From: Cyanobium sp. FGCU6
GTDB lineage: Bacteria > Cyanobacteriota > Cyanobacteriia > PCC-6307 > Cyanobiaceae
Reading direction: 5' to 3'
DNA length: 64,000 nucleotides
Assembly: GCA_024958655.1 (NCBI GenBank)
Contig: JANWUR010000008.1
Span: 62,001 to 126,000, forward strand
The translations under genes were made by a program, and so were the position numbers. Under the pieces are notes generated by a model, which saw nothing but the letters and a program-made list of their open reading frames with translations, was not told the DNA's origin and did not search any database. Shown here piece by piece: positions 1-64,000 of this stretch (the stretch's first letter is position 1; every line of letters begins with the position of its first letter).

Positions 1-1642
1 TGGTGAACTTGAGCGCGTTGCCCACCAGGTTGTCGAAGACCTGCAGCAGCAGATCCCAGTTGCCGAGGACCCGGGGCAGGGTGGGATCGGCCTCCAGCGC
101 CAGGGTGACGCCTCGGTCGTCGGCGTTGAGGCGGTAGGTGCGCAGGGTCTGCTCGATCGCCGGCGCCACCTCCAGGGGCTCCAGCTGCCACACGCGGTCG
201 GATTCCAGCCGCGAGAGATCGAGCACGTCGTTCACCAGGCGCGTGAGCCGGTCGGTTTCGGCGTTGGCGATGCCCAGGAACTCCTGCTTCTCCTGCTCGC
301 TCAGCTGGTCGCCGAGATCGTGCAGGGTCTCCACGTAGCTCTTGATGTTGAACAGCGGCGTGCGCAGCTCATGGGAGACGTTGCTGATGAAGCGGCTCTG
401 GGCCGCATTGAGCTCCACCTCGCGGGTGAGGTCCTGGATCGTCATCGCAATGCCCTTGAGGCTCTCGCCGCTGGCATCGCGCACCGACTGCAGCACGATG
501 CGCATGGTGCGGGCCGGCTCTCCCACGCTGCAGCGCACGTCGCTGCTGTCCTTGTCGCTGCAGATCAGGCTGGCGAGCGGGCCGTGCAGCTCCATCGCCA
601 GCCGGTCGGGGAGTTCGTCCTCCAGGTCGTTGCCCTCGAGCTTGCGGCCCTCCCAGCGGAACAGGCGCCGGGCGGTGGGGTTGGCCAGCACGATCCGGCC
701 CTCCTCGTCGAGCAGCACCGCCCCATCGGCCATGGTGGCAATGAGGGACTGCTGCTTGCCCTGCTCGGCCCGCAGCTCCTCGATGTTGGCGGCTTTGTAG
801 ACCTCCAGCTGCGAGGCCATGGTGTTGAAGCCCTCCAGCAGCTCCCCCAGTTCACCCCCCACCGGCAGGACGATGCGGGCGGCGAAATCACCGCCGGCGA
901 TCGAGCGCACCCCCCGCAGCAGCTCCTTCACCGGCCTTGTGATCGTCAGGGCGTTGAACACCGACCCCAGGATCACCAGGACCCAGATCGAGATGAACAC
1001 GGCCACCGTCACCTCACGGGTCAGGGCGGCGCTGGCCAGCAGGGTTTCGTTGGGGTTGATCCCGAGGGCCACCACCCCCAGGTAGCGATCGTCGGCCACG
1101 ATCGGCACGAACACGTCGGTGACCTGCCCATCGGGGGTGAGGTGCTGGCGGATCAGGGGGTTGTCGGGCCGGCGCTGCAGATCGGCCGGCAGCGCCAGGC
1201 GGCGGCTGAGCAGCTCCTCGCCGGGACCGCCGGTGCTGCCGTTGCCCATCGGGATGCCGAGGTAGATCACGCCCGTGGCATCGGCGAACACGATGTAGCG
1301 GAGGCTGCGGCTCGAGCGCCAGAAGCGTTCGGCCACCGCCGCCAGCTCCCGGTCGTTGCCCTGCGCCACCAGCGGCGTGACATTGGCGGAGAGCAGCAGC
1401 CCGAGGTCGCGCGCGTAGCGGGTGTCGCTCATGCGGGCGTCCTGCTGGATGCCGTTCAGGGCGAAGAACGTGATGCCCGTCATCAGCAGGCTCACCACCA
1501 GGGTGGCCACCGCCAGCAGCTTGGTCTGCAGGCTGAACTCGGCCCACCAGTGCGCCAGGCGTCGCTGCCAGTCGGCGGCGGCGGCACCCACGGTTGCCGC
1601 CGCCGCCGGGAGGGGCAGCGCGGGGGGGGAGCTGTCCGTCAT
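1..1642 (-). CDS. nblS: NblS/DspA (Hik33)-type sensor histidine kinase, 3' part outside window
   Basis: Membrane sensor kinase of the cyanobacterial NblS/Hik33 family, which controls responses to high light, nutrient and redox stress. The reading frame, absent from the ORF track because it runs off the edge, starts at the ATG that overlaps the purD stop (ATGA). In order I see a transmembrane helix near residues 41-64, an extracytoplasmic sensor loop, a second helix near 215-235, a HAMP segment, a PAS domain ('ATMADGAVLLDEEGRI') and the HisKA box 'SHELRTPLFNIKSYVETL' with the phospho-accepting His at about 424. The beginning of the ATPase N box ('DNLVGNALKFT') is the last thing visible. The family is recognised from the HisKA box and the TM-HAMP-PAS order. 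ATPase G boxes lie outside the window. Confidence 0.93.
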   Translation of the reverse strand, partial: MTDSSPPALPLPAAAATVGAAAADWQRRLAHWWAEFSLQTKLLAVATLVVSLLMTGITFFALNGIQQDARMSDTRYARDLGLLLSANVTPLVAQGNDRELAAVAERFWRSSRSLRYIVFADATGVIYLGIPMGNGSTGGPGEELLSRRLALPADLQRRPDNPLIRQHLTPDGQVTDVFVPIVADDRYLGVVALGINPNETLLASAALTREVTVAVFISIWVLVILGSVFNALTITRPVKELLRGVRSIAGGDFAARIVLPVGGELGELLEGFNTMASQLEVYKAANIEELRAEQGKQQSLIATMADGAVLLDEEGRIVLANPTARRLFRWEGRKLEGNDLEDELPDRLAMELHGPLASLICSDKDSSDVRCSVGEPARTMRIVLQSVRDASGESLKGIAMTIQDLTREVELNAAQSRFISNVSHELRTPLFNIKSYVETLHDLGDQLSEQEKQEFLGIANAETDRLTRLVNDVLDLSRLESDRVWQLEPLEVAPAIEQTLRTYRLNADDRGVTLALEADPTLPRVLGNWDLLLQVFDNLVGNALKFT

Positions 1643-2958
1643 CGTGTACGCACCTGGTGGCCGATGTCACGGCGCAGGGTCATGCCGTTGAATCGCACCC
1701 GCTCCAGACCGCGGTAGGCCCGCTCGAAGGCGGTGTCGAAATCGTCCGCCTGGGCCACCACCGCCAGCACCCGGCCGCCTGCGGTCACGCAGCGACCGTC
1801 CTCCGCCCGCCGGGTGCCGGCATGGAACAGCTGCAGGCTGTCGCCGGTGGCAAGATCGCCCTCGACCACGTCGCCCCGCCGGATCTCGCCGGGGTAGCCC
1901 TCGGCCGCTGCGATCACGCAGGCACTGCAGCCTGCGGCGATGGAAAGGGTCGGGGCCCTGTCGAGGCGGCCGTTGGCACAGGCCAGCAGAACCGTGGCCA
2001 GCTCTGGGCCCAGCAGCGGCATCAGGGTCTCGCACTCCGGGTCGCCGAAGCGGCAGTTGAATTCGATCACGCTCGGCCCATCGGCTGTGAGCATCAGGCC
2101 GGCGTAGATCACGCCGCGGTAGTCGATAGACCGGGCCTGCAGGGCCGCGAGGGTGGGCTCCAGCACCAGGCGGCGCACCGCCGCCAGGCCGTCGGCATCC
2201 AGCAGGGGCGCCGGCGCGTAGGCGCCCATCCCGCCGGTGTTCGGACCCGTGTCGCCCTCGCCGATGCGCTTGTGGTCCTGGGCGGGGGGCAGGAGCACCA
2301 TGCGTTGGCCGTCGGTGAGGGCGAACACCGAAACCTCAGGGCCCTCGGTGCGTTCCTCCAGCACCAGCGACGCCCCCTGGCTCTCCCCGAAGCGGCCGGC
2401 GAAGATCTCCTCGATCGCGGCACGGGCCTCGGCCATGGTCTCGGCCACGGTCACCCCCTTGCCGGCGGCCAGGCCGTCGGCCTTCACGACCAGGGGTCGT
2501 CCCTGGGCCTCAAGCGCCGCCAGGGCCTGCTCACGGCTCGTGGCGGGCCAGAAGCCCGCCGTGGGGATGCCAGCCTCGCGCATCAGCGTCTTGGCCCACT
2601 GCTTGCTGGCCTCGAGCCGGGCTCCGTCGGCACCGGGGCCGAAGACCGGCAGCCCGGCGGCCCGCAGCCGGTCGGCCAGGCCGGCGGCCAGCGGCGCCTC
2701 CGGCCCCACCACCACCAGATCCACCTCCCGGCTGCGGCACGCCTTGAGCAGGCCCTCGCTGTCGCTCTCGGCGATCGCCAGGGTCTCACAGCCCGCCAGA
2801 GCTGCCGTGCCGCCGTTGCCCGGTGCCACCCATACCCGCTCCACACCGGGGCAGCGCGCGAGGGCCCAGGCCAGGCTGTTCTCACGGCCGCCGCCTCCGA
2901 CCACCAGGACCCTCCGGGGGCCGGGGATCTGGGAGGCTTGCGGAGCGGAGGCGGTCAT
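1639..2958 (-). CDS. purD: Phosphoribosylamine--glycine ligase (GAR synthetase)
   Basis: Second step of de novo purine synthesis: 5-phosphoribosylamine + glycine + ATP give GAR. The protein has 439 residues, a normal length for PurD. It shows the N-terminal 'VLVVGGGGRENSLAWAL' and 'PGNGGT', the ATP-grasp region 'FGPGADGARLEASKQWAK' and 'VVKADGLAAGKGV', and the metal-binding 'NCRFGDPECETLMPLL'. The track ORF extends far upstream to 4188. I chose the ATG at 2958 because the canonical N-terminus begins there and the extension runs antisense to the next gene. The stop overlaps the nblS start by 4 nt, so the two are probably cotranscribed and translationally coupled. Confidence 0.96.
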   Translation of the reverse strand: MTASAPQASQIPGPRRVLVVGGGGRENSLAWALARCPGVERVWVAPGNGGTAALAGCETLAIAESDSEGLLKACRSREVDLVVVGPEAPLAAGLADRLRAAGLPVFGPGADGARLEASKQWAKTLMREAGIPTAGFWPATSREQALAALEAQGRPLVVKADGLAAGKGVTVAETMAEARAAIEEIFAGRFGESQGASLVLEERTEGPEVSVFALTDGQRMVLLPPAQDHKRIGEGDTGPNTGGMGAYAPAPLLDADGLAAVRRLVLEPTLAALQARSIDYRGVIYAGLMLTADGPSVIEFNCRFGDPECETLMPLLGPELATVLLACANGRLDRAPTLSIAAGCSACVIAAAEGYPGEIRRGDVVEGDLATGDSLQLFHAGTRRAEDGRCVTAGGRVLAVVAQADDFDTAFERAYRGLERVRFNGMTLRRDIGHQVRTR

Positions 2959-3018
2959 GAGCGCAGGGTCGGGTGGGGCGCTGAGCGGGAGCGCCGGTAG
3001 GTTGTCGCGGAGCTCCGG

Positions 3019-4296
3019 GTGACGCCATTGTCCTTGACAGCGGGCCGCTCCGACGGGCCGTCGTCTCCCTCCGCTGCTGCGCGATCCCGTGAGCGCCACC
3101 CCGTGACCGTTCCACCGCCCGCCCCCGTGCGTCGCCATCCAGCGGGGTTCCGCCGCCGGCGCCCCGGCGCGGCCCTGCTGGCGGCGGGGCTGCTGGCTGT
3201 GGTGCTGTCGCCTTCGGTGCGGGCCGTGACGCGGGGCGATGTCCCTGCAGCTCCCGTTGGCCCTCCCGCCACCGCCAGGCCAGCGGGCCCCCCGCCCCCA
3301 GAGGCTGCTGCAGGCCCAGGCCTGCTGCCGGTGGTGTCCGGAACTGCCCCAGGCGCGCCTCCGCCCCTCGATGACGCCGCCTTCGCCGCCGCGCTGCAGA
3401 GGGGTGATCTCGATCGCCTCTACGCCCTCTGCCGCCAGAGCCTGGCCGAGGACCGGCGCGATCGACTGCGCCTGCTTCATGGGCGCCTGCTGGCGATCCA
3501 TCCGGCTCCCCAGCCGCTTCCGGTGGTGCTGGCCAATGCCGAAGCCCTGCTCGGCTGTCTGGCGCCGGAGGCGGCGCTCACTGTTCTGGATCGCATCGGC
3601 CCCGCTCCAGGCCAGGACCGGATTCAGTGGCTCGTCGTGCAGTGGCGGGCCGCCAGCGCCGGCCTCGACCACCGCCGCGCCGCCCTCGCGCTCGAGCGCC
3701 TGGCCGTGGCGCTGGGGCCCGGCCGCAGTCTCGATGCGGTGGCCCTGCCGATGCGGCGGCGCGAGGACGGCACCGTGCCCACGAGGGCGGCCCTCGACGA
3801 GCTGGCGGAACATCTGGCGGCCCGTGGCCTGACCTTGCAGGCGGCCCAGCTGCTGCTCTCCTCCCGCCGCCCGGGAGTGGCGGGGGCTGAGCGGCTCCGA
3901 CTCGCCGCCGGCTGGGGGTCCGCGCTCTCGCTGGAGCAGCGGGAGGCGCTGCTGGAGCAGGCCCTGGATCAGGCGGCGGCCCTCGGGGCCTGGGGCCTGG
4001 TCAACGATCTGCTCGACGACCAGATGGGTCTGCCGGTGGCCCGGGCACGGGAACGGCGCCTCAGGCTGGCACCCCGCCTCGACGACGCCTATGGCGAATG
4101 GCTGCTGCGCCAGGGGGATCCGGCCTCTGCCCCCCGGGCCCGCGAGCTGGAAGGGCGCCTGCGTTCGCCCCGCTCCCCTGGCGGCCATGCCGCCGGGTTG
4201 TCGGATCCCGCAGCGGGGCCGGCCCCCGAGACCGTGCCAGCGCCCGCACTCCCCCCCGCCTCGTCCTCCGCCCCTTCGCCCGCACCCCGGCCATGA
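3019..4296 (+). CDS. Exported hypothetical protein, Pro/Ala-rich, between purD and purC
   Basis: I do not recognise a family. The ORF can start at GTG 3019, which has a GGAG seven bases upstream, or at GTG 3103, which would place the hydrophobic segment '[19 protein letters not shown]' as a normal signal peptide close to the N-terminus. The second start fits a secreted protein better. After a Pro/Ala-rich linker comes an alanine/leucine-rich, probably all-helical domain (about residues 120-375, repeat-like, possibly TPR-type), then a Pro/Ser/Ala tail. The stop overlaps the purC start (ATGA), so it is coupled to purC. Function unknown; the envelope genes downstream make a periplasmic role plausible. 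Confidence 0.75.
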
Positions 4297-5048
4297 CCCT
4301 TCCCTTCCTCGGACCGCTGCTGCACGAAGGCAAGGCCAAGCGGGTGTATGCCACCGACCATCCCGACCGGGTGGCGGTGGAGTTCAAGGACGACGCCACC
4401 GCCTTCAACGCCCAGAAGCGGGCCTCCCTCGCCGGCAAGGGGGAGATGAACTGCCGCATCTCGGCCCTGGTGTTCGAGCGTCTGGCGGCCCGTGGGGTTC
4501 CCACCCATTACCTGGGGGTGGAAGGGCCGAACTGGATGGTGGTGCGTGCGGTGCGGATCGTGCCGGTGGAGGTGGTGGTGCGGAACATCGCCGCCGGCTC
4601 GCTGTGTCGCCAGCTGCCGATCGAGGTCGGCACCCGCCTCGATCCCCCGCTGCTCGATCTGTATTACAAGGACGATGCCCTGGGCGACCCCCTGCTCACC
4701 GAGGCCAGGCTCGAGCGCCTGGGGCTGCTGACGTCGCCCCAGCGCCAACGCCTGGGGGAGCTGGCCTTCGCCATCAATGCCGAACTGTGCGCGCTGTTCG
4801 CTGAGGCGGATCTCGAGCTGGTGGATTTCAAGGTGGAACTGGGCTTCACCGGCGTCGGCGAGCTGGTGCTCGCCGACGAGATCAGTCCAGACACCTGCCG
4901 TCTCTGGGATCGCCGGGTCAGCGACGCCAGTGATCGCATCCTCGACAAGGACCGCTTCCGTCAGGACCTCGGCGGGGTGGTGGAGGCCTACGGGGAGGTC
5001 CTCAAACGGGTCCAGGGGGTCTGTCCGGAACCACGGGTCTACCGGTAA
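4293..5048 (+). CDS. purC: Phosphoribosylaminoimidazole-succinocarboxamide synthase (SAICAR synthetase)
   Basis: Catalyses ATP-dependent condensation of CAIR with aspartate in purine synthesis. The protein has 251 residues, typical of bacterial PurC. Motifs seen in order: 'EGKAKRVY' near the N-terminus, 'FKDDATAFN', '[11 protein letters not shown]', 'DFKVELGF' and '[14 protein letters not shown]'. The track ORF begins upstream at 4098, but the ATG at 4293 gives the standard N-terminus and overlaps the preceding stop by 4 nt. purD lies divergently 1.3 kb away, so two purine genes flank one uncharacterised exported protein. Confidence 0.96.
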
Positions 5049-5051
5049 CGT
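5046..5051 (+). promoter_or_regulatory. Candidate -10 element TAACGT upstream of bamA
   Basis: TAACGT overlaps the purC stop codon and lies about 41 nt before the bamA ATG. It fits the TAnnnT pattern seen before other genes here. No clear -35 was seen. Confidence 0.25.
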
Positions 5052-5092
5052 CAGCCGGATTCGCGGCGCCGCCGCTCAGCTGACGAGATTCC

Positions 5093-7591
5093 ATGGCCGG
5101 CGCTCGCCGCAGAACGCCCCATTCCAGCTCCCGCACCCCCCTGGGTGCCGCGGCAGCGCTGCCGCTGATGGGGGCGTTCCTACTGGCCTCCGGCGAGGCG
5201 AGAGCCGAGGATCGCGCTGGTCTGGCGGTGACGCCACCGCCACCGGTCGAGCAGACCTTGGACGAACGTCCTGAGGTCGTGCATGTGGACACCGCCGCCC
5301 TTGATGGCGCGGTCAGTTCCAGCACCGGACCCATCGCCCAGGCCGCGCCGGCCCCGGTGGATCCCGCGCCCGCATCGGCCCCGGCACCGACCGAGTCCGC
5401 CGCGCCAGCGCCAGCCGCCGAGTCGGCTCCACCGGCGGAGGCCAACCCTCCTGCCGAGGGTGACGCCCCCGATCCCTTCAGCGCCCCCGGCGGTCCTCAG
5501 GCCGCACCCGCCACCCCGTCCCCGGAGGGTGCTCCGGCTTCAGGCGCGCCCGCGGCACCGCCGCCGGCTGCCAACGAGCCGCGGGTGCGTATCAGCGAAG
5601 TGGTGGTGGAGGGCCTCGACGGCCACCCCGAGAAGGAGCGTCTGGAACTGGCGGCCTACGCCGCCATGAAGGTCACCCCCGGTGGGGAGACCACACGCAG
5701 CGAGCTGCGCAACGACCTCACCGCCGTCTACGCCACGGGCTGGTTCTCCGATGTGCGCATCCAGCCCGTTGACGGGCCCCTGGGTGTCCGGTTGAAGGTC
5801 CAGGTGGTGCCCAATCCCGTGCTCACCAAGATCAGCCTCGACCCACCCGACGCCAAGGTGCCGCCGGAGGTGGTTCAGGACACCTTCGCCGGTGACTACG
5901 GCCGCACCCTCAATCTCAACACCCTGCAGACCCGTCTGCAGGAACTGCAGAAGTGGTACGCCGACCAGGGCTACTCCCTGGCCCGGGTCACCGGCCCCAA
6001 CCGGGTCAGCCCGGAGGGCGACGTGCTGGTGTCGGTGCGTCAGGGCACCGTGGAGGGGGTGGAGGTGCAGTTCCTGAACAAGGAAGGCTCCGCCACCAAC
6101 GACAAAGGCCAGCCGATCCGCGGCAAGACCCGCCCCTGGGTGATCACCCGCGAGATCTCCCTCAAGTCCGGCCAGATCTTCAACCGCCGCAACCTCGAGG
6201 AAGACCTCAAGCGGCTTTACGGAACCGGTCTGTTCAGCGATGTCAAGGTCACGCTGCGCCCGGAACCCGCCGATCCTGGCAAGGTGACGATCGTCCTGGG
6301 GATCGTCGAGCAGTCCACCGGCTCCCTCTCCGGTGGCCTTGGCTACAGCCAGAGCCAGGGTGTGTTCGGCCAGGTGCAGGTGCAGGACAGCAACCTGCTC
6401 GGCCGGGCCTGGGACCTGGCCACCAGCTTCACCTATGGCCAGTTCGGCGGCCTGGCGGACATCACCTTCACGGATCCCTGGATCAAGGGCGATCCCTTCC
6501 GCACGGCCTTCCGCTTCAAGGCCTTCGTCAGCCGCGATGTTCCCCAGATCTTCCAGAGTCAGGACAACGGCAACATCTATACAGCATCTGATTTCTATGA
6601 AGCGCCGGGAACCAGCGTTGCCTACAACATCAACAGCAACGACAACCCCCTGAACCGGCGCTTCGGCTCCGTGGAGGAGGCCCAGAACCGAGACGACAAC
6701 CTCAGCTGGTTTGACTACACCGGCAATTCGGTCGTCATCCAGCGCATCGGCGGCAACATTCAGTTTGTGCGACCTCTGAACGGCGGCAATCCCTTCAAGC
6801 GAGCCCCCTGGAGCGTGGTTGTGGGTCTGAGTGCCCAGCAGGTGACGCCGATGGATTTTTCCGGCGATTCCCAGAAGTATGGTGTTGCCACCAACAACTT
6901 TAATGGTAATGGCAGCAAGATTCCGAATGATTCGATCATCTGCCTGGCCTATAACTGTGCCACCAACAATCAGCTTCTCGGGTTGCGGATAGCCGCCACC
7001 ATGAACACCCTCGACGATCCACGCAACCCCACGCGTGGCAATTTCCTCAGTCTGGGCACCGAGCAGTTCATTTCCGTCGGGCCTGATTCCCCCACCTTCA
7101 ACCGCCTCCGGGGCAGCTTCAGCCACTACATCCCGGTGCGCTGGCTGAAGTTTTACAAGGGTTGTCGGCCCAAGCCGGGTGAAACCGACGACTGCAAACA
7201 GGCCCTCGCCTTCCAGGTGTCAGCCGGCACCAACATCGGTTCGCTGCCTCCCTATGAAGCGTTCTGTGTGGGCGGTGGCAACTCCGTGCGGGGCTTCTAC
7301 GACTGCGACATGGGCGTGGGCCGCAGCTTCGGCGAAGCCACGATCGAGTACCGCTTTCCCCTGTTCAGCATCGTCAGCGGTGAGCTGTTCATCGATGGCG
7401 GCACCACCTTCGGCTCCCAGAAGAATGTGCCGGGCAACCCCGGTGAGCTTCTCGACAAGCCCGGCGATGGTTTCTCGGTGGGTACCGGCCTGATCGTCAC
7501 CACCCCCGTGGGCCCCCTGCGTCTGGAGGTGGCCAGCCGTGATTTCAGTGGCGACTGGCGCTTCAACCTCGGCGTGGGCTGGAAGTTCTAG
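5093..7591 (+). CDS. bamA: Outer-membrane assembly factor, BamA/Omp85 (cyanobacterial type)
   Basis: Omp85-family protein that inserts beta-barrel proteins into the outer membrane; the cyanobacterial members are relatives of chloroplast Toc75. The 832-residue product begins with a signal peptide (positive 'ARRRTP', hydrophobic core, 'GEARAED'). A long Pro/Ala/Glu-rich linker follows to about residue 160, then three POTRA-like modules ('VRISEVVVEGLDGHP' starts the first) and the 16-strand barrel. The barrel contains 'GGGNSVRGFYDC', the diagnostic VRGF loop near residue 730, and ends in aromatic 'LGVGWKF'. The stop shares one base with the GTG of lpxC, tying outer-membrane protein assembly to lipid A synthesis. 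Confidence 0.93.
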   Translation: MAGARRRTPHSSSRTPLGAAAALPLMGAFLLASGEARAEDRAGLAVTPPPPVEQTLDERPEVVHVDTAALDGAVSSSTGPIAQAAPAPVDPAPASAPAPTESAAPAPAAESAPPAEANPPAEGDAPDPFSAPGGPQAAPATPSPEGAPASGAPAAPPPAANEPRVRISEVVVEGLDGHPEKERLELAAYAAMKVTPGGETTRSELRNDLTAVYATGWFSDVRIQPVDGPLGVRLKVQVVPNPVLTKISLDPPDAKVPPEVVQDTFAGDYGRTLNLNTLQTRLQELQKWYADQGYSLARVTGPNRVSPEGDVLVSVRQGTVEGVEVQFLNKEGSATNDKGQPIRGKTRPWVITREISLKSGQIFNRRNLEEDLKRLYGTGLFSDVKVTLRPEPADPGKVTIVLGIVEQSTGSLSGGLGYSQSQGVFGQVQVQDSNLLGRAWDLATSFTYGQFGGLADITFTDPWIKGDPFRTAFRFKAFVSRDVPQIFQSQDNGNIYTASDFYEAPGTSVAYNINSNDNPLNRRFGSVEEAQNRDDNLSWFDYTGNSVVIQRIGGNIQFVRPLNGGNPFKRAPWSVVVGLSAQQVTPMDFSGDSQKYGVATNNFNGNGSKIPNDSIICLAYNCATNNQLLGLRIAATMNTLDDPRNPTRGNFLSLGTEQFISVGPDSPTFNRLRGSFSHYIPVRWLKFYKGCRPKPGETDDCKQALAFQVSAGTNIGSLPPYEAFCVGGGNSVRGFYDCDMGVGRSFGEATIEYRFPLFSIVSGELFIDGGTTFGSQKNVPGNPGELLDKPGDGFSVGTGLIVTTPVGPLRLEVASRDFSGDWRFNLGVGWKF

Positions 7592-8469
7592 TGAGCAGCT
7601 GGCCCGCCGACTACAGCCGAGCCTGGACCCTTGCCGGCACGGTGGAGCGCCGGGGAGTGGGCCTGCACAGCGGCGCCGAATCCCTGGTGCGACTGGCCCC
7701 TTCCGACCAGCCGGGTTACAGGGTCGGCTTCCTCGACGATCCCAGCCGCCCCCCCCTGCGGCTGGCCCCCGATCAGGTGGGCGATACGCGCCTTTGCACG
7801 GCCCTGCAATTGGGGGATCGGCGGCTGGCCACGGTGGAACATCTTCTGGCTGCCCTCGCCGGCACTGGCGTCAGCCAGGCCGTGCTGTGGGTTGAGGGCG
7901 ATGAGATCCCGTTGCTGGATGGTTCGGCCCAGCCCTGGGTGGAGGCGATCGCTGAGGCCGGACTGGTGGAGCAGGGTCCCCGGACGCTGCCCAGCCTCAG
8001 CGGCGACCAGCCGCTGATCGAGCGTCGGGGCGAGGGCTTCGTGATGGCCCTGCCGGCACCGGCGCCCCAGCTGGCCGCCGCCATCGAGTTCCCCCATGCC
8101 GCCATCGGCCGCCAGCTCTATTCGCTCACGCTCACCCCGGAGCGGTTCGTGGCCGAGATCGCCCCGGCCCGCACCTTCGGCTTCCGCGATCAGGTGGAGC
8201 AGCTCCGGGCCGCCGGCCTGATCCGCGGCGGTGCCCTGGAGAACGCCCTGGTGTGCGATGGCGACGGCTGGCTCAACCCGCCGCTGCGCTTCGCCGACGA
8301 ACCGGTGCGCCATAAGCTGCTGGATCTGCTGGGGGACCTCGCCCTGGTGGGTCTTCCCTGCGCCCAGGTGTTCGCCTATCGCGGCTCTCACGGGCTGCAC
8401 ACCGCCCTGGCGGGCCGTCTCGCCGATCGGCTCCCCGCCGCCAGCGCTTCTGCCGTCCTGTCCCTCTGA
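7591..8469 (+). CDS. lpxC: UDP-3-O-acyl-N-acetylglucosamine deacetylase
   Basis: Zinc enzyme for the committed step of lipid A synthesis, deacetylating UDP-3-O-acyl-GlcNAc. The product has 292 residues, near the family norm. Motifs: N-terminal 'GVGLHSG', '[11 protein letters not shown]' with a zinc His, 'EIPLLDGSA', 'RTFGF' and '[13 protein letters not shown]' carrying the His/Asp zinc ligands. The catalytic His lies in 'SHGLHTAL' near the C-terminus. The start is GTG, sharing a base with the bamA stop. fabZ, lpxA and lpxB follow. Confidence 0.95.
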
Positions 8470-8530
8470 GCCCTTGACCGCCTCCCCCACCTCCCCACCG
8501 GCCCCTGCACCCCACGCCGTCGAGCCGGCG

Positions 8531-8959
8531 ATGCTGGCGAGCGAGCAGATCCACGGCCTGCTGCCGCATCGCTATCCCTTTGCCCTGGTGGACCGGGTGG
8601 TGCAGTACGTGCCCGGTGAGATGGCCGTGGCGATCAAGAACGTCACCTTCAACGAACCCCAGTTCCAGGGCCATTTCCCCGGTCGGCCCCTGATGCCGGG
8701 AGTGCTGATCGTGGAGGCCATGGCCCAGGTGGGCGGGCTGATCGTCACCCAGATGCCCGACCTGCCCAAGGGCCTGTTCGTGTTCGCCGGCATCGACGGC
8801 GTCCGCTTCCGCCGTCCGGTGGTGCCCGGCGATCAGCTGCGCATCACCTGCCACCTGCTCAGCCTCAAGCGCCAGCGCTTCGGCAAGGTGAAGGGCGAGG
8901 TCACCGTGGATGGCCAGCTGGTCTGTTCCGGCGAACTGATGTTCTCCCTGGTGGACTGA
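8531..8959 (+). CDS. fabZ: 3-hydroxyacyl-[acyl-carrier-protein] dehydratase FabZ
   Basis: Hot-dog fold dehydratase of fatty acid elongation. Its substrate pool also supplies the 3-hydroxyacyl chains used by LpxA, which explains its place between lpxC and lpxA. The catalytic His lies in '[12 protein letters not shown]' and the catalytic Glu in '[20 protein letters not shown]'. From ATG 8531 it has 142 residues. An in-frame TTG at 8474, just after the lpxC stop, would add 19 Pro/Ala-rich residues and cannot be excluded. The track start at 8231 is an artefact overlapping lpxC. Confidence 0.95.
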
Positions 8960-8963
8960 GCCG

Positions 8964-9785
8964 ATGTCCAGCGCAGCCATGGCGACATCGGTGCATCCCA
9001 CGGCCGTGGTCGATCCGCGGGCGCGGCTCGGCAGCGGCGTCGAGATCGGACCCTTCGCCGTGATTGGGCCGGATGTGGAGCTTGGCGACGGATGCCGCAT
9101 CGGCCCCCATGCCGTGATCGATGGTCGGGTGCGTATGGGCCGCGGCAACCGTGTGTTCCCGGGAGCCTGCATCGGCCTTGAACCTCAGGATCTCAAGTAC
9201 GACGGTGCTCCCACCGAGGTGGTGCTTGGCGACGACAACACCATCCGCGAGTGCGTCACGATCAATCGCGCCACCCACGAGGGCGAGCAGACGCGGCTGG
9301 GCAATGGCAATCTGCTGATGGCTTACAGCCATCTTGGCCACAACTGCCAGCTCGGCGATCGAATCGTGATCGCCAACGGTGTGGCCGTGGCCGGTCATGT
9401 GGTGATCGGTGACCGGGCGGTGATCGGAGGCGTCCTGGGCATCCACCAGTTCGTCCATGTCGGCACGCTGGCGATGGTGGGCGGTATGAGCCGCATCGAC
9501 CGCGACGTGCCCCCGTTCATGACCATCGAAGGCCATCCGGGCCGGGTGCGGGGCCTGAACAAGATCGGCCTGCGCCGCAGCGGCATGGCCGAGCGCGATG
9601 GTGGTGCCCAGCTCCGCCAGCTGCAGGAGATCTGGAACCTGATCTACCGCAGCGATCGCGTTCTGACGGCTGCTTTGGCCGAGGCTCGGCGCGAACCCCT
9701 GCTCCCAGCCGCCGACGAACTCTGCCGCTTCCTCGAGGCCTCGATCGGCCCCGGACGCCGCGGCCCCCTGCCCGCCGCGCGCTGA
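8964..9785 (+). CDS. lpxA: Acyl-ACP--UDP-N-acetylglucosamine O-acyltransferase
   Basis: First acyl transfer of lipid A synthesis. The 273-residue protein is a left-handed beta-helix of hexapeptide repeats ('[20 protein letters not shown]' is a clear run). The catalytic His sits in 'AYSHLGHNC' and the C-terminal part is helical, as usual for LpxA. It begins 4 nt after the fabZ stop and its TGA overlaps the ATG of lpxB (TGATG), so translation is likely coupled through lpxB. Confidence 0.96.
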
Positions 9786-10981
9786 TGGTGCGGCTGCTGG
9801 TGAGCACAGGGGAGGTCTCCGGGGACCTCCAGGGAGGCCTGCTGATCGAGGCGTTGCACAGGGAGGCGCGACGTCGGGCGCTGCCGCTGGAGGTGATGGC
9901 GCTGGGGGGCCGCCGCATGGAGGCGGCCGGAGCCGAACTTGTGGCCGACACCACCGCCATGGGGGCGATCGGTCTGTGGGAGGCGGTGCCTCTGGTGTGG
10001 CCCACGCTGCGGCTGCAGGCGCGCCTCGATCGTCTGCTCGCCACCGATCCCCCCGACGGGGTGGTGCTGATCGACTACATGGGCGCCAACGTGAACCTGG
10101 GCATGCGGCTCAAGCGCCGCTATCCCACTGTTCCCATCACCTATTACATCGCCCCCCAGGAATGGGCCTGGCGCATCGGCGAGGGGGGCTCCACCCGGCT
10201 GATCGGCTTCACCGATCGCATCCTGGCGATCTTCCCGGAGGAAGCCCGCTTCTACGGCGAGCGCGGGGCCTCGGTCAGCTGGGTGGGTCATCCCCTGCTG
10301 GATACCCTCCAGCATCTCCCTTCCCGCGAGCAGGCCCGCCGGGAGCTGGGCCTGCCGGCCGAGGCCCCGGTACTGCTGCTGCTCCCCGCCTCAAGGCGGC
10401 AGGAACTGCGCTATCTGCTGCCGCCGATGGCGGCCGCCGCCGCCGAACTGCAGCGTCGCCATCCGTCGCTGCAGGTGCTGGTGCCGGCCGGACTGGCGGA
10501 ATTCGAGGAGGTGCTCCAGCGGCAGCTCCGGGCCGCCGGGGTCCGGGCGCGGGTGGTGGGGGCAGCGGAAGCCGACCGCTGCCGCCCGGCCCTGTGCGCC
10601 GCGGCGGATGTGGCCCTCACCAAGTCGGGCACGGCCAATCTCGAGCTGGCCCTGCGCGGGGTGCCGCAGGTGACGGGCTATCGGGTGAGCCGGCCCACCG
10701 CCTTCCTGGCCAAGCACGTGCTCCGCTTTGATGTGCCCCATATCTCGCCGGTGAACCTGGTGCTGGGGCAGCGGTTGGTGCCCGAGCTGCTGCAGGATGC
10801 CCTGCAGCCCGCCGCGATCGTCAGCGCCGTGGAGTCGTTGCTCGATCCCGCCAGCGAGGACCGGCGCCGGATGGACGAGGGCTACCGGCAGTTGCGCACC
10901 TCTCTCGGTGAACCGGGCGTCACCGACAGGGCAGCGGCCGCCATTCTGGATCTGCTTGCTCCCGCCCCCCCGTGCGCCTGA
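9785..10981 (+). CDS. lpxB: Lipid-A-disaccharide synthase
   Basis: GT19 glycosyltransferase that joins UDP-2,3-diacyl-GlcN with lipid X. It has 398 residues. Diagnostic motifs are '[12 protein letters not shown]' at the N-terminus, '[10 protein letters not shown]', 'SWVGHPLLD', '[10 protein letters not shown]' and '[12 protein letters not shown]'. It is the last lipid A gene of the run; the msrA start lies 10 nt inside its 3' end. Confidence 0.95.
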
Positions 10982-11694
10982 TCGTCGCCCTCCTTCTCGG
11001 CCTGCTGCTCGCGCTGGCCGGCCCCGTGGCCCCTGCCCTGGCCGCGACGGAGGAGGCGGTGCTGGCAGGCGGCTGCTTTTGGTGTCTGGAGCATGATCTC
11101 GAGGAGCTGCCCGGCGTCCTGTCCGTGGAGAGCGGCTACAGCGGCGGCAAGCTCGCCAGGCCCACCTACCGGCAGGTCTCCGCCGGCGGCACCGGCCATC
11201 AGGAGAGCGTGCGGGTGCGCTTCGACAACACTCTCCTGCGCTACGACAAGCTGCTGCGCGCCTACTGGCGCAACGTGGACCCCTTCGATGGGGGCGGCCA
11301 GTTCTGCGATCGCGGTGATTCCTATCGGCCGGTGATCTTCACCACCAGCGCCACCCAGGCCGTGGAGGCCCGCAACAGCCTGGTGGCGGCTGCCCGGGAG
11401 CTGGGCCGACCCACCACGGCGATCAAGGTGACGATCCGCCCCCTGGCCAAGTTCTGGCCGGCGGAGGACTATCACCAGAACTACGCCCGGCGCAACGGCC
11501 TCCGCTACCGCTACTACCGGTGGTCCTGCGGCCGCGATCGCCGGCTGGATGCGGTCTGGGGTAGCCGAGCCCGTGAAAGGGATCCCTGGCAACCGGCCGC
11601 CAGCGGGATGCGGCGCAAGGCCCTGCTCTCCTCGGATTCGGTGGAAATCCTGAAGGAGCCTGTGCCTGCGAATGCTGCAAATCTGCCGTCCTGA
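10972..11694 (+). CDS. msrA: Exported peptide-methionine (S)-S-oxide reductase
   Basis: Repairs methionine-S-sulfoxide. The family signature 'GCFWC' is at residues 34-38, with catalytic Cys35. Later motifs are 'SGYSGG', 'GGTGHQESV' and '[11 protein letters not shown]'. A hydrophobic N-terminal segment ('[22 protein letters not shown]') precedes the domain, so the enzyme is probably periplasmic or membrane-anchored. That fits its position at the end of an outer-membrane biogenesis operon. A C-terminal extension after 'YYRWSCGRD' may hold the resolving Cys. The start is GTG, overlapping lpxB by 10 nt. Confidence 0.92.
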
Positions 11695-11730
11695 CGGCGA
11701 TCTGGCCTGTCCAACGCTGGAATTCTTCCC

Positions 11731-11736
11731 TAGCGT
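11731..11736 (+). promoter_or_regulatory. Candidate -10 element TAGCGT before the 68-aa ORF
   Basis: TAGCGT lies 27 nt upstream of the ATG at 11764 in the short gap after msrA. It matches the TAnnnT pattern; no convincing -35 was seen. Confidence 0.3.
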
Positions 11737-11763
11737 GGCTCCGTTCTCCTCGCCTGACCCTGT

Positions 11764-11970
11764 ATGTATCTGCTGACCATCAGGGACGGTCTGCTGACCC
11801 GTCACATCGGTCCGTTCGCATCCACCGCTCAGGCAGCCGCCCACCTCGACCAGTTGCTGCTCACCTGCGGCGACCGCGCCCACTGGCAGATCCATGAACT
11901 GGAAGCGCCGGAAGCGCATCCGGCCGCACTGCAGGTGCGCAGCCAAACCCTTCCCTCCCTGGCCGCCTGA
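11764..11970 (+). CDS. Small hypothetical protein (68 aa)
   Basis: Short soluble protein, not recognised. It begins 'MYLLTIRDGLLTRHIGPF' and has a helical middle rich in Ala and Leu. It has its own -10-like sequence upstream and ends next to the convergent 90-aa membrane protein gene. The codon choice and lack of overlap with another gene make it likely to be real. Confidence 0.6.
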   Translation: MYLLTIRDGLLTRHIGPFASTAQAAAHLDQLLLTCGDRAHWQIHELEAPEAHPAALQVRSQTLPSLAA

Positions 11971-11972
11971 GA

Positions 11973-12245
11973 TCAGCCCAGGGGGGCGCGCGGATAGCCC
12001 CGCAGCAGACCGCTTTCGATCATCAGACCAACGCCGGCCGTGATCAGGATCAGGCCCAGGGTTCCGTACCAGAACCAGGGGCCGGCCTGGGGCAGCACGA
12101 CCCCGGAATCACTGGCCGCGAGCAGGCTCGCCCAGGTGCCGATTCCCTTGCGGATCACCGCTTCGCCGAACAGGCAGAGCCCTGCCGGCAGCAGGAGAAC
12201 GCCGAGCTGGGCTTTCACGTACCAGCGGATCTTGTGAGCGGCCAT
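11973..12245 (-). CDS. Small two-helix membrane protein (90 aa)
   Basis: Not recognised beyond its shape: a short basic N-terminus, a hydrophobic helix near residues 13-32 ('LGVLLLPAGLCLFGEAVI'), a polar loop and a second helix near 58-80 ('YGTLGLILITAGVGLMIESG'). It lies downstream of pepA on the same strand with a strong hairpin in the 39-nt gap, so it may be read through from pepA or expressed after processing. Confidence 0.65.
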   Translation of the reverse strand: MAAHKIRWYVKAQLGVLLLPAGLCLFGEAVIRKGIGTWASLLAASDSGVVLPQAGPWFWYGTLGLILITAGVGLMIESGLLRGYPRAPLG

Positions 12246-12266
12246 CGACGACGGGGGTGGCGGCGG

Positions 12267-12291
12267 GTCCTGAACCTAGGTGGTTCAGGAC
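12267..12291 (-). other. Perfect 10-bp hairpin over the pepA stop codon
   Basis: GTCCTGAACC / GGTTCAGGAC forms a perfect 10-bp stem with a 5-nt TAGGT loop. It includes the pepA stop and lies in the gap before the 90-aa gene. No U tract follows on the minus strand, so it may be an attenuator, a processing site or a 3'-end stabiliser rather than a classic terminator. Confidence 0.6.
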
Positions 12292-13790
12292 GGCGCGCCG
12301 GCGCAGATCCAGCGCACCAGGGTGCGCACGCCGAAGCCGGTGGCTCCGGCGGGATCGCTGCCACGCCCCTTGTCGCTCCAGACGGTGCCGGCGATGTCGA
12401 GGTGGGCCCAGGCCACATCCCTGGCCACGAAATCCTGCAGGAAGAGAGCCGCGGTGATCGAGCCGCCGGGGCGCGGGCCGGTGTTCTTCATGTCGGCGAC
12501 ATGGCTCTTGAGGCCCTCGCGGTAGGACGAGCGCAGCGGCATGCGCCACAGGGATTCGCCGGCACTGTTGGCGGCGCTCACCAGCGCCTCGGCGAGCCGG
12601 TCCTCGGGGGTCCAGAGGCCGGCGATCTCCTCGCCGAGGGCAATCACGCAGGCCCCGGTGAGGGTGGCCAGATCCACCACCACGTCGGGCTCGAGCCGGC
12701 AGGCATACACGAGGGCATCCGCCAGGGTGAGTCTGCCCTCGGCATCGGTGTTGTTGACCTCGATCGTCTTGCCGTTCGATGCGGTGAGCACGTCACCGGG
12801 ATGGATGGCGCCGCCACTGATCATGTTTTCGCAGGCGGCCACGATCACGTGCACCTCCACCCCCTCGGGGCGCCTCTGCCCGAGCGCCCGGGCCGCCCCC
12901 AGCACCGCGGCGCTGCCCCCCATGTCGTACTTCATCATCTCGATCTGGGAGCCGGCCGTCTTGAGGTTGTAGCCGCCGGAATCGAAGGTGAGCCCCTTGC
13001 CCACCAGAGCGACCCGGCGGTGCACCGGGCCGGCCGGGCGATAGATGAGATGGATGAACTTCGGCGGCAGCGAGGATCCCTGGGCCACTCCCAGGTAGGC
13101 CCCCATCCCCAGGGCTTCGCATTCCTCCATGTCCAGCAGCCGCAGCTCGAGGTCGAACTCGCGGGCGATTGACTCCGCCGTTTCGGCCAGATGCAGGGGG
13201 GTGGCCACGTTCGGTGGTGAGGCCACAAGCCCGCGGGCCAGCTCCACCCCGGCGCAGTCAGCCTCCAGTCCCGCCAGACCGGCGGCGGCACCGGCCGGCA
13301 GGCCCAGCAGACTCACCTGAGCGAGTTCATTGCGGGGCTCGGGATCGCTGCGGAACCGCTGATCCACGTAGAGCGCCAGGCGCACCGCCTCGGCCATGGC
13401 GGCAACACTGCTCTGCGGTTCGAGGCCCTCCACCGGCAGCTCCAGGCCCAGATGGCCTGCGCCGGCAGCGACGGCGGCCTTCGCGGCGGCGGCGGCGGCA
13501 TTGCGCAGGGCGGCGACGTCGAAGCCGGCCGGTTCACCCAGGCCCACCACAATCAAGGTGGAGGGCAGGATGCCCAGCCTGTCGATGCTCAGGCACTGGC
13601 CTGGCTTTGCCTGGAAGCGACGCTGTTCCAGCAGGGCGCCGAGATCGGCCCCGAAGCGCTCCACCAGCGCGGCCCGGCCCGGATGATCGTCGCCGGCGAA
13701 CACGCCCAGCGCCAGGGCATCGCCCTCCCAGCCCCCGGGAGCCCCGGCGGCGGCGGCGACACCGGTGGTCTCAAGGCAGCGGATGTCCAT
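12285..13790 (-). CDS. pepA: Leucyl aminopeptidase (M17)
   Basis: Cytosolic two-metal aminopeptidase for peptide turnover. At 501 residues it has the usual two-domain length: a variable N-terminal macro-like domain and a C-terminal catalytic domain. Metal ligands and catalytic residues appear in 'LVGKGLTFDSGGYNLK', 'MKYDMGGSAAV' and the M17 signature 'NTDAEGRLTLADAL'. A strong hairpin covers its stop codon. The next gene upstream on the same strand (GIY-YIG-like) ends 65 nt away. Confidence 0.95.
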   Translation of the reverse strand: MDIRCLETTGVAAAAGAPGGWEGDALALGVFAGDDHPGRAALVERFGADLGALLEQRRFQAKPGQCLSIDRLGILPSTLIVVGLGEPAGFDVAALRNAAAAAAKAAVAAGAGHLGLELPVEGLEPQSSVAAMAEAVRLALYVDQRFRSDPEPRNELAQVSLLGLPAGAAAGLAGLEADCAGVELARGLVASPPNVATPLHLAETAESIAREFDLELRLLDMEECEALGMGAYLGVAQGSSLPPKFIHLIYRPAGPVHRRVALVGKGLTFDSGGYNLKTAGSQIEMMKYDMGGSAAVLGAARALGQRRPEGVEVHVIVAACENMISGGAIHPGDVLTASNGKTIEVNNTDAEGRLTLADALVYACRLEPDVVVDLATLTGACVIALGEEIAGLWTPEDRLAEALVSAANSAGESLWRMPLRSSYREGLKSHVADMKNTGPRPGGSITAALFLQDFVARDVAWAHLDIAGTVWSDKGRGSDPAGATGFGVRTLVRWICAGAPS

Positions 13791-13855
13791 GCGTCCAGCT
13801 CAGGCGGGCCGCGATCGTAGCCAGCGGTTTCCTGCTCTCCGCTGCGCAGCGCCCC

Positions 13856-14476
13856 TCAGCCTTGATCGGCGGTGAAGGGGGTGGACCAGCGGCCGGCGGT
13901 CTCCTTGTTGAAGGGGGGCAGCCAGCGGCGGATCAGCGCCTGCTCCAGCGCCCGGCGGGCCTTCACCGCCTCCGGCACGTCGCACCAGAAGCGGATGCTG
14001 GGCCGCGCGTCGAGATCGGCGCGGCGCAGGGCTTCGCCATAGGCCGCCAGGTAGGCCTTGCAGTCGTGATCGCCCTTCCAGCGCCGGTCCGCCCGGCCGG
14101 TCTCGCCCACGTAGAGCAGCAGGGGCAGCGGCAGGTGGGGGGGGCGGTCGAGCACCAGGTAGATGGCGGCGCCGCGTTGGGGGGCCGACGGCCAGCGCCA
14201 GAAGGAGAGGCTCTGGGGCTGCAGGCCGAGGGGATCCAGGGCGCGGGCGCGAGCGATGGGATCAAGGTTCTTGTCTCCCAGGAGGGCGGGATTGATCTCC
14301 GGCAGCAGCTGGCCCTGCTCCGCGGCGGGCGCGGATGGCCCGGCGGTGAACAGAGGCCCCTGATGGGCGGCCAGCCGCTCCTGCCACGCCAGCAGCTGGT
14401 GGCGTTCGAGGGGCAGTGCCGGCGGCGGCGAGCCGGCGGCGGCGGCCCCGGGCGCGAACAGATCTCCCTGGCGCAT
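13856..14476 (-). CDS. GIY-YIG-like nuclease-fold protein
   Basis: 206 residues from the ATG at 14476, which gives the sensible N-terminus 'MRQGDLFAPG'; the track start at 14704 is too far upstream. The centre has 'YLVLDRPP', then 'LLLYVGETGRADRRWKGDHDCK', which resembles a GIY-YIG endonuclease core (the two Tyr strands and a following Arg). 'ALEQALIRRWLPPFNKE' supplies the downstream Glu and the helix with 'PFN' typical of this fold. Substrate unknown. It is adjacent to a helix-hairpin-helix protein gene, so a DNA-related role is possible. Confidence 0.65.
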   Translation of the reverse strand: MRQGDLFAPGAAAAGSPPPALPLERHQLLAWQERLAAHQGPLFTAGPSAPAAEQGQLLPEINPALLGDKNLDPIARARALDPLGLQPQSLSFWRWPSAPQRGAAIYLVLDRPPHLPLPLLLYVGETGRADRRWKGDHDCKAYLAAYGEALRRADLDARPSIRFWCDVPEAVKARRALEQALIRRWLPPFNKETAGRWSTPFTADQG

Positions 14477-14486
14477 GGCCGTCGCC

Positions 14487-15185
14487 TCAGCGGCGGGGCC
14501 GCTGCACGGCCGGGGGCAGCACGGGGCCTGCGGCCGGCGGCAGGAACGACACCCGGCCGATCCAGCGCTCCACCACCTCGGGTGGAAGCTGGAGCCGCTC
14601 CTGCAGATCGGCCAGATCGCGGAACGGGCCGCGGGCCCGCTCCTGCAGCAGCCGTCCGCAACGGGTGGAATCCATGGCGGGCAAGGCCGCCAGCGCCTTG
14701 GCATCGGCCCGGTTGACGGCCACGGCCGGGCCAGGGGAGGGGCGCGGAGCCGGGCTGCCGTACCAGCGGAACTCGAGCAGCGGCTGCCATAGCCGCAGCT
14801 GATCAGCGTCGAGCTGCAGCACCTCCAGGAGATCCTCCGGGCCGCTGAGCTGCACGCCGGAGGACTGCAGCCGCAGCAGCAGATCCACCTGGTCGCTGCG
14901 GCAGCCCGGCAGCCGCAGCCAGTCGGCCGCGGTGGCCCGGTTCACGTCCAGGCGCCAGCCGAGGGCAGCGGCATGGCGCACCTCCTCGGCGTTGCGCAGG
15001 CGCAGGGCAGGGTCCTGACGCAGTTTCAACTCCAGCAGCTCGCGCTCCACCACGTCGTCGGCCCGCTCGCTGGGGGCGCTGGGGGCGCCGGAGCCACCTC
15101 GAACGGGGCGTTGCGAGGGAGGGAGTTGGCCGCTGGCGATCAGCAGCCTCCGGGCCAGGGGATCCAGCCAGTGCCGCTTGGCCAT
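14487..15185 (-). CDS. Helix-hairpin-helix (ComEA-like) protein
   Basis: 232 residues from the ATG at 15185. Two HhH-type repeats are visible: 'DVNRATAADWLRLPGCRSDQVDLLLRLQ' in the middle and 'AVNRADAKALAALPAMDSTRCGRLLQERARGPF' towards the end, each in the 'N-A-xx-L-xx-LPG' pattern of ComEA and related DNA-binding proteins. There is no signal peptide, so it is not a classical exported ComEA receptor. It lies 10 nt upstream of the GIY-YIG-like gene on the same strand, consistent with an operon. Confidence 0.75.
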   Translation of the reverse strand: MAKRHWLDPLARRLLIASGQLPPSQRPVRGGSGAPSAPSERADDVVERELLELKLRQDPALRLRNAEEVRHAAALGWRLDVNRATAADWLRLPGCRSDQVDLLLRLQSSGVQLSGPEDLLEVLQLDADQLRLWQPLLEFRWYGSPAPRPSPGPAVAVNRADAKALAALPAMDSTRCGRLLQERARGPFRDLADLQERLQLPPEVVERWIGRVSFLPPAAGPVLPPAVQRPRR

Positions 15186-15219
15186 GGCGGCCTGAGGGGG
15201 CTGCAGGATGTTGCGCACC

Positions 15220-15927
15220 TTACTGATGCCATCCCCCTGAGGGCGAGAAATCCACCAGCCCGCGGTGCACGGCGATGGCCACCGCATGGGCGCGGTCCCG
15301 GGCCTCCAGCTTGCGCAACACGTTGGCCATGTGGGTCTTGATTGTCTGGCGGCTCACGAACAGGCGGCGGGCGATCTCCTCGTTGGTCTCCCCCTGCATC
15401 ACGCCGCCCAGCACTTCCAGCTCGCGCGGACTCAACCCCGCACGTGAAGGCGCCGCCGACCCGGCCGCGCTGCGCAGGCGCGCGTCGAGATAGCTGCCGC
15501 CGCCGCAGAGGGTGCGCAGAGCGTCGAGCCCCGCGCCCTGGCCCAGCCGCGCTTCGGCCAGCACCGCCTCGCAGCCCGCCTCGATCGCCGCCCGCAGTCG
15601 TGCCCGGCGCGACTCCTGAGAGACCAGAAGCAGGGTGCGTACGGAGGGATGGCGTCGTTTCACCTCCACCACCAGGGCACTGCCGCACCCCTGCTCAAGC
15701 TGGTCGCTGGCCACCAGCAGGCAGGGTCGGGTTTCGGCCACCAGCCGAAGGCCTTCGGCCTCGGTGGTGGCGGCGCCCACCACCCGCAGACCCTCAGGGG
15801 CACCGGTACAGAGGGCCAGCAGCAGGCCGCGATGGCCAAGGCAGAAAACCAGACTGCAGTCGGCCAGGAGTTGGCCGGCCAGCGCGTGCTGCTCGCGCCA
15901 GTGGGCCAGGAACGGGGTGAAGTCCAT
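15220..15927 (-). CDS. LuxR/NarL-type transcriptional regulator with a divergent receiver domain
   Basis: 235 residues. The C-terminal third is a good LuxR-type helix-turn-helix: 'LSPRELEVLGGVMQGETNEEIARRLFVSRQTIKTHMANVLRKL'. The N-terminal part has the spacing of a receiver domain, but the usual acidic pocket and the 'D-x-x-M-P' phospho-acceptor motif are not clear; the region reads 'PCLLVASDQLEQG'. It may respond without phosphorylation. It heads the minus-strand group HhH / GIY-YIG and diverges from the DUF1825 gene. Confidence 0.8.
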   Translation of the reverse strand: MDFTPFLAHWREQHALAGQLLADCSLVFCLGHRGLLLALCTGAPEGLRVVGAATTEAEGLRLVAETRPCLLVASDQLEQGCGSALVVEVKRRHPSVRTLLLVSQESRRARLRAAIEAGCEAVLAEARLGQGAGLDALRTLCGGGSYLDARLRSAAGSAAPSRAGLSPRELEVLGGVMQGETNEEIARRLFVSRQTIKTHMANVLRKLEARDRAHAVAIAVHRGLVDFSPSGGWHQ

Positions 15928-16060
15928 GGCATCCCGGGTCGGGACTCCTCAGAGTGATGTCTCCGCCATGGGGATGGGGGAATGATGCGTGGATCCGCAC
16001 TCCCCCGCCGGCGGAACCCTTCCCAGAATCGTGCCACTTGCTGCACCTCCTGATCGAGCC

Positions 16061-16384
16061 ATGGCTTTCTTCGACTCCGAGATCGTTCAGGATGAGGCGA
16101 AGCGCCTGTTCGGCGACTATCAGCAGCTGATGCAGCTGGGCGGCGACTACGGCAAGTTCGATCGGGAGGGGAAGAAGCTTTACATCGAGCGCATGGAGGA
16201 GATGATGGACCGCTACCGCGTGTTCATGAAGCGCTTCGAGCTCTCCGAAGACTTCCAGGCCAAGCTCACGGTGGAGCAGCTGCGCACCCAGCTCGGCCAG
16301 TTCGGTCTGACTCCGGAGGCGATGTTCGATCAGATGCAGCTCACCCTGGAGCGGATGAAGAGCCAGCTCGAAACCGCAGGCTGA
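16061..16384 (+). CDS. DUF1825 family protein
   Basis: Conserved cyanobacterial protein of unknown function, 107 residues from the ATG at 16061. The sequence '[27 protein letters not shown]' is typical of the family. It is acidic, helical and probably coiled-coil, without membrane segments. The track start at 15989 lies in the divergent promoter region and gives an implausible N-terminus. tyrS follows after 77 nt. Confidence 0.88.
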
Positions 16385-16420
16385 GGCAGGGGTGGCGCGG
16401 AGGCCAGGCGGGCGGCTGCT

Positions 16421-16426
16421 TACGAT
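16421..16426 (+). promoter_or_regulatory. Candidate -10 element TACGAT upstream of tyrS
   Basis: TACGAT lies about 35 nt before the tyrS start in the DUF1825-tyrS gap and matches TAnnnT. No clear -35 was seen. Confidence 0.3.
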
Positions 16427-16461
16427 CCGCCCCATACCCTGGGCGCGATGGAGAGCGGGCG

Positions 16462-17766
16462 ATGAGCGGGAGCGAGGCGGGCAGAGAGGCGGGCAGTGAG
16501 AAGGTGGGCCAGGGGTTGGCGCACGGCCTGCCTCCATGGCTCAGCCGCGGTCTGGACGACCTGTTCCCCGCCGGCGCGGCAGAGGACGCCGATCAGGCCC
16601 TGGCGGCCCGGCTCGAGGAGGCCCGGCGCCGGGGCCGGCCGCTGCGGGTGAAGCTGGGAATCGATCCCACAGGCTCGGAGATCCATCTGGGCCACTCGAT
16701 CCTTTTCCGCAAGCTGCGGGCCTTCCAGGACGCGGGCCACACGGCCGTTCTGATCATCGGCGACTTCACCGCCCGCATCGGCGATCCCACCGGCAAGAGC
16801 GCCACCCGCGTGCAACTGGGCGCGGCCGAGGTGGAGGCCAATGCCGACACCTATCTGGTGCAGCTGGGGCTCGGGCAGGATCCCGCCCATGCCCTGCTCG
16901 ATTTCCAGACGCCCGGGCGGCTGGAGGTGCGGCGCAACGGCGAGTGGCTGGCGGGCATGGACCTGCCGGCGGTGATCGAACTGCTGGGGATCAGCACCGT
17001 GGGCCAGATGCTGGCCAAGGAGGACTTCGCCAACCGCTACGGATCCGGCACTCCGATCAGCCTGCATGAGTTCCTCTATCCCCTGCTGCAGGGGTACGAC
17101 TCGGTGCAGGTGCAGGCCGACGTGGAGCTGGGCGGCACCGATCAGAAGTTCAACGTGGCCATGGGCCGCGATCTGCAGCGCCATTTCGGCCACCGGCCCC
17201 AGTTCGGCCTGCTGCTGCCGATCCTGCCCGGCCTCGACGGCGTGCAGAAGATGAGCAAGAGCCTGGGCAACACCGTGGGCCTGCGCGAGGACCCGCTCTC
17301 GATGTATTCGAAGCTGGAGAAGGTGCCCGATGCGGTGGTGAACGACTACCTCACCCTGCTCACAGAGCTGGATCTCGAGGCGCTGCCGGCCAACCCGCGG
17401 CAGCGTCAGCAGGCGATGGCCCTGGAGGTGACGCGTCAGCGCCACGGCGTCGCGGCGGCCGCCCAGGCCCAGCTGGACGCCGCCCGGCTGGTGGGCGGCG
17501 CCAGTGGCAGCGGCGCCGCCGACGCCGAGGTGCCGGAGGCTTCGCTGGCGGCGGTGAACTTCCCGGCGAAGGCGTTCTATCTGCTCAGTGCCGTGGGGCT
17601 CTGCGCCACCAGCAGTGAGGCGCGTCGCCAGATCACCGGCGGCGGCGTCCGGCTTGATGGCGAGAAGTTGGCCGATCCCAACCAGGAGTTCGCCGATGCG
17701 GCGGCGCTGGCAGGCAAGGTGGTGCAGCTGGGCCGAAAGACCTTCCGGCGCCTGGTGGTGGGCTGA
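16462..17766 (+). CDS. tyrS: Tyrosyl-tRNA synthetase
   Basis: Class I aminoacyl-tRNA synthetase charging tRNA-Tyr. The HIGH motif is 'HLGHS' following '[11 protein letters not shown]', and the KMSKS loop is '[10 protein letters not shown]'. The C-terminus carries an S4-like RNA-binding region ('[18 protein letters not shown]'). At 434 residues it includes about 35 N-terminal residues of low complexity, so the true start may be an internal codon. Its 3' end faces the cupin gene convergently. Confidence 0.95.
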
Positions 17767-17783
17767 GGTCCTGCGACTTTGGC

Positions 17784-18215
17784 TCAGAGGCTGCGCAGCA
17801 CCCGAAGATCCTCGGCGTCGAGCGGTGTGGGGATCCCATGCCGCGTGGGGATCCCATGCCGCAGCAGCTCGGCGAAGTCACCGGCGCCGCTGAGCACCGT
17901 GAGCAGGTAAAGGCGATCCGGGACGGGGTTCTCCAGATCGTGGAGGGCCTCCTCGGGCACCATCACGAAATCGCCGCCGCTGGCGCTGATCGAGCGGTCG
18001 TCCACGTGGAAGATCACCTTGCCGCGCAGCACGAAGAACAGTTCTGCCGACCGGTGATGGACATGCGGAGGACAGCGATCGCACGGATCGTGCACCTCCA
18101 GGAACATCGTGCAGCTTCCCTGGGCCGGCTGGCTCAGCAAAGCCAGCCGGCAGTGATCACCGAGGCTGAGGCGATAGCTCTGCAGCTGTTCGGGGTGGAG
18201 GATGCGCGGCAGCAT
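17784..18215 (-). CDS. Cupin domain protein (143 aa)
   Basis: Single-domain cupin. The metal-binding motif is 'CPPHVHHRSAELFFVLRGKVIFHVDD', with the second half 'GDFVMVPEEALHDLENP'. Substrate unknown. From the ATG at 18215 it has 143 residues; the track extends it to 18506 into sequence that does not look coding. The C-terminus contains a perfect tandem duplication of six codons (RHGIPT twice), described separately. Confidence 0.8.
   Translation of the reverse strand: MLPRILHPEQLQSYRLSLGDHCRLALLSQPAQGSCTMFLEVHDPCDRCPPHVHHRSAELFFVLRGKVIFHVDDRSISASGGDFVMVPEEALHDLENPVPDRLYLLTVLSGAGDFAELLRHGIPTRHGIPTPLDAEDLRVLRSL
17827..17862. repeat. Perfect tandem 18-bp repeat (two copies) inside the cupin gene
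   Basis: GTGGGGATCCCATGCCGC occurs twice head to tail, encoding RHGIPT-RHGIPT in frame on the minus strand. Each unit contains the palindrome GGGATCCC. A unit gain or loss would keep the frame. Confidence 0.95.
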
Positions 18216-18619
18216 CGGGGCGGCAGAGGCGGGCTCAATGTGGCGTGGATCGAGCGATCGGTCCTCAGTTTCGCCGATCCTTCGGGATTGCGTCGTTGCG
18301 CGCCCAGCAGGGATGCAGGCCATGTGCCGCGGAACCCAGGATCCCGCCGTGCTGCGAGATCCCTGGGACGGCTGATGGGGGTTGTTCAAGGCACGCAACC
18401 CTCGTTGCCGCGACCCGCTGCCGCAGGCGGTCGCCATGCCGGCGCTGCAGCCGGTCTGACGGTCGGCACTGCCGTCGGTGCCGACAGCCTCCGCCAGGGG
18501 AGCCATGACATGAAGAGGGATGGCGGCGGGCGATCAGCTCACGGGGAGGAGCTGGCCTGGCCGTTGCCGCCACGAGCCACTCAGCTCCTACGGTCAGATC
18601 CAGCCACACCTGGTCCACC
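18216..18619. other. 404-nt gap between the cupin gene and pyrF with two inverted repeats
   Basis: No ORF in this stretch looks real on either strand; the short track ORFs here are Arg/Cys/Ser-rich shadows. It contains the inverted repeat GTCGGCAC-N8-GTGCCGAC at 18462-18485 and a near-perfect CCCAGGATC / GATCCCTGGG pair at 18335-18367. It also holds the candidate pyrF promoter. A small RNA or a decayed gene are both possible. Confidence 0.5.
18589..18594 (+). promoter_or_regulatory. Candidate -10 element TACGGT upstream of pyrF
   Basis: TACGGT lies 25 nt before the pyrF ATG and matches the TAnnnT pattern. No convincing -35 was identified. Confidence 0.3.
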
Positions 18620-19360
18620 ATGCCTGCAGCGATCGCCTCCGATCCCGCTGATCGGATCATCGTGGCTCTCGACGGCATGGAGCCCGCCCAGGCCCTGGCC
18701 TTTGCCGCTGCGCTACCGCAGCTCCGCTGGGTGAAGGTGGGCCTGGAGCTGTTCTGCGCCGCTGGCCCCGCGGTGGTGCTGCAGCTGCGCGACCAGGGCC
18801 GGCGCGTGTTTCTCGATCTCAAGTTCCACGACATCCCCGCCACCATGGCAGGTGCCTGCCGCAGCGCGGCGCGGCTCGGGGCTGAGCTGATCACTGTGCA
18901 TGCCTGCGCCGGCAGCGAGGCCCTGCGGGCGGCTCAGGCGGCGGCGACGGCGGGGGCGGAGGCGGCGGGCCTGCCGGCGCCCACCCTGCTGGCGGTCACT
19001 GTGCTGACCAGCTGGGATCCCGACCGCTTCGCCGCCGAGCTGGCGATCGGCGAGCCGGTGGCCGCCTATGTGCCGCGGCTGGCGGACCTGGCAGCGGCGG
19101 CCGGCATCGGCGGCTGCGTCTGCTCGCCCCTGGAGGTGGCGGCCCTGCGGGCGGCGCACCCCGAGCCCTTTGCCGTGGTCACCCCGGGCATCCGCCCGGC
19201 CGGTGCCGCCACCGGCGACCAGGCCCGGGTCATGACCCCCGCCCAGGCGATCGACGCCGGCGCCAGCCGGCTGGTGATCGGGCGTCCCATCGCCGCTGCG
19301 CCCGATCCGGCGGCCGCATTTGCGGCCTGCTGCGCCGAGCTGGCGGCAGCGGGCTTCTGA
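18620..19360 (+). CDS. pyrF: Orotidine 5'-phosphate decarboxylase
   Basis: Last step of UMP synthesis. The catalytic Asp-Lys-Asp array is in '[14 protein letters not shown]'. Phosphate-binding segments are '[20 protein letters not shown]' and '[17 protein letters not shown]', and '[14 protein letters not shown]' opens the barrel. At 246 residues it is a normal prokaryotic OMP decarboxylase. It is preceded by a 404-nt gap and followed, 58 nt later, by a WbuC-type cupin gene. Confidence 0.96.
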
Positions 19361-19418
19361 GGCCCTCCCCAGCCGATGGCGCCGGTCCACGCCAGCATGA
19401 GGTCCCTGCACGCCGCCG

Positions 19419-19925
19419 GTGGAGCCCCTGCTGCAGCCCCTCGACCAGGCCCTGTTCGATCGCGTGGCGGCGGAAGCCGCCCGCTCACCGCGCCTGCGCC
19501 TCAACCACAACCTCCACGCCGAGCCCGATGCGGTGCAGCGGTTCCTCAACGTGCTCCAGCCCGGTACCTACGTGCGTCCCCATCGCCATCGGCGGGAGCT
19601 CCCGGGGACGGGCTTCGAGTGTTTCGTGGTGCTGCAGGGGGCGATCGGGCTGCTGCTGCTCGGGGAGGACGGCCGGGTGATCGGTCGGGAACGCCTTGAT
19701 GCCGCCGGCCCGCTGAAGGGCATCCAGCTGGCCGAGGGCCAGATCCACACTCTGGTGGCCCTCAGCGCCGATGCGGTGATGTTCGAGGTCAAGCAGGGTC
19801 CCTACGTGCCCACGGCCGACAAGGACTTCCTTCCAGGCTTCCCGCTCGAGGGCACACCCGAGGCGGCGTCCCAGGAGCGGGCCTGGCGGGCCCTGTTCGA
19901 GGGGCTCCCCGGCGCGGAGTCCTAG
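19419..19925 (+). CDS. WbuC-like cupin metalloprotein
   Basis: 168-residue cupin-fold protein. The arrangement 'RFLNVLQPGTYVRPHRHRR', then 'ECFVVLQGAIGLLLL' and 'GIQLAEGQIHTLVAL' is that of the WbuC family, first noted in O-antigen clusters and often found alone in cyanobacteria. The role is not established; a polysaccharide or lipopolysaccharide link is inference from the family name only. The start is GTG. Its TAG stop shares the tetranucleotide CTAG with the stop of the convergent DUF721 gene. Confidence 0.8.
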   Translation: MEPLLQPLDQALFDRVAAEAARSPRLRLNHNLHAEPDAVQRFLNVLQPGTYVRPHRHRRELPGTGFECFVVLQGAIGLLLLGEDGRVIGRERLDAAGPLKGIQLAEGQIHTLVALSADAVMFEVKQGPYVPTADKDFLPGFPLEGTPEAASQERAWRALFEGLPGAES

Positions 19926-20449
19926 GGCTTCGCCAGATCCTGCCGCCGGCAGAAGCTGCAGTGGCCCCACAGGGCCATCTCCCCGGCCGGTGCCGGCCGG
20001 CCGCAGGCCGGACAATCCGCCAGGCCATGCACATCGATCCGGCTCGGATGGCGGGCCCAGTCGTCCTGCTCCTGAAGGCTGGCCGGCGGCGGTGACGGCT
20101 GGGCGTGGTGCTGCTGGAAGCGAAGGTCGCGCAGTTGGAATCCCGCCCCCCGCAGAGCACCCAGCAGCTGATGGCGGTTGTACTGCAGCGCCTGAAGCCA
20201 GGGCCCCGGCGGAGCGCCCACGGTGAGGATCCCGGACTGCAGGCGCAGCGGCCGGCAGTGGGGCGCCAGCTGGGGGCCTGCAATCCCGGGCCAGGCCTGC
20301 CAGAGCCCCGCCAGATGGCCTTCCTGTCGCCAGCGCTGCTGCATCCCGGCCAGGCAGGCGGCCACGGGCTGGGCCGGCGCAGGCGGCGGCGGGATCAGCA
20401 GCGACAGGTTGCCGATGCGTCGGCTCTGGTCACGCGGGGCGGCGGGCAT
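19922..20449 (-). CDS. DUF721 / DciA-like protein with a four-cysteine C-terminal tail
   Basis: DUF721 proteins include DciA, the ancestral DnaB helicase loader of bacteria lacking DnaC/DnaI. The domain core reads 'LWQAWPGIAGPQLAPHCRPLRL' then 'GILTVGAPPGPWLQALQYNR' and 'LRDLRF', about residues 45-115. Unlike minimal DciA, the C-terminus has 'DCPACGRP' and 'GHCSFCRRQD', a CxxC-CxxC pair able to hold zinc. The start is at 20449. The gene ends in a CTAG overlap with the WbuC-like gene. Family assignment is good; helicase loading is inferred. Confidence 0.78.
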   Translation of the reverse strand: MPAAPRDQSRRIGNLSLLIPPPPAPAQPVAACLAGMQQRWRQEGHLAGLWQAWPGIAGPQLAPHCRPLRLQSGILTVGAPPGPWLQALQYNRHQLLGALRGAGFQLRDLRFQQHHAQPSPPPASLQEQDDWARHPSRIDVHGLADCPACGRPAPAGEMALWGHCSFCRRQDLAKP

Positions 20450-20517
20450 CCCCCAACGCTAGGGGGGTGCGGCAATCCGGATGTTGGCCGGCGGCAGCGG
20501 TGCGGCAAGGATGTGCC

Positions 20518-20523
20518 TACCCT
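20518..20523 (+). promoter_or_regulatory. Candidate -10 element TACCCT upstream of vipp1
   Basis: TACCCT lies 25 nt upstream of the vipp1 ATG in the short divergent gap with the DUF721 gene. It fits TAnnnT. Confidence 0.3.
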
Positions 20524-20548
20524 CGGGCCCTGCCCCACCCCCACCTCC

Positions 20549-21322
20549 ATGGGCTTCTTCGATCGGCTCAGCCGCCTGCTTCGCGCCAACCTCAACGACA
20601 TGGTGAGCAAGGCGGAGGATCCGGCCAAGATTCTCGACCAGTCGGTCACGGACATGCAGGCCGATCTGGTGAAGCTGCGCACGGCGGTGGCCACGGCGAT
20701 CGCCGGCCAGAAGCGGCTGCAGAACCAGGCCGAGCAGGCCGAGGCGCAGGCCAAGGCCTGGTACGAGCGGGCCGAACTGGCCCTGAAGAAGGGGGAGGAG
20801 GATCTGGCTCGCGAGGCCCTCTCCCGTCGCAAGACCTACACCGAGACCGCCACCGCCCTCAACACCCAGATCTCCTCCCAGGCGGGTCAGGTGGAGACCC
20901 TCAAGAAGAGCCTCACCGCCCTGGAGGGCAAGATCGCCGAGGCCAAGACCAAGAAGGACATGCTCAAGGCCCGTGCCCAGGCGGCCCAGGCCCAGGAGCA
21001 GCTCCAGAGCGCCGTCAGCGGGCTGGGGACCAACACCTCGATGGCCGCCTTCGAGCAGATGGAGGAGAAGGTGCTGGCGATGGAGGCCCGCAGCCAGGCG
21101 GCGGCCGAGCTGGCCGGCGCCGATCTCGAGAGTCAGTTCGCCGCTCTCCAGGGCACCGGCGTGGAAGACGAACTGGAAGCTCTCAAGACCCGCCTCTCCG
21201 GAGGCGCCAACCCCATCGCCCTTCCGGCCGAAGGAGGCCCGGTTCCCCAGCTGGAGCCGGTGCAGGTGGCGGAGGTGAATGCCGAGCTCGAGGAGCTGCG
21301 CCACTCGATCGACAAGCTCTGA
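20549..21322 (+). CDS. vipp1: Vipp1/IM30, PspA-family thylakoid membrane maintenance protein
   Basis: ESCRT-III-like membrane-remodelling protein needed for thylakoid biogenesis and membrane repair. The ATG at 20549 gives the conserved N-terminal amphipathic helix 'MGFFDRLSRLLRANLNDM', followed by long charged coiled-coil helices ('AEAQAKAWYERAELALKKGEEDLA') and the acidic C-terminal part that distinguishes Vipp1 from short PspA ('ELEELRHSIDKL'). The protein has 257 residues. The track start at 20105 is an artefact running through the opposite DUF721 gene. Confidence 0.93.
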   Translation: MGFFDRLSRLLRANLNDMVSKAEDPAKILDQSVTDMQADLVKLRTAVATAIAGQKRLQNQAEQAEAQAKAWYERAELALKKGEEDLAREALSRRKTYTETATALNTQISSQAGQVETLKKSLTALEGKIAEAKTKKDMLKARAQAAQAQEQLQSAVSGLGTNTSMAAFEQMEEKVLAMEARSQAAAELAGADLESQFAALQGTGVEDELEALKTRLSGGANPIALPAEGGPVPQLEPVQVAEVNAELEELRHSIDKL

Positions 21323-21328
21323 ACTTCA

Positions 21329-21334
21329 TACAAT
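21329..21334 (+). promoter_or_regulatory. Candidate -10 element TACAAT upstream of the thioredoxin gene
   Basis: TACAAT lies 24 nt before the thioredoxin GTG. It is followed at once by a possible hairpin CGGCCC-N13-GGGCCG (21335-21359) that runs up to the start codon. TACAAT is close to the sigma-70 consensus, but the -35 is weak. Confidence 0.4.
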
Positions 21335-21358
21335 CGGCCCCATTCGCAGAACCGGGCC

Positions 21359-21691
21359 GTGCCAGCCTCCGCCGCCGTCCTCGACCTCACAGACGAAACC
21401 TTCCCCGCCGAGGTGCTGGCCCGCTCCGGCGCTGTGCTGGTGGACGTCTGGGCCTCCTGGTGCGGCCCCTGCCGGCTGATGGCCCCGCTGATGGAGTGGG
21501 CGGCCACCGCTTACGAGGCCCGTCTGGTGGTGGGCAAGCTTGAGGCCGACGCCAATCCGGGAACCCGCGACGACCTGCGGATCCAGGGTCTGCCGACTCT
21601 GATCCTGTTCCGTGATGGCGTCGAGGTGGCACGCCATGAAGGTGCTATGGCCAGGCCCCAGTTGCAGGCCTTCCTGGATGCCGGTCTCTGA
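21359..21691 (+). CDS. Thioredoxin
   Basis: Small thiol-disulfide oxidoreductase of 110 residues with the classical active site 'WASWCGPC' (Cys35 and Cys38). The cis-Pro region is 'IQGLPTLILFRDG'. The start is GTG. It is one of probably several thioredoxins in the genome, so I do not give a trxA number. The aminotransferase start lies 14 nt inside its 3' end, suggesting coupling. Confidence 0.93.
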   Translation: MPASAAVLDLTDETFPAEVLARSGAVLVDVWASWCGPCRLMAPLMEWAATAYEARLVVGKLEADANPGTRDDLRIQGLPTLILFRDGVEVARHEGAMARPQLQAFLDAGL

Positions 21692-22877
21692 ACGCCTGAG
21701 CCGCCTGGGCAGCGGTGTCTTCGCCCGCAACGACCGGCGCAAGGAGGCCTACCGGCAGCGGCGGATGGAGAGCGCGGCGCCGCTGCCCGAGCTGCTCGAT
21801 CTGTCCCTCGGCTCCACCGATCTCCAGCCCCCGCCGGCGGCCCTCGAGGCGATCGCCGCGGCCCTTGGCCGGCCGGAGAGCGCCTCCTACTGTCTGCACG
21901 CGTCCACCTTGCCGTTCCGCGAGGCCGTAGCGGCGTGGGCCGAGCGGCGTTTCGGTACCCGGGTCGATCCTGAAACCGAGGTGCTGCTGCTGGTGGGATC
22001 GCAGGAGGGCACGGCCCATCTCCCCCTGGCGGTCCTCGATCCCGGCGACGCGGCCCTGCTGCTCGATCCGTACTATCCCTCCCACATGGGTGGCCTTCAT
22101 CTGGCCTCGGCCCGGCCGGTGCTGCTGCCGCTCCAGGCGGATCAGGGCTGGCGGCCGGTCTTCGAGCGCGTCAGCGACACCGACTGGCAGGAGCTGAAAC
22201 TGATGGTCCTCGGTTTCCCCCATAACCCCACCGCCACCACCGGTGAGCAGGCCTGGATCGATGCAGCGGTGGAGCGGGCCCTGCGCCACGACGTGGTGCT
22301 GGCCCACGACAACCCGTACGTGGATCTGGCGCTGGAGGGGGAGGCGCCCGCCCTGCTGCGCAACCCTGCCTGGGGCGCGTGCGGCATCGAGTTCTTCTCC
22401 TTCTCCAAGAGCTGGTGCCTGGGGGGCTACCGCCTGGCCTTCGCCATCGGCGCCGAGTGGCTGATCACCGCCTTGCGTCAGCTCAAGGGGGTGGTGGATT
22501 TCAACCAGTCGCTCGCCCTGCAGGCCGGGGCGATCGCGGCCATTGAGCAGGCCCCGGACTGGCCCGCCCGCCTGCGCGAGGTGTATCGCGACCGCCGCGA
22601 TCGCATGAGCGCTGCCCTCGACGCCGCCGGCTGGGCGGTGCCCCGCCCGTCGATGGCGCTTTACCTGTGGCTGCCGGTGCCGAAGGCGGCCCGGGAGCGG
22701 GGCCTGGATTCCGAGGCGTTCGCGGCGGCCCTGCTGGAAGGCACCGGCGTGTGTCTCACTCCCGGCAACGGCTTCGGTCCGGGCGGCGAGGGCTGGCAGC
22801 GGCTGGCCCTGGTGCATCCGGCCGACGACCTGGAGGCCGGCGCTGCCCGCATGGGAGCCTGGCTGGCTGCCCTCTGA
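21678..22877 (+). CDS. PLP-dependent aminotransferase, class I/II (LL-DAP aminotransferase-like)
   Basis: Fold-type I aminotransferase, 399 residues from the ATG at 21678. PLP site: 'FSFSKSWCLGGYRLAFAIG', where the Lys forms the Schiff base, and 'HDNPYVDL' carries the Asp that contacts the pyridine nitrogen. 'GFPHNPTATTG' and 'PSMALYLWLPVP' are typical of the succinyl- and LL-diaminopimelate aminotransferase branch. Exact substrate not determined. It overlaps the thioredoxin gene by 14 nt. Confidence 0.88.
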   Translation: MPVSERLSRLGSGVFARNDRRKEAYRQRRMESAAPLPELLDLSLGSTDLQPPPAALEAIAAALGRPESASYCLHASTLPFREAVAAWAERRFGTRVDPETEVLLLVGSQEGTAHLPLAVLDPGDAALLLDPYYPSHMGGLHLASARPVLLPLQADQGWRPVFERVSDTDWQELKLMVLGFPHNPTATTGEQAWIDAAVERALRHDVVLAHDNPYVDLALEGEAPALLRNPAWGACGIEFFSFSKSWCLGGYRLAFAIGAEWLITALRQLKGVVDFNQSLALQAGAIAAIEQAPDWPARLREVYRDRRDRMSAALDAAGWAVPRPSMALYLWLPVPKAARERGLDSEAFAAALLEGTGVCLTPGNGFGPGGEGWQRLALVHPADDLEAGAARMGAWLAAL

Positions 22878-22900
22878 GCCCGCTGGCCGGCGCCGGCGCC

Positions 22901-23653
22901 GTGCTTGCCGCAAGGCGCGCCCTGCCCCCCGCCGGCGTGGATGCAGCCCCCCTGCGCTGGCACCTGCAGGTGCTGCCGGTGTGTGCCAGCACCGAGCGGG
23001 AGCTGGAGCGCCGGCTCCGGGAGCCCGGCGCCGCCCCCCGGGCCGGTGAGGCCTTGGCGGTACTGGCGGCCCGACAGCGCTTCGGCCATGGCCAGCAGGG
23101 TCGGGTGTGGCAGTCGCCGGCGGGCGGGGTGTGGATCAGTGCGGCGCTGCCCTGGCCCGAGGATCCCGCCGCTGCGGCGGCCCCCGGGCTGGCCCTGGCG
23201 GTGGGGCTGGCGCTGGCGCTGGAGCCGCTGGGTCTGCCGGTGCGGCTCAAGTGGCCGAACGACCTCCTGGTGGAGGGCCGCAAGATTGCCGGGCTGCTGC
23301 CTCGCCTGCGTCTGCGGGGGGATCGGGTGCGCTGGGCTCAGGTGGGGCTGGGGCTCAACGGCTGCCATGCGGTGCCTGCCGGCGCCGTGGCCCTGGCGGA
23401 GCTGATCGGCCGGCGGGCCGACGCCCGGCCGCCGCGGCTCAGCGCCCGGGTGCTGCAGGCCCTGGAGTGGGCCGTGGCCGAGGCCGGAGAGCCCGAGCGG
23501 GTGCGCGCCCTGGCCTTGGCCCGCCTGCTGCTGCCCGCGGAGTCGATCGCCCATCAGGGGAGCCTCTGGCGCGCCGTGGGCCTCGGCATCGACGGTGCCC
23601 TGCTGCTGGAGGCCGGGGACGGCCGGCGCACTGCCCTGCATCGCCGCTTCTGA
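22901..23653 (+). CDS. birA: Biotin--[acetyl-CoA-carboxylase] ligase, short form
   Basis: Attaches biotin to the BCCP subunit of acetyl-CoA carboxylase. The core motif is 'LKWPNDLLVEGRKIAGLLPRL', and the biotinoyl-AMP loop is 'RFGHGQQGRVWQSPAGG', a variant of the usual GRGRxGR. There is no N-terminal HTH, so this is the non-regulatory class I form. The 250-residue frame starts at the GTG 24 nt after the aminotransferase stop; the track start at 22667 lies inside that gene. Confidence 0.88.
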   Translation: MLAARRALPPAGVDAAPLRWHLQVLPVCASTERELERRLREPGAAPRAGEALAVLAARQRFGHGQQGRVWQSPAGGVWISAALPWPEDPAAAAAPGLALAVGLALALEPLGLPVRLKWPNDLLVEGRKIAGLLPRLRLRGDRVRWAQVGLGLNGCHAVPAGAVALAELIGRRADARPPRLSARVLQALEWAVAEAGEPERVRALALARLLLPAESIAHQGSLWRAVGLGIDGALLLEAGDGRRTALHRRF

Positions 23654-23693
23654 AGCCGGCGCCCTGCCCATCGCCTGCATCGCTTGCGCTTCT

Positions 23694-23699
23694 TATATT
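23694..23699 (+). promoter_or_regulatory. Candidate -10 element TATATT upstream of the M23 peptidase gene
   Basis: TATATT, an AT-rich island in very GC-rich sequence, lies 54 nt before the M23 peptidase ATG. It is close to the TATAAT consensus; no good -35 at the expected spacing. Confidence 0.4.
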
Positions 23700-23753
23700 G
23701 CGTCACGCTTTCTCAGCCGCCTCTCCTGTCCCCTGCGGCGCTCCCCTCTCGCC

Positions 23754-25007
23754 ATGGCTCCCAAGCCCCACCATCTGCTGATGGCCGCGGCCGCCCTGGC
23801 GGCCGGGCCGCTCTCCGGTGTGCCGCTGGTACTGGCCCAGGGCGCCGATCCGGCTCCGATCGCGGCTCCCCCCATCGAGCCGCCTCCTCCGGTCACCCCC
23901 GATCCCGAGCCTGCTCCTGCCGCCGTTGCTCCGCCTCTGGCCGCACCGCCCCCTCAGGCCCTGCGGCCCGAACCTGCCGACCGGGTGATCGAAGCTCCCC
24001 GCAGCGTCGATTCCTCGATCGATGATCTGGTCCGGGATCAGGTGATTCTGCCCTCGGAGCGGGTGCGTGTGCGCGGCAACCTGGTGGTGCCGCAGATGGC
24101 CGGACCGCGCGAGCGGGCCTGTCTGGATGGTGCCCTTTCGATGCGCGAATGCGGGGGGGGGGTCGTGGTGGTGGGTCGCAGCCGCCGCGATGGTCTTGGT
24201 GCCACCGTTCTTGACGGCGGTGGCAGCGGCGCTGGTGGAGGGGGCGGTTCCCCGCTTCTTGGTTCCTCGGGGTACGGCTACGGCTCCGGCGAGCGGGTGG
24301 GGATCGATGCGGCGCCCCTGCCGCCGATCACCGTGCCGGTGACGGCCCTGCTCTCCGGGGCCGGTGGCAGTTTCCGCCTCACCGATGTGTTCCGGGTCAC
24401 GCCCCGTCCCGCGGCCGCCGGCGGCAACGGCAACCGCCGCCTGCTGTACCCGCTGGTGGGATCCGCTGTCACCACCAGCAGCTTCGGCTGGCGTCTGCAT
24501 CCGGTGATCGGGACCTGGAGAATGCACGCCGGCCTCGATCTGGCCGCCCCCGAGGGCACCCCGGTGGTCGCGGCCCTCACAGGGCGGGTGGTGATGAGTG
24601 GTGTGGCGGGTGGCTACGGCCTGGCGATCGAGGTTGAACACGACCGCCCCCGTCGCCGCACCCTCTACGGCCACCTCTCCGAGCTGTATGTAAAGGAAGG
24701 GGACACCGTGCGCCAGGGTGAGGTGATCGGCAGGGTGGGCAGCACCGGCCTGAGCACCGGCCCCCACCTCCACTTTGAGTTGCGGGTGCCGGAGGAAGGC
24801 GGCTGGGTCGCGATCGATCCGGGTGATCTCGATCCCGGCGGCCCGATGGTGGCCAGCCTGCCCGGCCTCCCCGGCCAGCCCGCTGGCGTTGCCCCCCGCG
24901 ACGTGGATGCGGTGGCCATTCTGATGGGCCAACTGCTGCAGACCCTCGAGCGTCCGCGCTCGCCTCTGCCCTCCGTTCCTGCTGCAGCCGCTGCCCCGCA
25001 GGGGTGA
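23754..25007 (+). CDS. Exported M23 (LytM-like) peptidoglycan peptidase
   Basis: 417 residues from the ATG at 23754. A signal peptide ('LLMAAAALAAGPLSGVPLVLAQG') is followed by a Pro/Ala-rich linker and a Gly-rich stretch, and the C-terminal M23 zinc peptidase domain. Zinc ligands are in 'HAGLDLAAPEGTPV' (His about 257, HxxxD) and 'STGPHLHFELRV' (HxH about 337-339). It acts on peptidoglycan cross-links or regulates amidases. An uninterrupted run of ten G lies inside the coding sequence (24143-24152). It faces an ABC ATPase gene convergently, with the small inverted repeat CCACC-GAC-GGTGG in between. Confidence 0.9.
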   Translation: MAPKPHHLLMAAAALAAGPLSGVPLVLAQGADPAPIAAPPIEPPPPVTPDPEPAPAAVAPPLAAPPPQALRPEPADRVIEAPRSVDSSIDDLVRDQVILPSERVRVRGNLVVPQMAGPRERACLDGALSMRECGGGVVVVGRSRRDGLGATVLDGGGSGAGGGGGSPLLGSSGYGYGSGERVGIDAAPLPPITVPVTALLSGAGGSFRLTDVFRVTPRPAAAGGNGNRRLLYPLVGSAVTTSSFGWRLHPVIGTWRMHAGLDLAAPEGTPVVAALTGRVVMSGVAGGYGLAIEVEHDRPRRRTLYGHLSELYVKEGDTVRQGEVIGRVGSTGLSTGPHLHFELRVPEEGGWVAIDPGDLDPGGPMVASLPGLPGQPAGVAPRDVDAVAILMGQLLQTLERPRSPLPSVPAAAAAPQG

Positions 25008-25036
25008 CCGATCCCCACCGACGGTGGACAACTGGA

Positions 25037-25786
25037 TCAGTGCCCAGCCGGATGCAGTTCCGCCTCGGCGTTGAGAGTGCCGGCGATGCGGCCGTCGCGG
25101 AACACCACGGTGCGCTCAGCACGCTCGGCCACGTCGTGCTCGTGGGTCACCATCACCAGGGTGATGCCCTGATGGTGGAGCTCGTCGAAGATCTCCAGCA
25201 CCTCCCGGGTGGTGTTCGAGTCGAGAGCGCCGGTGGGCTCATCGGCCAGCAGCAGGGCCGGCTGGTTGATGATGGCCCGGGCGATCGCCACCCTCTGCTG
25301 CTGACCGCCGGAGAGCTGGTTGGGTCGATTGTGCAGACGCTTGTCCAGGCCCACCCGTGTGAGGGCCTGCTGAGCGCGTGTCCGTCGCTCGCCGGCTGTC
25401 ACTCCGGCATAGACCATCGGGAGCATCACGTTCTCCAGGGCCGTGAGTTGGGGCAGCAGGTGGAACTGCTGGAACACGAAGCCCAGTTCCCGGTTGCGCA
25501 GATCGGCCAGGGCATCATCGTCGAGATGCTCCACCGGTGTGCCGTTCAGCACATAGCTGCCGGTTGTGGGGCGATCCAGGCATCCCAGGATATTCATCGC
25601 CGTGCTCTTGCCCGAGCCCGAGGCACCCATCACCGCCAGGTAGTCGCCGCGCTGCACCCGAAAGCTCAGATGGTCGAGGGCCACGACCTCGGTGTCACCA
25701 CTGCCGTAAACCTTACGGATGTCGATCAGCTGAGCCACGGTGTCGTGGCCGGGTTGGCGACCCGATGATTCCTGGGTGGGGCCCAT
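25037..25786 (-). CDS. ABC transporter ATP-binding protein, LolD/MacB/DevA type
   Basis: 249-residue ATPase. Walker A is 'GASGSGKST' (about residues 54-62), Q-loop 'FVFQQFHLLPQLTALENVMLP', signature 'LSGGQQQR', Walker B 'LLLADEPTGALDS', then 'VTHEHDVA'. The Q-loop and 'EPTGALDS' wording are those of the MacB/LolD/DevA exporters of lipoproteins, lipids or peptides. No permease is next to it, so its partner is unknown. The start at 25786 gives a 4-nt gap to the ndhB stop, so it is probably cotranscribed with ndhB. Confidence 0.9.
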   Translation of the reverse strand: MGPTQESSGRQPGHDTVAQLIDIRKVYGSGDTEVVALDHLSFRVQRGDYLAVMGASGSGKSTAMNILGCLDRPTTGSYVLNGTPVEHLDDDALADLRNRELGFVFQQFHLLPQLTALENVMLPMVYAGVTAGERRTRAQQALTRVGLDKRLHNRPNQLSGGQQQRVAIARAIINQPALLLADEPTGALDSNTTREVLEIFDELHHQGITLVMVTHEHDVAERAERTVVFRDGRIAGTLNAEAELHPAGH

Positions 25787-25790
25787 GGGA

Positions 25791-27407
25791 TCAACCGAGC
25801 GGCGGCGTGCTCGCGGCGGCGATGGCCTGCTGCAGCAGGGGGGTGCCGGTGACGGCGGCGCTCGCCCAGTAGAAGAGCGGGCTGGAGAGCACACCGCCCA
25901 CGGCGGTGACGATCACGCAGCCGAGCAACGCGGCCCGCAGCGGCTGCATGCCGGCGAGGCTCCACTCGATCGGCGGATAGTTCTTGACCACATCGGAAGC
26001 CTCCTGAGGTTCCTTCACCACCATCATCTTGATGACCGAGATGTAGTAGTAGATCGACACCACCGAGGTGACCAGGCCCACCACAACCAGCAGGTACTGA
26101 TGGTCGGCCCAGCCGGCGAAGAAGAGGTAGATCTTGCCGAAGAAGCCAAGCATCGGCGGGATGCCGCCCAGGGAGAGCAGGCAGAGACTCAGGCCCAGGG
26201 TGATCAGGGGATCCTTCTGATAGAGGCCGGCGTAATCGGCGATGCGATCGCTGCCGGTGCGCAGGGAGAACAGGATGATGCAGGCGAAGGCCCCCAGGTT
26301 CATGAACAGGTAAGCCGCCATGTAGAGCACCATCGCCGCGAAACCGTCTTCGGTTCCACATACCATGCCGATCATCACAAAGCCGGCCTGACCGATGGAG
26401 CTGTAGGCCAGCATCCGCTTCATCGAGGTCTGGGCCAGGGCGACGACGTTACCCAGCACCATGGAGAGCACGGCCAGCACGGTGAACAGGAACTTCCACT
26501 GGGCGTCAAAGCTCTCGAAGCAACCCACCAGGATGCGCAGGGCAAGGGCGAAGCCGGCCGCCTTTGAGCCCACCGAGAGGAAGGCCACCACCGGGGTGGG
26601 CGATCCCTCATACACGTCCGGGGTCCACTGGTGGAACGGAACGGCAGCGATCTTGAAGGCCACCGTGGCGAGCACGAACACCAGGGTGAGTGCGGTGATC
26701 GGCGAGGCGGAGGTGCGCAGGGCCAGGGCGATCGCCTCCAGGCTGGTACCGCCGCCGCTGAGCCCATAGAGCAGGGAGGCACCGTAGAGGAACACGGCCG
26801 CGGCGGCCGAGCCCACCAGCAGATACTTCAGGGCCGCCTCGGAGCTGCGGGCGTCCCGCTTCATGTAGCCCGAGAGCAGATAGCTCGACACCGACAGCGT
26901 TTCCAGCGAGATGAAAATGCTGATCAGGTCGGTGGAACCGCACAGGAACATCGCGCCGAGTGTGGCGGCCAGCAGGATCGCGGCGTATTCACCCACCGGT
27001 GTGCCGCTGCGCTCCACGTAGCGCCAGCTGAGCAGGAGGGAGATCAGGGTGGAAGCGGCGACCACGCCGCGGAAGGCGATGGCCAGGTTGTCGGCCAGGA
27101 AAGAGCCCAGGAAGGAGGGCTCGGCTCCACCGTTCCACTGGAGTGCCAGCAGCACGAGGGCACCGCCCAGGCCGGCGTAGCAGATCGGCGGAACCCAGCG
27201 GCTGGCAGCCTTCTCGCCCGCCAGGTCCACCAGCAGGCACAGAACGAGGGCCACCAGCACGGAGCCCTCGGGAAGGATCGCGACCGCGTTCAGGTCGAGG
27301 GAGAGTGCACCTGTGCCGAGCCCGGAGGCGATCGCCGCGGTGGCATCGGAGGCGGCCGTGGCGGCGCCGAAAATCAAGTCGGTGGCAGCGGGAAACACGT
27401 CGGCCAC
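25791..27407 (-). CDS. ndhB: NAD(P)H-quinone oxidoreductase subunit 2 (NdhB)
   Basis: Proton-pumping membrane subunit of the cyanobacterial NDH-1 complex, serving respiration, cyclic electron flow and CO2 uptake forms. The 538-residue protein has about 14 hydrophobic helices. Hallmarks are '[25 protein letters not shown]' and '[41 protein letters not shown]', which carry the conserved Lys/Glu residues of the antiporter-like fold. It diverges from topA across 98 nt with a -10-like TACAGT. The ATPase gene follows 4 nt downstream. Confidence 0.96.
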
Positions 27408-27432
27408 ACCCTCCGGGTCGGTGGTGCAGCGG

Positions 27433-27438
27433 ACTGTA
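27433..27438 (-). promoter_or_regulatory. Candidate -10 element TACAGT upstream of ndhB
   Basis: On the minus strand TACAGT lies 25 nt before the ndhB start in the ndhB-topA divergent gap. It matches the TAnnnT pattern. Confidence 0.3.
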
Positions 27439-27505
27439 GCGGCCTCAACCTGACCTCGGTCCGTCCTTCGATGCGATAAAGAGGGAAGCGGTTCAGCGCC
27501 TGCCC

Positions 27506-30219
<2,714 letters not shown>

Positions 30220-30220
<1 letters not shown>

Positions 30221-30729
30221 TGGTTCACCTGCGGGCTGGAATCCTGCTTCTGCCGCTGGTGCTGGCCGGCTGTCAGGGCACGCCCTTCGGCGATCGCCTG
30301 TCCGCCAGCTTCCCGGGCGTCCCCGCCGCCGGGAGCTCCCAGCCCGGCCCGGCCCCAGCGCCGCCCATCCAAGGCGCACCCCAGGCTTCCCGCCCCGCTT
30401 CCCCCGCCGTCCCGGATACCGCCGCTTCCCCCGCCGCCCGCCCGGCCGGCCAGGCTGCGCCGACTCCCGCCCGCTCCGCTCCCCAGCCGGCTCGCCCGCC
30501 GGCGGCCTCTGGATCGGGCCGAACCTCCGCCACGGCCCCCTATCGCATCACCCTGCGCCTGCCCCTGGCCGACCCGGCTGCCCCGGCCGAGGGGGTCACA
30601 CAGGCCCTGCGGGCGGCCGGTGTGCCCTTCGAGGTGGAGACGATCGAGCGCATGAACGCCACTTCTGCCGCCGCCGATGTCCCGGCCACAGGGGCTCCGG
30701 CGGTGCGCCCGGCACCCGCTCCCCGCTGA
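30220..30729 (+). CDS. Hypothetical lipoprotein, Pro/Ala-rich
   Basis: 169 residues with a short signal peptide and lipobox 'LPLVLAGC', so a lipid-anchored periplasmic protein is expected. Residues 35-105 are Pro/Ala/Ser-rich and low-complexity. A small folded C-terminal module begins at 'PYRITLRLPLADPAAPAEGVTQALRAAG'. Not recognised. It overlaps the topA stop by one base and is followed 7 nt later by the DUF2232 gene, so it is part of the post-topA operon. Confidence 0.65.
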
Positions 30730-30736
30730 GCGCCCG

Positions 30737-31384
30737 ATGTCCACCCCTCCCCTCAGCCATCGCCAGGCCCGCCAGCTCACGGACACGGCCTACCTGGCGG
30801 CCTCCACCGCCCTGCTGTGGGTGGCCCTGTATTACCTGCCGGTGGGCAGCCCCCTCTTCCGCCTGGCCCTGCCCCTGCCCCTGGCCCTGCTGCAGCTCCG
30901 CCATGGCGGCCGCTGCGCCCTGGAGGGGATGGTGGTCACCACCCTGCTGCTGGTGGCTCTGATGGGGCCGATCCGCGGCCCGCTGGTCCTCTTCCCCTAC
31001 GGACTGCTGGCCCTCTGGCTGGGCTGGGGCTGGCGGCAGCGCCTCAGCTGGTGGATCACCCTGTCGCTGGGGGGCCTGATCGGCGCGGCCGGGTTCCTGG
31101 TGCGGGTGGCGGTGCTTTCAGTGCTGGTGGGCGACAACCTCTGGGTGGTGATCACCACGGCCGCGGCGAGCCTTCTGGATCGCCTGGCGGGTCTGCTGGG
31201 GTTGGGCCCCGGCCTCGACCTGGCACAGGTTCAGGTCGCCGCCCTGGTGCTGGTGCTGATCCAGAACCTCCTGGTGGTGCTCTGTCTCCATGCTGTGGCC
31301 TACTGGATCTTTCCCCGTCTGAAGGCGCCGATCAGCGAACCTCCTCCCCTGCTGCGCTCCCTGGTGGCCCTCGACCCGCTTTGA
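30737..31384 (+). CDS. DUF2232 family integral membrane protein
   Basis: 215 residues from the ATG at 30737, with about six hydrophobic helices ('AYLAASTALLWVALYYLPVG', 'MVVTTLLLVALMGPIRGPLVLFPYGLLALWLGWGW' and others). The pattern matches the cyanobacterial DUF2232 (YybS-like) proteins, whose role is not known; some relatives resemble substrate-binding S subunits of ECF transporters. Its stop overlaps the TTG start of the CobT-like gene (TTGA). Confidence 0.75.
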   Translation: MSTPPLSHRQARQLTDTAYLAASTALLWVALYYLPVGSPLFRLALPLPLALLQLRHGGRCALEGMVVTTLLLVALMGPIRGPLVLFPYGLLALWLGWGWRQRLSWWITLSLGGLIGAAGFLVRVAVLSVLVGDNLWVVITTAAASLLDRLAGLLGLGPGLDLAQVQVAALVLVLIQNLLVVLCLHAVAYWIFPRLKAPISEPPPLLRSLVALDPL

Positions 31385-32529
31385 ATCCCCTCCGCCGCCT
31401 GGTCGGGGAAGCCGGCGCCGCGGCGGCCTGGCAGGAGCGCTGGTCGCGCGACTGGGCGGAGACACGGGTGCTGCTGCTGCTGGCGGCCACCCTCACCGCC
31501 GAGGTCCCCGGGATCTCGGCTGCGGGGGCAACACCCGAGTCGAGGCGTCGCACCGCCGCCGCCGATGCGGAGCTTCTGCTGCTCGGTCCGGAGGCCGAGC
31601 GGCCCCATGCGCTGCCGCCACTGCCGGCGGGGGTCTCGCCGGCCCTGATCTCCCACGTGGTGGTGCGGGAGCTGGCGCTGGCGCCGCTGGTGGTGGATCT
31701 CGGCTGTCCCGTGGCGCCGGCTGTGCCCCATCTGCGGCCGGGCTCTCCCGCCGGCGACGGACCCGCGGCCTGCCTGAGCGGTGGTGCCGCGATGATGCCC
31801 GGGCGGGTGGCGCATCTCTTCGCCCTGGGTCGACGCTGGGGGGAGCGTCTGGCGATGGGTGCCGGCGGGCCGCCGCTGCTGCTGGCCGAGTGCGTGCCCG
31901 GGGGCACGACCACGGCTCTGGCGCTGCTTTGTGGACTTGAGGTGGCGGCCGACGGGCTGGTGAGCGGCAGCCTGCAGGCCCCAGCCCATGCCCACAAGGC
32001 CGAGCTGGTGGCGCGGGGCCTGGCCGCCGGTCGCCCGGCCGATCCCCTGGCCGCCGTGGCGGCGGTGGGCGATCCGATGCAGCCTCTGGCGGCGGGTCTG
32101 TTGCTCGCCGCCGCCGCCGCCGGAGTGCCGGTGCTGCTGGCCGGTGGCAGCCAGATGGCTGCGGTGCTGGCGTTGGCGCTGGCCCTGGCTCCTGCGACGC
32201 TCCGCCCCGCGCTCGCGGCGGCGACGGCGGTGGGAACCACGGCCTGGGTGGCGGATGAGGCCGGCAGCGATCTCTCCCTGCTCCTTCGGCGCATCGGCGA
32301 GCGCTGGGGGGTGGAGCCCCTCGCCTTCGCGGCGGATCTGCGCTTCAGCGATCCCATCCATCCCGCTCTGGCCGACTACGAGCGCGGCTTCGTGAAGGAG
32401 GGCGTGGGGGCGGGAGGAATGGCCCTGCTCTGGCAGCTCAGCGGCCGCTCCGCCGCCGCCCTGGCCCTGGCCTGCGATCAGGCCTGCCGGGCCCTGGAGC
32501 GCTCCGGTCTACCGTCCCCGCATGGCTGA
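31381..32529 (+). CDS. CobT-like nicotinate-nucleotide phosphoribosyltransferase family protein (TIGR00303 type)
   Basis: 382 residues from the TTG at 31381, which overlaps the preceding stop. The region 'LLAECVPGGTTTALALLCGLEV' and 'FVKEGVGAGGMALL' are those of the cyanobacterial/archaeal CobT-like family that activates the lower ligand of cobamides. Picocyanobacteria are known to make pseudocobalamin with adenine as lower ligand, so the base used may be adenine rather than dimethylbenzimidazole (inference). cobM lies 27 kb away in the same window. The downstream lipoprotein gene overlaps by 8 nt. Confidence 0.75.
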   Translation: MNPLRRLVGEAGAAAAWQERWSRDWAETRVLLLLAATLTAEVPGISAAGATPESRRRTAAADAELLLLGPEAERPHALPPLPAGVSPALISHVVVRELALAPLVVDLGCPVAPAVPHLRPGSPAGDGPAACLSGGAAMMPGRVAHLFALGRRWGERLAMGAGGPPLLLAECVPGGTTTALALLCGLEVAADGLVSGSLQAPAHAHKAELVARGLAAGRPADPLAAVAAVGDPMQPLAAGLLLAAAAAGVPVLLAGGSQMAAVLALALALAPATLRPALAAATAVGTTAWVADEAGSDLSLLLRRIGERWGVEPLAFAADLRFSDPIHPALADYERGFVKEGVGAGGMALLWQLSGRSAAALALACDQACRALERSGLPSPHG

Positions 32530-33580
32530 GCGCCTTCTCCCCCGCCGCACCCTGCTGCGCCTGGCCGCCTCCACCGGTCTCGGTCTGCCTGCCCTATCCC
32601 TGCTCGGCGGCTGTCGTGCCGAAGCCGCTGAGCTGCTCGCGGTGCGTGGGGAGCTGCCTGCCGGCTGGGCCCGGCGCCTGCCCAGCCCCTGGCGGCTGCG
32701 CCAGCTCGATGATCCCGCCGCCGTGCGGGCAGCGCTGCTGCCGCCGGCGGCGGGATCTGCCGCGTCCGCTCGCCCCCGGACTGACGGCTCCCCCCCGGCA
32801 CTGATCCAGCTCGGCGACGGCTGGGCCACCAGCCTGCCCCGCCCCTCCCTGCAGCCGATCGGCACCCCGGCCCTGCTGGCCAGACTGGCGCCCCTCGCCG
32901 CCCCCGTGCAGCGCCTGTTCGCTCCCGAAGGATCACCGGCGCTGGCCTGGCCCTGGTCGCTGTCTCCCTGGGTGCTGGTCCTCCGGGACCGGCCCGATCT
33001 CGCCGCCCGCGCCGCCGATGGCTGGGACCTTCTGCTCGATCCCAGCCTGGCCGGCCGGGTGGTCCTGCCCTCCAGTCCCCGGGTGACCATCGCCCTGGTG
33101 GAAGGGGATCTCACCCGCCTGCGCCGCCTGCGGGCCCACGCCCTCGCCAGCGACGACCGCGATGGCCTCCGGCTGCTGCTCAGTGGACCGGCTCAGGCGG
33201 CGGTGGTGCCGCGCCAGCGGGTGGTGCCCCTGCTGCGCAGCGATCCGCGCCTTCAGGTGGTGCTGCCGGCGGAGGGCGGGCCCCTGACCTGGAACCTGCT
33301 GCTCCGCCCCACCGGTGACGGGCCCGCCCCCCCCATCGACTGGCTGGCGGAGATCCTGGAGCCGCCCCTGCTGCCACGGCTGCTGGCGGCGGGCTGGGTG
33401 CCCCCCCTGCCGCGGCCGCTGTTGCAGCAGGCCCTGAAGGGCTTTCCCGCCGCGATGGCCGCCATCCTGCTTCCCCCCGCTGTCGTGCAGGAGCGCTGGC
33501 GGGATCTGCCGCCGCTTCCGGCCCAGGAACGCCTGGCTCTTCAGCACCTGTGGGATGAGGCGGCCCCGCCCCCCGGCTAG
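32522..33580 (+). CDS. Exported lipoprotein resembling periplasmic substrate-binding proteins
   Basis: 352 residues. The N-terminus 'LLPRRTLLRLAASTGLGLPALSLLGGC' combines a twin-arginine motif with a lipobox ('LLGGC'), so Tat export and lipid anchoring are both suggested. The body resembles type-2 periplasmic binding proteins of the polyamine/iron class ('SPWVLVLRDRP', 'WDLLLDPSLAGRVVLPSSPR'). No permease or ATPase is adjacent. It overlaps the CobT-like gene by 8 nt and ends in a CTAG overlap with the convergent reductase gene. Confidence 0.7.
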   Translation: MAERLLPRRTLLRLAASTGLGLPALSLLGGCRAEAAELLAVRGELPAGWARRLPSPWRLRQLDDPAAVRAALLPPAAGSAASARPRTDGSPPALIQLGDGWATSLPRPSLQPIGTPALLARLAPLAAPVQRLFAPEGSPALAWPWSLSPWVLVLRDRPDLAARAADGWDLLLDPSLAGRVVLPSSPRVTIALVEGDLTRLRRLRAHALASDDRDGLRLLLSGPAQAAVVPRQRVVPLLRSDPRLQVVLPAEGGPLTWNLLLRPTGDGPAPPIDWLAEILEPPLLPRLLAAGWVPPLPRPLLQQALKGFPAAMAAILLPPAVVQERWRDLPPLPAQERLALQHLWDEAAPPPG

Positions 33581-34743
33581 CCCCACAGCCGCCGCCGCGG
33601 CGCGGCCGCCAGCCGGCGGTGGGTGTCGGCGAGCAGATCGGGGATCGGCAGCTCCAGGGGACAGCGCGGCAGGCAGGCGCCGCAGCGGTTGCATGCCGAC
33701 GCATCACGCTGCTCCCACCAGTGTCCGGCGCGGCCGATGAGGCTGTAACGCTCGCCGGCGAAGGCCTCCATCCCGTGCCCCACCGCCAGGTTGCGCAGAC
33801 GCAGCAGCGCCGGGATCGGCACCTCGGAGGGGCAGGGCAGGCAGGCCCGGCACTGTCCGCAGCGTTCGGGGCCCAGCCGTTGCCGGCCCGCCGCCTCCAG
33901 ACGCTCGATCGCCGCTCGTTCCGCCTCCGTGAGCGGGCCATCGGCGCGGCCCAGCCGCTCGGCCCACACCAGATCACTCGGCTGGGCGGCGCCGAGGCTG
34001 AGGGTGCTGATGCCCTGGGCCAGCAGGAACCGGTAGGCCAGCTCGAGCGGCTGGAAGGGGGAGCAGTCCTGCCGCAGCTCCGCTGGCGGGTCGTAGAGCC
34101 GTCCCCCCTTGTCGGCGGGGGAGATCGCCATCACGCCGATGCCCTCGGCCAGGGCGGCGTGGGCCAGGGGCAGCCGCTGCCGATCGAACAGGTGCAGGTG
34201 AAGGCTGCAGAACCCGAAGCGCCCGCCCTCGAGCGCCGCCGCAATCAGGGCATCGTCGCCATGGCTGGAGAAGCCCACCTGCCCCGCCAGCCCTTCCCCC
34301 TCGGCCCAGGCCAGCAGCTCCGCCCCTTCGCCTCTCAGGCTCCAGGCCAGGTGCTCGGGAGTGTTGAGGCCATGCACCGCAAGGTTGTCGAGCCGCCCGG
34401 TGCCGAGCCGCTGCAGACAGGCTCGCAGGGCCTGCTTCCCTTCCGCCAGCCCCACCCCCGGCAGGATCTTGCTGGTGAGCACCAGGGCGGCCCGGGTAAC
34501 GGGATCCCGCTGCTCGAGTGCCGCCAGGGCCCGGCCCAGAAATGCTTCCGCCGGGCCATAGGCCGGGGCGGTTTCCAGATGGTTGATCCCCACCGCCACG
34601 GCGCGCTCCAGCACCGCCGCCATCGCCGCGGGGTTGTCGAGGGCCCGCATGGTGCCAAGGGTGAACAGGGAGACGGGACGCCCCCGGCGGCCGAACGGTC
34701 GGCTGCTGGCCCGGCCCTCCTCCCGCTCAGAGAGGACCGGCAC
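33577..34743 (-). CDS. Aldo/keto reductase family protein with two C-terminal Fe-S cysteine clusters
   Basis: 388 residues. The N-terminal 280 residues form an AKR barrel ('TLGTMRAL', 'GINHLETAPAYGPAEAFLGRAL', 'TSKILPG'). The C-terminal domain has eight cysteines in ferredoxin-like spacing: 'CGQCRACLPCPSEVPIP' and 'CNRCGACLPRCPLELPIP'. Such AKR-ferredoxin fusions are widespread, with unknown substrates, and probably take electrons from ferredoxin rather than NADPH alone (inference). The start overlaps the DUF151 gene by 17 nt and the stop overlaps the lipoprotein gene in CTAG. Confidence 0.88.
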   Translation of the reverse strand: MPVLSEREEGRASSRPFGRRGRPVSLFTLGTMRALDNPAAMAAVLERAVAVGINHLETAPAYGPAEAFLGRALAALEQRDPVTRAALVLTSKILPGVGLAEGKQALRACLQRLGTGRLDNLAVHGLNTPEHLAWSLRGEGAELLAWAEGEGLAGQVGFSSHGDDALIAAALEGGRFGFCSLHLHLFDRQRLPLAHAALAEGIGVMAISPADKGGRLYDPPAELRQDCSPFQPLELAYRFLLAQGISTLSLGAAQPSDLVWAERLGRADGPLTEAERAAIERLEAAGRQRLGPERCGQCRACLPCPSEVPIPALLRLRNLAVGHGMEAFAGERYSLIGRAGHWWEQRDASACNRCGACLPRCPLELPIPDLLADTHRRLAAAPRRRLWG

Positions 34744-35308
34744 GACCCTCGTCGCCGGATTCCTCCTCCGGAGCTCCGCCGCTCTCCGTTCCGGGGGACG
34801 GCTCGCTCTCCGGAGAGGCCTTGCCCAGATTGCGGATCAGCTCGGCCGGGCTGGTGCGCTCCAGGAAGCGGCGGAAATCGGCCAGATCCTCGGCATCGGC
34901 CTCGGCGTCCACCGGGATCGAGGCATCGGCCACAACCTCCTCCAGCATCCAGATGCCGCTGCCGGTGCGCAGAGCCAGGGCGATGGCATCGCTCGGGCGG
35001 GCGTCGAGTTCGTGACTCGTGCCATCGCTGCGCTCGAGCTTGATCACGGCTCGGAAGGTGCTGTTCTCGATGGCGTGGATCACCACCCGCTCCAGGGTCA
35101 GCCCCGCCACCTCCAGCAGGCTGGCCATCAGATCGTGGCTGAGGGGCCGGGGCGGGCGCTCGCCGCTGAGTCCGGCGAGGATGTTCTGGGCCTGGGCCTG
35201 GTCGATCCAGATCGGCACCTGCCGGCGGCCCGAGGGATCGCGGAGCAGCACGATCGGGCTGCGGCTGGCCGCATCGAGGGCAATGCCGGCAACGCTCATC
35301 TCCACCAT
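34727..35308 (-). CDS. DUF151 (bifunctional nuclease-like) protein
   Basis: 193 residues from the ATG at 35308, or 190 from 35299. Conserved blocks are 'PIVLLRDPSGRRQVPIWIDQAQAQNIL' and '[27 protein letters not shown]', diagnostic of the DUF151 family, which includes the plant BBD nucleases. Enzyme activity in cyanobacteria is not established. An acidic Ser/Glu/Gly-rich tail ends the protein. It heads a two-gene unit with the reductase and diverges from ribE. The track start at 35902 is antisense to ribE and rejected. Confidence 0.88.
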   Translation of the reverse strand: MVEMSVAGIALDAASRSPIVLLRDPSGRRQVPIWIDQAQAQNILAGLSGERPPRPLSHDLMASLLEVAGLTLERVVIHAIENSTFRAVIKLERSDGTSHELDARPSDAIALALRTGSGIWMLEEVVADASIPVDAEADAEDLADFRRFLERTSPAELIRNLGKASPESEPSPGTESGGAPEEESGDEGRAGPL

Positions 35309-35383
35309 GGCGTGACCGTTCCCCCTGGCAGGCGCCGGTATCCGTGAAACGATTATGGCCACTGGGAACCCTGCAGGACCGCG

Positions 35384-36049
35384 ATGTTCACCGGACTGGT
35401 CCAGGCCGTCGGGCGGCTCGAGCGTGCTGCAGCCGGCGTGGGGGTGAGGACCGAGCCCGGTGCCATCGGCCCCCTGGCTCTCGGAGACAGCGTGGCGGTC
35501 GATGGGGTGTGTCTCACCGTTGCCGAGCGGCTGGAGGGGGATCGGGGCTTCCTGGCGGACGTGAGCGAGGAGACCCTGGGCCGCACCACCCTGGCCGCCA
35601 GGGCGGCTGCGGGAGCGGCGGTGAATCTGGAGCCGGCCCTGCGCCTGAGCGACCGGCTGGGGGGCCATCTCGTGAGCGGCCACGTCGATGGCCAGGGCGT
35701 AGTGCGGGCGATCGAACGTCGTCCAGCCTCCTGGCATCTCGAGGTGGCCTGGCGAGACCCCGCCTACGGCCGTTATGTGTGCGAGAAGGCCAGCGTGGCC
35801 GTCGACGGCATCAGCCTCACGGTGGCGGGCTGTGATCCCACCGGCGCCAGCTTCTGGATCGCGGTGATTCCCCACACCTGGGCGATCACCACGCTGGGGC
35901 ACCGGCGGGTGGGTGATGCCGTGAACCTGGAGGCGGATCTGCTGGCCAAGTACACCGAACGGCTGCTGTCCGGATCGGCGGCCCTCCCGAGCGCGCCTGC
36001 TCCCGAAGCGATCACCCCCGACTGGCTGGCCCGTCAGGGCTGGCTGTGA
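35384..36049 (+). CDS. ribE: Riboflavin synthase, alpha subunit
   Basis: Dismutates two 6,7-dimethyl-8-ribityllumazine molecules into riboflavin. It has the duplicated lumazine-binding barrel: 'MFTGLVQAVGRLER' with 'GDSVAVDGVCLTV' and 'HLVSGHVDGQG' in the first half, and 'SVAVDGISLTVAGC' with 'AITTLG' and 'VNLEADLLAKY' in the second. Length 221 residues, normal. The DUF308 gene follows. Confidence 0.96.
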   Translation: MFTGLVQAVGRLERAAAGVGVRTEPGAIGPLALGDSVAVDGVCLTVAERLEGDRGFLADVSEETLGRTTLAARAAAGAAVNLEPALRLSDRLGGHLVSGHVDGQGVVRAIERRPASWHLEVAWRDPAYGRYVCEKASVAVDGISLTVAGCDPTGASFWIAVIPHTWAITTLGHRRVGDAVNLEADLLAKYTERLLSGSAALPSAPAPEAITPDWLARQGWL

Positions 36050-36077
36050 GCGGATGGCGCCTGGCGGACGACCTGCC

Positions 36078-36083
36078 TAGGTT
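36078..36083 (+). promoter_or_regulatory. Candidate -10 element TAGGTT before the DUF308 gene
   Basis: TAGGTT, within CCTAGG, lies 22 nt upstream of the ATG at 36106, supporting that start over the GTG at 36046. Confidence 0.35.
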
Positions 36084-36105
36084 CCGGTTGGTCGCGACGC
36101 ACTCC

Positions 36106-36714
36106 ATGGTCCACGATCCCTCCCCGCTCTCCTCACCGCCTGGTCGTCTGGTGGGGCGTAGCAGTTCGGCCCTGCGCAGCTTCACCCTGGCCGAGGGGAT
36201 CGTCCTGCTGGTGCTGGGGGTGCTCTCCCTGATCTTTCCGGTGGTCGCCTCGGTGTGGGTCACGGCGGTGGTGGCCCTGTCCTTCCTGGTGGGGGGGATC
36301 ATCGGCTGGATCAACGGGCTCACCCGTTCACCGCGCCTCATGGGCTCTGTCGCCTTCTGGCGACTGGTGGTCGCCACGCTCTTTCTGGTGGCCGGGCTAT
36401 GGATGATCCGCCAGCTCGCCGGCGGTCCGGCTGCAGCCGCCTCCCAGGTGGCAGCCCTGGCGCTGGCGATCGGCGTGGTGTTCCTGGCGGAGGGCCTGGT
36501 GTCGATCCTGGTGGCGCTCACCCACCGTCAGGTGAAGGGGTGGGGATGGGGACTGGCCAACGGGATCGTGACCCTGGTGCTGGGCCTGCTGATCCTCACC
36601 ATGAAGGAACTGAGCCTGCTCTGGGTGCTGGGCACCCTGGTGGGGATCAGCTTCCTTTTCAGCGGCATCGATCTGCTCACCTTCAGCGCCAGCTTCCACC
36701 CTGAGTCCGAATAA
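36106..36714 (+). CDS. DUF308 / HdeD-like membrane protein
   Basis: 202 residues with about six hydrophobic segments in a duplicated arrangement ('LAEGIVLLVLGVLSLIFPVVASVWVTAVVALSFLVGGIIGWING' and 'VALALAIGVVFLAEGLVSILVAL' belong to successive repeats). This is the HdeD/DUF308 pattern; HdeD is tied to acid stress in enterobacteria but the cyanobacterial role is unknown. I chose ATG 36106 because a -10-like TAGGTT lies just upstream; the in-frame GTG 36046 overlaps the ribE stop. Confidence 0.8.
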   Translation: MVHDPSPLSSPPGRLVGRSSSALRSFTLAEGIVLLVLGVLSLIFPVVASVWVTAVVALSFLVGGIIGWINGLTRSPRLMGSVAFWRLVVATLFLVAGLWMIRQLAGGPAAAASQVAALALAIGVVFLAEGLVSILVALTHRQVKGWGWGLANGIVTLVLGLLILTMKELSLLWVLGTLVGISFLFSGIDLLTFSASFHPESE

Positions 36715-36761
36715 GAGCGGCGCGGTCGGCGGCGTCGCCTCACGCAACGAGTAAGGCCGCT

Positions 36762-37232
36762 TCAGGGTGCAACGTCTTCGGCCTCTCCCTCGTCTTGCCG
36801 TCCTTCGCCCGGCTCGAGGGGAAGCAGCCAGATCGAGCCCGTTTCCTTGTGCAGTTCGATCCGGAACTCCTGGCCCGGGCTCAGACCCAGGCGCCGGGTG
36901 TAGGCCTGGCCGATCAGCAGGTTGCCGTTGCCGTGCACCCGCGTACGGAACTCGGCCTGACGACCCTTGCCGGCTCCGCTGCCGGTGCTGGTGGCTGGCA
37001 GGGCATAGCCCTTGGCGCTCACCAGCGCCCGGTAGAAGCTTTTCTTCAGCACCCGACCGCTGGGGCCCACATAGCCGCACGCCCGGGCGATCTGGTCTTC
37101 GGGTCGATTGCCCAGGGAGCGGGCCTTGTCGAGCAGGGCCTGACCCTCGAGCATCACGTTGGCGCCATCACGCCCGTGGAGGCGCCCATCGGATCCAGCG
37201 TCATCATCGCCGCTTGGTGATGCGGAGAACAT
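36762..37232 (-). CDS. cyAbrB-type transcriptional regulator
   Basis: AbrB-like DNA-binding regulator of the cyanobacterial class, whose members tune carbon/nitrogen balance and other genes. The conserved part is 'LLDKARSLGNRPEDQIARACGY' and 'RVLKKSFYRALVSAKGYALP', then the C-terminal AbrB hairpin 'FRTRVHGNGNLLIGQAYTRRLGL'. Start uncertain: ATG 37232 has AAAGG upstream, ATG 37250 adds six residues, and ATG 37154 would give only the 130-residue core. It lies 130 nt downstream of ctaE on the same strand. Confidence 0.85.
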   Translation of the reverse strand: MFSASPSGDDDAGSDGRLHGRDGANVMLEGQALLDKARSLGNRPEDQIARACGYVGPSGRVLKKSFYRALVSAKGYALPATSTGSGAGKGRQAEFRTRVHGNGNLLIGQAYTRRLGLSPGQEFRIELHKETGSIWLLPLEPGEGRQDEGEAEDVAP

Positions 37233-37362
37233 CCTGCCTTTCGGAGGCATTACCGCCTGCCTTCGATGATGGCCTGATTCTGCCGATTCACCAGCCGCTG
37301 CGGCAAGGGGGGAGTGGCGAGCTGCGCTGACCGGGCCCAGATCCGATGGCTCGAAATCATGG

Positions 37363-37998
37363 TCAGAGCAGATAGAGAAGGCCGTACAGCACAACCCAGA
37401 TCCCATCCACGAAGTGCCAGTAGAGCTCTGCAGCCTCGAGGCCGAAGGGGTTGGAGGCACTGATGCGTCCGCTCTCTCTCGCCTGCCAGCAGACGATCAG
37501 GATGCAGATCACCCCGAGGGTCACATGCAGGCCGTGGAAGCCGGTGAGGGCGTAGAAGGTGCTGGCGTAGAGGTTGTCGGTGAGACCGAAGGGGAGGTGG
37601 AAATACTCCACCATCTGGCCCGCCAGGAAAGCTGCCCCAAGGGCACCCGTCACCAGCAACCAGAGACGGGCCGCTTCCCCGTCGCCGCTCAGCAGACGTC
37701 GTCCGGCCCGGTGGAAGGTGACGCTGCTCACCAGCAGCAGCACCGTGTTGATGGTGGGCAGAAGCAGCTCCAGCTCGTAGGTGGAGTCCGCTGGGAGCGG
37801 ATTGACCGCTCGGAAGGTGAGGTAAGCGGCGAAGAAGCCGGCGAAGGTCATGCCGTCGGCGATCAGGAAGGTGGCCAGCCCGAACAGACGCACATCAGCA
37901 TGGCCCTCGTCATGGCTGCTTTCGTGGCCAGCGCCGTTCGGGGATGGCAGCGCCACCGCGCCGGCTGCTGTTGAGGTTTCGGGAGTGAGGGGTGTCAT
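37363..37998 (-). CDS. ctaE: Cytochrome c oxidase subunit III
   Basis: Third core subunit of the aa3-type terminal oxidase. 211 residues with five to seven hydrophobic helices. Family features: 'FLIADGMTFAGFFAAYLTFRAVNP', 'LLLVSSVTFHRAGRRL', 'STFYALTGFHGLHVTLGVICI' (the conserved TGFHGLHV) and 'LYWHFVDGIWVVLYGLLYL'. Last of the ctaCDE run, 57 nt after ctaD. Confidence 0.96.
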   Translation of the reverse strand: MTPLTPETSTAAGAVALPSPNGAGHESSHDEGHADVRLFGLATFLIADGMTFAGFFAAYLTFRAVNPLPADSTYELELLLPTINTVLLLVSSVTFHRAGRRLLSGDGEAARLWLLVTGALGAAFLAGQMVEYFHLPFGLTDNLYASTFYALTGFHGLHVTLGVICILIVCWQARESGRISASNPFGLEAAELYWHFVDGIWVVLYGLLYLL

Positions 37999-38055
37999 GG
38001 CAATCGCGATGGGCGTGAGCGAAACCGCACAGTGAGCAGGGCGTGGAGGTCCGGA

Positions 38056-39726
38056 TCAGCGCTGGCTGGCCCGCCAAAGCTCACTGCCGCTGGCGGCGGT
38101 CAGATCAAGCTGACCTTCGGGCGTGCCGTAGGCATAGGGGTGGGTCACAAGGGGGGCCTCCCCCACCCAGTTCTCCACGGGCGGGGGGGAGCTGGTGAGC
38201 CATTCCGGCGTCAGTGCCCTCCAGGGGTTGTCGCCGGCCGGCTGGCCCCGGTAGGCGGTGAGGATCACATTGATCAACAGGGGCACCGTGCTGAGTGCCA
38301 TCAGCAGGGCACCAACACTGCTGACCTGATTCCAGGTGGTGAAGGAGGGGTCGTACTCGGCTACGCGGCGGGGCATGCCGTTGAGGCCCAGCCAGTGCTG
38401 GGGCGCGAAGCAGAGGTTGAAGCCGATGAAGGTGAGCAGGAAATGGAGGCGACCAAGGTCTTCGTTCAGCAGCCTGCCGGTGAACTTGGGATACCAGTGA
38501 TAGAGGGCGCTGAAGATCACGAAGACCGTGCCGCCGTAGACGATGTAATGGAAATGGGCAACTACGAAATAGGTATCGTGGACATGGATGTCGAAGGGCA
38601 CCTGGGCCAGTGCGATGCCGGTGATGCCGCCGAACACGAAGTTCACGATGAAGGCGCAGGCGAACAGCATGGCGCTGTTGAGGGCGATGCGTCCACCCCA
38701 CAGGGTGGCGAGCCAGTTGAAGAACTTGATGCCGGTGGGAACCGCGATGAAGGAGGTGGCGATGGTGAAGAAGAGGCGCATCCAGGGCGGTGTGCCGCTG
38801 GTGAACATGTGATGGGCCCAGACGATCAGCCCCAACACGACGATCCCCATGATCGAATACACCATCGTGGTGTAGCCGAACAGTGGCTTGCGCGCATGCA
38901 CAGGCAGGATTTCACTCACAAGTCCGAATGCCGGAAGTACCATGATGTAAACCGCCGGGTGTGAGTAAAACCAGAACAGATGCTGATACACCACCACGTT
39001 GCCCCCCATGCTCGGATTGAAGAATCCCGTGTGGGCGACGATGTCAAAGCTCAGGAGGATGAGCGTTCCAGCCAGGACAGGGGTGGAGAGCACCACCAGA
39101 AGGCTGGTGCCGAGCATGGCCCAGCAGTACATCGGCAGGTGCATCATTTTCAGCCCTGGCCGCCGCAGCTTCAGGATCGTGGCGATGAAATTGATGCCCC
39201 CGAAGATCGAGCTTCCCCCCAGAAGCAGCACGCTCACGATCCAGAGCACCTGCCCCAGCGCCGGCGTGGTGAGGCTCAGGGGCGGGTAGGCGGTCCAGCC
39301 GGACTGGGCGGCGCCGCCGCTGATGAAATAGCTGCTGATCAGCAGGATGCCTGCCGGGGGGATCAGCCAGAAGGCCACAGCATTGAGGCGGGGGAAGGCC
39401 ATGTCCCTGGCGCCTACATAGAAAGGGATCAGGTAGTTCCCAAAGGCACCGTTCACCACCGGCACGATCCAGAGAAAGATCATCACCGTGCCATGGAGGG
39501 TGAGAATCTGGTTATAAACGTCGCGGCTGACGAAATCGCTGATCGGGCTTGACAGTTCGGTGCGGATCACACCCGCAAGGGCTCCGCCGATCAGGTAGAA
39601 GACGAAGCCGCACACCAGGTACTGAAGACCGATCACCTTGTGGTCAAGGCTGAAGCTGAAATAGCGGAGCCAGCCCTCGGGCTGCAGGCTGCCGGCCTCG
39701 AAGTCGGCGGGGCGGGCGATGGTCAT
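38056..39726 (-). CDS. ctaD: Cytochrome c oxidase subunit I
   Basis: Catalytic subunit with heme a, heme a3 and CuB. 556 residues, about 12 helices. CuB/heme ligands: 'ILTLHGTVMIF' (low-spin heme His), 'FWFYSHPAVYIMVLPAFGLVSEI' (CuB His and cross-linked Tyr), 'VWAHHMFTSG' (CuB His pair), 'VVAHFHYIVYGG' (heme His). The usual helix VI Glu (HPEVY) is replaced by Ala, while a Tyr-Ser pair precedes the His. This is the signature of the A2 subtype of heme-copper oxidases. It lies between ctaC and ctaE. Confidence 0.97.
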   Translation of the reverse strand: MTIARPADFEAGSLQPEGWLRYFSFSLDHKVIGLQYLVCGFVFYLIGGALAGVIRTELSSPISDFVSRDVYNQILTLHGTVMIFLWIVPVVNGAFGNYLIPFYVGARDMAFPRLNAVAFWLIPPAGILLISSYFISGGAAQSGWTAYPPLSLTTPALGQVLWIVSVLLLGGSSIFGGINFIATILKLRRPGLKMMHLPMYCWAMLGTSLLVVLSTPVLAGTLILLSFDIVAHTGFFNPSMGGNVVVYQHLFWFYSHPAVYIMVLPAFGLVSEILPVHARKPLFGYTTMVYSIMGIVVLGLIVWAHHMFTSGTPPWMRLFFTIATSFIAVPTGIKFFNWLATLWGGRIALNSAMLFACAFIVNFVFGGITGIALAQVPFDIHVHDTYFVVAHFHYIVYGGTVFVIFSALYHWYPKFTGRLLNEDLGRLHFLLTFIGFNLCFAPQHWLGLNGMPRRVAEYDPSFTTWNQVSSVGALLMALSTVPLLINVILTAYRGQPAGDNPWRALTPEWLTSSPPPVENWVGEAPLVTHPYAYGTPEGQLDLTAASGSELWRASQR

Positions 39727-39771
39727 GATGGGCTGGAGGTGCTGAGGGAGTGGAGAAGGCGAGACGGGGGC

Positions 39772-40650
39772 TCAGGCGAAGGGCGTAGCCGTGGCGGCGC
39801 TGACGGTGACGGGGGCCGGGCGATTGCTCGCCAGCCACGCTTCGAAAGCGTCGTCTTCGTGCACCACCACGGTGGAACGCATGCCGCCGTGATACGGACC
39901 GCAGAGCTCGGCACAGACGATGGGATAGCTGCCCGGCCGGGTGGCGGTGAAGCTCAGAAGCGTGGGCTGACCCGGGATCACATCCTGCTTGAGTCGGAAC
40001 TGGGGGACCCAGAAGGCATGGATCACATCATTGGCCTTCATGCGAAGTTGCACCGGCCGACCCACAGGAACATGCAGTTCGCCGCTGATGAAATCACCTT
40101 CGGGGTAGTGGAAGAGGAAGGCGAATTGGATGGCCGTCACGTCCACCGCCAGGGGTGGACTCTGCGGAGCTCCCTCAGCGATGCCGGCGTTGGCGATGCC
40201 TCCCCAGATGCGTTCCTCGGAGGTGTTGATCACAACGTCGGCCACCGAAGCCATCTCAGCGGCGGCGTGCATCGAGCTGTGATCATGGAGTGGTACCATC
40301 CCACCCATACGCTCGTAGATGTCGTAGCTGTAGATACCAACGAACAGCACGACGATCGCAGGGATGGCCGTCCAGACGATTTCGAGCGGCAGGTTGCCTT
40401 CGATCGCCAGCCCGTCGCCGAGTTCACCGGCCCGCCGTCGAAAGCGAACAAGACTGTACACCAAAAGCCCCACGATGCCGAGGAAGAGGATCGTGCCGAT
40501 GCTGAAAAGAACACGGAACAGGTCGTCGTAGACCGGCGCGTTCGCGCTGGCATCAACGGGCAGCAGCGAAACGTTCTGGCCGATCCAGAGGCCGGCGAGA
40601 ACAAGTCCCATGCCAAGTAGCAGGGTGATCAGAGGTGAGGGGATCGTCAC
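39772..40650 (-). CDS. ctaC: Cytochrome c oxidase subunit II
   Basis: Carries the CuA centre that accepts electrons from cytochrome c or plastocyanin. 292 residues with two N-terminal membrane helices ('LITLLLGMGLVLAGLWIG' and 'GTILFLGIVGLLVYSLVRF') and a periplasmic cupredoxin domain. CuA ligands: 'DVIHAFWVPQF' and 'CAELCGPYHGGM'. First gene of the minus-strand operon, with a -10-like TAGGCT 35 nt upstream. ctaA starts divergently 157 nt away. Confidence 0.96.
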   Translation of the reverse strand: MTIPSPLITLLLGMGLVLAGLWIGQNVSLLPVDASANAPVYDDLFRVLFSIGTILFLGIVGLLVYSLVRFRRRAGELGDGLAIEGNLPLEIVWTAIPAIVVLFVGIYSYDIYERMGGMVPLHDHSSMHAAAEMASVADVVINTSEERIWGGIANAGIAEGAPQSPPLAVDVTAIQFAFLFHYPEGDFISGELHVPVGRPVQLRMKANDVIHAFWVPQFRLKQDVIPGQPTLLSFTATRPGSYPIVCAELCGPYHGGMRSTVVVHEDDAFEAWLASNRPAPVTVSAATATPFA

Positions 40651-40684
40651 TGGTGAACCCCGGCAGAGGGTGAATCCGCTTTTC

Positions 40685-40690
40685 AGCCTA
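40685..40690 (-). promoter_or_regulatory. Candidate -10 element TAGGCT of the ctaCDE operon
   Basis: TAGGCT on the minus strand lies 34 nt before the ctaC start. It matches the TAnnnT pattern. The palindromes at 40755-40791 lie about 65-100 nt upstream of it, a position suited to an activator. Confidence 0.35.
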
Positions 40691-40754
40691 TGGGCGTCGC
40701 TCCGGGTGCGCGAGTCTGGCGGGGTGGAGTGTCACGATTGCCGCCAAAATTCAC

Positions 40755-40791
40755 AGGGAATCCCTGAGATGTGCGGGATCGCTCATCTCAG
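40755..40791. promoter_or_regulatory. Two palindromes in the divergent ctaC-ctaA region (candidate operators)
   Basis: AGGGA-A-TCCCT (40755-40765) is followed at once by the perfect inverted repeat CTGAGATG-N12-CATCTCAG (40764-40791). They sit between the oxidase operon and the heme A synthase genes. With TAACTT at 40801-40806 taken as the -10 of ctaA, the second repeat would flank its -35. Regulator unknown. Confidence 0.5.
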
Positions 40792-40806
40792 CGGACTCGC
40801 TAACTT

Positions 40807-41781
40807 GTGCATCCTCGCTTCTTGCGGGCCGTGGTCACGGCGTTTTCTCCACGACTGCTCCGAGCCCTGGTGCTGCTCTGTGCCCACCTCGTGGTGGCGC
40901 TGATCGCCCTGGTGGTGATCGGCGGTGTCACGCGTGTCATGGAGGCCGGTCTGGCCTGTCCGGACTGGCCCCTCTGCTACGGCTCCCTCCTGCCGGGGCG
41001 GCAGATGAACCTGAAGGTGTTCCTGGAGTGGTTCCACCGTCTCGACGCTTTCGTGGTGGGGGTTGCCCTGCTGGTTCTTGGAGTCGTCAGCTGGCTGCGC
41101 CGCAGCCAGCTGCCCGGCTGGCTTCCCTGGGCGGCCACCGGCGCCCTTGGCCTGGTGGCGGTGCAGGGTGCCCTCGGAGCCCTGACCGTGACGCACCTTC
41201 TGGAGGCTTCCACCGTCACAGCCCATCTCGCCACAGCCCTCGCCCTGGTGCTCGGCATGGCTGCCCTCCACCAGGCGCTGCTGGGCTCCCTTTCCCCAGA
41301 GCCCCTCGCCACGCCGCCGCTTCCCTGGCGGCTTGCCGCCCTGCTGGCAGGGGTTCTGGTGCCGGCCCAGTGTCTTCTGGGTGGCGCCATGGCCAGTCGC
41401 TGGGCGGCCGAACGCTGTTTCGCCGCAGGCGAGTCGTGCCGCTGGCTGCTGCTCCATCGGCTGGGGGCCTGGCCGGCGGTGCTGTCGCTTTTGCTGCTCG
41501 CCCTGCTGTCCCTCGCTCTGCCTGCATCACAGGCACAGCTGCGGCGCCTCTCCCTGGTGGCTCTGCTGCTGGTGGCGGCCCAGGTAGGCCTGGGGATCCT
41601 CAGCCTGCGGCTTCAGCTGGCCCTGCCGGCCGTGACGGCGGCCCACCAGTTGGTTGCCGCCCTCCTGGTGGCCCTGATCGGCGCCCTCTGGGGCCGTGGG
41701 CTGCTGCGGCCGTCCTCCCCGGCAGAGATCCCCTCGATAGCTCCTTCTCCTTCCCTCTACAGCGAGGCCCTTCGTGGTTAG
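40807..41781 (+). CDS. ctaA: Heme A synthase (CtaA/COX15)
   Basis: Converts heme O to heme A for the aa3 oxidase. 324 residues, eight hydrophobic helices in two four-helix halves. Typical motifs: '[24 protein letters not shown]', '[11 protein letters not shown]', '[27 protein letters not shown]', '[13 protein letters not shown]' and '[14 protein letters not shown]', containing the conserved heme-ligand His residues. The start may be GTG 40807 as in the track, or GTG 40831, because a -10-like TAACTT ends directly before 40807. The 3' end overlaps ctaB by 8 nt. Confidence 0.95.
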
Positions 41782-42763
41782 TGCTCCCCTGCATCCGGCC
41801 GCGTCCCGGCCCGTTTCCGATGTCCCACGCTCGGTTCGCCTGCCGGCCTGGCTGGAGGTGGCCAAACCCCGCCTGATCCCGCTGCTTCTGGCCACCACCG
41901 TCGGGGGGATGGCTCTGAGCGGGGCCTGGCCCCTCGATCCTCGCCGGCTGCTGGCCACCCTGGTCGGAGGCGCGATGGCGTCCGCTGCCGCGGGTGTTCT
42001 CAACTGCCTCTGGGAGCAGGAGCTCGACGGCCGCATGCAACGCACCAGCCGGCGGGCCCTGCCTTCGGGTCGGCTGGCCCAGCGCCAGGCGTTTCTGCTG
42101 GCGATCGCCCTCACCACCGGTTCGGTGCTGCTGCTGATCACGGCGGTCAACGCCCTGGCCGCCGCGCTCGCCCTGCTGGGGTTATGCAGCTACGTGCTGC
42201 TTTACACCGCCCTGCTCAAGCCGCGCACCACCCAGAACATCGTGATCGGCGGCATCGCCGGTGCCATCCCTCCCCTGGTGGGCGCTGCAGCCGCCAGTGG
42301 CCGGCTCGGCTGGGGTGGCTGGTGGCTGTTTTCGCTGGTGATGGTGTGGACACCGGCCCACTTCTGGGCCCTGGCCCTGCTCCTGCGCGACGACTACCGC
42401 TCCGTGGGGATTCCGATGCTGCCCGTGGTGAAGGGTGAGGCGGTCACGGCACGGGCCATCGGCTGGTACAGCTGGCTCACCGTGGCCCTCAGCCTCGGCG
42501 GCATCGCCGTTCTGCCCACGGGTGGCTGGCTTTACGGGCTTCTGGTGCTGCCGTTCAACGGCCGCCTGCTGCAGCTGAGCAGCCGACTGCAACGCAGTCC
42601 GGAGGAGGCGCAGCCCGCCCGCAACCTCTTCCGCTGGTCGATCCTTTATCTGTTCGGCATCTGTCTGCTGCTGGTGCTGGCGCGCACGGCGCCAGCCTCG
42701 GCCCTCGATCCCTCCCCCCTGCTGGGAGCTCTGCTTCAGCTGTCCCAGGCGGCCGCTGCCTAG
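41774..42763 (+). CDS. ctaB: Protoheme IX farnesyltransferase (heme O synthase)
   Basis: UbiA-superfamily membrane enzyme adding a farnesyl group to heme B. 329 residues. Prenyl-diphosphate/Mg binding: '[24 protein letters not shown]'; second motif '[29 protein letters not shown]'. It overlaps ctaA by 8 nt, which matches their sequential reactions. The start is GTG. The stop overlaps a -10-like TAGATT for the next gene. Confidence 0.96.
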
Positions 42764-42766
42764 ATT
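42761..42766 (+). promoter_or_regulatory. Candidate -10 element TAGATT before the ABC ATPase gene
   Basis: TAGATT begins at the ctaB stop codon and lies 33 nt before the ATPase TTG start. It matches TAnnnT. Confidence 0.3.
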
Positions 42767-42799
42767 GGCTCCCTTCCACCGATCCGGAGCAGATCAGGC

Positions 42800-43825
42800 T
42801 TGATCGAGCTGCAGCACCTCAGCAAGCGCTATGGCGGCGGCAGGAAGGCCCAGCCGGTCCATGCCCTCGACGACCTCTGTCTCTCCGTTCCCGCCGGCTG
42901 TCTCTATGGCCTGCTCGGTCCGAACGGAGCCGGCAAGACCACGGCCCTGCGCATCCTCTGCACCCTGCTGGCTCCCGATGGGGGATCGGTGCAGGTGGCC
43001 GGAATCGATGCGCTGGCTCAGCCGCGTGCCGTCCGTCGTCTGCTCGGGTATGTGGCCCAGGAGGTGGCGCTCGACAAGATCCTCACCGGTCGGGAGCTGC
43101 TGCAGCTGCAGGGCGATCTGTATCACCTGCGTCCCGCCGACCGCGATGGTCGCATCGACGAGCTGACCGCCCTGCTGGCGATGAACGACTGGATCGACCG
43201 GCGCTGTGGCACCTACTCCGGTGGCATGCGGCGCCGGCTGGATCTGGCGGCCGGGCTGCTGCACCGGCCGAAGGTGCTGGTGCTCGATGAACCCACCGTG
43301 GGCCTCGACATCGAGAGCCGATCCGCCATCTGGCAAGTGCTGCGCCAGCTGCGCGATCAGGGCACCACGGTGCTGCTCAGCAGCCACTACCTCGAGGAGG
43401 TTGACGCCCTGGCCGATCGCCTGGCCATCCTCGAGGCCGGCCGGGTGATCGCCGAAGGCCCGCCGCAGCAGCTCAAGGCTGCCCTCGGTGGCGATCGCGT
43501 CACCCTGCGGGTGCGGGAGTTCAGCGACGCCGAGGAGGCCGAACAGGTTCGCCGCCTTCTGGAGGACTGTCAGGGCGTGAGCCGGGTTGTGGTGAACCGC
43601 GCTCAGGGTTTCTCCCTGAACCTGGTGGTCGACGACGACGGCGTGGTGGAGCGTCTGCGCCGCCAGCTGGCCGAGGCGCGCCTGCCGGTGTTCGCGCTCT
43701 CCCAGAGCCGTCCCAGCCTCGATGACGTGTACCTTCAGGCCACTGGCCGGACCCTGATGGATGCGGAGCTCTCGGTGGCCGGCCTGCGGGATGCGAAGGC
43801 CGAGCGCAAGCAGGCGATGCGCTGA
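42800..43825 (+). CDS. ABC-2 type exporter, ATP-binding protein (DrrA-like)
   Basis: 341 residues from a TTG start. Walker A 'LLGPNGAGKTTALRIL' near residue 38-48, 'GYVAQEVALDKILTGRELL', signature 'YSGGMRRRLDLAAGLL', Walker B 'VLVLDEPTVGLD', 'SSHYLEEVDALADR', then the DrrA-type C-terminal extension ending 'PSLDDVYLQATGRTL'. It pairs with the permease gene 45 nt downstream. Substrate unknown; the position behind ctaAB is striking, but a role in oxidase biogenesis is only inference. Confidence 0.9.
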   Translation: MIELQHLSKRYGGGRKAQPVHALDDLCLSVPAGCLYGLLGPNGAGKTTALRILCTLLAPDGGSVQVAGIDALAQPRAVRRLLGYVAQEVALDKILTGRELLQLQGDLYHLRPADRDGRIDELTALLAMNDWIDRRCGTYSGGMRRRLDLAAGLLHRPKVLVLDEPTVGLDIESRSAIWQVLRQLRDQGTTVLLSSHYLEEVDALADRLAILEAGRVIAEGPPQQLKAALGGDRVTLRVREFSDAEEAEQVRRLLEDCQGVSRVVVNRAQGFSLNLVVDDDGVVERLRRQLAEARLPVFALSQSRPSLDDVYLQATGRTLMDAELSVAGLRDAKAERKQAMR

Positions 43826-43870
43826 TCCCTTCCTGCAACAGAGCCCCTCCGTCCGCCTCCCCTTTCTCCG

Positions 43871-44731
43871 ATGACCAGCGCGAGCCCTTCGATTTCCGCC
43901 GCCGGCCCCGCTCCCGAGCCGTCGGCCCTTGCCGAGATCAGCCAGGAAACCCTGGCCCTCTGCCGGCGCCTGTTCGTGCAGCTGCTGCGTCGCCCCTCCA
44001 CCCTGGTGGCTGGAGTGCTTCAGCCCCTGATCTGGCTGGTGCTGTTCGGGGCGCTGTTCTCCAGGGCACCGGAGGGTCTCCTCCCCGGTGGCATCAGTTA
44101 CGGCCGCTTCCTCGGGGCCGGTGTGATTGTGTTCACGGCTTTCAGCGGCGCCCTCAATGCCGGCCTGCCCTTGATGTTCGACCGTGAATTCGGCTTCCTG
44201 AACCGTCTGCTGGTGGCTCCCCTGCGCTCCCGCAGCTCGATCGTGCTGGCCTCGGTGCTCTACATCACGGCGATGAGCCTGGTGCAGAGTCTGGCGATCA
44301 TGGCGACCGCCGCCCTGCTGGGCTACGGCTGGCCCAGTGGCCCCGGCTTGTTCGTGGTGCTGGTCACCCTGCTGCTGCTGGTGTTTGCCGTGACGGCCCT
44401 CAGCCTCGGGCTGGCCTTCGCCCTGCCCGGCCATATCGAGTTGATCGCGGTGATCTTCGTGGCCAATCTCCCCCTGCTGTTCGCCAGCACCGCCCTGGCG
44501 CCGATTTCATTCATGCCCCCCTGGCTGGGCTGGCTGGCGGCCCTGAATCCCCTTACCTTCGCAATTGAACCGATCCGAGCCGTCTACAGCGGTTCCTTCC
44601 ACCTCGGCGACGTCGTCCTTAACGCTCCCTACGGGTCGCTCACCGCGGGCACCTGTCTCGGGCTTCTGGCCGTCCTTTCCGCGGCACTGTTCCTGTCGAT
44701 CCGGCCGCTGCTGGATCGCAAGCTGACCTGA
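43871..44731 (+). CDS. ABC-2 type exporter, permease protein
   Basis: 286 residues with six hydrophobic helices. 'RRPSTLVAGVLQPLIWLVLFGALFS', 'FNRLLVAPLRSRSSIVLASVL'-like segment ('GFLNRLLVAPLRSR') and 'IFVANLPLLFASTALAPISFMPPWLGWLAALNPLTFAIEPIR' are the ABC-2 signature, as in DrrB and NodJ. It forms the membrane half of the exporter with the preceding ATPase. Confidence 0.9.
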   Translation: MTSASPSISAAGPAPEPSALAEISQETLALCRRLFVQLLRRPSTLVAGVLQPLIWLVLFGALFSRAPEGLLPGGISYGRFLGAGVIVFTAFSGALNAGLPLMFDREFGFLNRLLVAPLRSRSSIVLASVLYITAMSLVQSLAIMATAALLGYGWPSGPGLFVVLVTLLLLVFAVTALSLGLAFALPGHIELIAVIFVANLPLLFASTALAPISFMPPWLGWLAALNPLTFAIEPIRAVYSGSFHLGDVVLNAPYGSLTAGTCLGLLAVLSAALFLSIRPLLDRKLT

Positions 44732-44743
44732 ACCCCTGATCCC

Positions 44744-45559
44744 GTGCCCGAACCCGAAGTCGTCCACCGTCGTCCGCTCCCGCCCCGCCCGGATCCAGCC
44801 AGCCAGCTGATTCAGGCCATCGAGGGCCGGGACGGAAGTCGGACCCGCCGACTCGTCGAGGTCTGGGTGCATCGCCGGGGCCTCCCTTCCCTGTACACGC
44901 TCTGCGCCACCACCCTGCAGGTCTCGCTCGACCCCGAGGCGCTGCTGTGGCTCGAATGTCAGGAGTGGTTCCCCTGGCCGGTCGGCACCGAAGCCTTTTC
45001 CCCAACAGCGGTGCTGGAGCAGGCCCTGGCCCCCTACGCCAATGGCGTGGCCGATCCCGAACCTGAACCGGAACTCCTGCCGGAACCCCAACCGGAAGCG
45101 ACGGAGGTCCCTCTCCCGCTGGTCGCCGTTGAAGATGGAGTGGCTGCCGAAGAGGCGCCTCCCCTGCCGCCGCCGCCCGACTCGCTGCTGAAAACGGCTC
45201 CGGCCCGGGCCCTGCGCCTTGTCAGCCGCGCCAGGGTGCTGTTGCGCGACTGCCTGGATGAGGTCTGGGATGGGCTGGCGGGCGCCTCCACGCGTGCGGC
45301 ACGTCCTGAAGCCGTGGCCCCGCCCTTACCCGAGAAGGTGGCGCTTCCGAGCGATGGCCTCCCCGCCGCTCCGGTGACGATTCCGGCTCTCACTCCCGCC
45401 CCCTCCGCTTCCGTGGCCCTGGAGCGGCTGCGGCCGCGGCCCCGCCTGACGGTTCCCCGGCTCCCCCGGGCTTCCCGTCCGGCTCCAGCCCCGCCCGACC
45501 TTGCGGATCTGCGCATGTGGCTGCCGGATCCGATCGAGGATCTCCCCCGCGCCTGCTGA
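44744..45559 (+). CDS. Hypothetical protein with Pro/Glu-rich tail
   Basis: 271 residues from GTG 44744, 12 nt after the permease stop. The first 90 residues look folded ('ASQLIQAIEGRDGSRTRRLVEVWVHRRGLPSLYTLCATTL', 'LLWLECQEWFPWP'). The rest is low-complexity Pro/Glu/Ala with one basic helical patch ('ALRLVSRARVLLRDCLDEVWD'). No membrane segment or known domain. It may be cotranscribed with the exporter; function unknown. Confidence 0.65.
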   Translation: MPEPEVVHRRPLPPRPDPASQLIQAIEGRDGSRTRRLVEVWVHRRGLPSLYTLCATTLQVSLDPEALLWLECQEWFPWPVGTEAFSPTAVLEQALAPYANGVADPEPEPELLPEPQPEATEVPLPLVAVEDGVAAEEAPPLPPPPDSLLKTAPARALRLVSRARVLLRDCLDEVWDGLAGASTRAARPEAVAPPLPEKVALPSDGLPAAPVTIPALTPAPSASVALERLRPRPRLTVPRLPRASRPAPAPPDLADLRMWLPDPIEDLPRAC

Positions 45560-45583
45560 GATTCTCCTTCGCTTCCCGCGTCG

Positions 45584-46291
45584 ATGACCCTGCCAGCAGC
45601 TGAGAGCCTCTCCGGTGGCCTGATCGTTTCCGTGCAGGCCCCGGAAGGTTCTCCCATGAGAGACCCGGCCGTGATCGCAGCGATGGCGGAGGCCAGTCTG
45701 GCGCGTGGCGCCATCGGCGTGCGGCTCGAGAGTCCGGAGCACATCGGCGCCGTACGCCGTCGCTGCCCAGGGGCCCTGATCGTGGGTCTGTGGAAACGGG
45801 TTCATCCCGACAGTTCTGTGTACATCACCCCTGGCTGGCAGGAGATCCGGGCCGTGTGGGCCGCAGGGGCCGATGTGGTCGCCCTCGATGCCACCGAGCG
45901 CTCGCGGCCGGGCGGGCAGGATCTGGCCACGCTGATCGGCCGCTGCCGCGATGAACTGGGGGCTCCACTGATGGCGGATGTGGATTCCCTCGCCAGCGGG
46001 CTGCGGGCCGCTCAGCTGGGCTGTGCCTGGGTGGGCACCACCCTGTATGGCTACACCGAGGCCACCGCCGTCCTGCGCCCACCCGCCTGGGATGTGCTCG
46101 GCCCCCTGCGGCGGCAGCTGCCACCGGCGGTGCCCCTGATCTGCGAAGGCGGGATTGCCAGCCCTGAGGAGGCCGCCCGCGCCCTGACGGCTGGTGCCGA
46201 TGCGGTGGTGGTGGGAACGGCGATCACTGGGGTGGATCTGCAGGTGAGCGCCTACCTGGGAGCGATGGCCTCGACGGCACCGTCACGGTGA
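45584..46291 (+). CDS. nanE: N-acetylmannosamine-6-phosphate 2-epimerase
   Basis: TIM-barrel epimerase interconverting ManNAc-6-P and GlcNAc-6-P. 235 residues. 'GGLIVSVQAPEGSPMRDPAVIAAMAEASLARGAIGVRLES' and 'ADVVALDATERSRPGG' followed by 'LMADVDSLASGLRAAQLGCAWVGTTLYGYT' are standard NanE blocks; the barrel ends with 'ICEGGIASPEEAARALTAGADAVVVGTAIT'. No sialic acid catabolic genes are nearby, so the in vivo role is probably amino-sugar interconversion for cell wall or glycans (inference). Confidence 0.9.
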   Translation: MTLPAAESLSGGLIVSVQAPEGSPMRDPAVIAAMAEASLARGAIGVRLESPEHIGAVRRRCPGALIVGLWKRVHPDSSVYITPGWQEIRAVWAAGADVVALDATERSRPGGQDLATLIGRCRDELGAPLMADVDSLASGLRAAQLGCAWVGTTLYGYTEATAVLRPPAWDVLGPLRRQLPPAVPLICEGGIASPEEAARALTAGADAVVVGTAITGVDLQVSAYLGAMASTAPSR

Positions 46292-46367
46292 CCACGAACA
46301 CAAAACTTTCTTGACGTCCAGCCAGGGCGGGACCGTTGAGGTTCACGATGGGAACAGTTTGCTCTGG

Positions 46368-46405
46368 GCGCCAGGCCGATGGGACCGATCTCCCCGGCCT
46401 GGCGC
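46368..46405 (+). other. Strong hairpin between nanE and the 71-aa ORF
   Basis: GCGCCAGGCCG / CGGCCTGGCGC is a perfect 11-bp stem with a 16-nt loop that can itself pair (GGGA/TCCC). No U tract follows. It could end the nanE transcript, or sit in the leader of the small ORF at 46445. Confidence 0.55.
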
Positions 46406-46444
46406 TGTCTGCCCCCTACAGCTGGTCCTTGACCGGGAGTTGCC

Positions 46445-46660
46445 ATGGAGAATCGACGCCTCCTGTTCCCGTGGTGGATCACCGGAACCTGCACCGGCGT
46501 GGTGCTGTTCGGATCCACCCTGCTCGGTCTGCCGCTGAACACCTACCACCTGTCCCAGGTTCAGGCCCTGAACCGCGAACTCGGGAAGCTGTGCGCGGCG
46601 CCGCCGCGGCAGGCGATGAGCGTGTGCCGCATCCATGCCCGGCTTGTGAACGCGCTGTAG
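46445..46660 (+). CDS. Small hypothetical protein with one membrane segment (71 aa)
   Basis: Begins 'MENRRLLFPWWITGTCTGVVLFGSTLLGLPLN', a signal-anchor-like hydrophobic helix preceded by positive charge. It is followed by a short polar part with two Cys ('GKLCAAPP' and 'MSVCRIHARL') that might pair outside the membrane. Not recognised. It faces groEL convergently, with 19 nt between stops. Confidence 0.6.
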   Translation: MENRRLLFPWWITGTCTGVVLFGSTLLGLPLNTYHLSQVQALNRELGKLCAAPPRQAMSVCRIHARLVNAL

Positions 46661-46679
46661 GCACCCCGGCTGCCGGGCC

Positions 46680-48446
<1,767 letters not shown>

Positions 48447-48471
48447 TCAGCAGGGGGTACTGCGGTCCCGG

Positions 48472-48477
48472 TAGTCT
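48472..48477 (+). promoter_or_regulatory. Candidate -10 element TAGTCT directly before the 80-aa gene
   Basis: TAGTCT ends 6 nt before the ATG at 48484, so transcription from it would begin near the start codon, giving a leaderless or nearly leaderless mRNA. Confidence 0.25.
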
Positions 48478-48483
48478 CCGGCG

Positions 48484-48726
48484 ATGGAGGATCTGCTGCA
48501 GCAGACAATCGACAGTGCCGTGGCCACCGGCGCCGATGGGGGATTGGCCTCCAGCGCCAACGGCATGGTGTTCCTGCTGATCGCGGCCCTGGGGGTGCTG
48601 ATGGCGCTGGTCTACGTGCCGATCCGGCTGTTCCTCACCATCACGGCCCGCAGCCGCCGCCTGCGTCTGCTGCAGCGCATACGCCGGCTCCGCGACGAAC
48701 TCGGTCAGCCCGTGGTGCCGGAGTGA
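48484..48726 (+). CDS. Small single-pass membrane protein (80 aa)
   Basis: Helical N-terminus '[17 protein letters not shown]', a hydrophobic segment near residues 28-51 ('[26 protein letters not shown]'), then a strongly basic cytoplasmic tail ('[20 protein letters not shown]'). Not recognised as a named family. Convergent with fabG and divergent from groEL. Confidence 0.65.
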
Positions 48727-48757
48727 GAGCGGAGCCACCGCGTGCGGCCTGCCTCGA

Positions 48758-49564
<807 letters not shown>

Positions 49565-50605
49565 TCAGCTCGTCATGCTGCCCATGTCCACCACCGCCCG
49601 GCCGAGCAGCTCGGCGAAGCGGCGCAGCTGCTCCTTGCTGCCGAGCACCACCAGCAGCTGGCCGGGGGCCAGGCGCACGTGGCCGCCGGGATTGGCGATC
49701 AACTCCCCGGCGTCGCCCTCCCGCCACGGGTTGGGAATCCTCTCGACCGGGTTTCGGACCGCCAGCACCATGGCCCCGCTGCGGCGTCCCAGCTGCAGGT
49801 CGGCCAGGCTGGCGCCGTTGATCCCCTCCAGATCCGCCGGATCGCTGCTGAGCTGGAACTCCTCCACTTCGCAGTCCGAGCCGCTGAGCAGTTCCATGAA
49901 GCTCACCGCCAGGGGCCGCAGGGCGGTGGCGGCCATCGTGCGGCCTCCGGCCACGTAGGGGCTCACCACCTGGTTGGCGCCTGCGAGCCGCAGCTTCCGC
50001 TCCGCCTCTTCGCTGTCGGAGCGCGCGATCAGGCGGCAGTGGGGGGCGATGCCCCGGGCACTGAGCACCACGTAGAGATTGGCGGCGTTGCTGGTGAGGG
50101 CTGCCACCAGGCTTCGGCAGCGGTGGATGCCGGCGTCCACCAGCGTCTCGTCGAGTGTGGCGTCAGCCATCAGCACCGGCAGGCCCCTCTCCTCGGCGGC
50201 CTCCCGCCGATCGGCATCCATCTCGATCACCAGCAGGGGAACGCCTTCCCTGGTGAGCTGCTCGGCGATCTCCTGGCCGATGCGGCCGTAGCCGCAGAGG
50301 ATGACGTGGTTGTGCATGCGGCGGATCCAGAGCAGGAAGCGGCGCTCGCGCAGCCGCCTGAAATAGCCCGATTCGGCAAGCCCCAGCATGCTCTGGATCG
50401 TGATCTGCACCACCACCAGGCCACCGATGATCGTGAACACGGTGACCAGGCGCCCGGCATGGCTGAGGGGCTGCACTTCGCCGAACCCGATCGTGGAGAT
50501 GGTGATCGCCACCATCCAGTAGCAGTCGCCCCAGTCCCAGCCTTCGGTGATGCGATAGCCGAGGGCGCCGGCATTCACCAGCGCCACCAGGGCCAGGATC
50601 GGCAT
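49565..50605 (-). CDS. Two-helix potassium channel with TrkA-N/RCK domain
   Basis: 346 residues from ATG 50605. Two membrane helices flank a pore loop whose filter reads '[10 protein letters not shown]' (residues about 35-44), a variant of TVGYGD. The cytoplasmic part has a Rossmann RCK/TrkA-N domain ('[20 protein letters not shown]', '[27 protein letters not shown]') and a TrkA-C-like end ('[21 protein letters not shown]'). Probably a ligand-gated K+ channel. The frame stays open upstream to 50719 without an ATG, GTG or TTG. The GT9-like gene lies upstream on the same strand. Confidence 0.88.
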
Positions 50606-50719
50606 CAGCCAGGGTCGCCTCAGGCGGGTGGAGGGCGGCGTGGCGTTCCCGTACGACCCTGGCCAGCGAAGGCGCCAGCGGCGCGGACGGCTGCGGGGGA
50701 AGGGACCGCTCAGGATGCC

Positions 50720-51562
50720 TCAGCCCAGCCCGAGGGCGGTCAGCACGACGCGGTCGTCGAGGGCGCTGAGGCCTTCCGGGGCGATGAGGCCGGCCACCCC
50801 TGGCCGGGCGGGAAGGCTGGAGGGATCGCGCCCCAGGGCCACCAGGGGCACCCCGCAGAGCAGGGCCAGCTCCTCGCAGAGGGGATCGCTGGCCAGCACC
50901 ACATCGGCGGTGGCCACCTCGGCCGCCCCCGCCACCGCCGCAGCGGGGGAGACGGGACGCAGGCGGCGGCTGCGCAGGCCCGGGATCGTGGTGCGGATGT
51001 GGGCCGGCAGCCCCTGCCAGCGCTCCTCCGGCCAGTCACCTGGGACTCCGGCCGGGGCCAGCAGCAGCAGCGGACCGTCGCCGGGTGGCTGGGCGGCGGC
51101 AGCCGCATCGAGGGCCTGGCGGGGCAGGCTGAGACGGAAGGCTTCGGCTTCGAGCCGGACGCCGATCGGCTGCAGGAAGGCCTCCAGAGACTGGGCCCCC
51201 CAGCCGCCGGAAGGGGGGGTGACCGTGGTGGTGGCCGAGAAGCCCCCGGCGGCCACCCGGTTGGGGATGTGGCTCATCGAGAGCATCAGATCAACCTGGC
51301 GCCCCTCGGCCAGGTTGATGCAGGCCTGGAAGTCGGGTTCGCGCACGCAGCCCAGCAGGTTGGCCCAGTCCGCCAGGGAAGCATCGCCGAAGGCGAAGGG
51401 GATCACCTTCTCCACCGCCGGCAGCAGCTTCCACAATCCGGCGAGTTCTGGCCGGCACGCCACCTGGATCGCGAAGCCCAGCTGGTCGGCCACCGCGGCC
51501 GCCGCAGGCAGGGCCTGCAGCTGACGCACGCCATCCCCCGGGATCAGAAACAATGCACGCAT
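50720..51562 (-). CDS. Glycosyltransferase family 9 (ADP-heptose transferase-like) protein
   Basis: 280 residues from the ATG at 51562. '[38 protein letters not shown]' and '[27 protein letters not shown]' follow the pattern of GT-B heptosyltransferase-like proteins of family 9, and '[26 protein letters not shown]' is the C-terminal nucleotide-sugar site. Sugar and acceptor unknown; picocyanobacterial LPS usually lacks heptose, so the substrate may differ. The start is 27 nt from the divergent ispD start. Confidence 0.72.
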
Positions 51563-51584
51563 CGGGGGCCGGCCTCGTGGGCTG

Positions 51585-51590
51585 ATTGTA
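51585..51590 (-). promoter_or_regulatory. Candidate -10 element TACAAT of the GT9-like gene
   Basis: On the minus strand TACAAT lies 22 nt before the GT9 ATG; its first base is the A of the ispD ATG. Any ispD promoter must therefore lie inside the GT9 coding region. Confidence 0.35.
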
Positions 51591-52333
51591 TGGAGGGGAT
51601 CCCCGTTGTCCCCTCGCAGGGGAAGCCCCTTTTGCATTTGCTGATCGCCGCCGCCGGCAGCGGCCGCCGCATGGGAGCCGATCGCAACAAGCTGCTGTTG
51701 CCCGTGGCCGGGCGTCCGGTGCTGGCCTGGACCCTGGAGGCCGCTCTTGCCAGCCCCGCCATCACCTGGATCGGGATCATGGGCCAGCCCCATGACGAGG
51801 CCGCGGTGGCGGCGATCGTGGCCGCTGCCGCTCCCACCCTGCCGGTGCGGTGGATCCTGGGGGGGGACACGCGCCAGGAGTCGGTGAGCCAGGGCCTGGC
51901 CGCTCTGCCGCCGGAGGCCGGGGCCGTGCTCATCCACGACGGCGCCCGCTGCCTGGTGGAGCCTGAGCTGCTCTCACGCTGCGCGGTGGCGGTGCAGGAG
52001 GCCGTCGCCGCGGGGGCCGGCATGATTGCCGCAACGCCCGTGACCGACACGATCAAGCAGGTGGATGCTCAGGGGGCGATCACCGGCACACCCGACCGCA
52101 GCAGACTGTGGGCGGCCCAGACGCCCCAGGGGTTCGGCGTGGCCCAGTTGCGCCACGCCCATGCCCGTGCCGACGATGAGGGCTGGAGCGTCACCGACGA
52201 TGCTGCCCTCTACGAGAGGCTGGGGCTGACGGTGCGGATCCTGGAGGCTCCACCCTCCAACATCAAGGTCACCACCCGCTTTGATCTGGTGGTGGCCGAG
52301 GCTGTGCTTGCCTCCCGTCGCCGGCCCGCCTGA
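51590..52333 (+). CDS. ispD: 2-C-methyl-D-erythritol 4-phosphate cytidylyltransferase
   Basis: MEP-pathway enzyme forming CDP-ME for isoprenoids, including carotenoids and chlorophyll side chains. 247 residues from the ATG at 51590. CTP site '[33 protein letters not shown]', then '[18 protein letters not shown]', '[11 protein letters not shown]', '[10 protein letters not shown]' and '[11 protein letters not shown]'. The track ORF from 49319 is an open shadow across three opposite genes; only its 3' part is ispD. Confidence 0.95.
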
Positions 52334-52346
52334 GGCGGGGAGCCCC

Positions 52347-53279
52347 TCAGGGCAGCAGGCTCAGCCGGCCGGTGCGCCCATCGAGGCCGGCTCGCACGCC
52401 GAGGGGCAGGGCTGCATTGCCCGGAGTGTGGCCCACCGGCAGGTTCGCCACCACCGGGATGCCCAGATCGAGGCTGCGTTCCCCCAGCACCTCGGCCACG
52501 GCGAAGCGCCGATCGGCGGGCTCGTCGGCCCGCCCGTCGGCCTCCTCGCAACCGCTGAAGCTGCCGAAGCCCAGACCACCCAGGCGCTGCAGGGCACCGC
52601 ACAGGCGCCAATGGGTGAGCATGCGCTCCAGCCGGTAGGGGGCCTCGCCCACGTCCTCCAGGATCAGGATCGCTCCGTCGAGGGCGGGGAGATGGGTGGT
52701 CCCCAGCAGGTGGGTGGCCACGGTGAGATTGGCCACCAGCAGGGGCCCTTCGGCCTGTCCGCCAGCCCAGGGCGTGCCCTGGAGCGTGGCGAGGGGCTCG
52801 CCGAACAGCAGGGCCCTCAGCCGTTCGCGGCTCCATGCCGGTTCCGCTGCGAGCGTGGTGAGCAGGGGGCCGTGAACGGCCCCGGGCTGGCCCCGGGCCA
52901 CCCGGTGCCACAGCAGTGAGGTGACATCGGAGAAGCCCAGCAGCCAGCCCCCCGGCAGGTCGAGCGGGCCCTCCAGCAGGCGGGCCGATCCCCAGCCCCC
53001 TCGAACGCAGGCCAGCAGTCCCGGGGAAGCATCCGCGGAATCGGGATGCAGGTCGGCGGCGCGCTCGGCATCGCCTCCGGCCAGATAGCCCCAGCGTCGG
53101 CCCACCAGCTCCTCGCTGCGGGCTTCCACCCGCAGGCCCCAGTCGCGCAGCACGGCGATGCCGGCCTCCAGCCGGGCGGCCTCCTCGAGGGCCGAGCTGG
53201 CGGCCACCAGCCGCACCTGATCGCCCGGGCGCAGGGCCTGAGGCAGCGGCAGGCAGGGGGCGGCAACCACGGGCGGCAT
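52347..53279 (-). CDS. Muramoyltetrapeptide (LD-) carboxypeptidase, S66 family
   Basis: Peptidoglycan-recycling serine peptidase. 310 residues. 'LRPGDQVRLVAASSAL' at the N-terminus, the nucleophile Ser in 'GWLLGFSDVTSLLW', 'LLACVRGGWGSARLL', and the Glu/His region 'AILILEDVGEAPYRLERMLTHW' and 'LPVGHTPGNAALPLG' are typical of LdcA. It ends convergently 14 nt from ispD. The UbiA-type gene lies 4 nt upstream on the same strand. Confidence 0.9.
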   Translation of the reverse strand: MPPVVAAPCLPLPQALRPGDQVRLVAASSALEEAARLEAGIAVLRDWGLRVEARSEELVGRRWGYLAGGDAERAADLHPDSADASPGLLACVRGGWGSARLLEGPLDLPGGWLLGFSDVTSLLWHRVARGQPGAVHGPLLTTLAAEPAWSRERLRALLFGEPLATLQGTPWAGGQAEGPLLVANLTVATHLLGTTHLPALDGAILILEDVGEAPYRLERMLTHWRLCGALQRLGGLGFGSFSGCEEADGRADEPADRRFAVAEVLGERSLDLGIPVVANLPVGHTPGNAALPLGVRAGLDGRTGRLSLLP

Positions 53280-53283
53280 CGGC

Positions 53284-54228
53284 TCAGCGGGCGACGGTGG
53301 GCAGCACCAGGGCGAGCAGCAGCAGCGCCCCCAGTTGCACCTGGCGGGCGAAGTGCCGCCCGTAGGCGGAGCGTGGCAGGTCGCTGCGGCGCAGCAGGGC
53401 CGCCTCCCGCTGCATGCCGGCTGCCGCCACGGCCCAGGGGATCCAGAACAGCGGTCCCCCCAGCCCCTGCAGCACGGCCGCGACGGCCAGAGCGAGGGCG
53501 GCGCCGCCGTAGCAGAGCGAAACCACCGCCGGTGCTGCCGCTCCCAGGGTGAGGGCGCTGCTGCGCACCCCCAGGCGACGGTCGTCGTCGCGGTCGCTCA
53601 TGGCGTAGACCGTGTCGAACCCGAAGGTCCACACCACCGCGGCCAGCCAGGTGAGCAGCAGAGGTCCGCCGGCGCCGCCAGCCAACCCACGGCCGGGTCC
53701 CGGCTCGAAACCGCCGCTGGCGGCCCAGGGGATCAGCACGGCAAAGCCCCAGCAGAAGGCCAGCACCAGCTGAGGGAGTGGAAACCAGCGCTTGGCCGAG
53801 GGGTAGAGCAGCACCGGTGGCAGGGTGGCCACCGCCAGACCCAGACATACCCCGCGCACCGGGGAAGGCAGGGCCAGCACCACCGCCAGGGCCGCCAGCA
53901 GGCAGATCAGCAGCAGCGCCACAGCGCTGCCCACCGCCACTCGACCCGCTGCCAGGGGACGATCGCGCGTGCGTTCAACCAGGGGATCGATGCGCCGGTC
54001 CCAGAGGTCGTTGGCGATGCAGCCCGCACCGCTCACCGCCAGGCCGCCGAGGACGATCCAGCCCACCAGGGGTGCCGGCGGCGGTGCTCCCGGGGCGAGC
54101 CACAGGCCCCAGCCGGCCGGGATCAGGAGGATCAGCCGGCCGCTCGGCTTGTGCCAGCGCAGCAACCTGAGAGCATCGCCGATGCTGCTGAAGCCGCCGG
54201 TCTGCCTCCAGGAGCCCAGCTCCGCCAT
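53284..54228 (-). CDS. ubiA: UbiA-type 4-hydroxybenzoate polyprenyltransferase (plastoquinone synthesis)
   Basis: Membrane prenyltransferase that in cyanobacteria adds the polyprenyl chain for plastoquinone. 314 residues, eight to nine helices. Asp-rich motifs 'CIANDLWDRRIDPLVERTRDRPLAAGR' and 'FDTVYAMSDRDDDRRLGVRSSAL' are canonical. The ATG at 54228 is directly preceded on the mRNA by a 7-bp hairpin. The track start at 54660 lies inside the opposite ppx gene. ldcA-like follows after 4 nt. Confidence 0.92.
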   Translation of the reverse strand: MAELGSWRQTGGFSSIGDALRLLRWHKPSGRLILLIPAGWGLWLAPGAPPPAPLVGWIVLGGLAVSGAGCIANDLWDRRIDPLVERTRDRPLAAGRVAVGSAVALLLICLLAALAVVLALPSPVRGVCLGLAVATLPPVLLYPSAKRWFPLPQLVLAFCWGFAVLIPWAASGGFEPGPGRGLAGGAGGPLLLTWLAAVVWTFGFDTVYAMSDRDDDRRLGVRSSALTLGAAAPAVVSLCYGGAALALAVAAVLQGLGGPLFWIPWAVAAAGMQREAALLRRSDLPRSAYGRHFARQVQLGALLLLALVLPTVAR

Positions 54229-54246
54229 CGCATCCCCCAGGATGCG
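54229..54246 (-). promoter_or_regulatory. Hairpin abutting the ubiA start codon
   Basis: In the ubiA mRNA, CGCATCC-TGGG-GGATGCG forms a 7-bp stem directly before AUG. The GGGGGA that could act as ribosome-binding sequence is inside the loop and 3' arm. The candidate -10 TAGGGT at 54256-54251 would place the transcript 5' end at the foot of this hairpin. Confidence 0.5.
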
Positions 54247-54250
54247 CCCA

Positions 54251-54256
54251 ACCCTA
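54251..54256 (-). promoter_or_regulatory. Candidate -10 element TAGGGT of ubiA
   Basis: TAGGGT on the minus strand, within CCCTAGGG, lies 22 nt before the ubiA ATG in the 91-nt ubiA-ppx divergent gap. Confidence 0.35.
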
Positions 54257-54319
54257 GGGCCGCTGCCGGGGAGCGCCGGCGATGGCAAAGTGGCGCCGCC
54301 GAATAGGCGCCGGCAAGCC

Positions 54320-56008
54320 ATGGTCCTGAGTCCAGCCCCGCCCCCCGTCGCGGGACCCGATCCCGGCGAGGTGCCCGCGGGGGTGCGTCGCGTCGCCGCG
54401 ATCGACATCGGCACCAATTCGATCCACCTCCTGGTGGCGGCGATCGATCCGTCCCTGCACAGCTTCAGCGTGCTGGTGGCCGAGAAGAGCACCACCCGGC
54501 TGGGGGAGAGGGATCCCGAGACGGGCGATCTGAGCCCCGAGGCGATCGAACGGGCCTTCCGCACCCTGCGCCACTGCCGCGACCTGGCCCTCAGCCACGG
54601 GGTTGAGCAGATCGTCACCGCTGCCACCAGCGCCGTCCGCGAAGCCCCCAACGGACGCACCTTCCTGCAGGCGCTGCAGGAGCAGCTGGGTCTCGACGTC
54701 GATCTGGTGAGCGGCCCGGAGGAGGCCCGCCTGATCTATCTGGGCGTGCTGTCGGGCATGGCCTTCGGCGATCAGCCCCACCTGATCCTCGACATCGGCG
54801 GCGGCTCCACCGAGCTGATCCTCGCGGACGAGCGCGATGCGCGGGCGCTCACCAGCAGCCGCATCGGCGCCGTGCGACTGCAGCGGGAGTTCTGCCAGCT
54901 GGACCCCCTGCCGGAGGGCCGTCGCACGTTTCTGTCGGCCTACATCCAGGGGGCGCTCGATCCGGCGGTGGCCCAGGTCAGGCGGGCGCTGCGGCCTGGC
55001 GAGAAGCCGATCCTGGTCGCCACCAGCGGCACCGCCATGGCGATCGCCGCCCTGGCCGCTGAGGAGGACCCCAAGCCGCCGATGAAGCTGCACGGCTACC
55101 GGGTGAGCCGGGCGCGCGCCGCCCAGATCCTGGATCGCCTGGTGGGGATGACGCCGGAGCAGCGCCGCGCCCTGGCGCCGATCAACGATCGCCGGGCCGA
55201 GATCATCGTGCCGGGGGCCCTGATTCTGCTCACGGCGATGGAGATGCTGCAGGCCCGGGGCTTTGTGGTGTGCGAGCGCGCCCTGCGCGAGGGCCTGATC
55301 ATGGACTGGATGCTGCGCAGCGGCCTGCTCGACGACCGCTTCGCTTTCCAGAGCACGATCCGCGAGCGAACGGTGCTGCACCTGGCCCGCACCTACGGGG
55401 TGGACAGCGCCCGGGCCGAACAGGTGGCCGCCCATGCCCTCAGCCTGTACGACCAGACCCGGGGACTGCTGCACCACGATCGGGGACCGGGCCGCCTGCT
55501 GCTGTGGGCCGCTGCCCAGCTCCACGCCTGCGGCAAGCACGTGAACGTGGGCGCTTATCACAAGCACACCTGGTACCTGATCCGCCATGGCGAGCTGCTG
55601 GGCTACTCCCAGGCCGAGCATCTGATGGTGGCGGCCATGGCCCGCTACCACCGGCGCAGCCTGCCGAAGAAGCGCCACGAGTCATGGCAGCTGATCGAAA
55701 GTCGCGACGACCGCCGCACCGTGACCTCCATGGCCCTGCTGCTGCGGCTGGCGGCAGCCCTCGACCGCCGCCCCGAACCGATGGTGGCAGGCCTGCGGGT
55801 CCGCGCCATTCCGGGTCTGGAGGGAGAGCCCGAGGGTGTGAGCATCACGCTGCAGCCGAGGCCTCAGCAGCCCGACGAGGCACCGATTGATCTGAGCCTG
55901 GAGTGCTGGAGCCTGCGCTCCTGCGCCGAGGTGATGCTCGAGGCCACGGGGCTTCAGCTCAGGGTCGAGGGGCCTGAGGCGGTGCCGGCACTGTCGACGG
56001 CGGGCTGA
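54320..56008 (+). CDS. ppx: Exopolyphosphatase / guanosine pentaphosphatase (Ppx/GppA)
   Basis: Hydrolyses polyphosphate and/or pppGpp. 562 residues from the ATG at 54320. The ASKHA ATPase core is 'VAAIDIGTNSIHLLVAAID', 'TAATSAVREAPNG', 'LILDIGGGSTELIL', 'ATSGTAMAIAALA'; the C-terminal HD-like domain has 'LLLWAAAQLHACGKHVN' and 'YHKHTWYLIRHGELLGYSQAE'. The end overlaps the convergent RodZ-like gene by 50 nt. The track start at 53825 lies in antisense to ubiA. Confidence 0.94.
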   Translation: MVLSPAPPPVAGPDPGEVPAGVRRVAAIDIGTNSIHLLVAAIDPSLHSFSVLVAEKSTTRLGERDPETGDLSPEAIERAFRTLRHCRDLALSHGVEQIVTAATSAVREAPNGRTFLQALQEQLGLDVDLVSGPEEARLIYLGVLSGMAFGDQPHLILDIGGGSTELILADERDARALTSSRIGAVRLQREFCQLDPLPEGRRTFLSAYIQGALDPAVAQVRRALRPGEKPILVATSGTAMAIAALAAEEDPKPPMKLHGYRVSRARAAQILDRLVGMTPEQRRALAPINDRRAEIIVPGALILLTAMEMLQARGFVVCERALREGLIMDWMLRSGLLDDRFAFQSTIRERTVLHLARTYGVDSARAEQVAAHALSLYDQTRGLLHHDRGPGRLLLWAAAQLHACGKHVNVGAYHKHTWYLIRHGELLGYSQAEHLMVAAMARYHRRSLPKKRHESWQLIESRDDRRTVTSMALLLRLAAALDRRPEPMVAGLRVRAIPGLEGEPEGVSITLQPRPQQPDEAPIDLSLECWSLRSCAEVMLEATGLQLRVEGPEAVPALSTAG

Positions 56009-56789
56009 AGCGCTTCCAGCCGAAATCGTCACTGGCGCCAAGGGGGCGGGCCGCCATTCCCGGTGCTGAAACGGTGACCTCGTCGGGGCGCCCGGCTCTC
56101 ACCTCCAGGCCACGGCCGAGCGCGAAGGAGCGGGGCTCGGAGAGGGTGCCTTCGAACAGGATGCGCCCGTTGAGGTCCTGCACGGCCAGCCAGCTGGGTT
56201 CGCGGGGCCGCAACTCGAGGCTGGGAGAGGTGGTCGGGCTGGTGGGCGCCGCCGTTGTCGCGGGGGTGGCAGCCGCGGGGGTGCGGGAGGGTGCCTGCCG
56301 TTTCGGCAGCAGCAGGGCCGTGGCCAGTCCCAGGGCCACCACGGCGGCGGCGGCGGCCGGCAGCCAGGCGGGCATGGCAGGAGAGGGAGCGGCGCGTCGT
56401 GCCGGGCGGACTTCAGGGGCCAACGGCTCCGGTGCGACCCGGGCCGGTGCCGCTGGTCGCCGGACCGGCTCCATCAGGCCGCTCTGCCGCAGGGCGACGA
56501 TCTGCTCATCGATGGTGATGCCGAGCGATCCGGCCACCCGCTTGGCCTGGGCGATCACGAACACCGGTTCCGGCAGTCGGCTCCGGTCGCCCTGCTCGAG
56601 GGCATCGAGCTGGTCGGTGCCGAGCCGCAGCCGCTCCGCCAGCTCCTCCTGGCTCAACCCCTGACGGCTCCGCTCCTCCCGCAGCAGCTGCCCGAGCGCG
56701 AGCAGCTCAGGCAGGGCATCGCTGCTGGCAGAGGCCGGGGTCTTGGGCACAGATGAACGACGTCCTTGAGCCTGCAGTATGCCGGACAC
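55959..56789 (-). CDS. RodZ-like protein: N-terminal HTH, one TM helix, DUF4115-like tail
   Basis: 276 residues. The N-terminal HTH_25 domain 'LGQLLREERSRQGLSQEELAERLRLGTDQLDALEQGD' is followed by a basic linker, one membrane helix ('MPAWLPAAAAAVVALGLATALLL'), a Thr/Pro/Ala-rich stretch and a periplasmic beta domain ('PSWLAVQDLNGRILFEGTLSEPRSFALGRGLEVRAGRPDEVTVS') like the DUF4115 part of RodZ. RodZ links MreB to the cell wall; that role is inferred. Its last 50 nt overlap the end of ppx in antisense. Confidence 0.82.
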   Translation of the reverse strand: MSGILQAQGRRSSVPKTPASASSDALPELLALGQLLREERSRQGLSQEELAERLRLGTDQLDALEQGDRSRLPEPVFVIAQAKRVAGSLGITIDEQIVALRQSGLMEPVRRPAAPARVAPEPLAPEVRPARRAAPSPAMPAWLPAAAAAVVALGLATALLLPKRQAPSRTPAAATPATTAAPTSPTTSPSLELRPREPSWLAVQDLNGRILFEGTLSEPRSFALGRGLEVRAGRPDEVTVSAPGMAARPLGASDDFGWKRFSPPSTVPAPPQAPRP

Positions 56790-56845
56790 CTACAGCAAAG
56801 ACTACGCCAAGCATCCGGCAGAACCGGCATGGGATCTCAACCAAG

Positions 56846-56917
<72 letters not shown>

Positions 56918-56941
56918 GCGTGCGTGAACCGCACCATGGCG

Positions 56942-56947
56942 AGCATA
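56942..56947 (-). promoter_or_regulatory. Candidate -10 element TATGCT of tRNA-Val
   Basis: On the minus strand TATGCT lies 24 nt before the tRNA 5' end. It matches the TAnnnT pattern. Confidence 0.3.
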
Positions 56948-57179
56948 GAACACGGCCCTCCCGCGTCCGTCTCCGGTTGAGCTGGATCCTGCTGGCGCTG
57001 CTCACCGCCAGCGGTGCCACCCCGGCCACCGGCTGCCGTTGATCAACCTCTCGCCCCTGGTGCTGCTGGCCGGCGGCAGCCTGGGACTGTGCGCTGCGGC
57101 CCTGACGCTGGCTGGCGCGGTGCGAGAGGATCTGCTGTTGGCACAGGCGACGGCAAGGGTGAGCGACCAGGAGCGGCAG

Positions 57180-58619
57180 ATGGCGGACAGCCCCGATGAC
57201 AGCGCGGCGATCGACGCCACGACCGAGGTTCTGATCGTGGGTGGGGGCGTGTGCGGCACTGCCCTGCTGTTCGAGCTGGCCCGCTACACCGATCTGGCAT
57301 CCCTCACGCTGGTGGAGCGCTACGGGCAGCTGGCGCAGGTGAACTCCAAGGCCACCAACAACAGCCAGACGATTCACTGCGGTGACATCGAGACCAACTA
57401 CACCCTGGAGAAGGCGCTGAAGGTGAAGCGCACCGCCGAGATGATCGGGCGCTACGCCGAACTGCTGGAGCCGGCCGAGCGCGATCTGTGCGTCTTCCGC
57501 ACCCCCAAGATGGTGCTGGGGGTTGGAGAGAAGGAGTGCGCCTTCCTGCGCCGCCGCTTTGAGGAGTTCGCCCCGCATTTTCCGGCGATGGAGCTGCTCG
57601 ATGCGGCCGCGATCGCCGAATGGGAACCCCAGGTGGGCCTGGACGGTGGCGAGCCCAGGCCCGAGGAGATCGTGGCGATCGGCATCCGCAACTCCCCCAC
57701 CGCCGTCGACTACGAGGCCCTCTCCGCCTCCTTCCTGGCGCGGGCCCGCGCCGAGCTGGCGGGCACGGAGCGGCGGCTCGATCTGCGGCTTGGCACCACC
57801 GTGCACCGCATCCTCCCCGATGGTGATGGCTTCCTTGTGGAGATGGGGGCCACGGGCATGGGGCCGGGCCGGTCGGCCGCGCGACCGCTCCAGCGTGTTC
57901 GGGCGCGCCAGGTGGTGGTGAATGCCGGGGCCCACAGCCTGCTCATGGCCCAGGCGATGGGCTTCGGCCTGCAGTATTCCTGTCTGCCGGTGGCCGGCAG
58001 CTTCTACTTCACCCCGGATCTGCTGCGGGGCAAGGTATACACCGTGCAGAACGACAAGCTGCCCTTTGCCGCCCTGCACGGCGACCCGGACGTCCGAGCC
58101 CCGGGGCAGACCCGCTTCGGTCCCACGGCCCTGCTGCTGCCGCGGTTGGAGCGTTACGTGCCGGCTTCCTTCTGGGAGTTCCTGAAGGTGCTGCGCCTCG
58201 ATGGTGCCGTGCTGGCGGTGCTGTGGCAGCTGTTCGGGGTGGCCGACATCCGCCGCTACATCCTGCGCAATCTGCTGTTCGAGGTCCCCTGGCTCAGGCG
58301 CCGGCTGTTCCTGGCCGATGCCCGCAAGATCGTCCCCGGTCTCCAGCTCCAGGATCTGCGATTTGCGGAGGGCTACGGCGGCGTGAGGCCCCAGCTGATC
58401 GACAAGCAGCAGCGTCGGCTGATGCTCGGTGAGGTGAGCATCCCGGCGGTTCCGGGCCTGATCTTCAACGTCACCCCGTCGCCGGGGGGCACCTGCTGCC
58501 TGGGCAACGGGGAGCGGGATCTGGAGGCGATCGCCGTGCATCTGGGTTGCCGCTTCGATCGCGAGCGATTGGAGCGTGAGTTGCACGAGCCCCCCGCCGT
58601 GCCGGCCACCTGTCCCTGA
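57180..58619 (+). CDS. mqo: FAD-dependent malate:quinone oxidoreductase, Helicobacter (type-2) like
   Basis: Membrane-associated flavoprotein oxidising malate to oxaloacetate and passing electrons to quinone. 479 residues from the ATG at 57180, which has AGGAG seven bases upstream. FAD motif 'EVLIVGGGVCGTALLFELARY', then 'QVNSKATNNSQTIHCGDIETNYTLEKALKVK', which resembles the epsilon-proteobacterial MQO rather than the E. coli/Corynebacterium type. C-terminal 'PGLIFNVTPSPGGTCCLGNGERD'. The frame is open back to TTG 57039 and would add a hydrophobic helix. Malate as substrate is inferred from similarity. Confidence 0.78.
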   Translation: MADSPDDSAAIDATTEVLIVGGGVCGTALLFELARYTDLASLTLVERYGQLAQVNSKATNNSQTIHCGDIETNYTLEKALKVKRTAEMIGRYAELLEPAERDLCVFRTPKMVLGVGEKECAFLRRRFEEFAPHFPAMELLDAAAIAEWEPQVGLDGGEPRPEEIVAIGIRNSPTAVDYEALSASFLARARAELAGTERRLDLRLGTTVHRILPDGDGFLVEMGATGMGPGRSAARPLQRVRARQVVVNAGAHSLLMAQAMGFGLQYSCLPVAGSFYFTPDLLRGKVYTVQNDKLPFAALHGDPDVRAPGQTRFGPTALLLPRLERYVPASFWEFLKVLRLDGAVLAVLWQLFGVADIRRYILRNLLFEVPWLRRRLFLADARKIVPGLQLQDLRFAEGYGGVRPQLIDKQQRRLMLGEVSIPAVPGLIFNVTPSPGGTCCLGNGERDLEAIAVHLGCRFDRERLERELHEPPAVPATCP

Positions 58620-58644
58620 GGCACGGCCGCCGGGGCTTCAGGGA
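58613..58644. terminator. Hairpin spanning the convergent stops of mqo and the ABM-domain gene
   Basis: TCCCTGAGGC / GCTTCAGGGA forms a 10-bp stem with one G-U pair and a 12-nt loop, containing both stop codons (58617-58619 and 58638-58640). Its symmetry suits a bidirectional terminator, although no T tract is present on either side. Confidence 0.5.
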
Positions 58645-59297
58645 ATCCCCAGGAGCAGGGCGACCTGCCGTGCCAGCAGCAGCACGGCCGCGATCGAAAG
58701 CGGCGCGGTCCAGCGCCAGTGGCCGCCCGGCCGACGCTCCAGCCAGCCCCGGTACAGCCGTTGCACCAGTGGCACCAGCCACCAGCCCGTGAGCGAGACC
58801 GTGGCGATGTTGGCCAGCAGCAGGGTGGTGGCCGGATCCGCGGGCAGGTCCCGCAGCAGGCGCGCCACCACCAGCACCGACGGGTAAAGCACCAGCAGCA
58901 CCAGCAGGTTGATCTTCCAGGTCGGTGGCGCTCCCTGGGCGGAGCGGGCCAGCCAGAGTGCATAGCCCCGCCAGTTGGTATGGGCCGCGAAGCCACCGCC
59001 GGCCCGGTGGGCCTGCTCCAGGAGCCGGCGGCGCTTCGGGCTGTCCATCCAGCCCACCCAGCGATCCAGGTCGCTCCAACGGGAACTGCTGCGATAGATC
59101 AGCGGCGGTCCCTCGGCCACCTTCGTGGGACCGTCATGGGAGAGGAAGCCCGGCGCCCGGGCCTCGGCGTCGAACAGCCTGGCCATGGCCTCGAGGAACG
59201 CCCCCTCGGTCCCGGGATTCACCCGATGCTCGGCCGTGAAGGCGAAGGTGCTGTCGTCGTGGCCGCCGCTGGCGAGCTGGGGCTCGGACCGAACCAT
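58638..59297 (-). CDS. ABM-domain (antibiotic biosynthesis monooxygenase-like) membrane protein
   Basis: 219 residues. The N-terminal half has a dimeric alpha-beta barrel ABM pattern ('TFAFTAEHRVNPGTEGAFLEAMARLFDAEARAPGFLSHDG' and 'YRSSSRWSDLDRWVGWMDSPKRRRLLEQA'). The C-terminal half has three membrane helices ('WKINLLVLLVLYPSVLVVARLL', 'LLANIATVSLTGWWLVPLVQRLY', 'APLSIAAVLLLARQVALLLG'). Such ABM-TM fusions exist in cyanobacteria and proteobacteria with no known function. cobM lies 10 nt upstream on the same strand (59308). Confidence 0.75.
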   Translation of the reverse strand: MVRSEPQLASGGHDDSTFAFTAEHRVNPGTEGAFLEAMARLFDAEARAPGFLSHDGPTKVAEGPPLIYRSSSRWSDLDRWVGWMDSPKRRRLLEQAHRAGGGFAAHTNWRGYALWLARSAQGAPPTWKINLLVLLVLYPSVLVVARLLRDLPADPATTLLLANIATVSLTGWWLVPLVQRLYRGWLERRPGGHWRWTAPLSIAAVLLLARQVALLLGIP

Positions 59298-59307
59298 GGC
59301 GGCAGGG

Positions 59308-60069
59308 TCAGGCTCCGCCTCGGAACAGATGCTGATGCCCCTCCCAGTAGAGCTTCGAGCGGGCCTCGGCGGGGGGGCGCAGGGCCGGACTGACCACGTA
59401 GAGGGTGGTGCGGATCAGTTCCCGCTCGCGGCTGGTGGCGGCCATGGCGCTCAGGGGCACCACAGTGAGCCACTGGTCGGGCCAGCTCACCCGGTAGCCG
59501 ATCGCCACCGGCGTGTCGGCCCGGTAGTGGCGCAGCAGTTCCGCCTCCACCTCTTCCACATGGCGGGCGCTGAGGTACAGGCAGAGGGAGGCCTGCAGGG
59601 CGGCCAGCCGGGCCAGGGATTCTCGCTCGGGCACGCCGGTGCGGCCACCGGCGCGGCTGAGCACGATCGTCTGCACCAGCCCGGGGATGGTGAGTTCGCT
59701 GGAGAGGGCGGCGGCGGTGGCCTGGTAGGCGCTGAGGCCAGGCACCACCTCCACCTCCAGCCCCGCATCGGCCAGCCGGCAGATCTGCTCCTGCAGGGCG
59801 CCATAGAGACAGGGATCGCCGTCGTGCAGGCGCACCACCCGTTTGCCTGCGCGGGCCCGTTCCACCACCACGGCCATCACCTCCTCGAGGGTGAGCGTGC
59901 TGGTGCGGTGGCGCTCGCAGCCGCCCGGAGCGAGGGCGGCGATCGCGGGATTCACGAGCGAGTCGGTCCATACCAACACCTCGGCCTGCTCCAGGGCCCG
60001 GGCCGCCCGCAGGGTGAGCAGATCGGGGGCTCCAGGCCCCGCTCCCACGATCTGAACCCGGTGGCTCAT
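59308..60069 (-). CDS. cobM: Precorrin-4 C11-methyltransferase
   Basis: SAM-dependent methyltransferase of corrin ring synthesis. 253 residues from the ATG at 60069. '[35 protein letters not shown]' and '[18 protein letters not shown]' are the standard tetrapyrrole methylase motifs, and '[32 protein letters not shown]' is CobM/CbiF-like. It overlaps the lgt stop by 4 nt. With the CobT-like gene at 31 kb it points to de novo cobamide synthesis. Confidence 0.93.
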
Positions 60070-60923
60070 GCCGCCACCCCGGCCGGATCCGGCAAGGAGC
60101 GATGGCGGATGCACAGCCACCAGAGGCCCACCCCACCCAGGGCGATGAGCAGCAGGCTCACCAGCTGGGCCATCCGCACACCCCCCTCACAGAAGGGGGG
60201 CGTGGCGAACAGGCAGAGGGGATCGATGCGCAGGCCCTCGATCCACACCCGTCCGCTGCTGTAGGCCATCAGGTACACGCAGCTCAGGGCCCCGGCCGGC
60301 AGGCGGATGCGGCCGCGGCTGGCCAGGCGGAACAGCAGGAGCAGCAGGGCGCAGACCCCAAGGTTCCACAGGGATTCGTAGAGAAAGGTGGGATGGAACC
60401 CCGAGTGGTCGAGAAACTCCATGGGTCGCTGGGCCTGGGGAATGGTGAGCCGCCAGGGCAGGTCGGTGGGGAGGCCGAAGGCCTCGGAATTGAAGAAGTT
60501 GCCCCAGCGTCCGATCGCCTGGCCCAGGGCGACGCAGGGCACCAGCACATCCAGAAGGGGCCAGAAGGCCTGCCGCCGCCAGCGACAGAAGAGGATCGTT
60601 GCCACCACCCCGCCGATCAGGGCGCCATGGATGGCGATGCCACCGCGCCAGATCGCCAGCATGTCAACCCAGCGCCCCTGGTACTGGCGCCACTCGAGAG
60701 CCACGTAGTACGTGCGGGCGCCGATCACGGCGCCCACCACCAGCACGGGCAGGAGGTCGGCCACCAGGGCCGGGTCGATGGCGCGGCGGCGGGCCAGCTG
60801 CATGGCCAGCATCAGTCCAACCAGCACCGCCGTGGCGATCAGCAGGCCGTACCAACGCAAGGAGAAGGGGCCCAGCTGGAACACCAGGGGCCCCGGAGAG
60901 GTGAAGACAGCCAGGAATGGCAT
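60066..60923 (-). CDS. lgt: Prolipoprotein diacylglyceryl transferase
   Basis: First step of bacterial lipoprotein maturation: moves diacylglyceryl from phosphatidylglycerol to the lipobox Cys. 285 residues with about seven helices. '[21 protein letters not shown]', '[15 protein letters not shown]', '[16 protein letters not shown]', '[16 protein letters not shown]' (the Lgt signature) and '[12 protein letters not shown]' are all present. Its products include the lipoproteins seen at 30.2 and 32.5 kb. It is followed by cobM with an ATGA overlap and preceded by petA. Confidence 0.96.
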
Positions 60924-60934
60924 CGGGAAGGCAA

Positions 60935-61867
60935 TCAGACGATGCCCTCGGCCGCCTGCACCTTCTCGACCTGACGCTTCTTGAGCACCAGCAGGATCTG
61001 GGAGAGCGCCACGAGGGCGAAGAAGGCGAGCAGGCCGTAGATGCGCACGGGGTCCTGCAGAACCACTTCGGCGTCAACCTGGCCAAAACCGCCCACGTTG
61101 GGATCGCTGCTGATCGGCGCACCTGCTTCCACGGTGTCACCCACCTTCACGATCACCGAGGGGCCCGCGGGCACGGTTTCACTGACGCTGCCGGTGGCGG
61201 TGGTGAGGGTGACGAGGGTGGTGCCGTTCTCGCCGGGCTCGATCGAGGCCACGGTGCCGGCCGCAGGGGCGGTGAAAGCGTTGTTATTGGTCTTCTCTCC
61301 GGTGGGGTTGACCTGACCACGACCGCGGTTGCCGCCCACATGCAGCTGGTACTTGCCGAAGTGGATGGCGCTGTCGGTGGCGGGGTCGGGCGAGAGGATC
61401 GGGAACACGATCTTCTGATGCTGATCGCCAGGCAGCGGGCCCACGAGAAGAATATTGGGCTGGGTTTCGCTGTACTGGGTGTAGTAGATCCCCTGGGTCT
61501 CCTCCTTGAGTTCCTCACTGAGGCGGTCCTGGGGAGCGAGGGTGAAGCCGTCGGGAAGCATCACCACGGCACCCACGTTCAGGCCGGTGGGGCTGCCGTC
61601 ACCGGCGACCTGCTGCACGGCGGTGTCGTAGGGGATCTCCACCTCGGCCTTGAAGACTGTGTCGGGGAAGACGGCCTGGGGGACCTCCACTCGGGTGGCC
61701 TTCTTGGCCAGGTGGCAGTTGGCGCAGACGATCTTGCCTGTGGCTTCCCGGGGGCTGGCGTAGTTCTGCTGGGCGTAGAAGGGATAGGCCCAGCTCGGGG
61801 AGGCCCCGGCCACGAGAACGACCAGACTGAGCAGGCTGCCGAGGAGGGCGGAGAGGGGACGGCGCAT
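60935..61867 (-). CDS. petA: Cytochrome f
   Basis: c-type cytochrome of the cytochrome b6f complex, reducing plastocyanin or cytochrome c6. 310 residues from the ATG at 61867. The signal peptide ends at 'PSWA', exposing the mature Tyr28 ('[12 protein letters not shown]') whose amino group ligates the heme. The heme site is 'CANCH' (Cys48, Cys51, His52). A single C-terminal membrane helix is '[22 protein letters not shown]'. Just downstream of petC in the usual petCA order. The track start at 62089 is rejected because it overlaps petC. Confidence 0.97.
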
Positions 61868-61923
61868 GGCGGGGAGTCGGACGGCGGGTCGGACGGTGGT
61901 GGCGAAAACGGGAGCGAAGGGGA

Positions 61924-62472
61924 TCAGGCCCACCAGGCCTTCTCGCCGGTGCGGAAATCGGTTTCGGTCCACTGGCTGAGAAACACGTTGTCGTTCTCGA
62001 CCGAGACGTGAGCCAGGGCCAGGGAGAGGGGAGCGGGACCGCGCACGACCTTGCCGGTGGCGTCGTACTGGGAGCCGTGGCATGGGCACATGAACTTGTT
62101 GGCGCCGCTGTTCCAGGGCACCACGCAGCCCAGGTGGGTGCAGATGGCGTTGATGCCGTAGTCGCCGATCGAATCGGGGCCATCCACCACCAGGTAGGTG
62201 GGATCGCCCTTGAGGCCTTGCACCAGGCTGCGGTCGCCCTCCTTGTGGCCAGCCAGCCAGCCGCTGAGGGTGACGGCGTTGCCCACCTCATCCTTGGCCG
62301 TGGTGCCGCCACCGCTGCCGGCGGCCTTCGGGGGGATGAAGTAGTTGGCCACGGGATAGAGGGCTGCCAGGGCCACCCCCGTGCACGAGCCGAAGGTGAG
62401 CAGGTTCATGAACTGCCGTCGACCCATTCCGGGCACATCACCACGGGGGGAGCTGGCGGGGATCTGGGTCAT
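61924..62472 (-). CDS. petC: Cytochrome b6f Rieske iron-sulfur protein
   Basis: Transfers electrons from plastoquinol to cytochrome f. 182 residues. The N-terminal Tat-like '[33 protein letters not shown]' doubles as membrane anchor. The 2Fe-2S ligands are in '[11 protein letters not shown]' and 'CPCHGSQYD'. petA follows after 56 nt. Its upstream region carries the -10-like TAATGT and the inverted repeat GTTCC-C-GGAAC close to the start codon. Confidence 0.97.
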
Positions 62473-62508
62473 GCGCGACGTTCCGGGAACCGGGGCAACG
62501 TGCCGCCC

Positions 62509-62514
62509 ACATTA
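62509..62514 (-). promoter_or_regulatory. Candidate -10 element TAATGT of petCA
   Basis: TAATGT on the minus strand lies 36 nt before the petC start and matches TAnnnT. The downstream leader carries GTTCC-C-GGAAC (62480-62490). Confidence 0.35.
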
Positions 62515-62605
62515 AGGGCTGCCGTTCCCACCCCGTGCCGGCTCTGCCGGGGCTGCGCCTGGTGCTGAAACAAGCCGTAGTGCGGGACTCCTCCCCGGCC
62601 CCCTC

Positions 62606-62611
62606 TAGGCT
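62606..62611 (+). promoter_or_regulatory. Candidate -10 element TAGGCT of the DUF3067 gene
   Basis: TAGGCT lies 33 nt before the probable CTG start at 62645 of the DUF3067 gene. Same sequence as the candidate ctaC -10. Confidence 0.35.
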
Positions 62612-62644
62612 CCACCCTCACGCAGCGGACCGACGTCCTCCCCC

Positions 62645-62956
62645 CTGACGGCTGATGAGCTCCTGGCCCTGCTGCGCGACCGCTGGCAGGCCTCCTATGA
62701 CGTGCGCCTGGTGCAGCGCCAGGGGCGTCTGTACTTTCAGGTGATGTGGGCCCATCTCGAGCAGCAGTCCTTCCCCCTCAGTCCCGAGCAGTACGGCGAT
62801 CGCCTTGAGGCGGTCTGTGCCGCCCTCAACGATCTGGGCGTGGCCCAGTCGGTGCGCACCTGGCTGAGCACCACCCGCGATCGGCCCCGCCTGGGTAAGG
62901 CCCTGTCGCTGCCGCTGGAGGTCCCCGGGGCCCGTGCCAGCGAATTCCTGCTCTGA
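62645..62956 (+). CDS. DUF3067 family protein, non-canonical start likely
   Basis: Small conserved protein of oxygenic phototrophs, function unknown. 'LTADELLALLRDRWQASYDVRLVQRQGRLYFQVMWAHLEQQSFPL' is the family N-terminal half and 'RDRPRLGKALSLPLEV' the C-terminal mark. The first canonical start is GTG 62702, which would remove the conserved first helix. The frame is open back to 62609 with no ATG, GTG or TTG, so translation may begin at CTG 62645 (103 residues). Convergent with tatC. Confidence 0.78.
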   Translation: MTADELLALLRDRWQASYDVRLVQRQGRLYFQVMWAHLEQQSFPLSPEQYGDRLEAVCAALNDLGVAQSVRTWLSTTRDRPRLGKALSLPLEVPGARASEFLL

Positions 62957-62964
62957 AGTCAGGC

Positions 62965-63735
62965 CTAGGCCTCCAGGGGCCTCCTCACCTGCTCGCTCAG
63001 CCGCACCAGCCCCACACCCACCAGGTAGAGGGCGGTGATCGCGCCGCCCAGGAGGAGCATCGTCACCGGATCGGTGGAGGGGGTGAGGACGGCCCCCGCC
63101 AGGGCGCTGGCGAGCACCACCCAGCGCCAGGCCGCCAGCATGCGGCGGGAGTCGATCAGGCCAAGGGCCCCGAGCAGCAGCTGCAGCACGGGCAGCTGGA
63201 AGGCCAGGGCGGTGGTGACCATCAGCAGCAGCACGAAATCGAGGTAGCGCTCGATCGACCACAGGGGCTCCACCACATCGGCCCCGTAACTCACAAGGAA
63301 CCGCAGGGCGGCGGGCACCAGGGCCCACCAGGCGAAGGCCAGGCCGGCGGCGAACAGCACGCTGGAGCCGGCCACCGCGGGGGCCACCAGCCGACGTTCC
63401 CGCCGGGTGAGGCCCGGCAGCACGAAGCCCAGCACCTCGAACAGAATCCAGGGCAAGGCGAGGGTCAGGCCCGCATAGCCCGCCACCTTCAGCGACACGA
63501 ACAGGAACTCGCCCGGCGCCAGCTGCAGGAAGCGGATGCCCTGGGCCGGCACCTCGAGCAGGCGCACCAGCGGTCGCACCAGGGCGAGGCAGGCCGCCGC
63601 CGCCACGACCACCGCCAGCAGGCTGCGCAGCAGGCGCCGGCGCAGTTCTTCGAGGTGGTCCACCAGGCTCATCTCCACCTCGGCCGGGAACTCATCGTCC
63701 GGGTCGAGGGGAACAGTGGAGGGAATGTCGTTCAT
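62965..63735 (-). CDS. tatC: Twin-arginine translocase subunit TatC
   Basis: Receptor subunit of the Tat export system in thylakoid and plasma membranes; substrates here should include the Rieske protein. 256 residues, six helices. 'MSLVDHLEELRRRLLRSLLAVVVAA' (the TatC N-terminal motif), 'FLFVSLKVAGYAGLTLALPWILFEVLGFVLPGLTRRERR', and 'VEPLWSIERYLDFVLLLMVTTALAFQLPVLQLLLGALGLI' are typical. The start overlaps the stop of the NFACT gene (ATGA). Confidence 0.95.
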   Translation of the reverse strand: MNDIPSTVPLDPDDEFPAEVEMSLVDHLEELRRRLLRSLLAVVVAAAACLALVRPLVRLLEVPAQGIRFLQLAPGEFLFVSLKVAGYAGLTLALPWILFEVLGFVLPGLTRRERRLVAPAVAGSSVLFAAGLAFAWWALVPAALRFLVSYGADVVEPLWSIERYLDFVLLLMVTTALAFQLPVLQLLLGALGLIDSRRMLAAWRWVVLASALAGAVLTPSTDPVTMLLLGGAITALYLVGVGLVRLSEQVRRPLEA

Positions 63736-64000
63736 GGCCGTCTGTCCTGGCCGACGTTAGGGGTCTCCAGCAGGGCGAGGGCCCGCGCTGGTTCCCCCCA
63801 GAGAATCTCACCGCCGCGATGGCGCACCGTGCCCGCCCCGGCGCCGGGAATGCGCTGCAGTGTTTCGGTGGGCACCATCACCACCGGTACCCGGCCGCTG
63901 CCCCTCCCCCGGCTGAAATGGGCCGCCAGGTCGGCGGCGGCGGCCAGGTCGGCCTCGCCTGCCATCCCCTCCGAGGCCTTGAGCACCACGTGGCTGCCCG
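63732..64000 (-). CDS. NFACT family (RqcH/Rqc2-like) protein, C-terminal fragment
   Basis: Only the C-terminal 88 residues are in the window; the start lies beyond 64000. The visible part, 'VVLKASEGMAGEADLAAAADLAAHFSRGRGSGRVPVVMV' followed by 'GAGAGTVRHRGGEILW', is the NFACT-R module of RqcH/FbpA-like proteins that extend nascent chains on obstructed 50S ribosomes. The stop overlaps the tatC start by 4 nt, as in an operon. Confidence 0.85.
   Translation of the reverse strand, partial: GSHVVLKASEGMAGEADLAAAADLAAHFSRGRGSGRVPVVMVPTETLQRIPGAGAGTVRHRGGEILWGEPARALALLETPNVGQDRRP

Follow-up and report, generated by a model that had tools for sequence, protein, structure and literature searches.

A conserved, single-locus inverted repeat between the divergent ctaCDE and ctaAB operons of Cyanobium as a putative shared operator

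The divergent region between the cytochrome oxidase operon ctaCDE and the heme A synthesis operon ctaAB of Cyanobium sp. FGCU6 harbours a 20-bp inverted repeat that, as judged from its sequence and its conservation among relatives, is probably a lineage-specific, activating operator restricted to a single locus. With a probability of roughly 60%, we read the element as a shared operator of both operons, which would be bound by a dimeric protein activating at ctaA and helping ctaC. The window, by which we mean the whole stretch of 64,000 nucleotides that was analysed, contains the following genes in the vicinity of the element, assigned by their Pfam domains:

39772 to 40650, minus strand: ctaC, cytochrome c oxidase subunit II (COX2_TM and COX2)
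40807 to 41781 (by ORF), plus strand: ctaA, heme A synthase (COX15-CtaA)
41774 to 42763, plus strand: ctaB, UbiA-type heme O synthase (UbiA)
36762 to 37460, minus strand: cyAbrB-type gene downstream of ctaE (AbrB-like, with the AbrB domain in the C-terminal half of the ORF; also assigned by synteny)

Beyond ctaC, the window encodes CtaD and CtaE, followed by the cyAbrB-type gene. The 156-nt divergent gap between ctaC and ctaA given by the first-pass annotation holds for the ORF starts at 40650 (minus strand) and 40807 (plus strand). Between the two operons, the elements are arranged as follows:

40685 to 40690, minus strand: proposed ctaC -10, TAGGCT, of the TAN3T type, recognized by a family-wide ..CCTATG.. 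on the plus strand and a constant distance to the operator
40718 to 40759, no strand: second block of conservation, lying between operator and ctaC -10, recognized in the conservation profile and the alignment and kept in both copies where the region is duplicated
40755 to 40765, no strand: small palindrome AGGGA-A-TCCCT, extending to CAGGGAATCCCTG (40754-40766) and judged a chance repeat
40764 to 40791, no strand: perfect palindrome CTGAGATG-N12-CATCTCAG, consisting of the core and 4 nt on each side
40768 to 40787, no strand: putative core operator GATGTGCGGGATCGCTCATC, an inverted half-site GATGNGC with an N6 spacer; inner 16 bp TGTGC-N6-GCTCA at 40770-40785
40801 to 40806, plus strand: ctaA -10, TAACTT, in a conserved CGCTAACTTG, with CTANNTT at +32 from the core start

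Both palindromes that the first-pass annotation had described side by side are thus present in the DNA. Their fate in close relatives, on which that annotation had let them stand or fall, separates the two, as the second is conserved and the first scrambled; the comparison indicates that the second palindrome is genuine and maintained by selection, unlike the first. Perfect 5-1-5 repeats such as the small palindrome, written AGGGAATCCCT, occur 147 times in the window (P ~0.18 per 180-nt stretch) and the corresponding sequence in the closest relative, Cyanobium sp. FGCU52, reads CACAGGCTGACCCTGAG; on account of this chance-level frequency and the scrambling, the small palindrome was rejected as a functional element. 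The palindrome with 8-bp arms occurs once in the 4.07-Mb genome and has, from the single sequence, a marginal chance probability of P ~0.04. Its full perfect arms are common only to the window and FGCU52, in which all 28 bp are the same, while the 20-bp core finds no second match in the 4.07-Mb genome even with 3 mismatches. As defined by the alignment, the conserved unit is the 20-bp inverted repeat GATGTGC-N6-GCNCATC at 40768-40787, not the full 8-bp arms.

The region was taken from the 41 genomes of the genus that possess ctaA (one of 42 is without the gene) and from many genomes of the family. The core, GATGTG(C/A)-N6-(G/C)CNCA(T/C)(C/G) or a close variant, starts exactly 32 nt before CTANNTT in 36 of the 41 genomes, with exactly 12 nt from the end of the core to this ctaA -10 in 36 of the 41; as these genomes share ancestry, the 36 with exact spacing do not amount to 36 independent observations (effective number ~10). 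Two main forms of the core are found, GATGTGCGGGATCGCTCATC of the window type and GATGTGCTGATTCGCACATC, and the CtaA proteins are only ~64% identical between the subclades. In the stacked alignment of 35 sequences (effective number ~10), the core columns hold 1.6-1.9 bits of information, the ctaA -10 ~1.3 bits and the block at 40718-40759 up to 1.5 bits, with mostly 0.3-0.6 bits in the surroundings, where columns adjoining the site are close to neutral. Across 22 variants of the site, T-G-T-G, C15 and A18 are invariant.

Such conservation bears on two readings that would deprive the palindrome of a role as DNA operator. A chance palindrome or a functionless repeat related to HIP1, the sequence of which is GCGATCGC, is hardly credible: the P value of ~0.04 in the single sequence and a centre, GGGATCGC, one mismatch away from HIP1 point in this direction, but the core is conserved genus-wide with exact spacing and unique in the genome, and the second subclade has TGATTCGC, which is not HIP1, in the centre. 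For the core, the alignment of relatives refutes the chance reading. Very unlikely is also an RNA hairpin, acting as attenuator, terminator or leader, or a position within a small ORF. While an 8-bp stem could arise from the perfect arms and the window has an open frame, ATGTGCGGGATCGCT, paired cells amount to 70% versus 69% in shuffles with pair 5-16 broken in 16 of the 22 variants, there is neither a match in Rfam nor a T-run terminator at the core, and the frame stops at once in the other subclade (ATG TGC TGA). A plasmid origin was tried as well and rejected.

Outside the genus, members of two other genera (L104, L136, L130 and L131) have palindromes of the type GGTGAGGGAAC(G/C)CTCACC in the gap between ctaC and ctaA, at a long distance from the ctaA -10; these may be diverged relatives of the site. 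The palindrome of the window is absent from Prochlorococcus-like and marine-type genomes (L102, L107-L111, L117, L118, L138 and L140), in which other conserved stretches, TGTCAGGRATRGGWGATTT and GTTGCAGTCGTCCATACAACGTGACG, precede ctaA.

Within each genome, the site is essentially tied to one place. Throughout the 42 genomes of the genus, the strict pattern RATGTGMN6GCNCATC matches this locus and only two stray positions, and the reversed control pattern has zero matches. The exact composite of site and -10 was found 25 times in 84,980 species genomes, and at all 25 loci the oxidase genes of the ctaC/ctaA region were recognized. The records concerned are named Cyanobium, Synechococcus, Aphanothece, Microcystis elabens and unnamed cyanobacterial MAGs, with one labelled Bifidobacterium breve; this MAG contig (CALPNT020000005.1) bears a cyanobacterial ctaCDE/ctaAB region and the record is evidently mislabelled. 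A search for a regulon with the strict and one-mismatch patterns recovered no further target common across the genus. Three genomes only (L090, L091 and L098) have a near-match, GATGTGC-N6-CCACATC, at a distance of 76 nt from a downstream SHOCT-like gene; where orthologues of this gene were found in the others, no such near-match precedes them. That a dedicated regulator binds here, as the first-pass annotation inferred, would be consistent with the restriction of the site to a single locus in each genome, the regulator itself being putative.

The geometry of the region links the site to both promoters. TAACTT as the ctaA -10 is supported by its conservation, as is the position of the second palindrome over the ctaA -35 region. 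No -35 hexamer is present 15-19 nt upstream of the ctaA -10 in the window (best 2 of 6), nor at the ctaC promoter (best 2 of 6), and in six sequences of the genus that were checked, matches at both promoters reach 2-4 of 6 at best. Where the ctaC -10 is recognisable, 23 sequences have a distance of 80 from the operator start to the TATG of ctaC and four a distance of 90, with no other value, the extra 10 bp, one helical turn, falling between block and operator. The geometry is thus exact towards the ctaA -10 and takes two values one turn apart towards that of ctaC. Transcription of ctaA would, as estimated from the -10, start near 40813, and the operator centre would, from the estimated starts, lie near -35.5 of ctaA and near -100 or -110 of ctaC. 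If transcription does begin there, the GTG at 40807, which abuts the conserved -10, cannot be the start codon of ctaA; the true start is probably downstream, for example at GTG 40831. This in-frame GTG is the better candidate, with a CTG at the same place in the closest relative.

The block adjoining the operator reads AAAATTCACA in the window and AAATTTCACATT in other genomes and is separated from the operator by 12 nt or 22 nt. It is a possible second protein site, as far as its sequence indicates, and its TTCACATTC..TTCGCA loosely forms a direct repeat.

Genomes in which the two operons have been pulled apart show what travels together. In 12 genomes of the genus, a channel-like gene, which by our reading of the sequence would encode a membrane protein, is inserted between the two operons, and two copies of the site are found, one before ctaC and one before ctaA. 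Among these split genomes are L143, L144, L153, L158-L162 and others, with the same promoter core on both flanks of the inserted gene. Ten of these pairs could be aligned: identity between the copies is 97% for the core and 88-95% for the block, but drops to 21% in the surroundings of the ctaC -10 and to 55% at the ctaA -10. Of the two -10s, each copy has retained solely that belonging to its own gene. As core and block are kept in both copies while the -10s diverge, the two behave as one module.

On the other hand, ctaCDE has moved elsewhere in the clade of G037, G023 and G038, as well as in the genus of G091. The relocated ctaC of G037, G023 and G038 has no recognisable site, while ctaA in the G037 clade keeps a diverged one, TTGTGTTGAGACACTSATC; the tie of the site to ctaA is therefore firmer than that to ctaC, and the site may mainly serve ctaA. 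In G023, the stretch ahead of ctaA contains about four tandem repeats of an 18-bp unit similar to CTGATCTGTGTTGAGACA, which apparently arose by amplification of the diverged operator.

These observations are also those on which a reading restricted to ctaA can build, in which the site acts as operator of ctaA alone, with a repressor over the -35 as its most likely binder, the block controls ctaC and the fixed distance to ctaC is inherited packing. Both the overlap of the site with the -35 region and the relocated ctaC without a site next to a ctaA with a diverged version are in its favour. Yet the copy on the ctaC side of the split genomes keeps the site (97%) despite having lost the ctaA -10, and the sole change in distance to ctaC is 10 bp, so that we regard this reading as unlikely, although it deserves consideration. 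The copy on the ctaC side could alternatively serve the inserted channel-like gene. The proposal of an operator shared across the divergent region, made by the first-pass annotation, stands with respect to a conserved operator, its link to ctaA being the firmer one.

According to the shared-operator reading, a dimeric DNA-binding protein would recognise GATGTGC-N6-GCNCATC and control the divergent ctaCDE and ctaAB operons. At ctaA, the protein would activate by standing in for -35 recognition, and it would help ctaC from upstream, together with whatever binds the block. The fixed spacings, the single locus, the lack of -35 hexamers, the adjoining block and the unit kept in both copies of split genomes are the features that suggest this reading. 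More tentatively, and at less than even odds, a lineage-specific regulator devoted to one target region may couple heme A synthesis to the aa3-type oxidase in Cyanobium-type cyanobacteria via one operator per genome; the regulator would replace -35 recognition, and its operator would have been duplicated together with the block where the operons have been pushed apart. Beyond a few model strains, little is known of how picocyanobacteria balance respiration with photosynthesis. The short, unique and highly conserved site offers a direct handle on the regulator, and the split-promoter genomes provide a natural test of whether both operons need the site.

With respect to the protein, the cyAbrB encoded beyond ctaE had been brought up as a binder. 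The ctaCDE-cyAbrB synteny is indeed conserved, but this adjacency is family-wide and extends to Prochlorococcus-like and marine-type genomes that do not possess the site, and cyAbrB proteins are described as broadly acting nucleoid proteins (review PMC13421787), a mode of action that fits one 20-bp site per genome poorly. Regulation of the region by cyAbrB is consequently highly improbable.

OmpR-type regulators bind direct repeats, and RpaA and RpaB, the clock/redox regulators of this type, have many targets. Control of the region by RpaA or RpaB, with the palindrome as part of their binding, would agree with a review in which ctaAB and ctaCDE appear among the RpaA targets of Synechococcus elongatus PCC 7942 (PMC13421787) and with the loose direct repeat in the block. 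A direct-repeat motif of the OmpR type is, however, not found in the core, which is an inverted repeat at one locus, and we consider this explanation improbable for the core; RpaA or RpaB may well bind the neighbouring block instead.

A dimer of the CRP/FNR family is the leading class for the putative binder, a pointer given by the TGTG-N8-CNCA geometry rather than an established result. In a comparison of 13 genomes, three CRP-type proteins are present in 7 of 7 genomes of the genus: NtcA, the L074 type and a CRP whose gene adjoins that of a PhoB-like regulator (L069 type). Some genomes lack the SyCRP-like and small CRP types, which were therefore rejected as a universal binder, should the binder be a CRP; the phyletic pattern does not discriminate among the remaining types. 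At the nine CRP-type loci of the own genome, no good site that would point to autoregulation was found.

In the open papers searched, the site is not described, and to that extent it is new as a specific element; its kind, a shared regulatory site of divergent operons, is ordinary, while its form is unusually clean, being conserved, single-locus and modular. Compared with the SyCRP1/CRP site TGTGA-N6-TCACA, it has the same 16-bp length and register, is likewise an inverted repeat with an invariant left TGTG, and shows TGTGA in some neighbouring lineages, but the base after TGTG is C and not A in the genus and the right arm is GCNCA. At cyanobacterial promoters activated by CRP, ~22 bp separate the site from the -10 (PMC2633013), a spacing not found at ctaA, where it is 15 bp throughout the genus; in some other genera, the distance is, by eye, 23 bp. 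The 15-bp spacing is better suited to a repressor or to an activator that overlaps the -35. With the NtcA box, GTA-N8-TAC followed by a -10 ~22 bp downstream, the site shares the class of half-site spacing, a -10 of the TAN3T type and the lack of a -35 hexamer, whereas its left half is GTG instead of GTA, the right TAC is missing and the spacing to the -10 is too short; none of the 22 variants conforms to this box, all having TGTG on the left and no TAC on the right. Common control of the same pair of operons has been reported for RpaA in PCC 7942, with many targets there versus a single-locus inverted repeat here that is absent from most of the other genera examined. The arrangement as such resembles divergent promoters that share one operator region, with a common regulatory core between two -10s, and differs from these in that the core has been duplicated as a unit where a gene separates the promoters.
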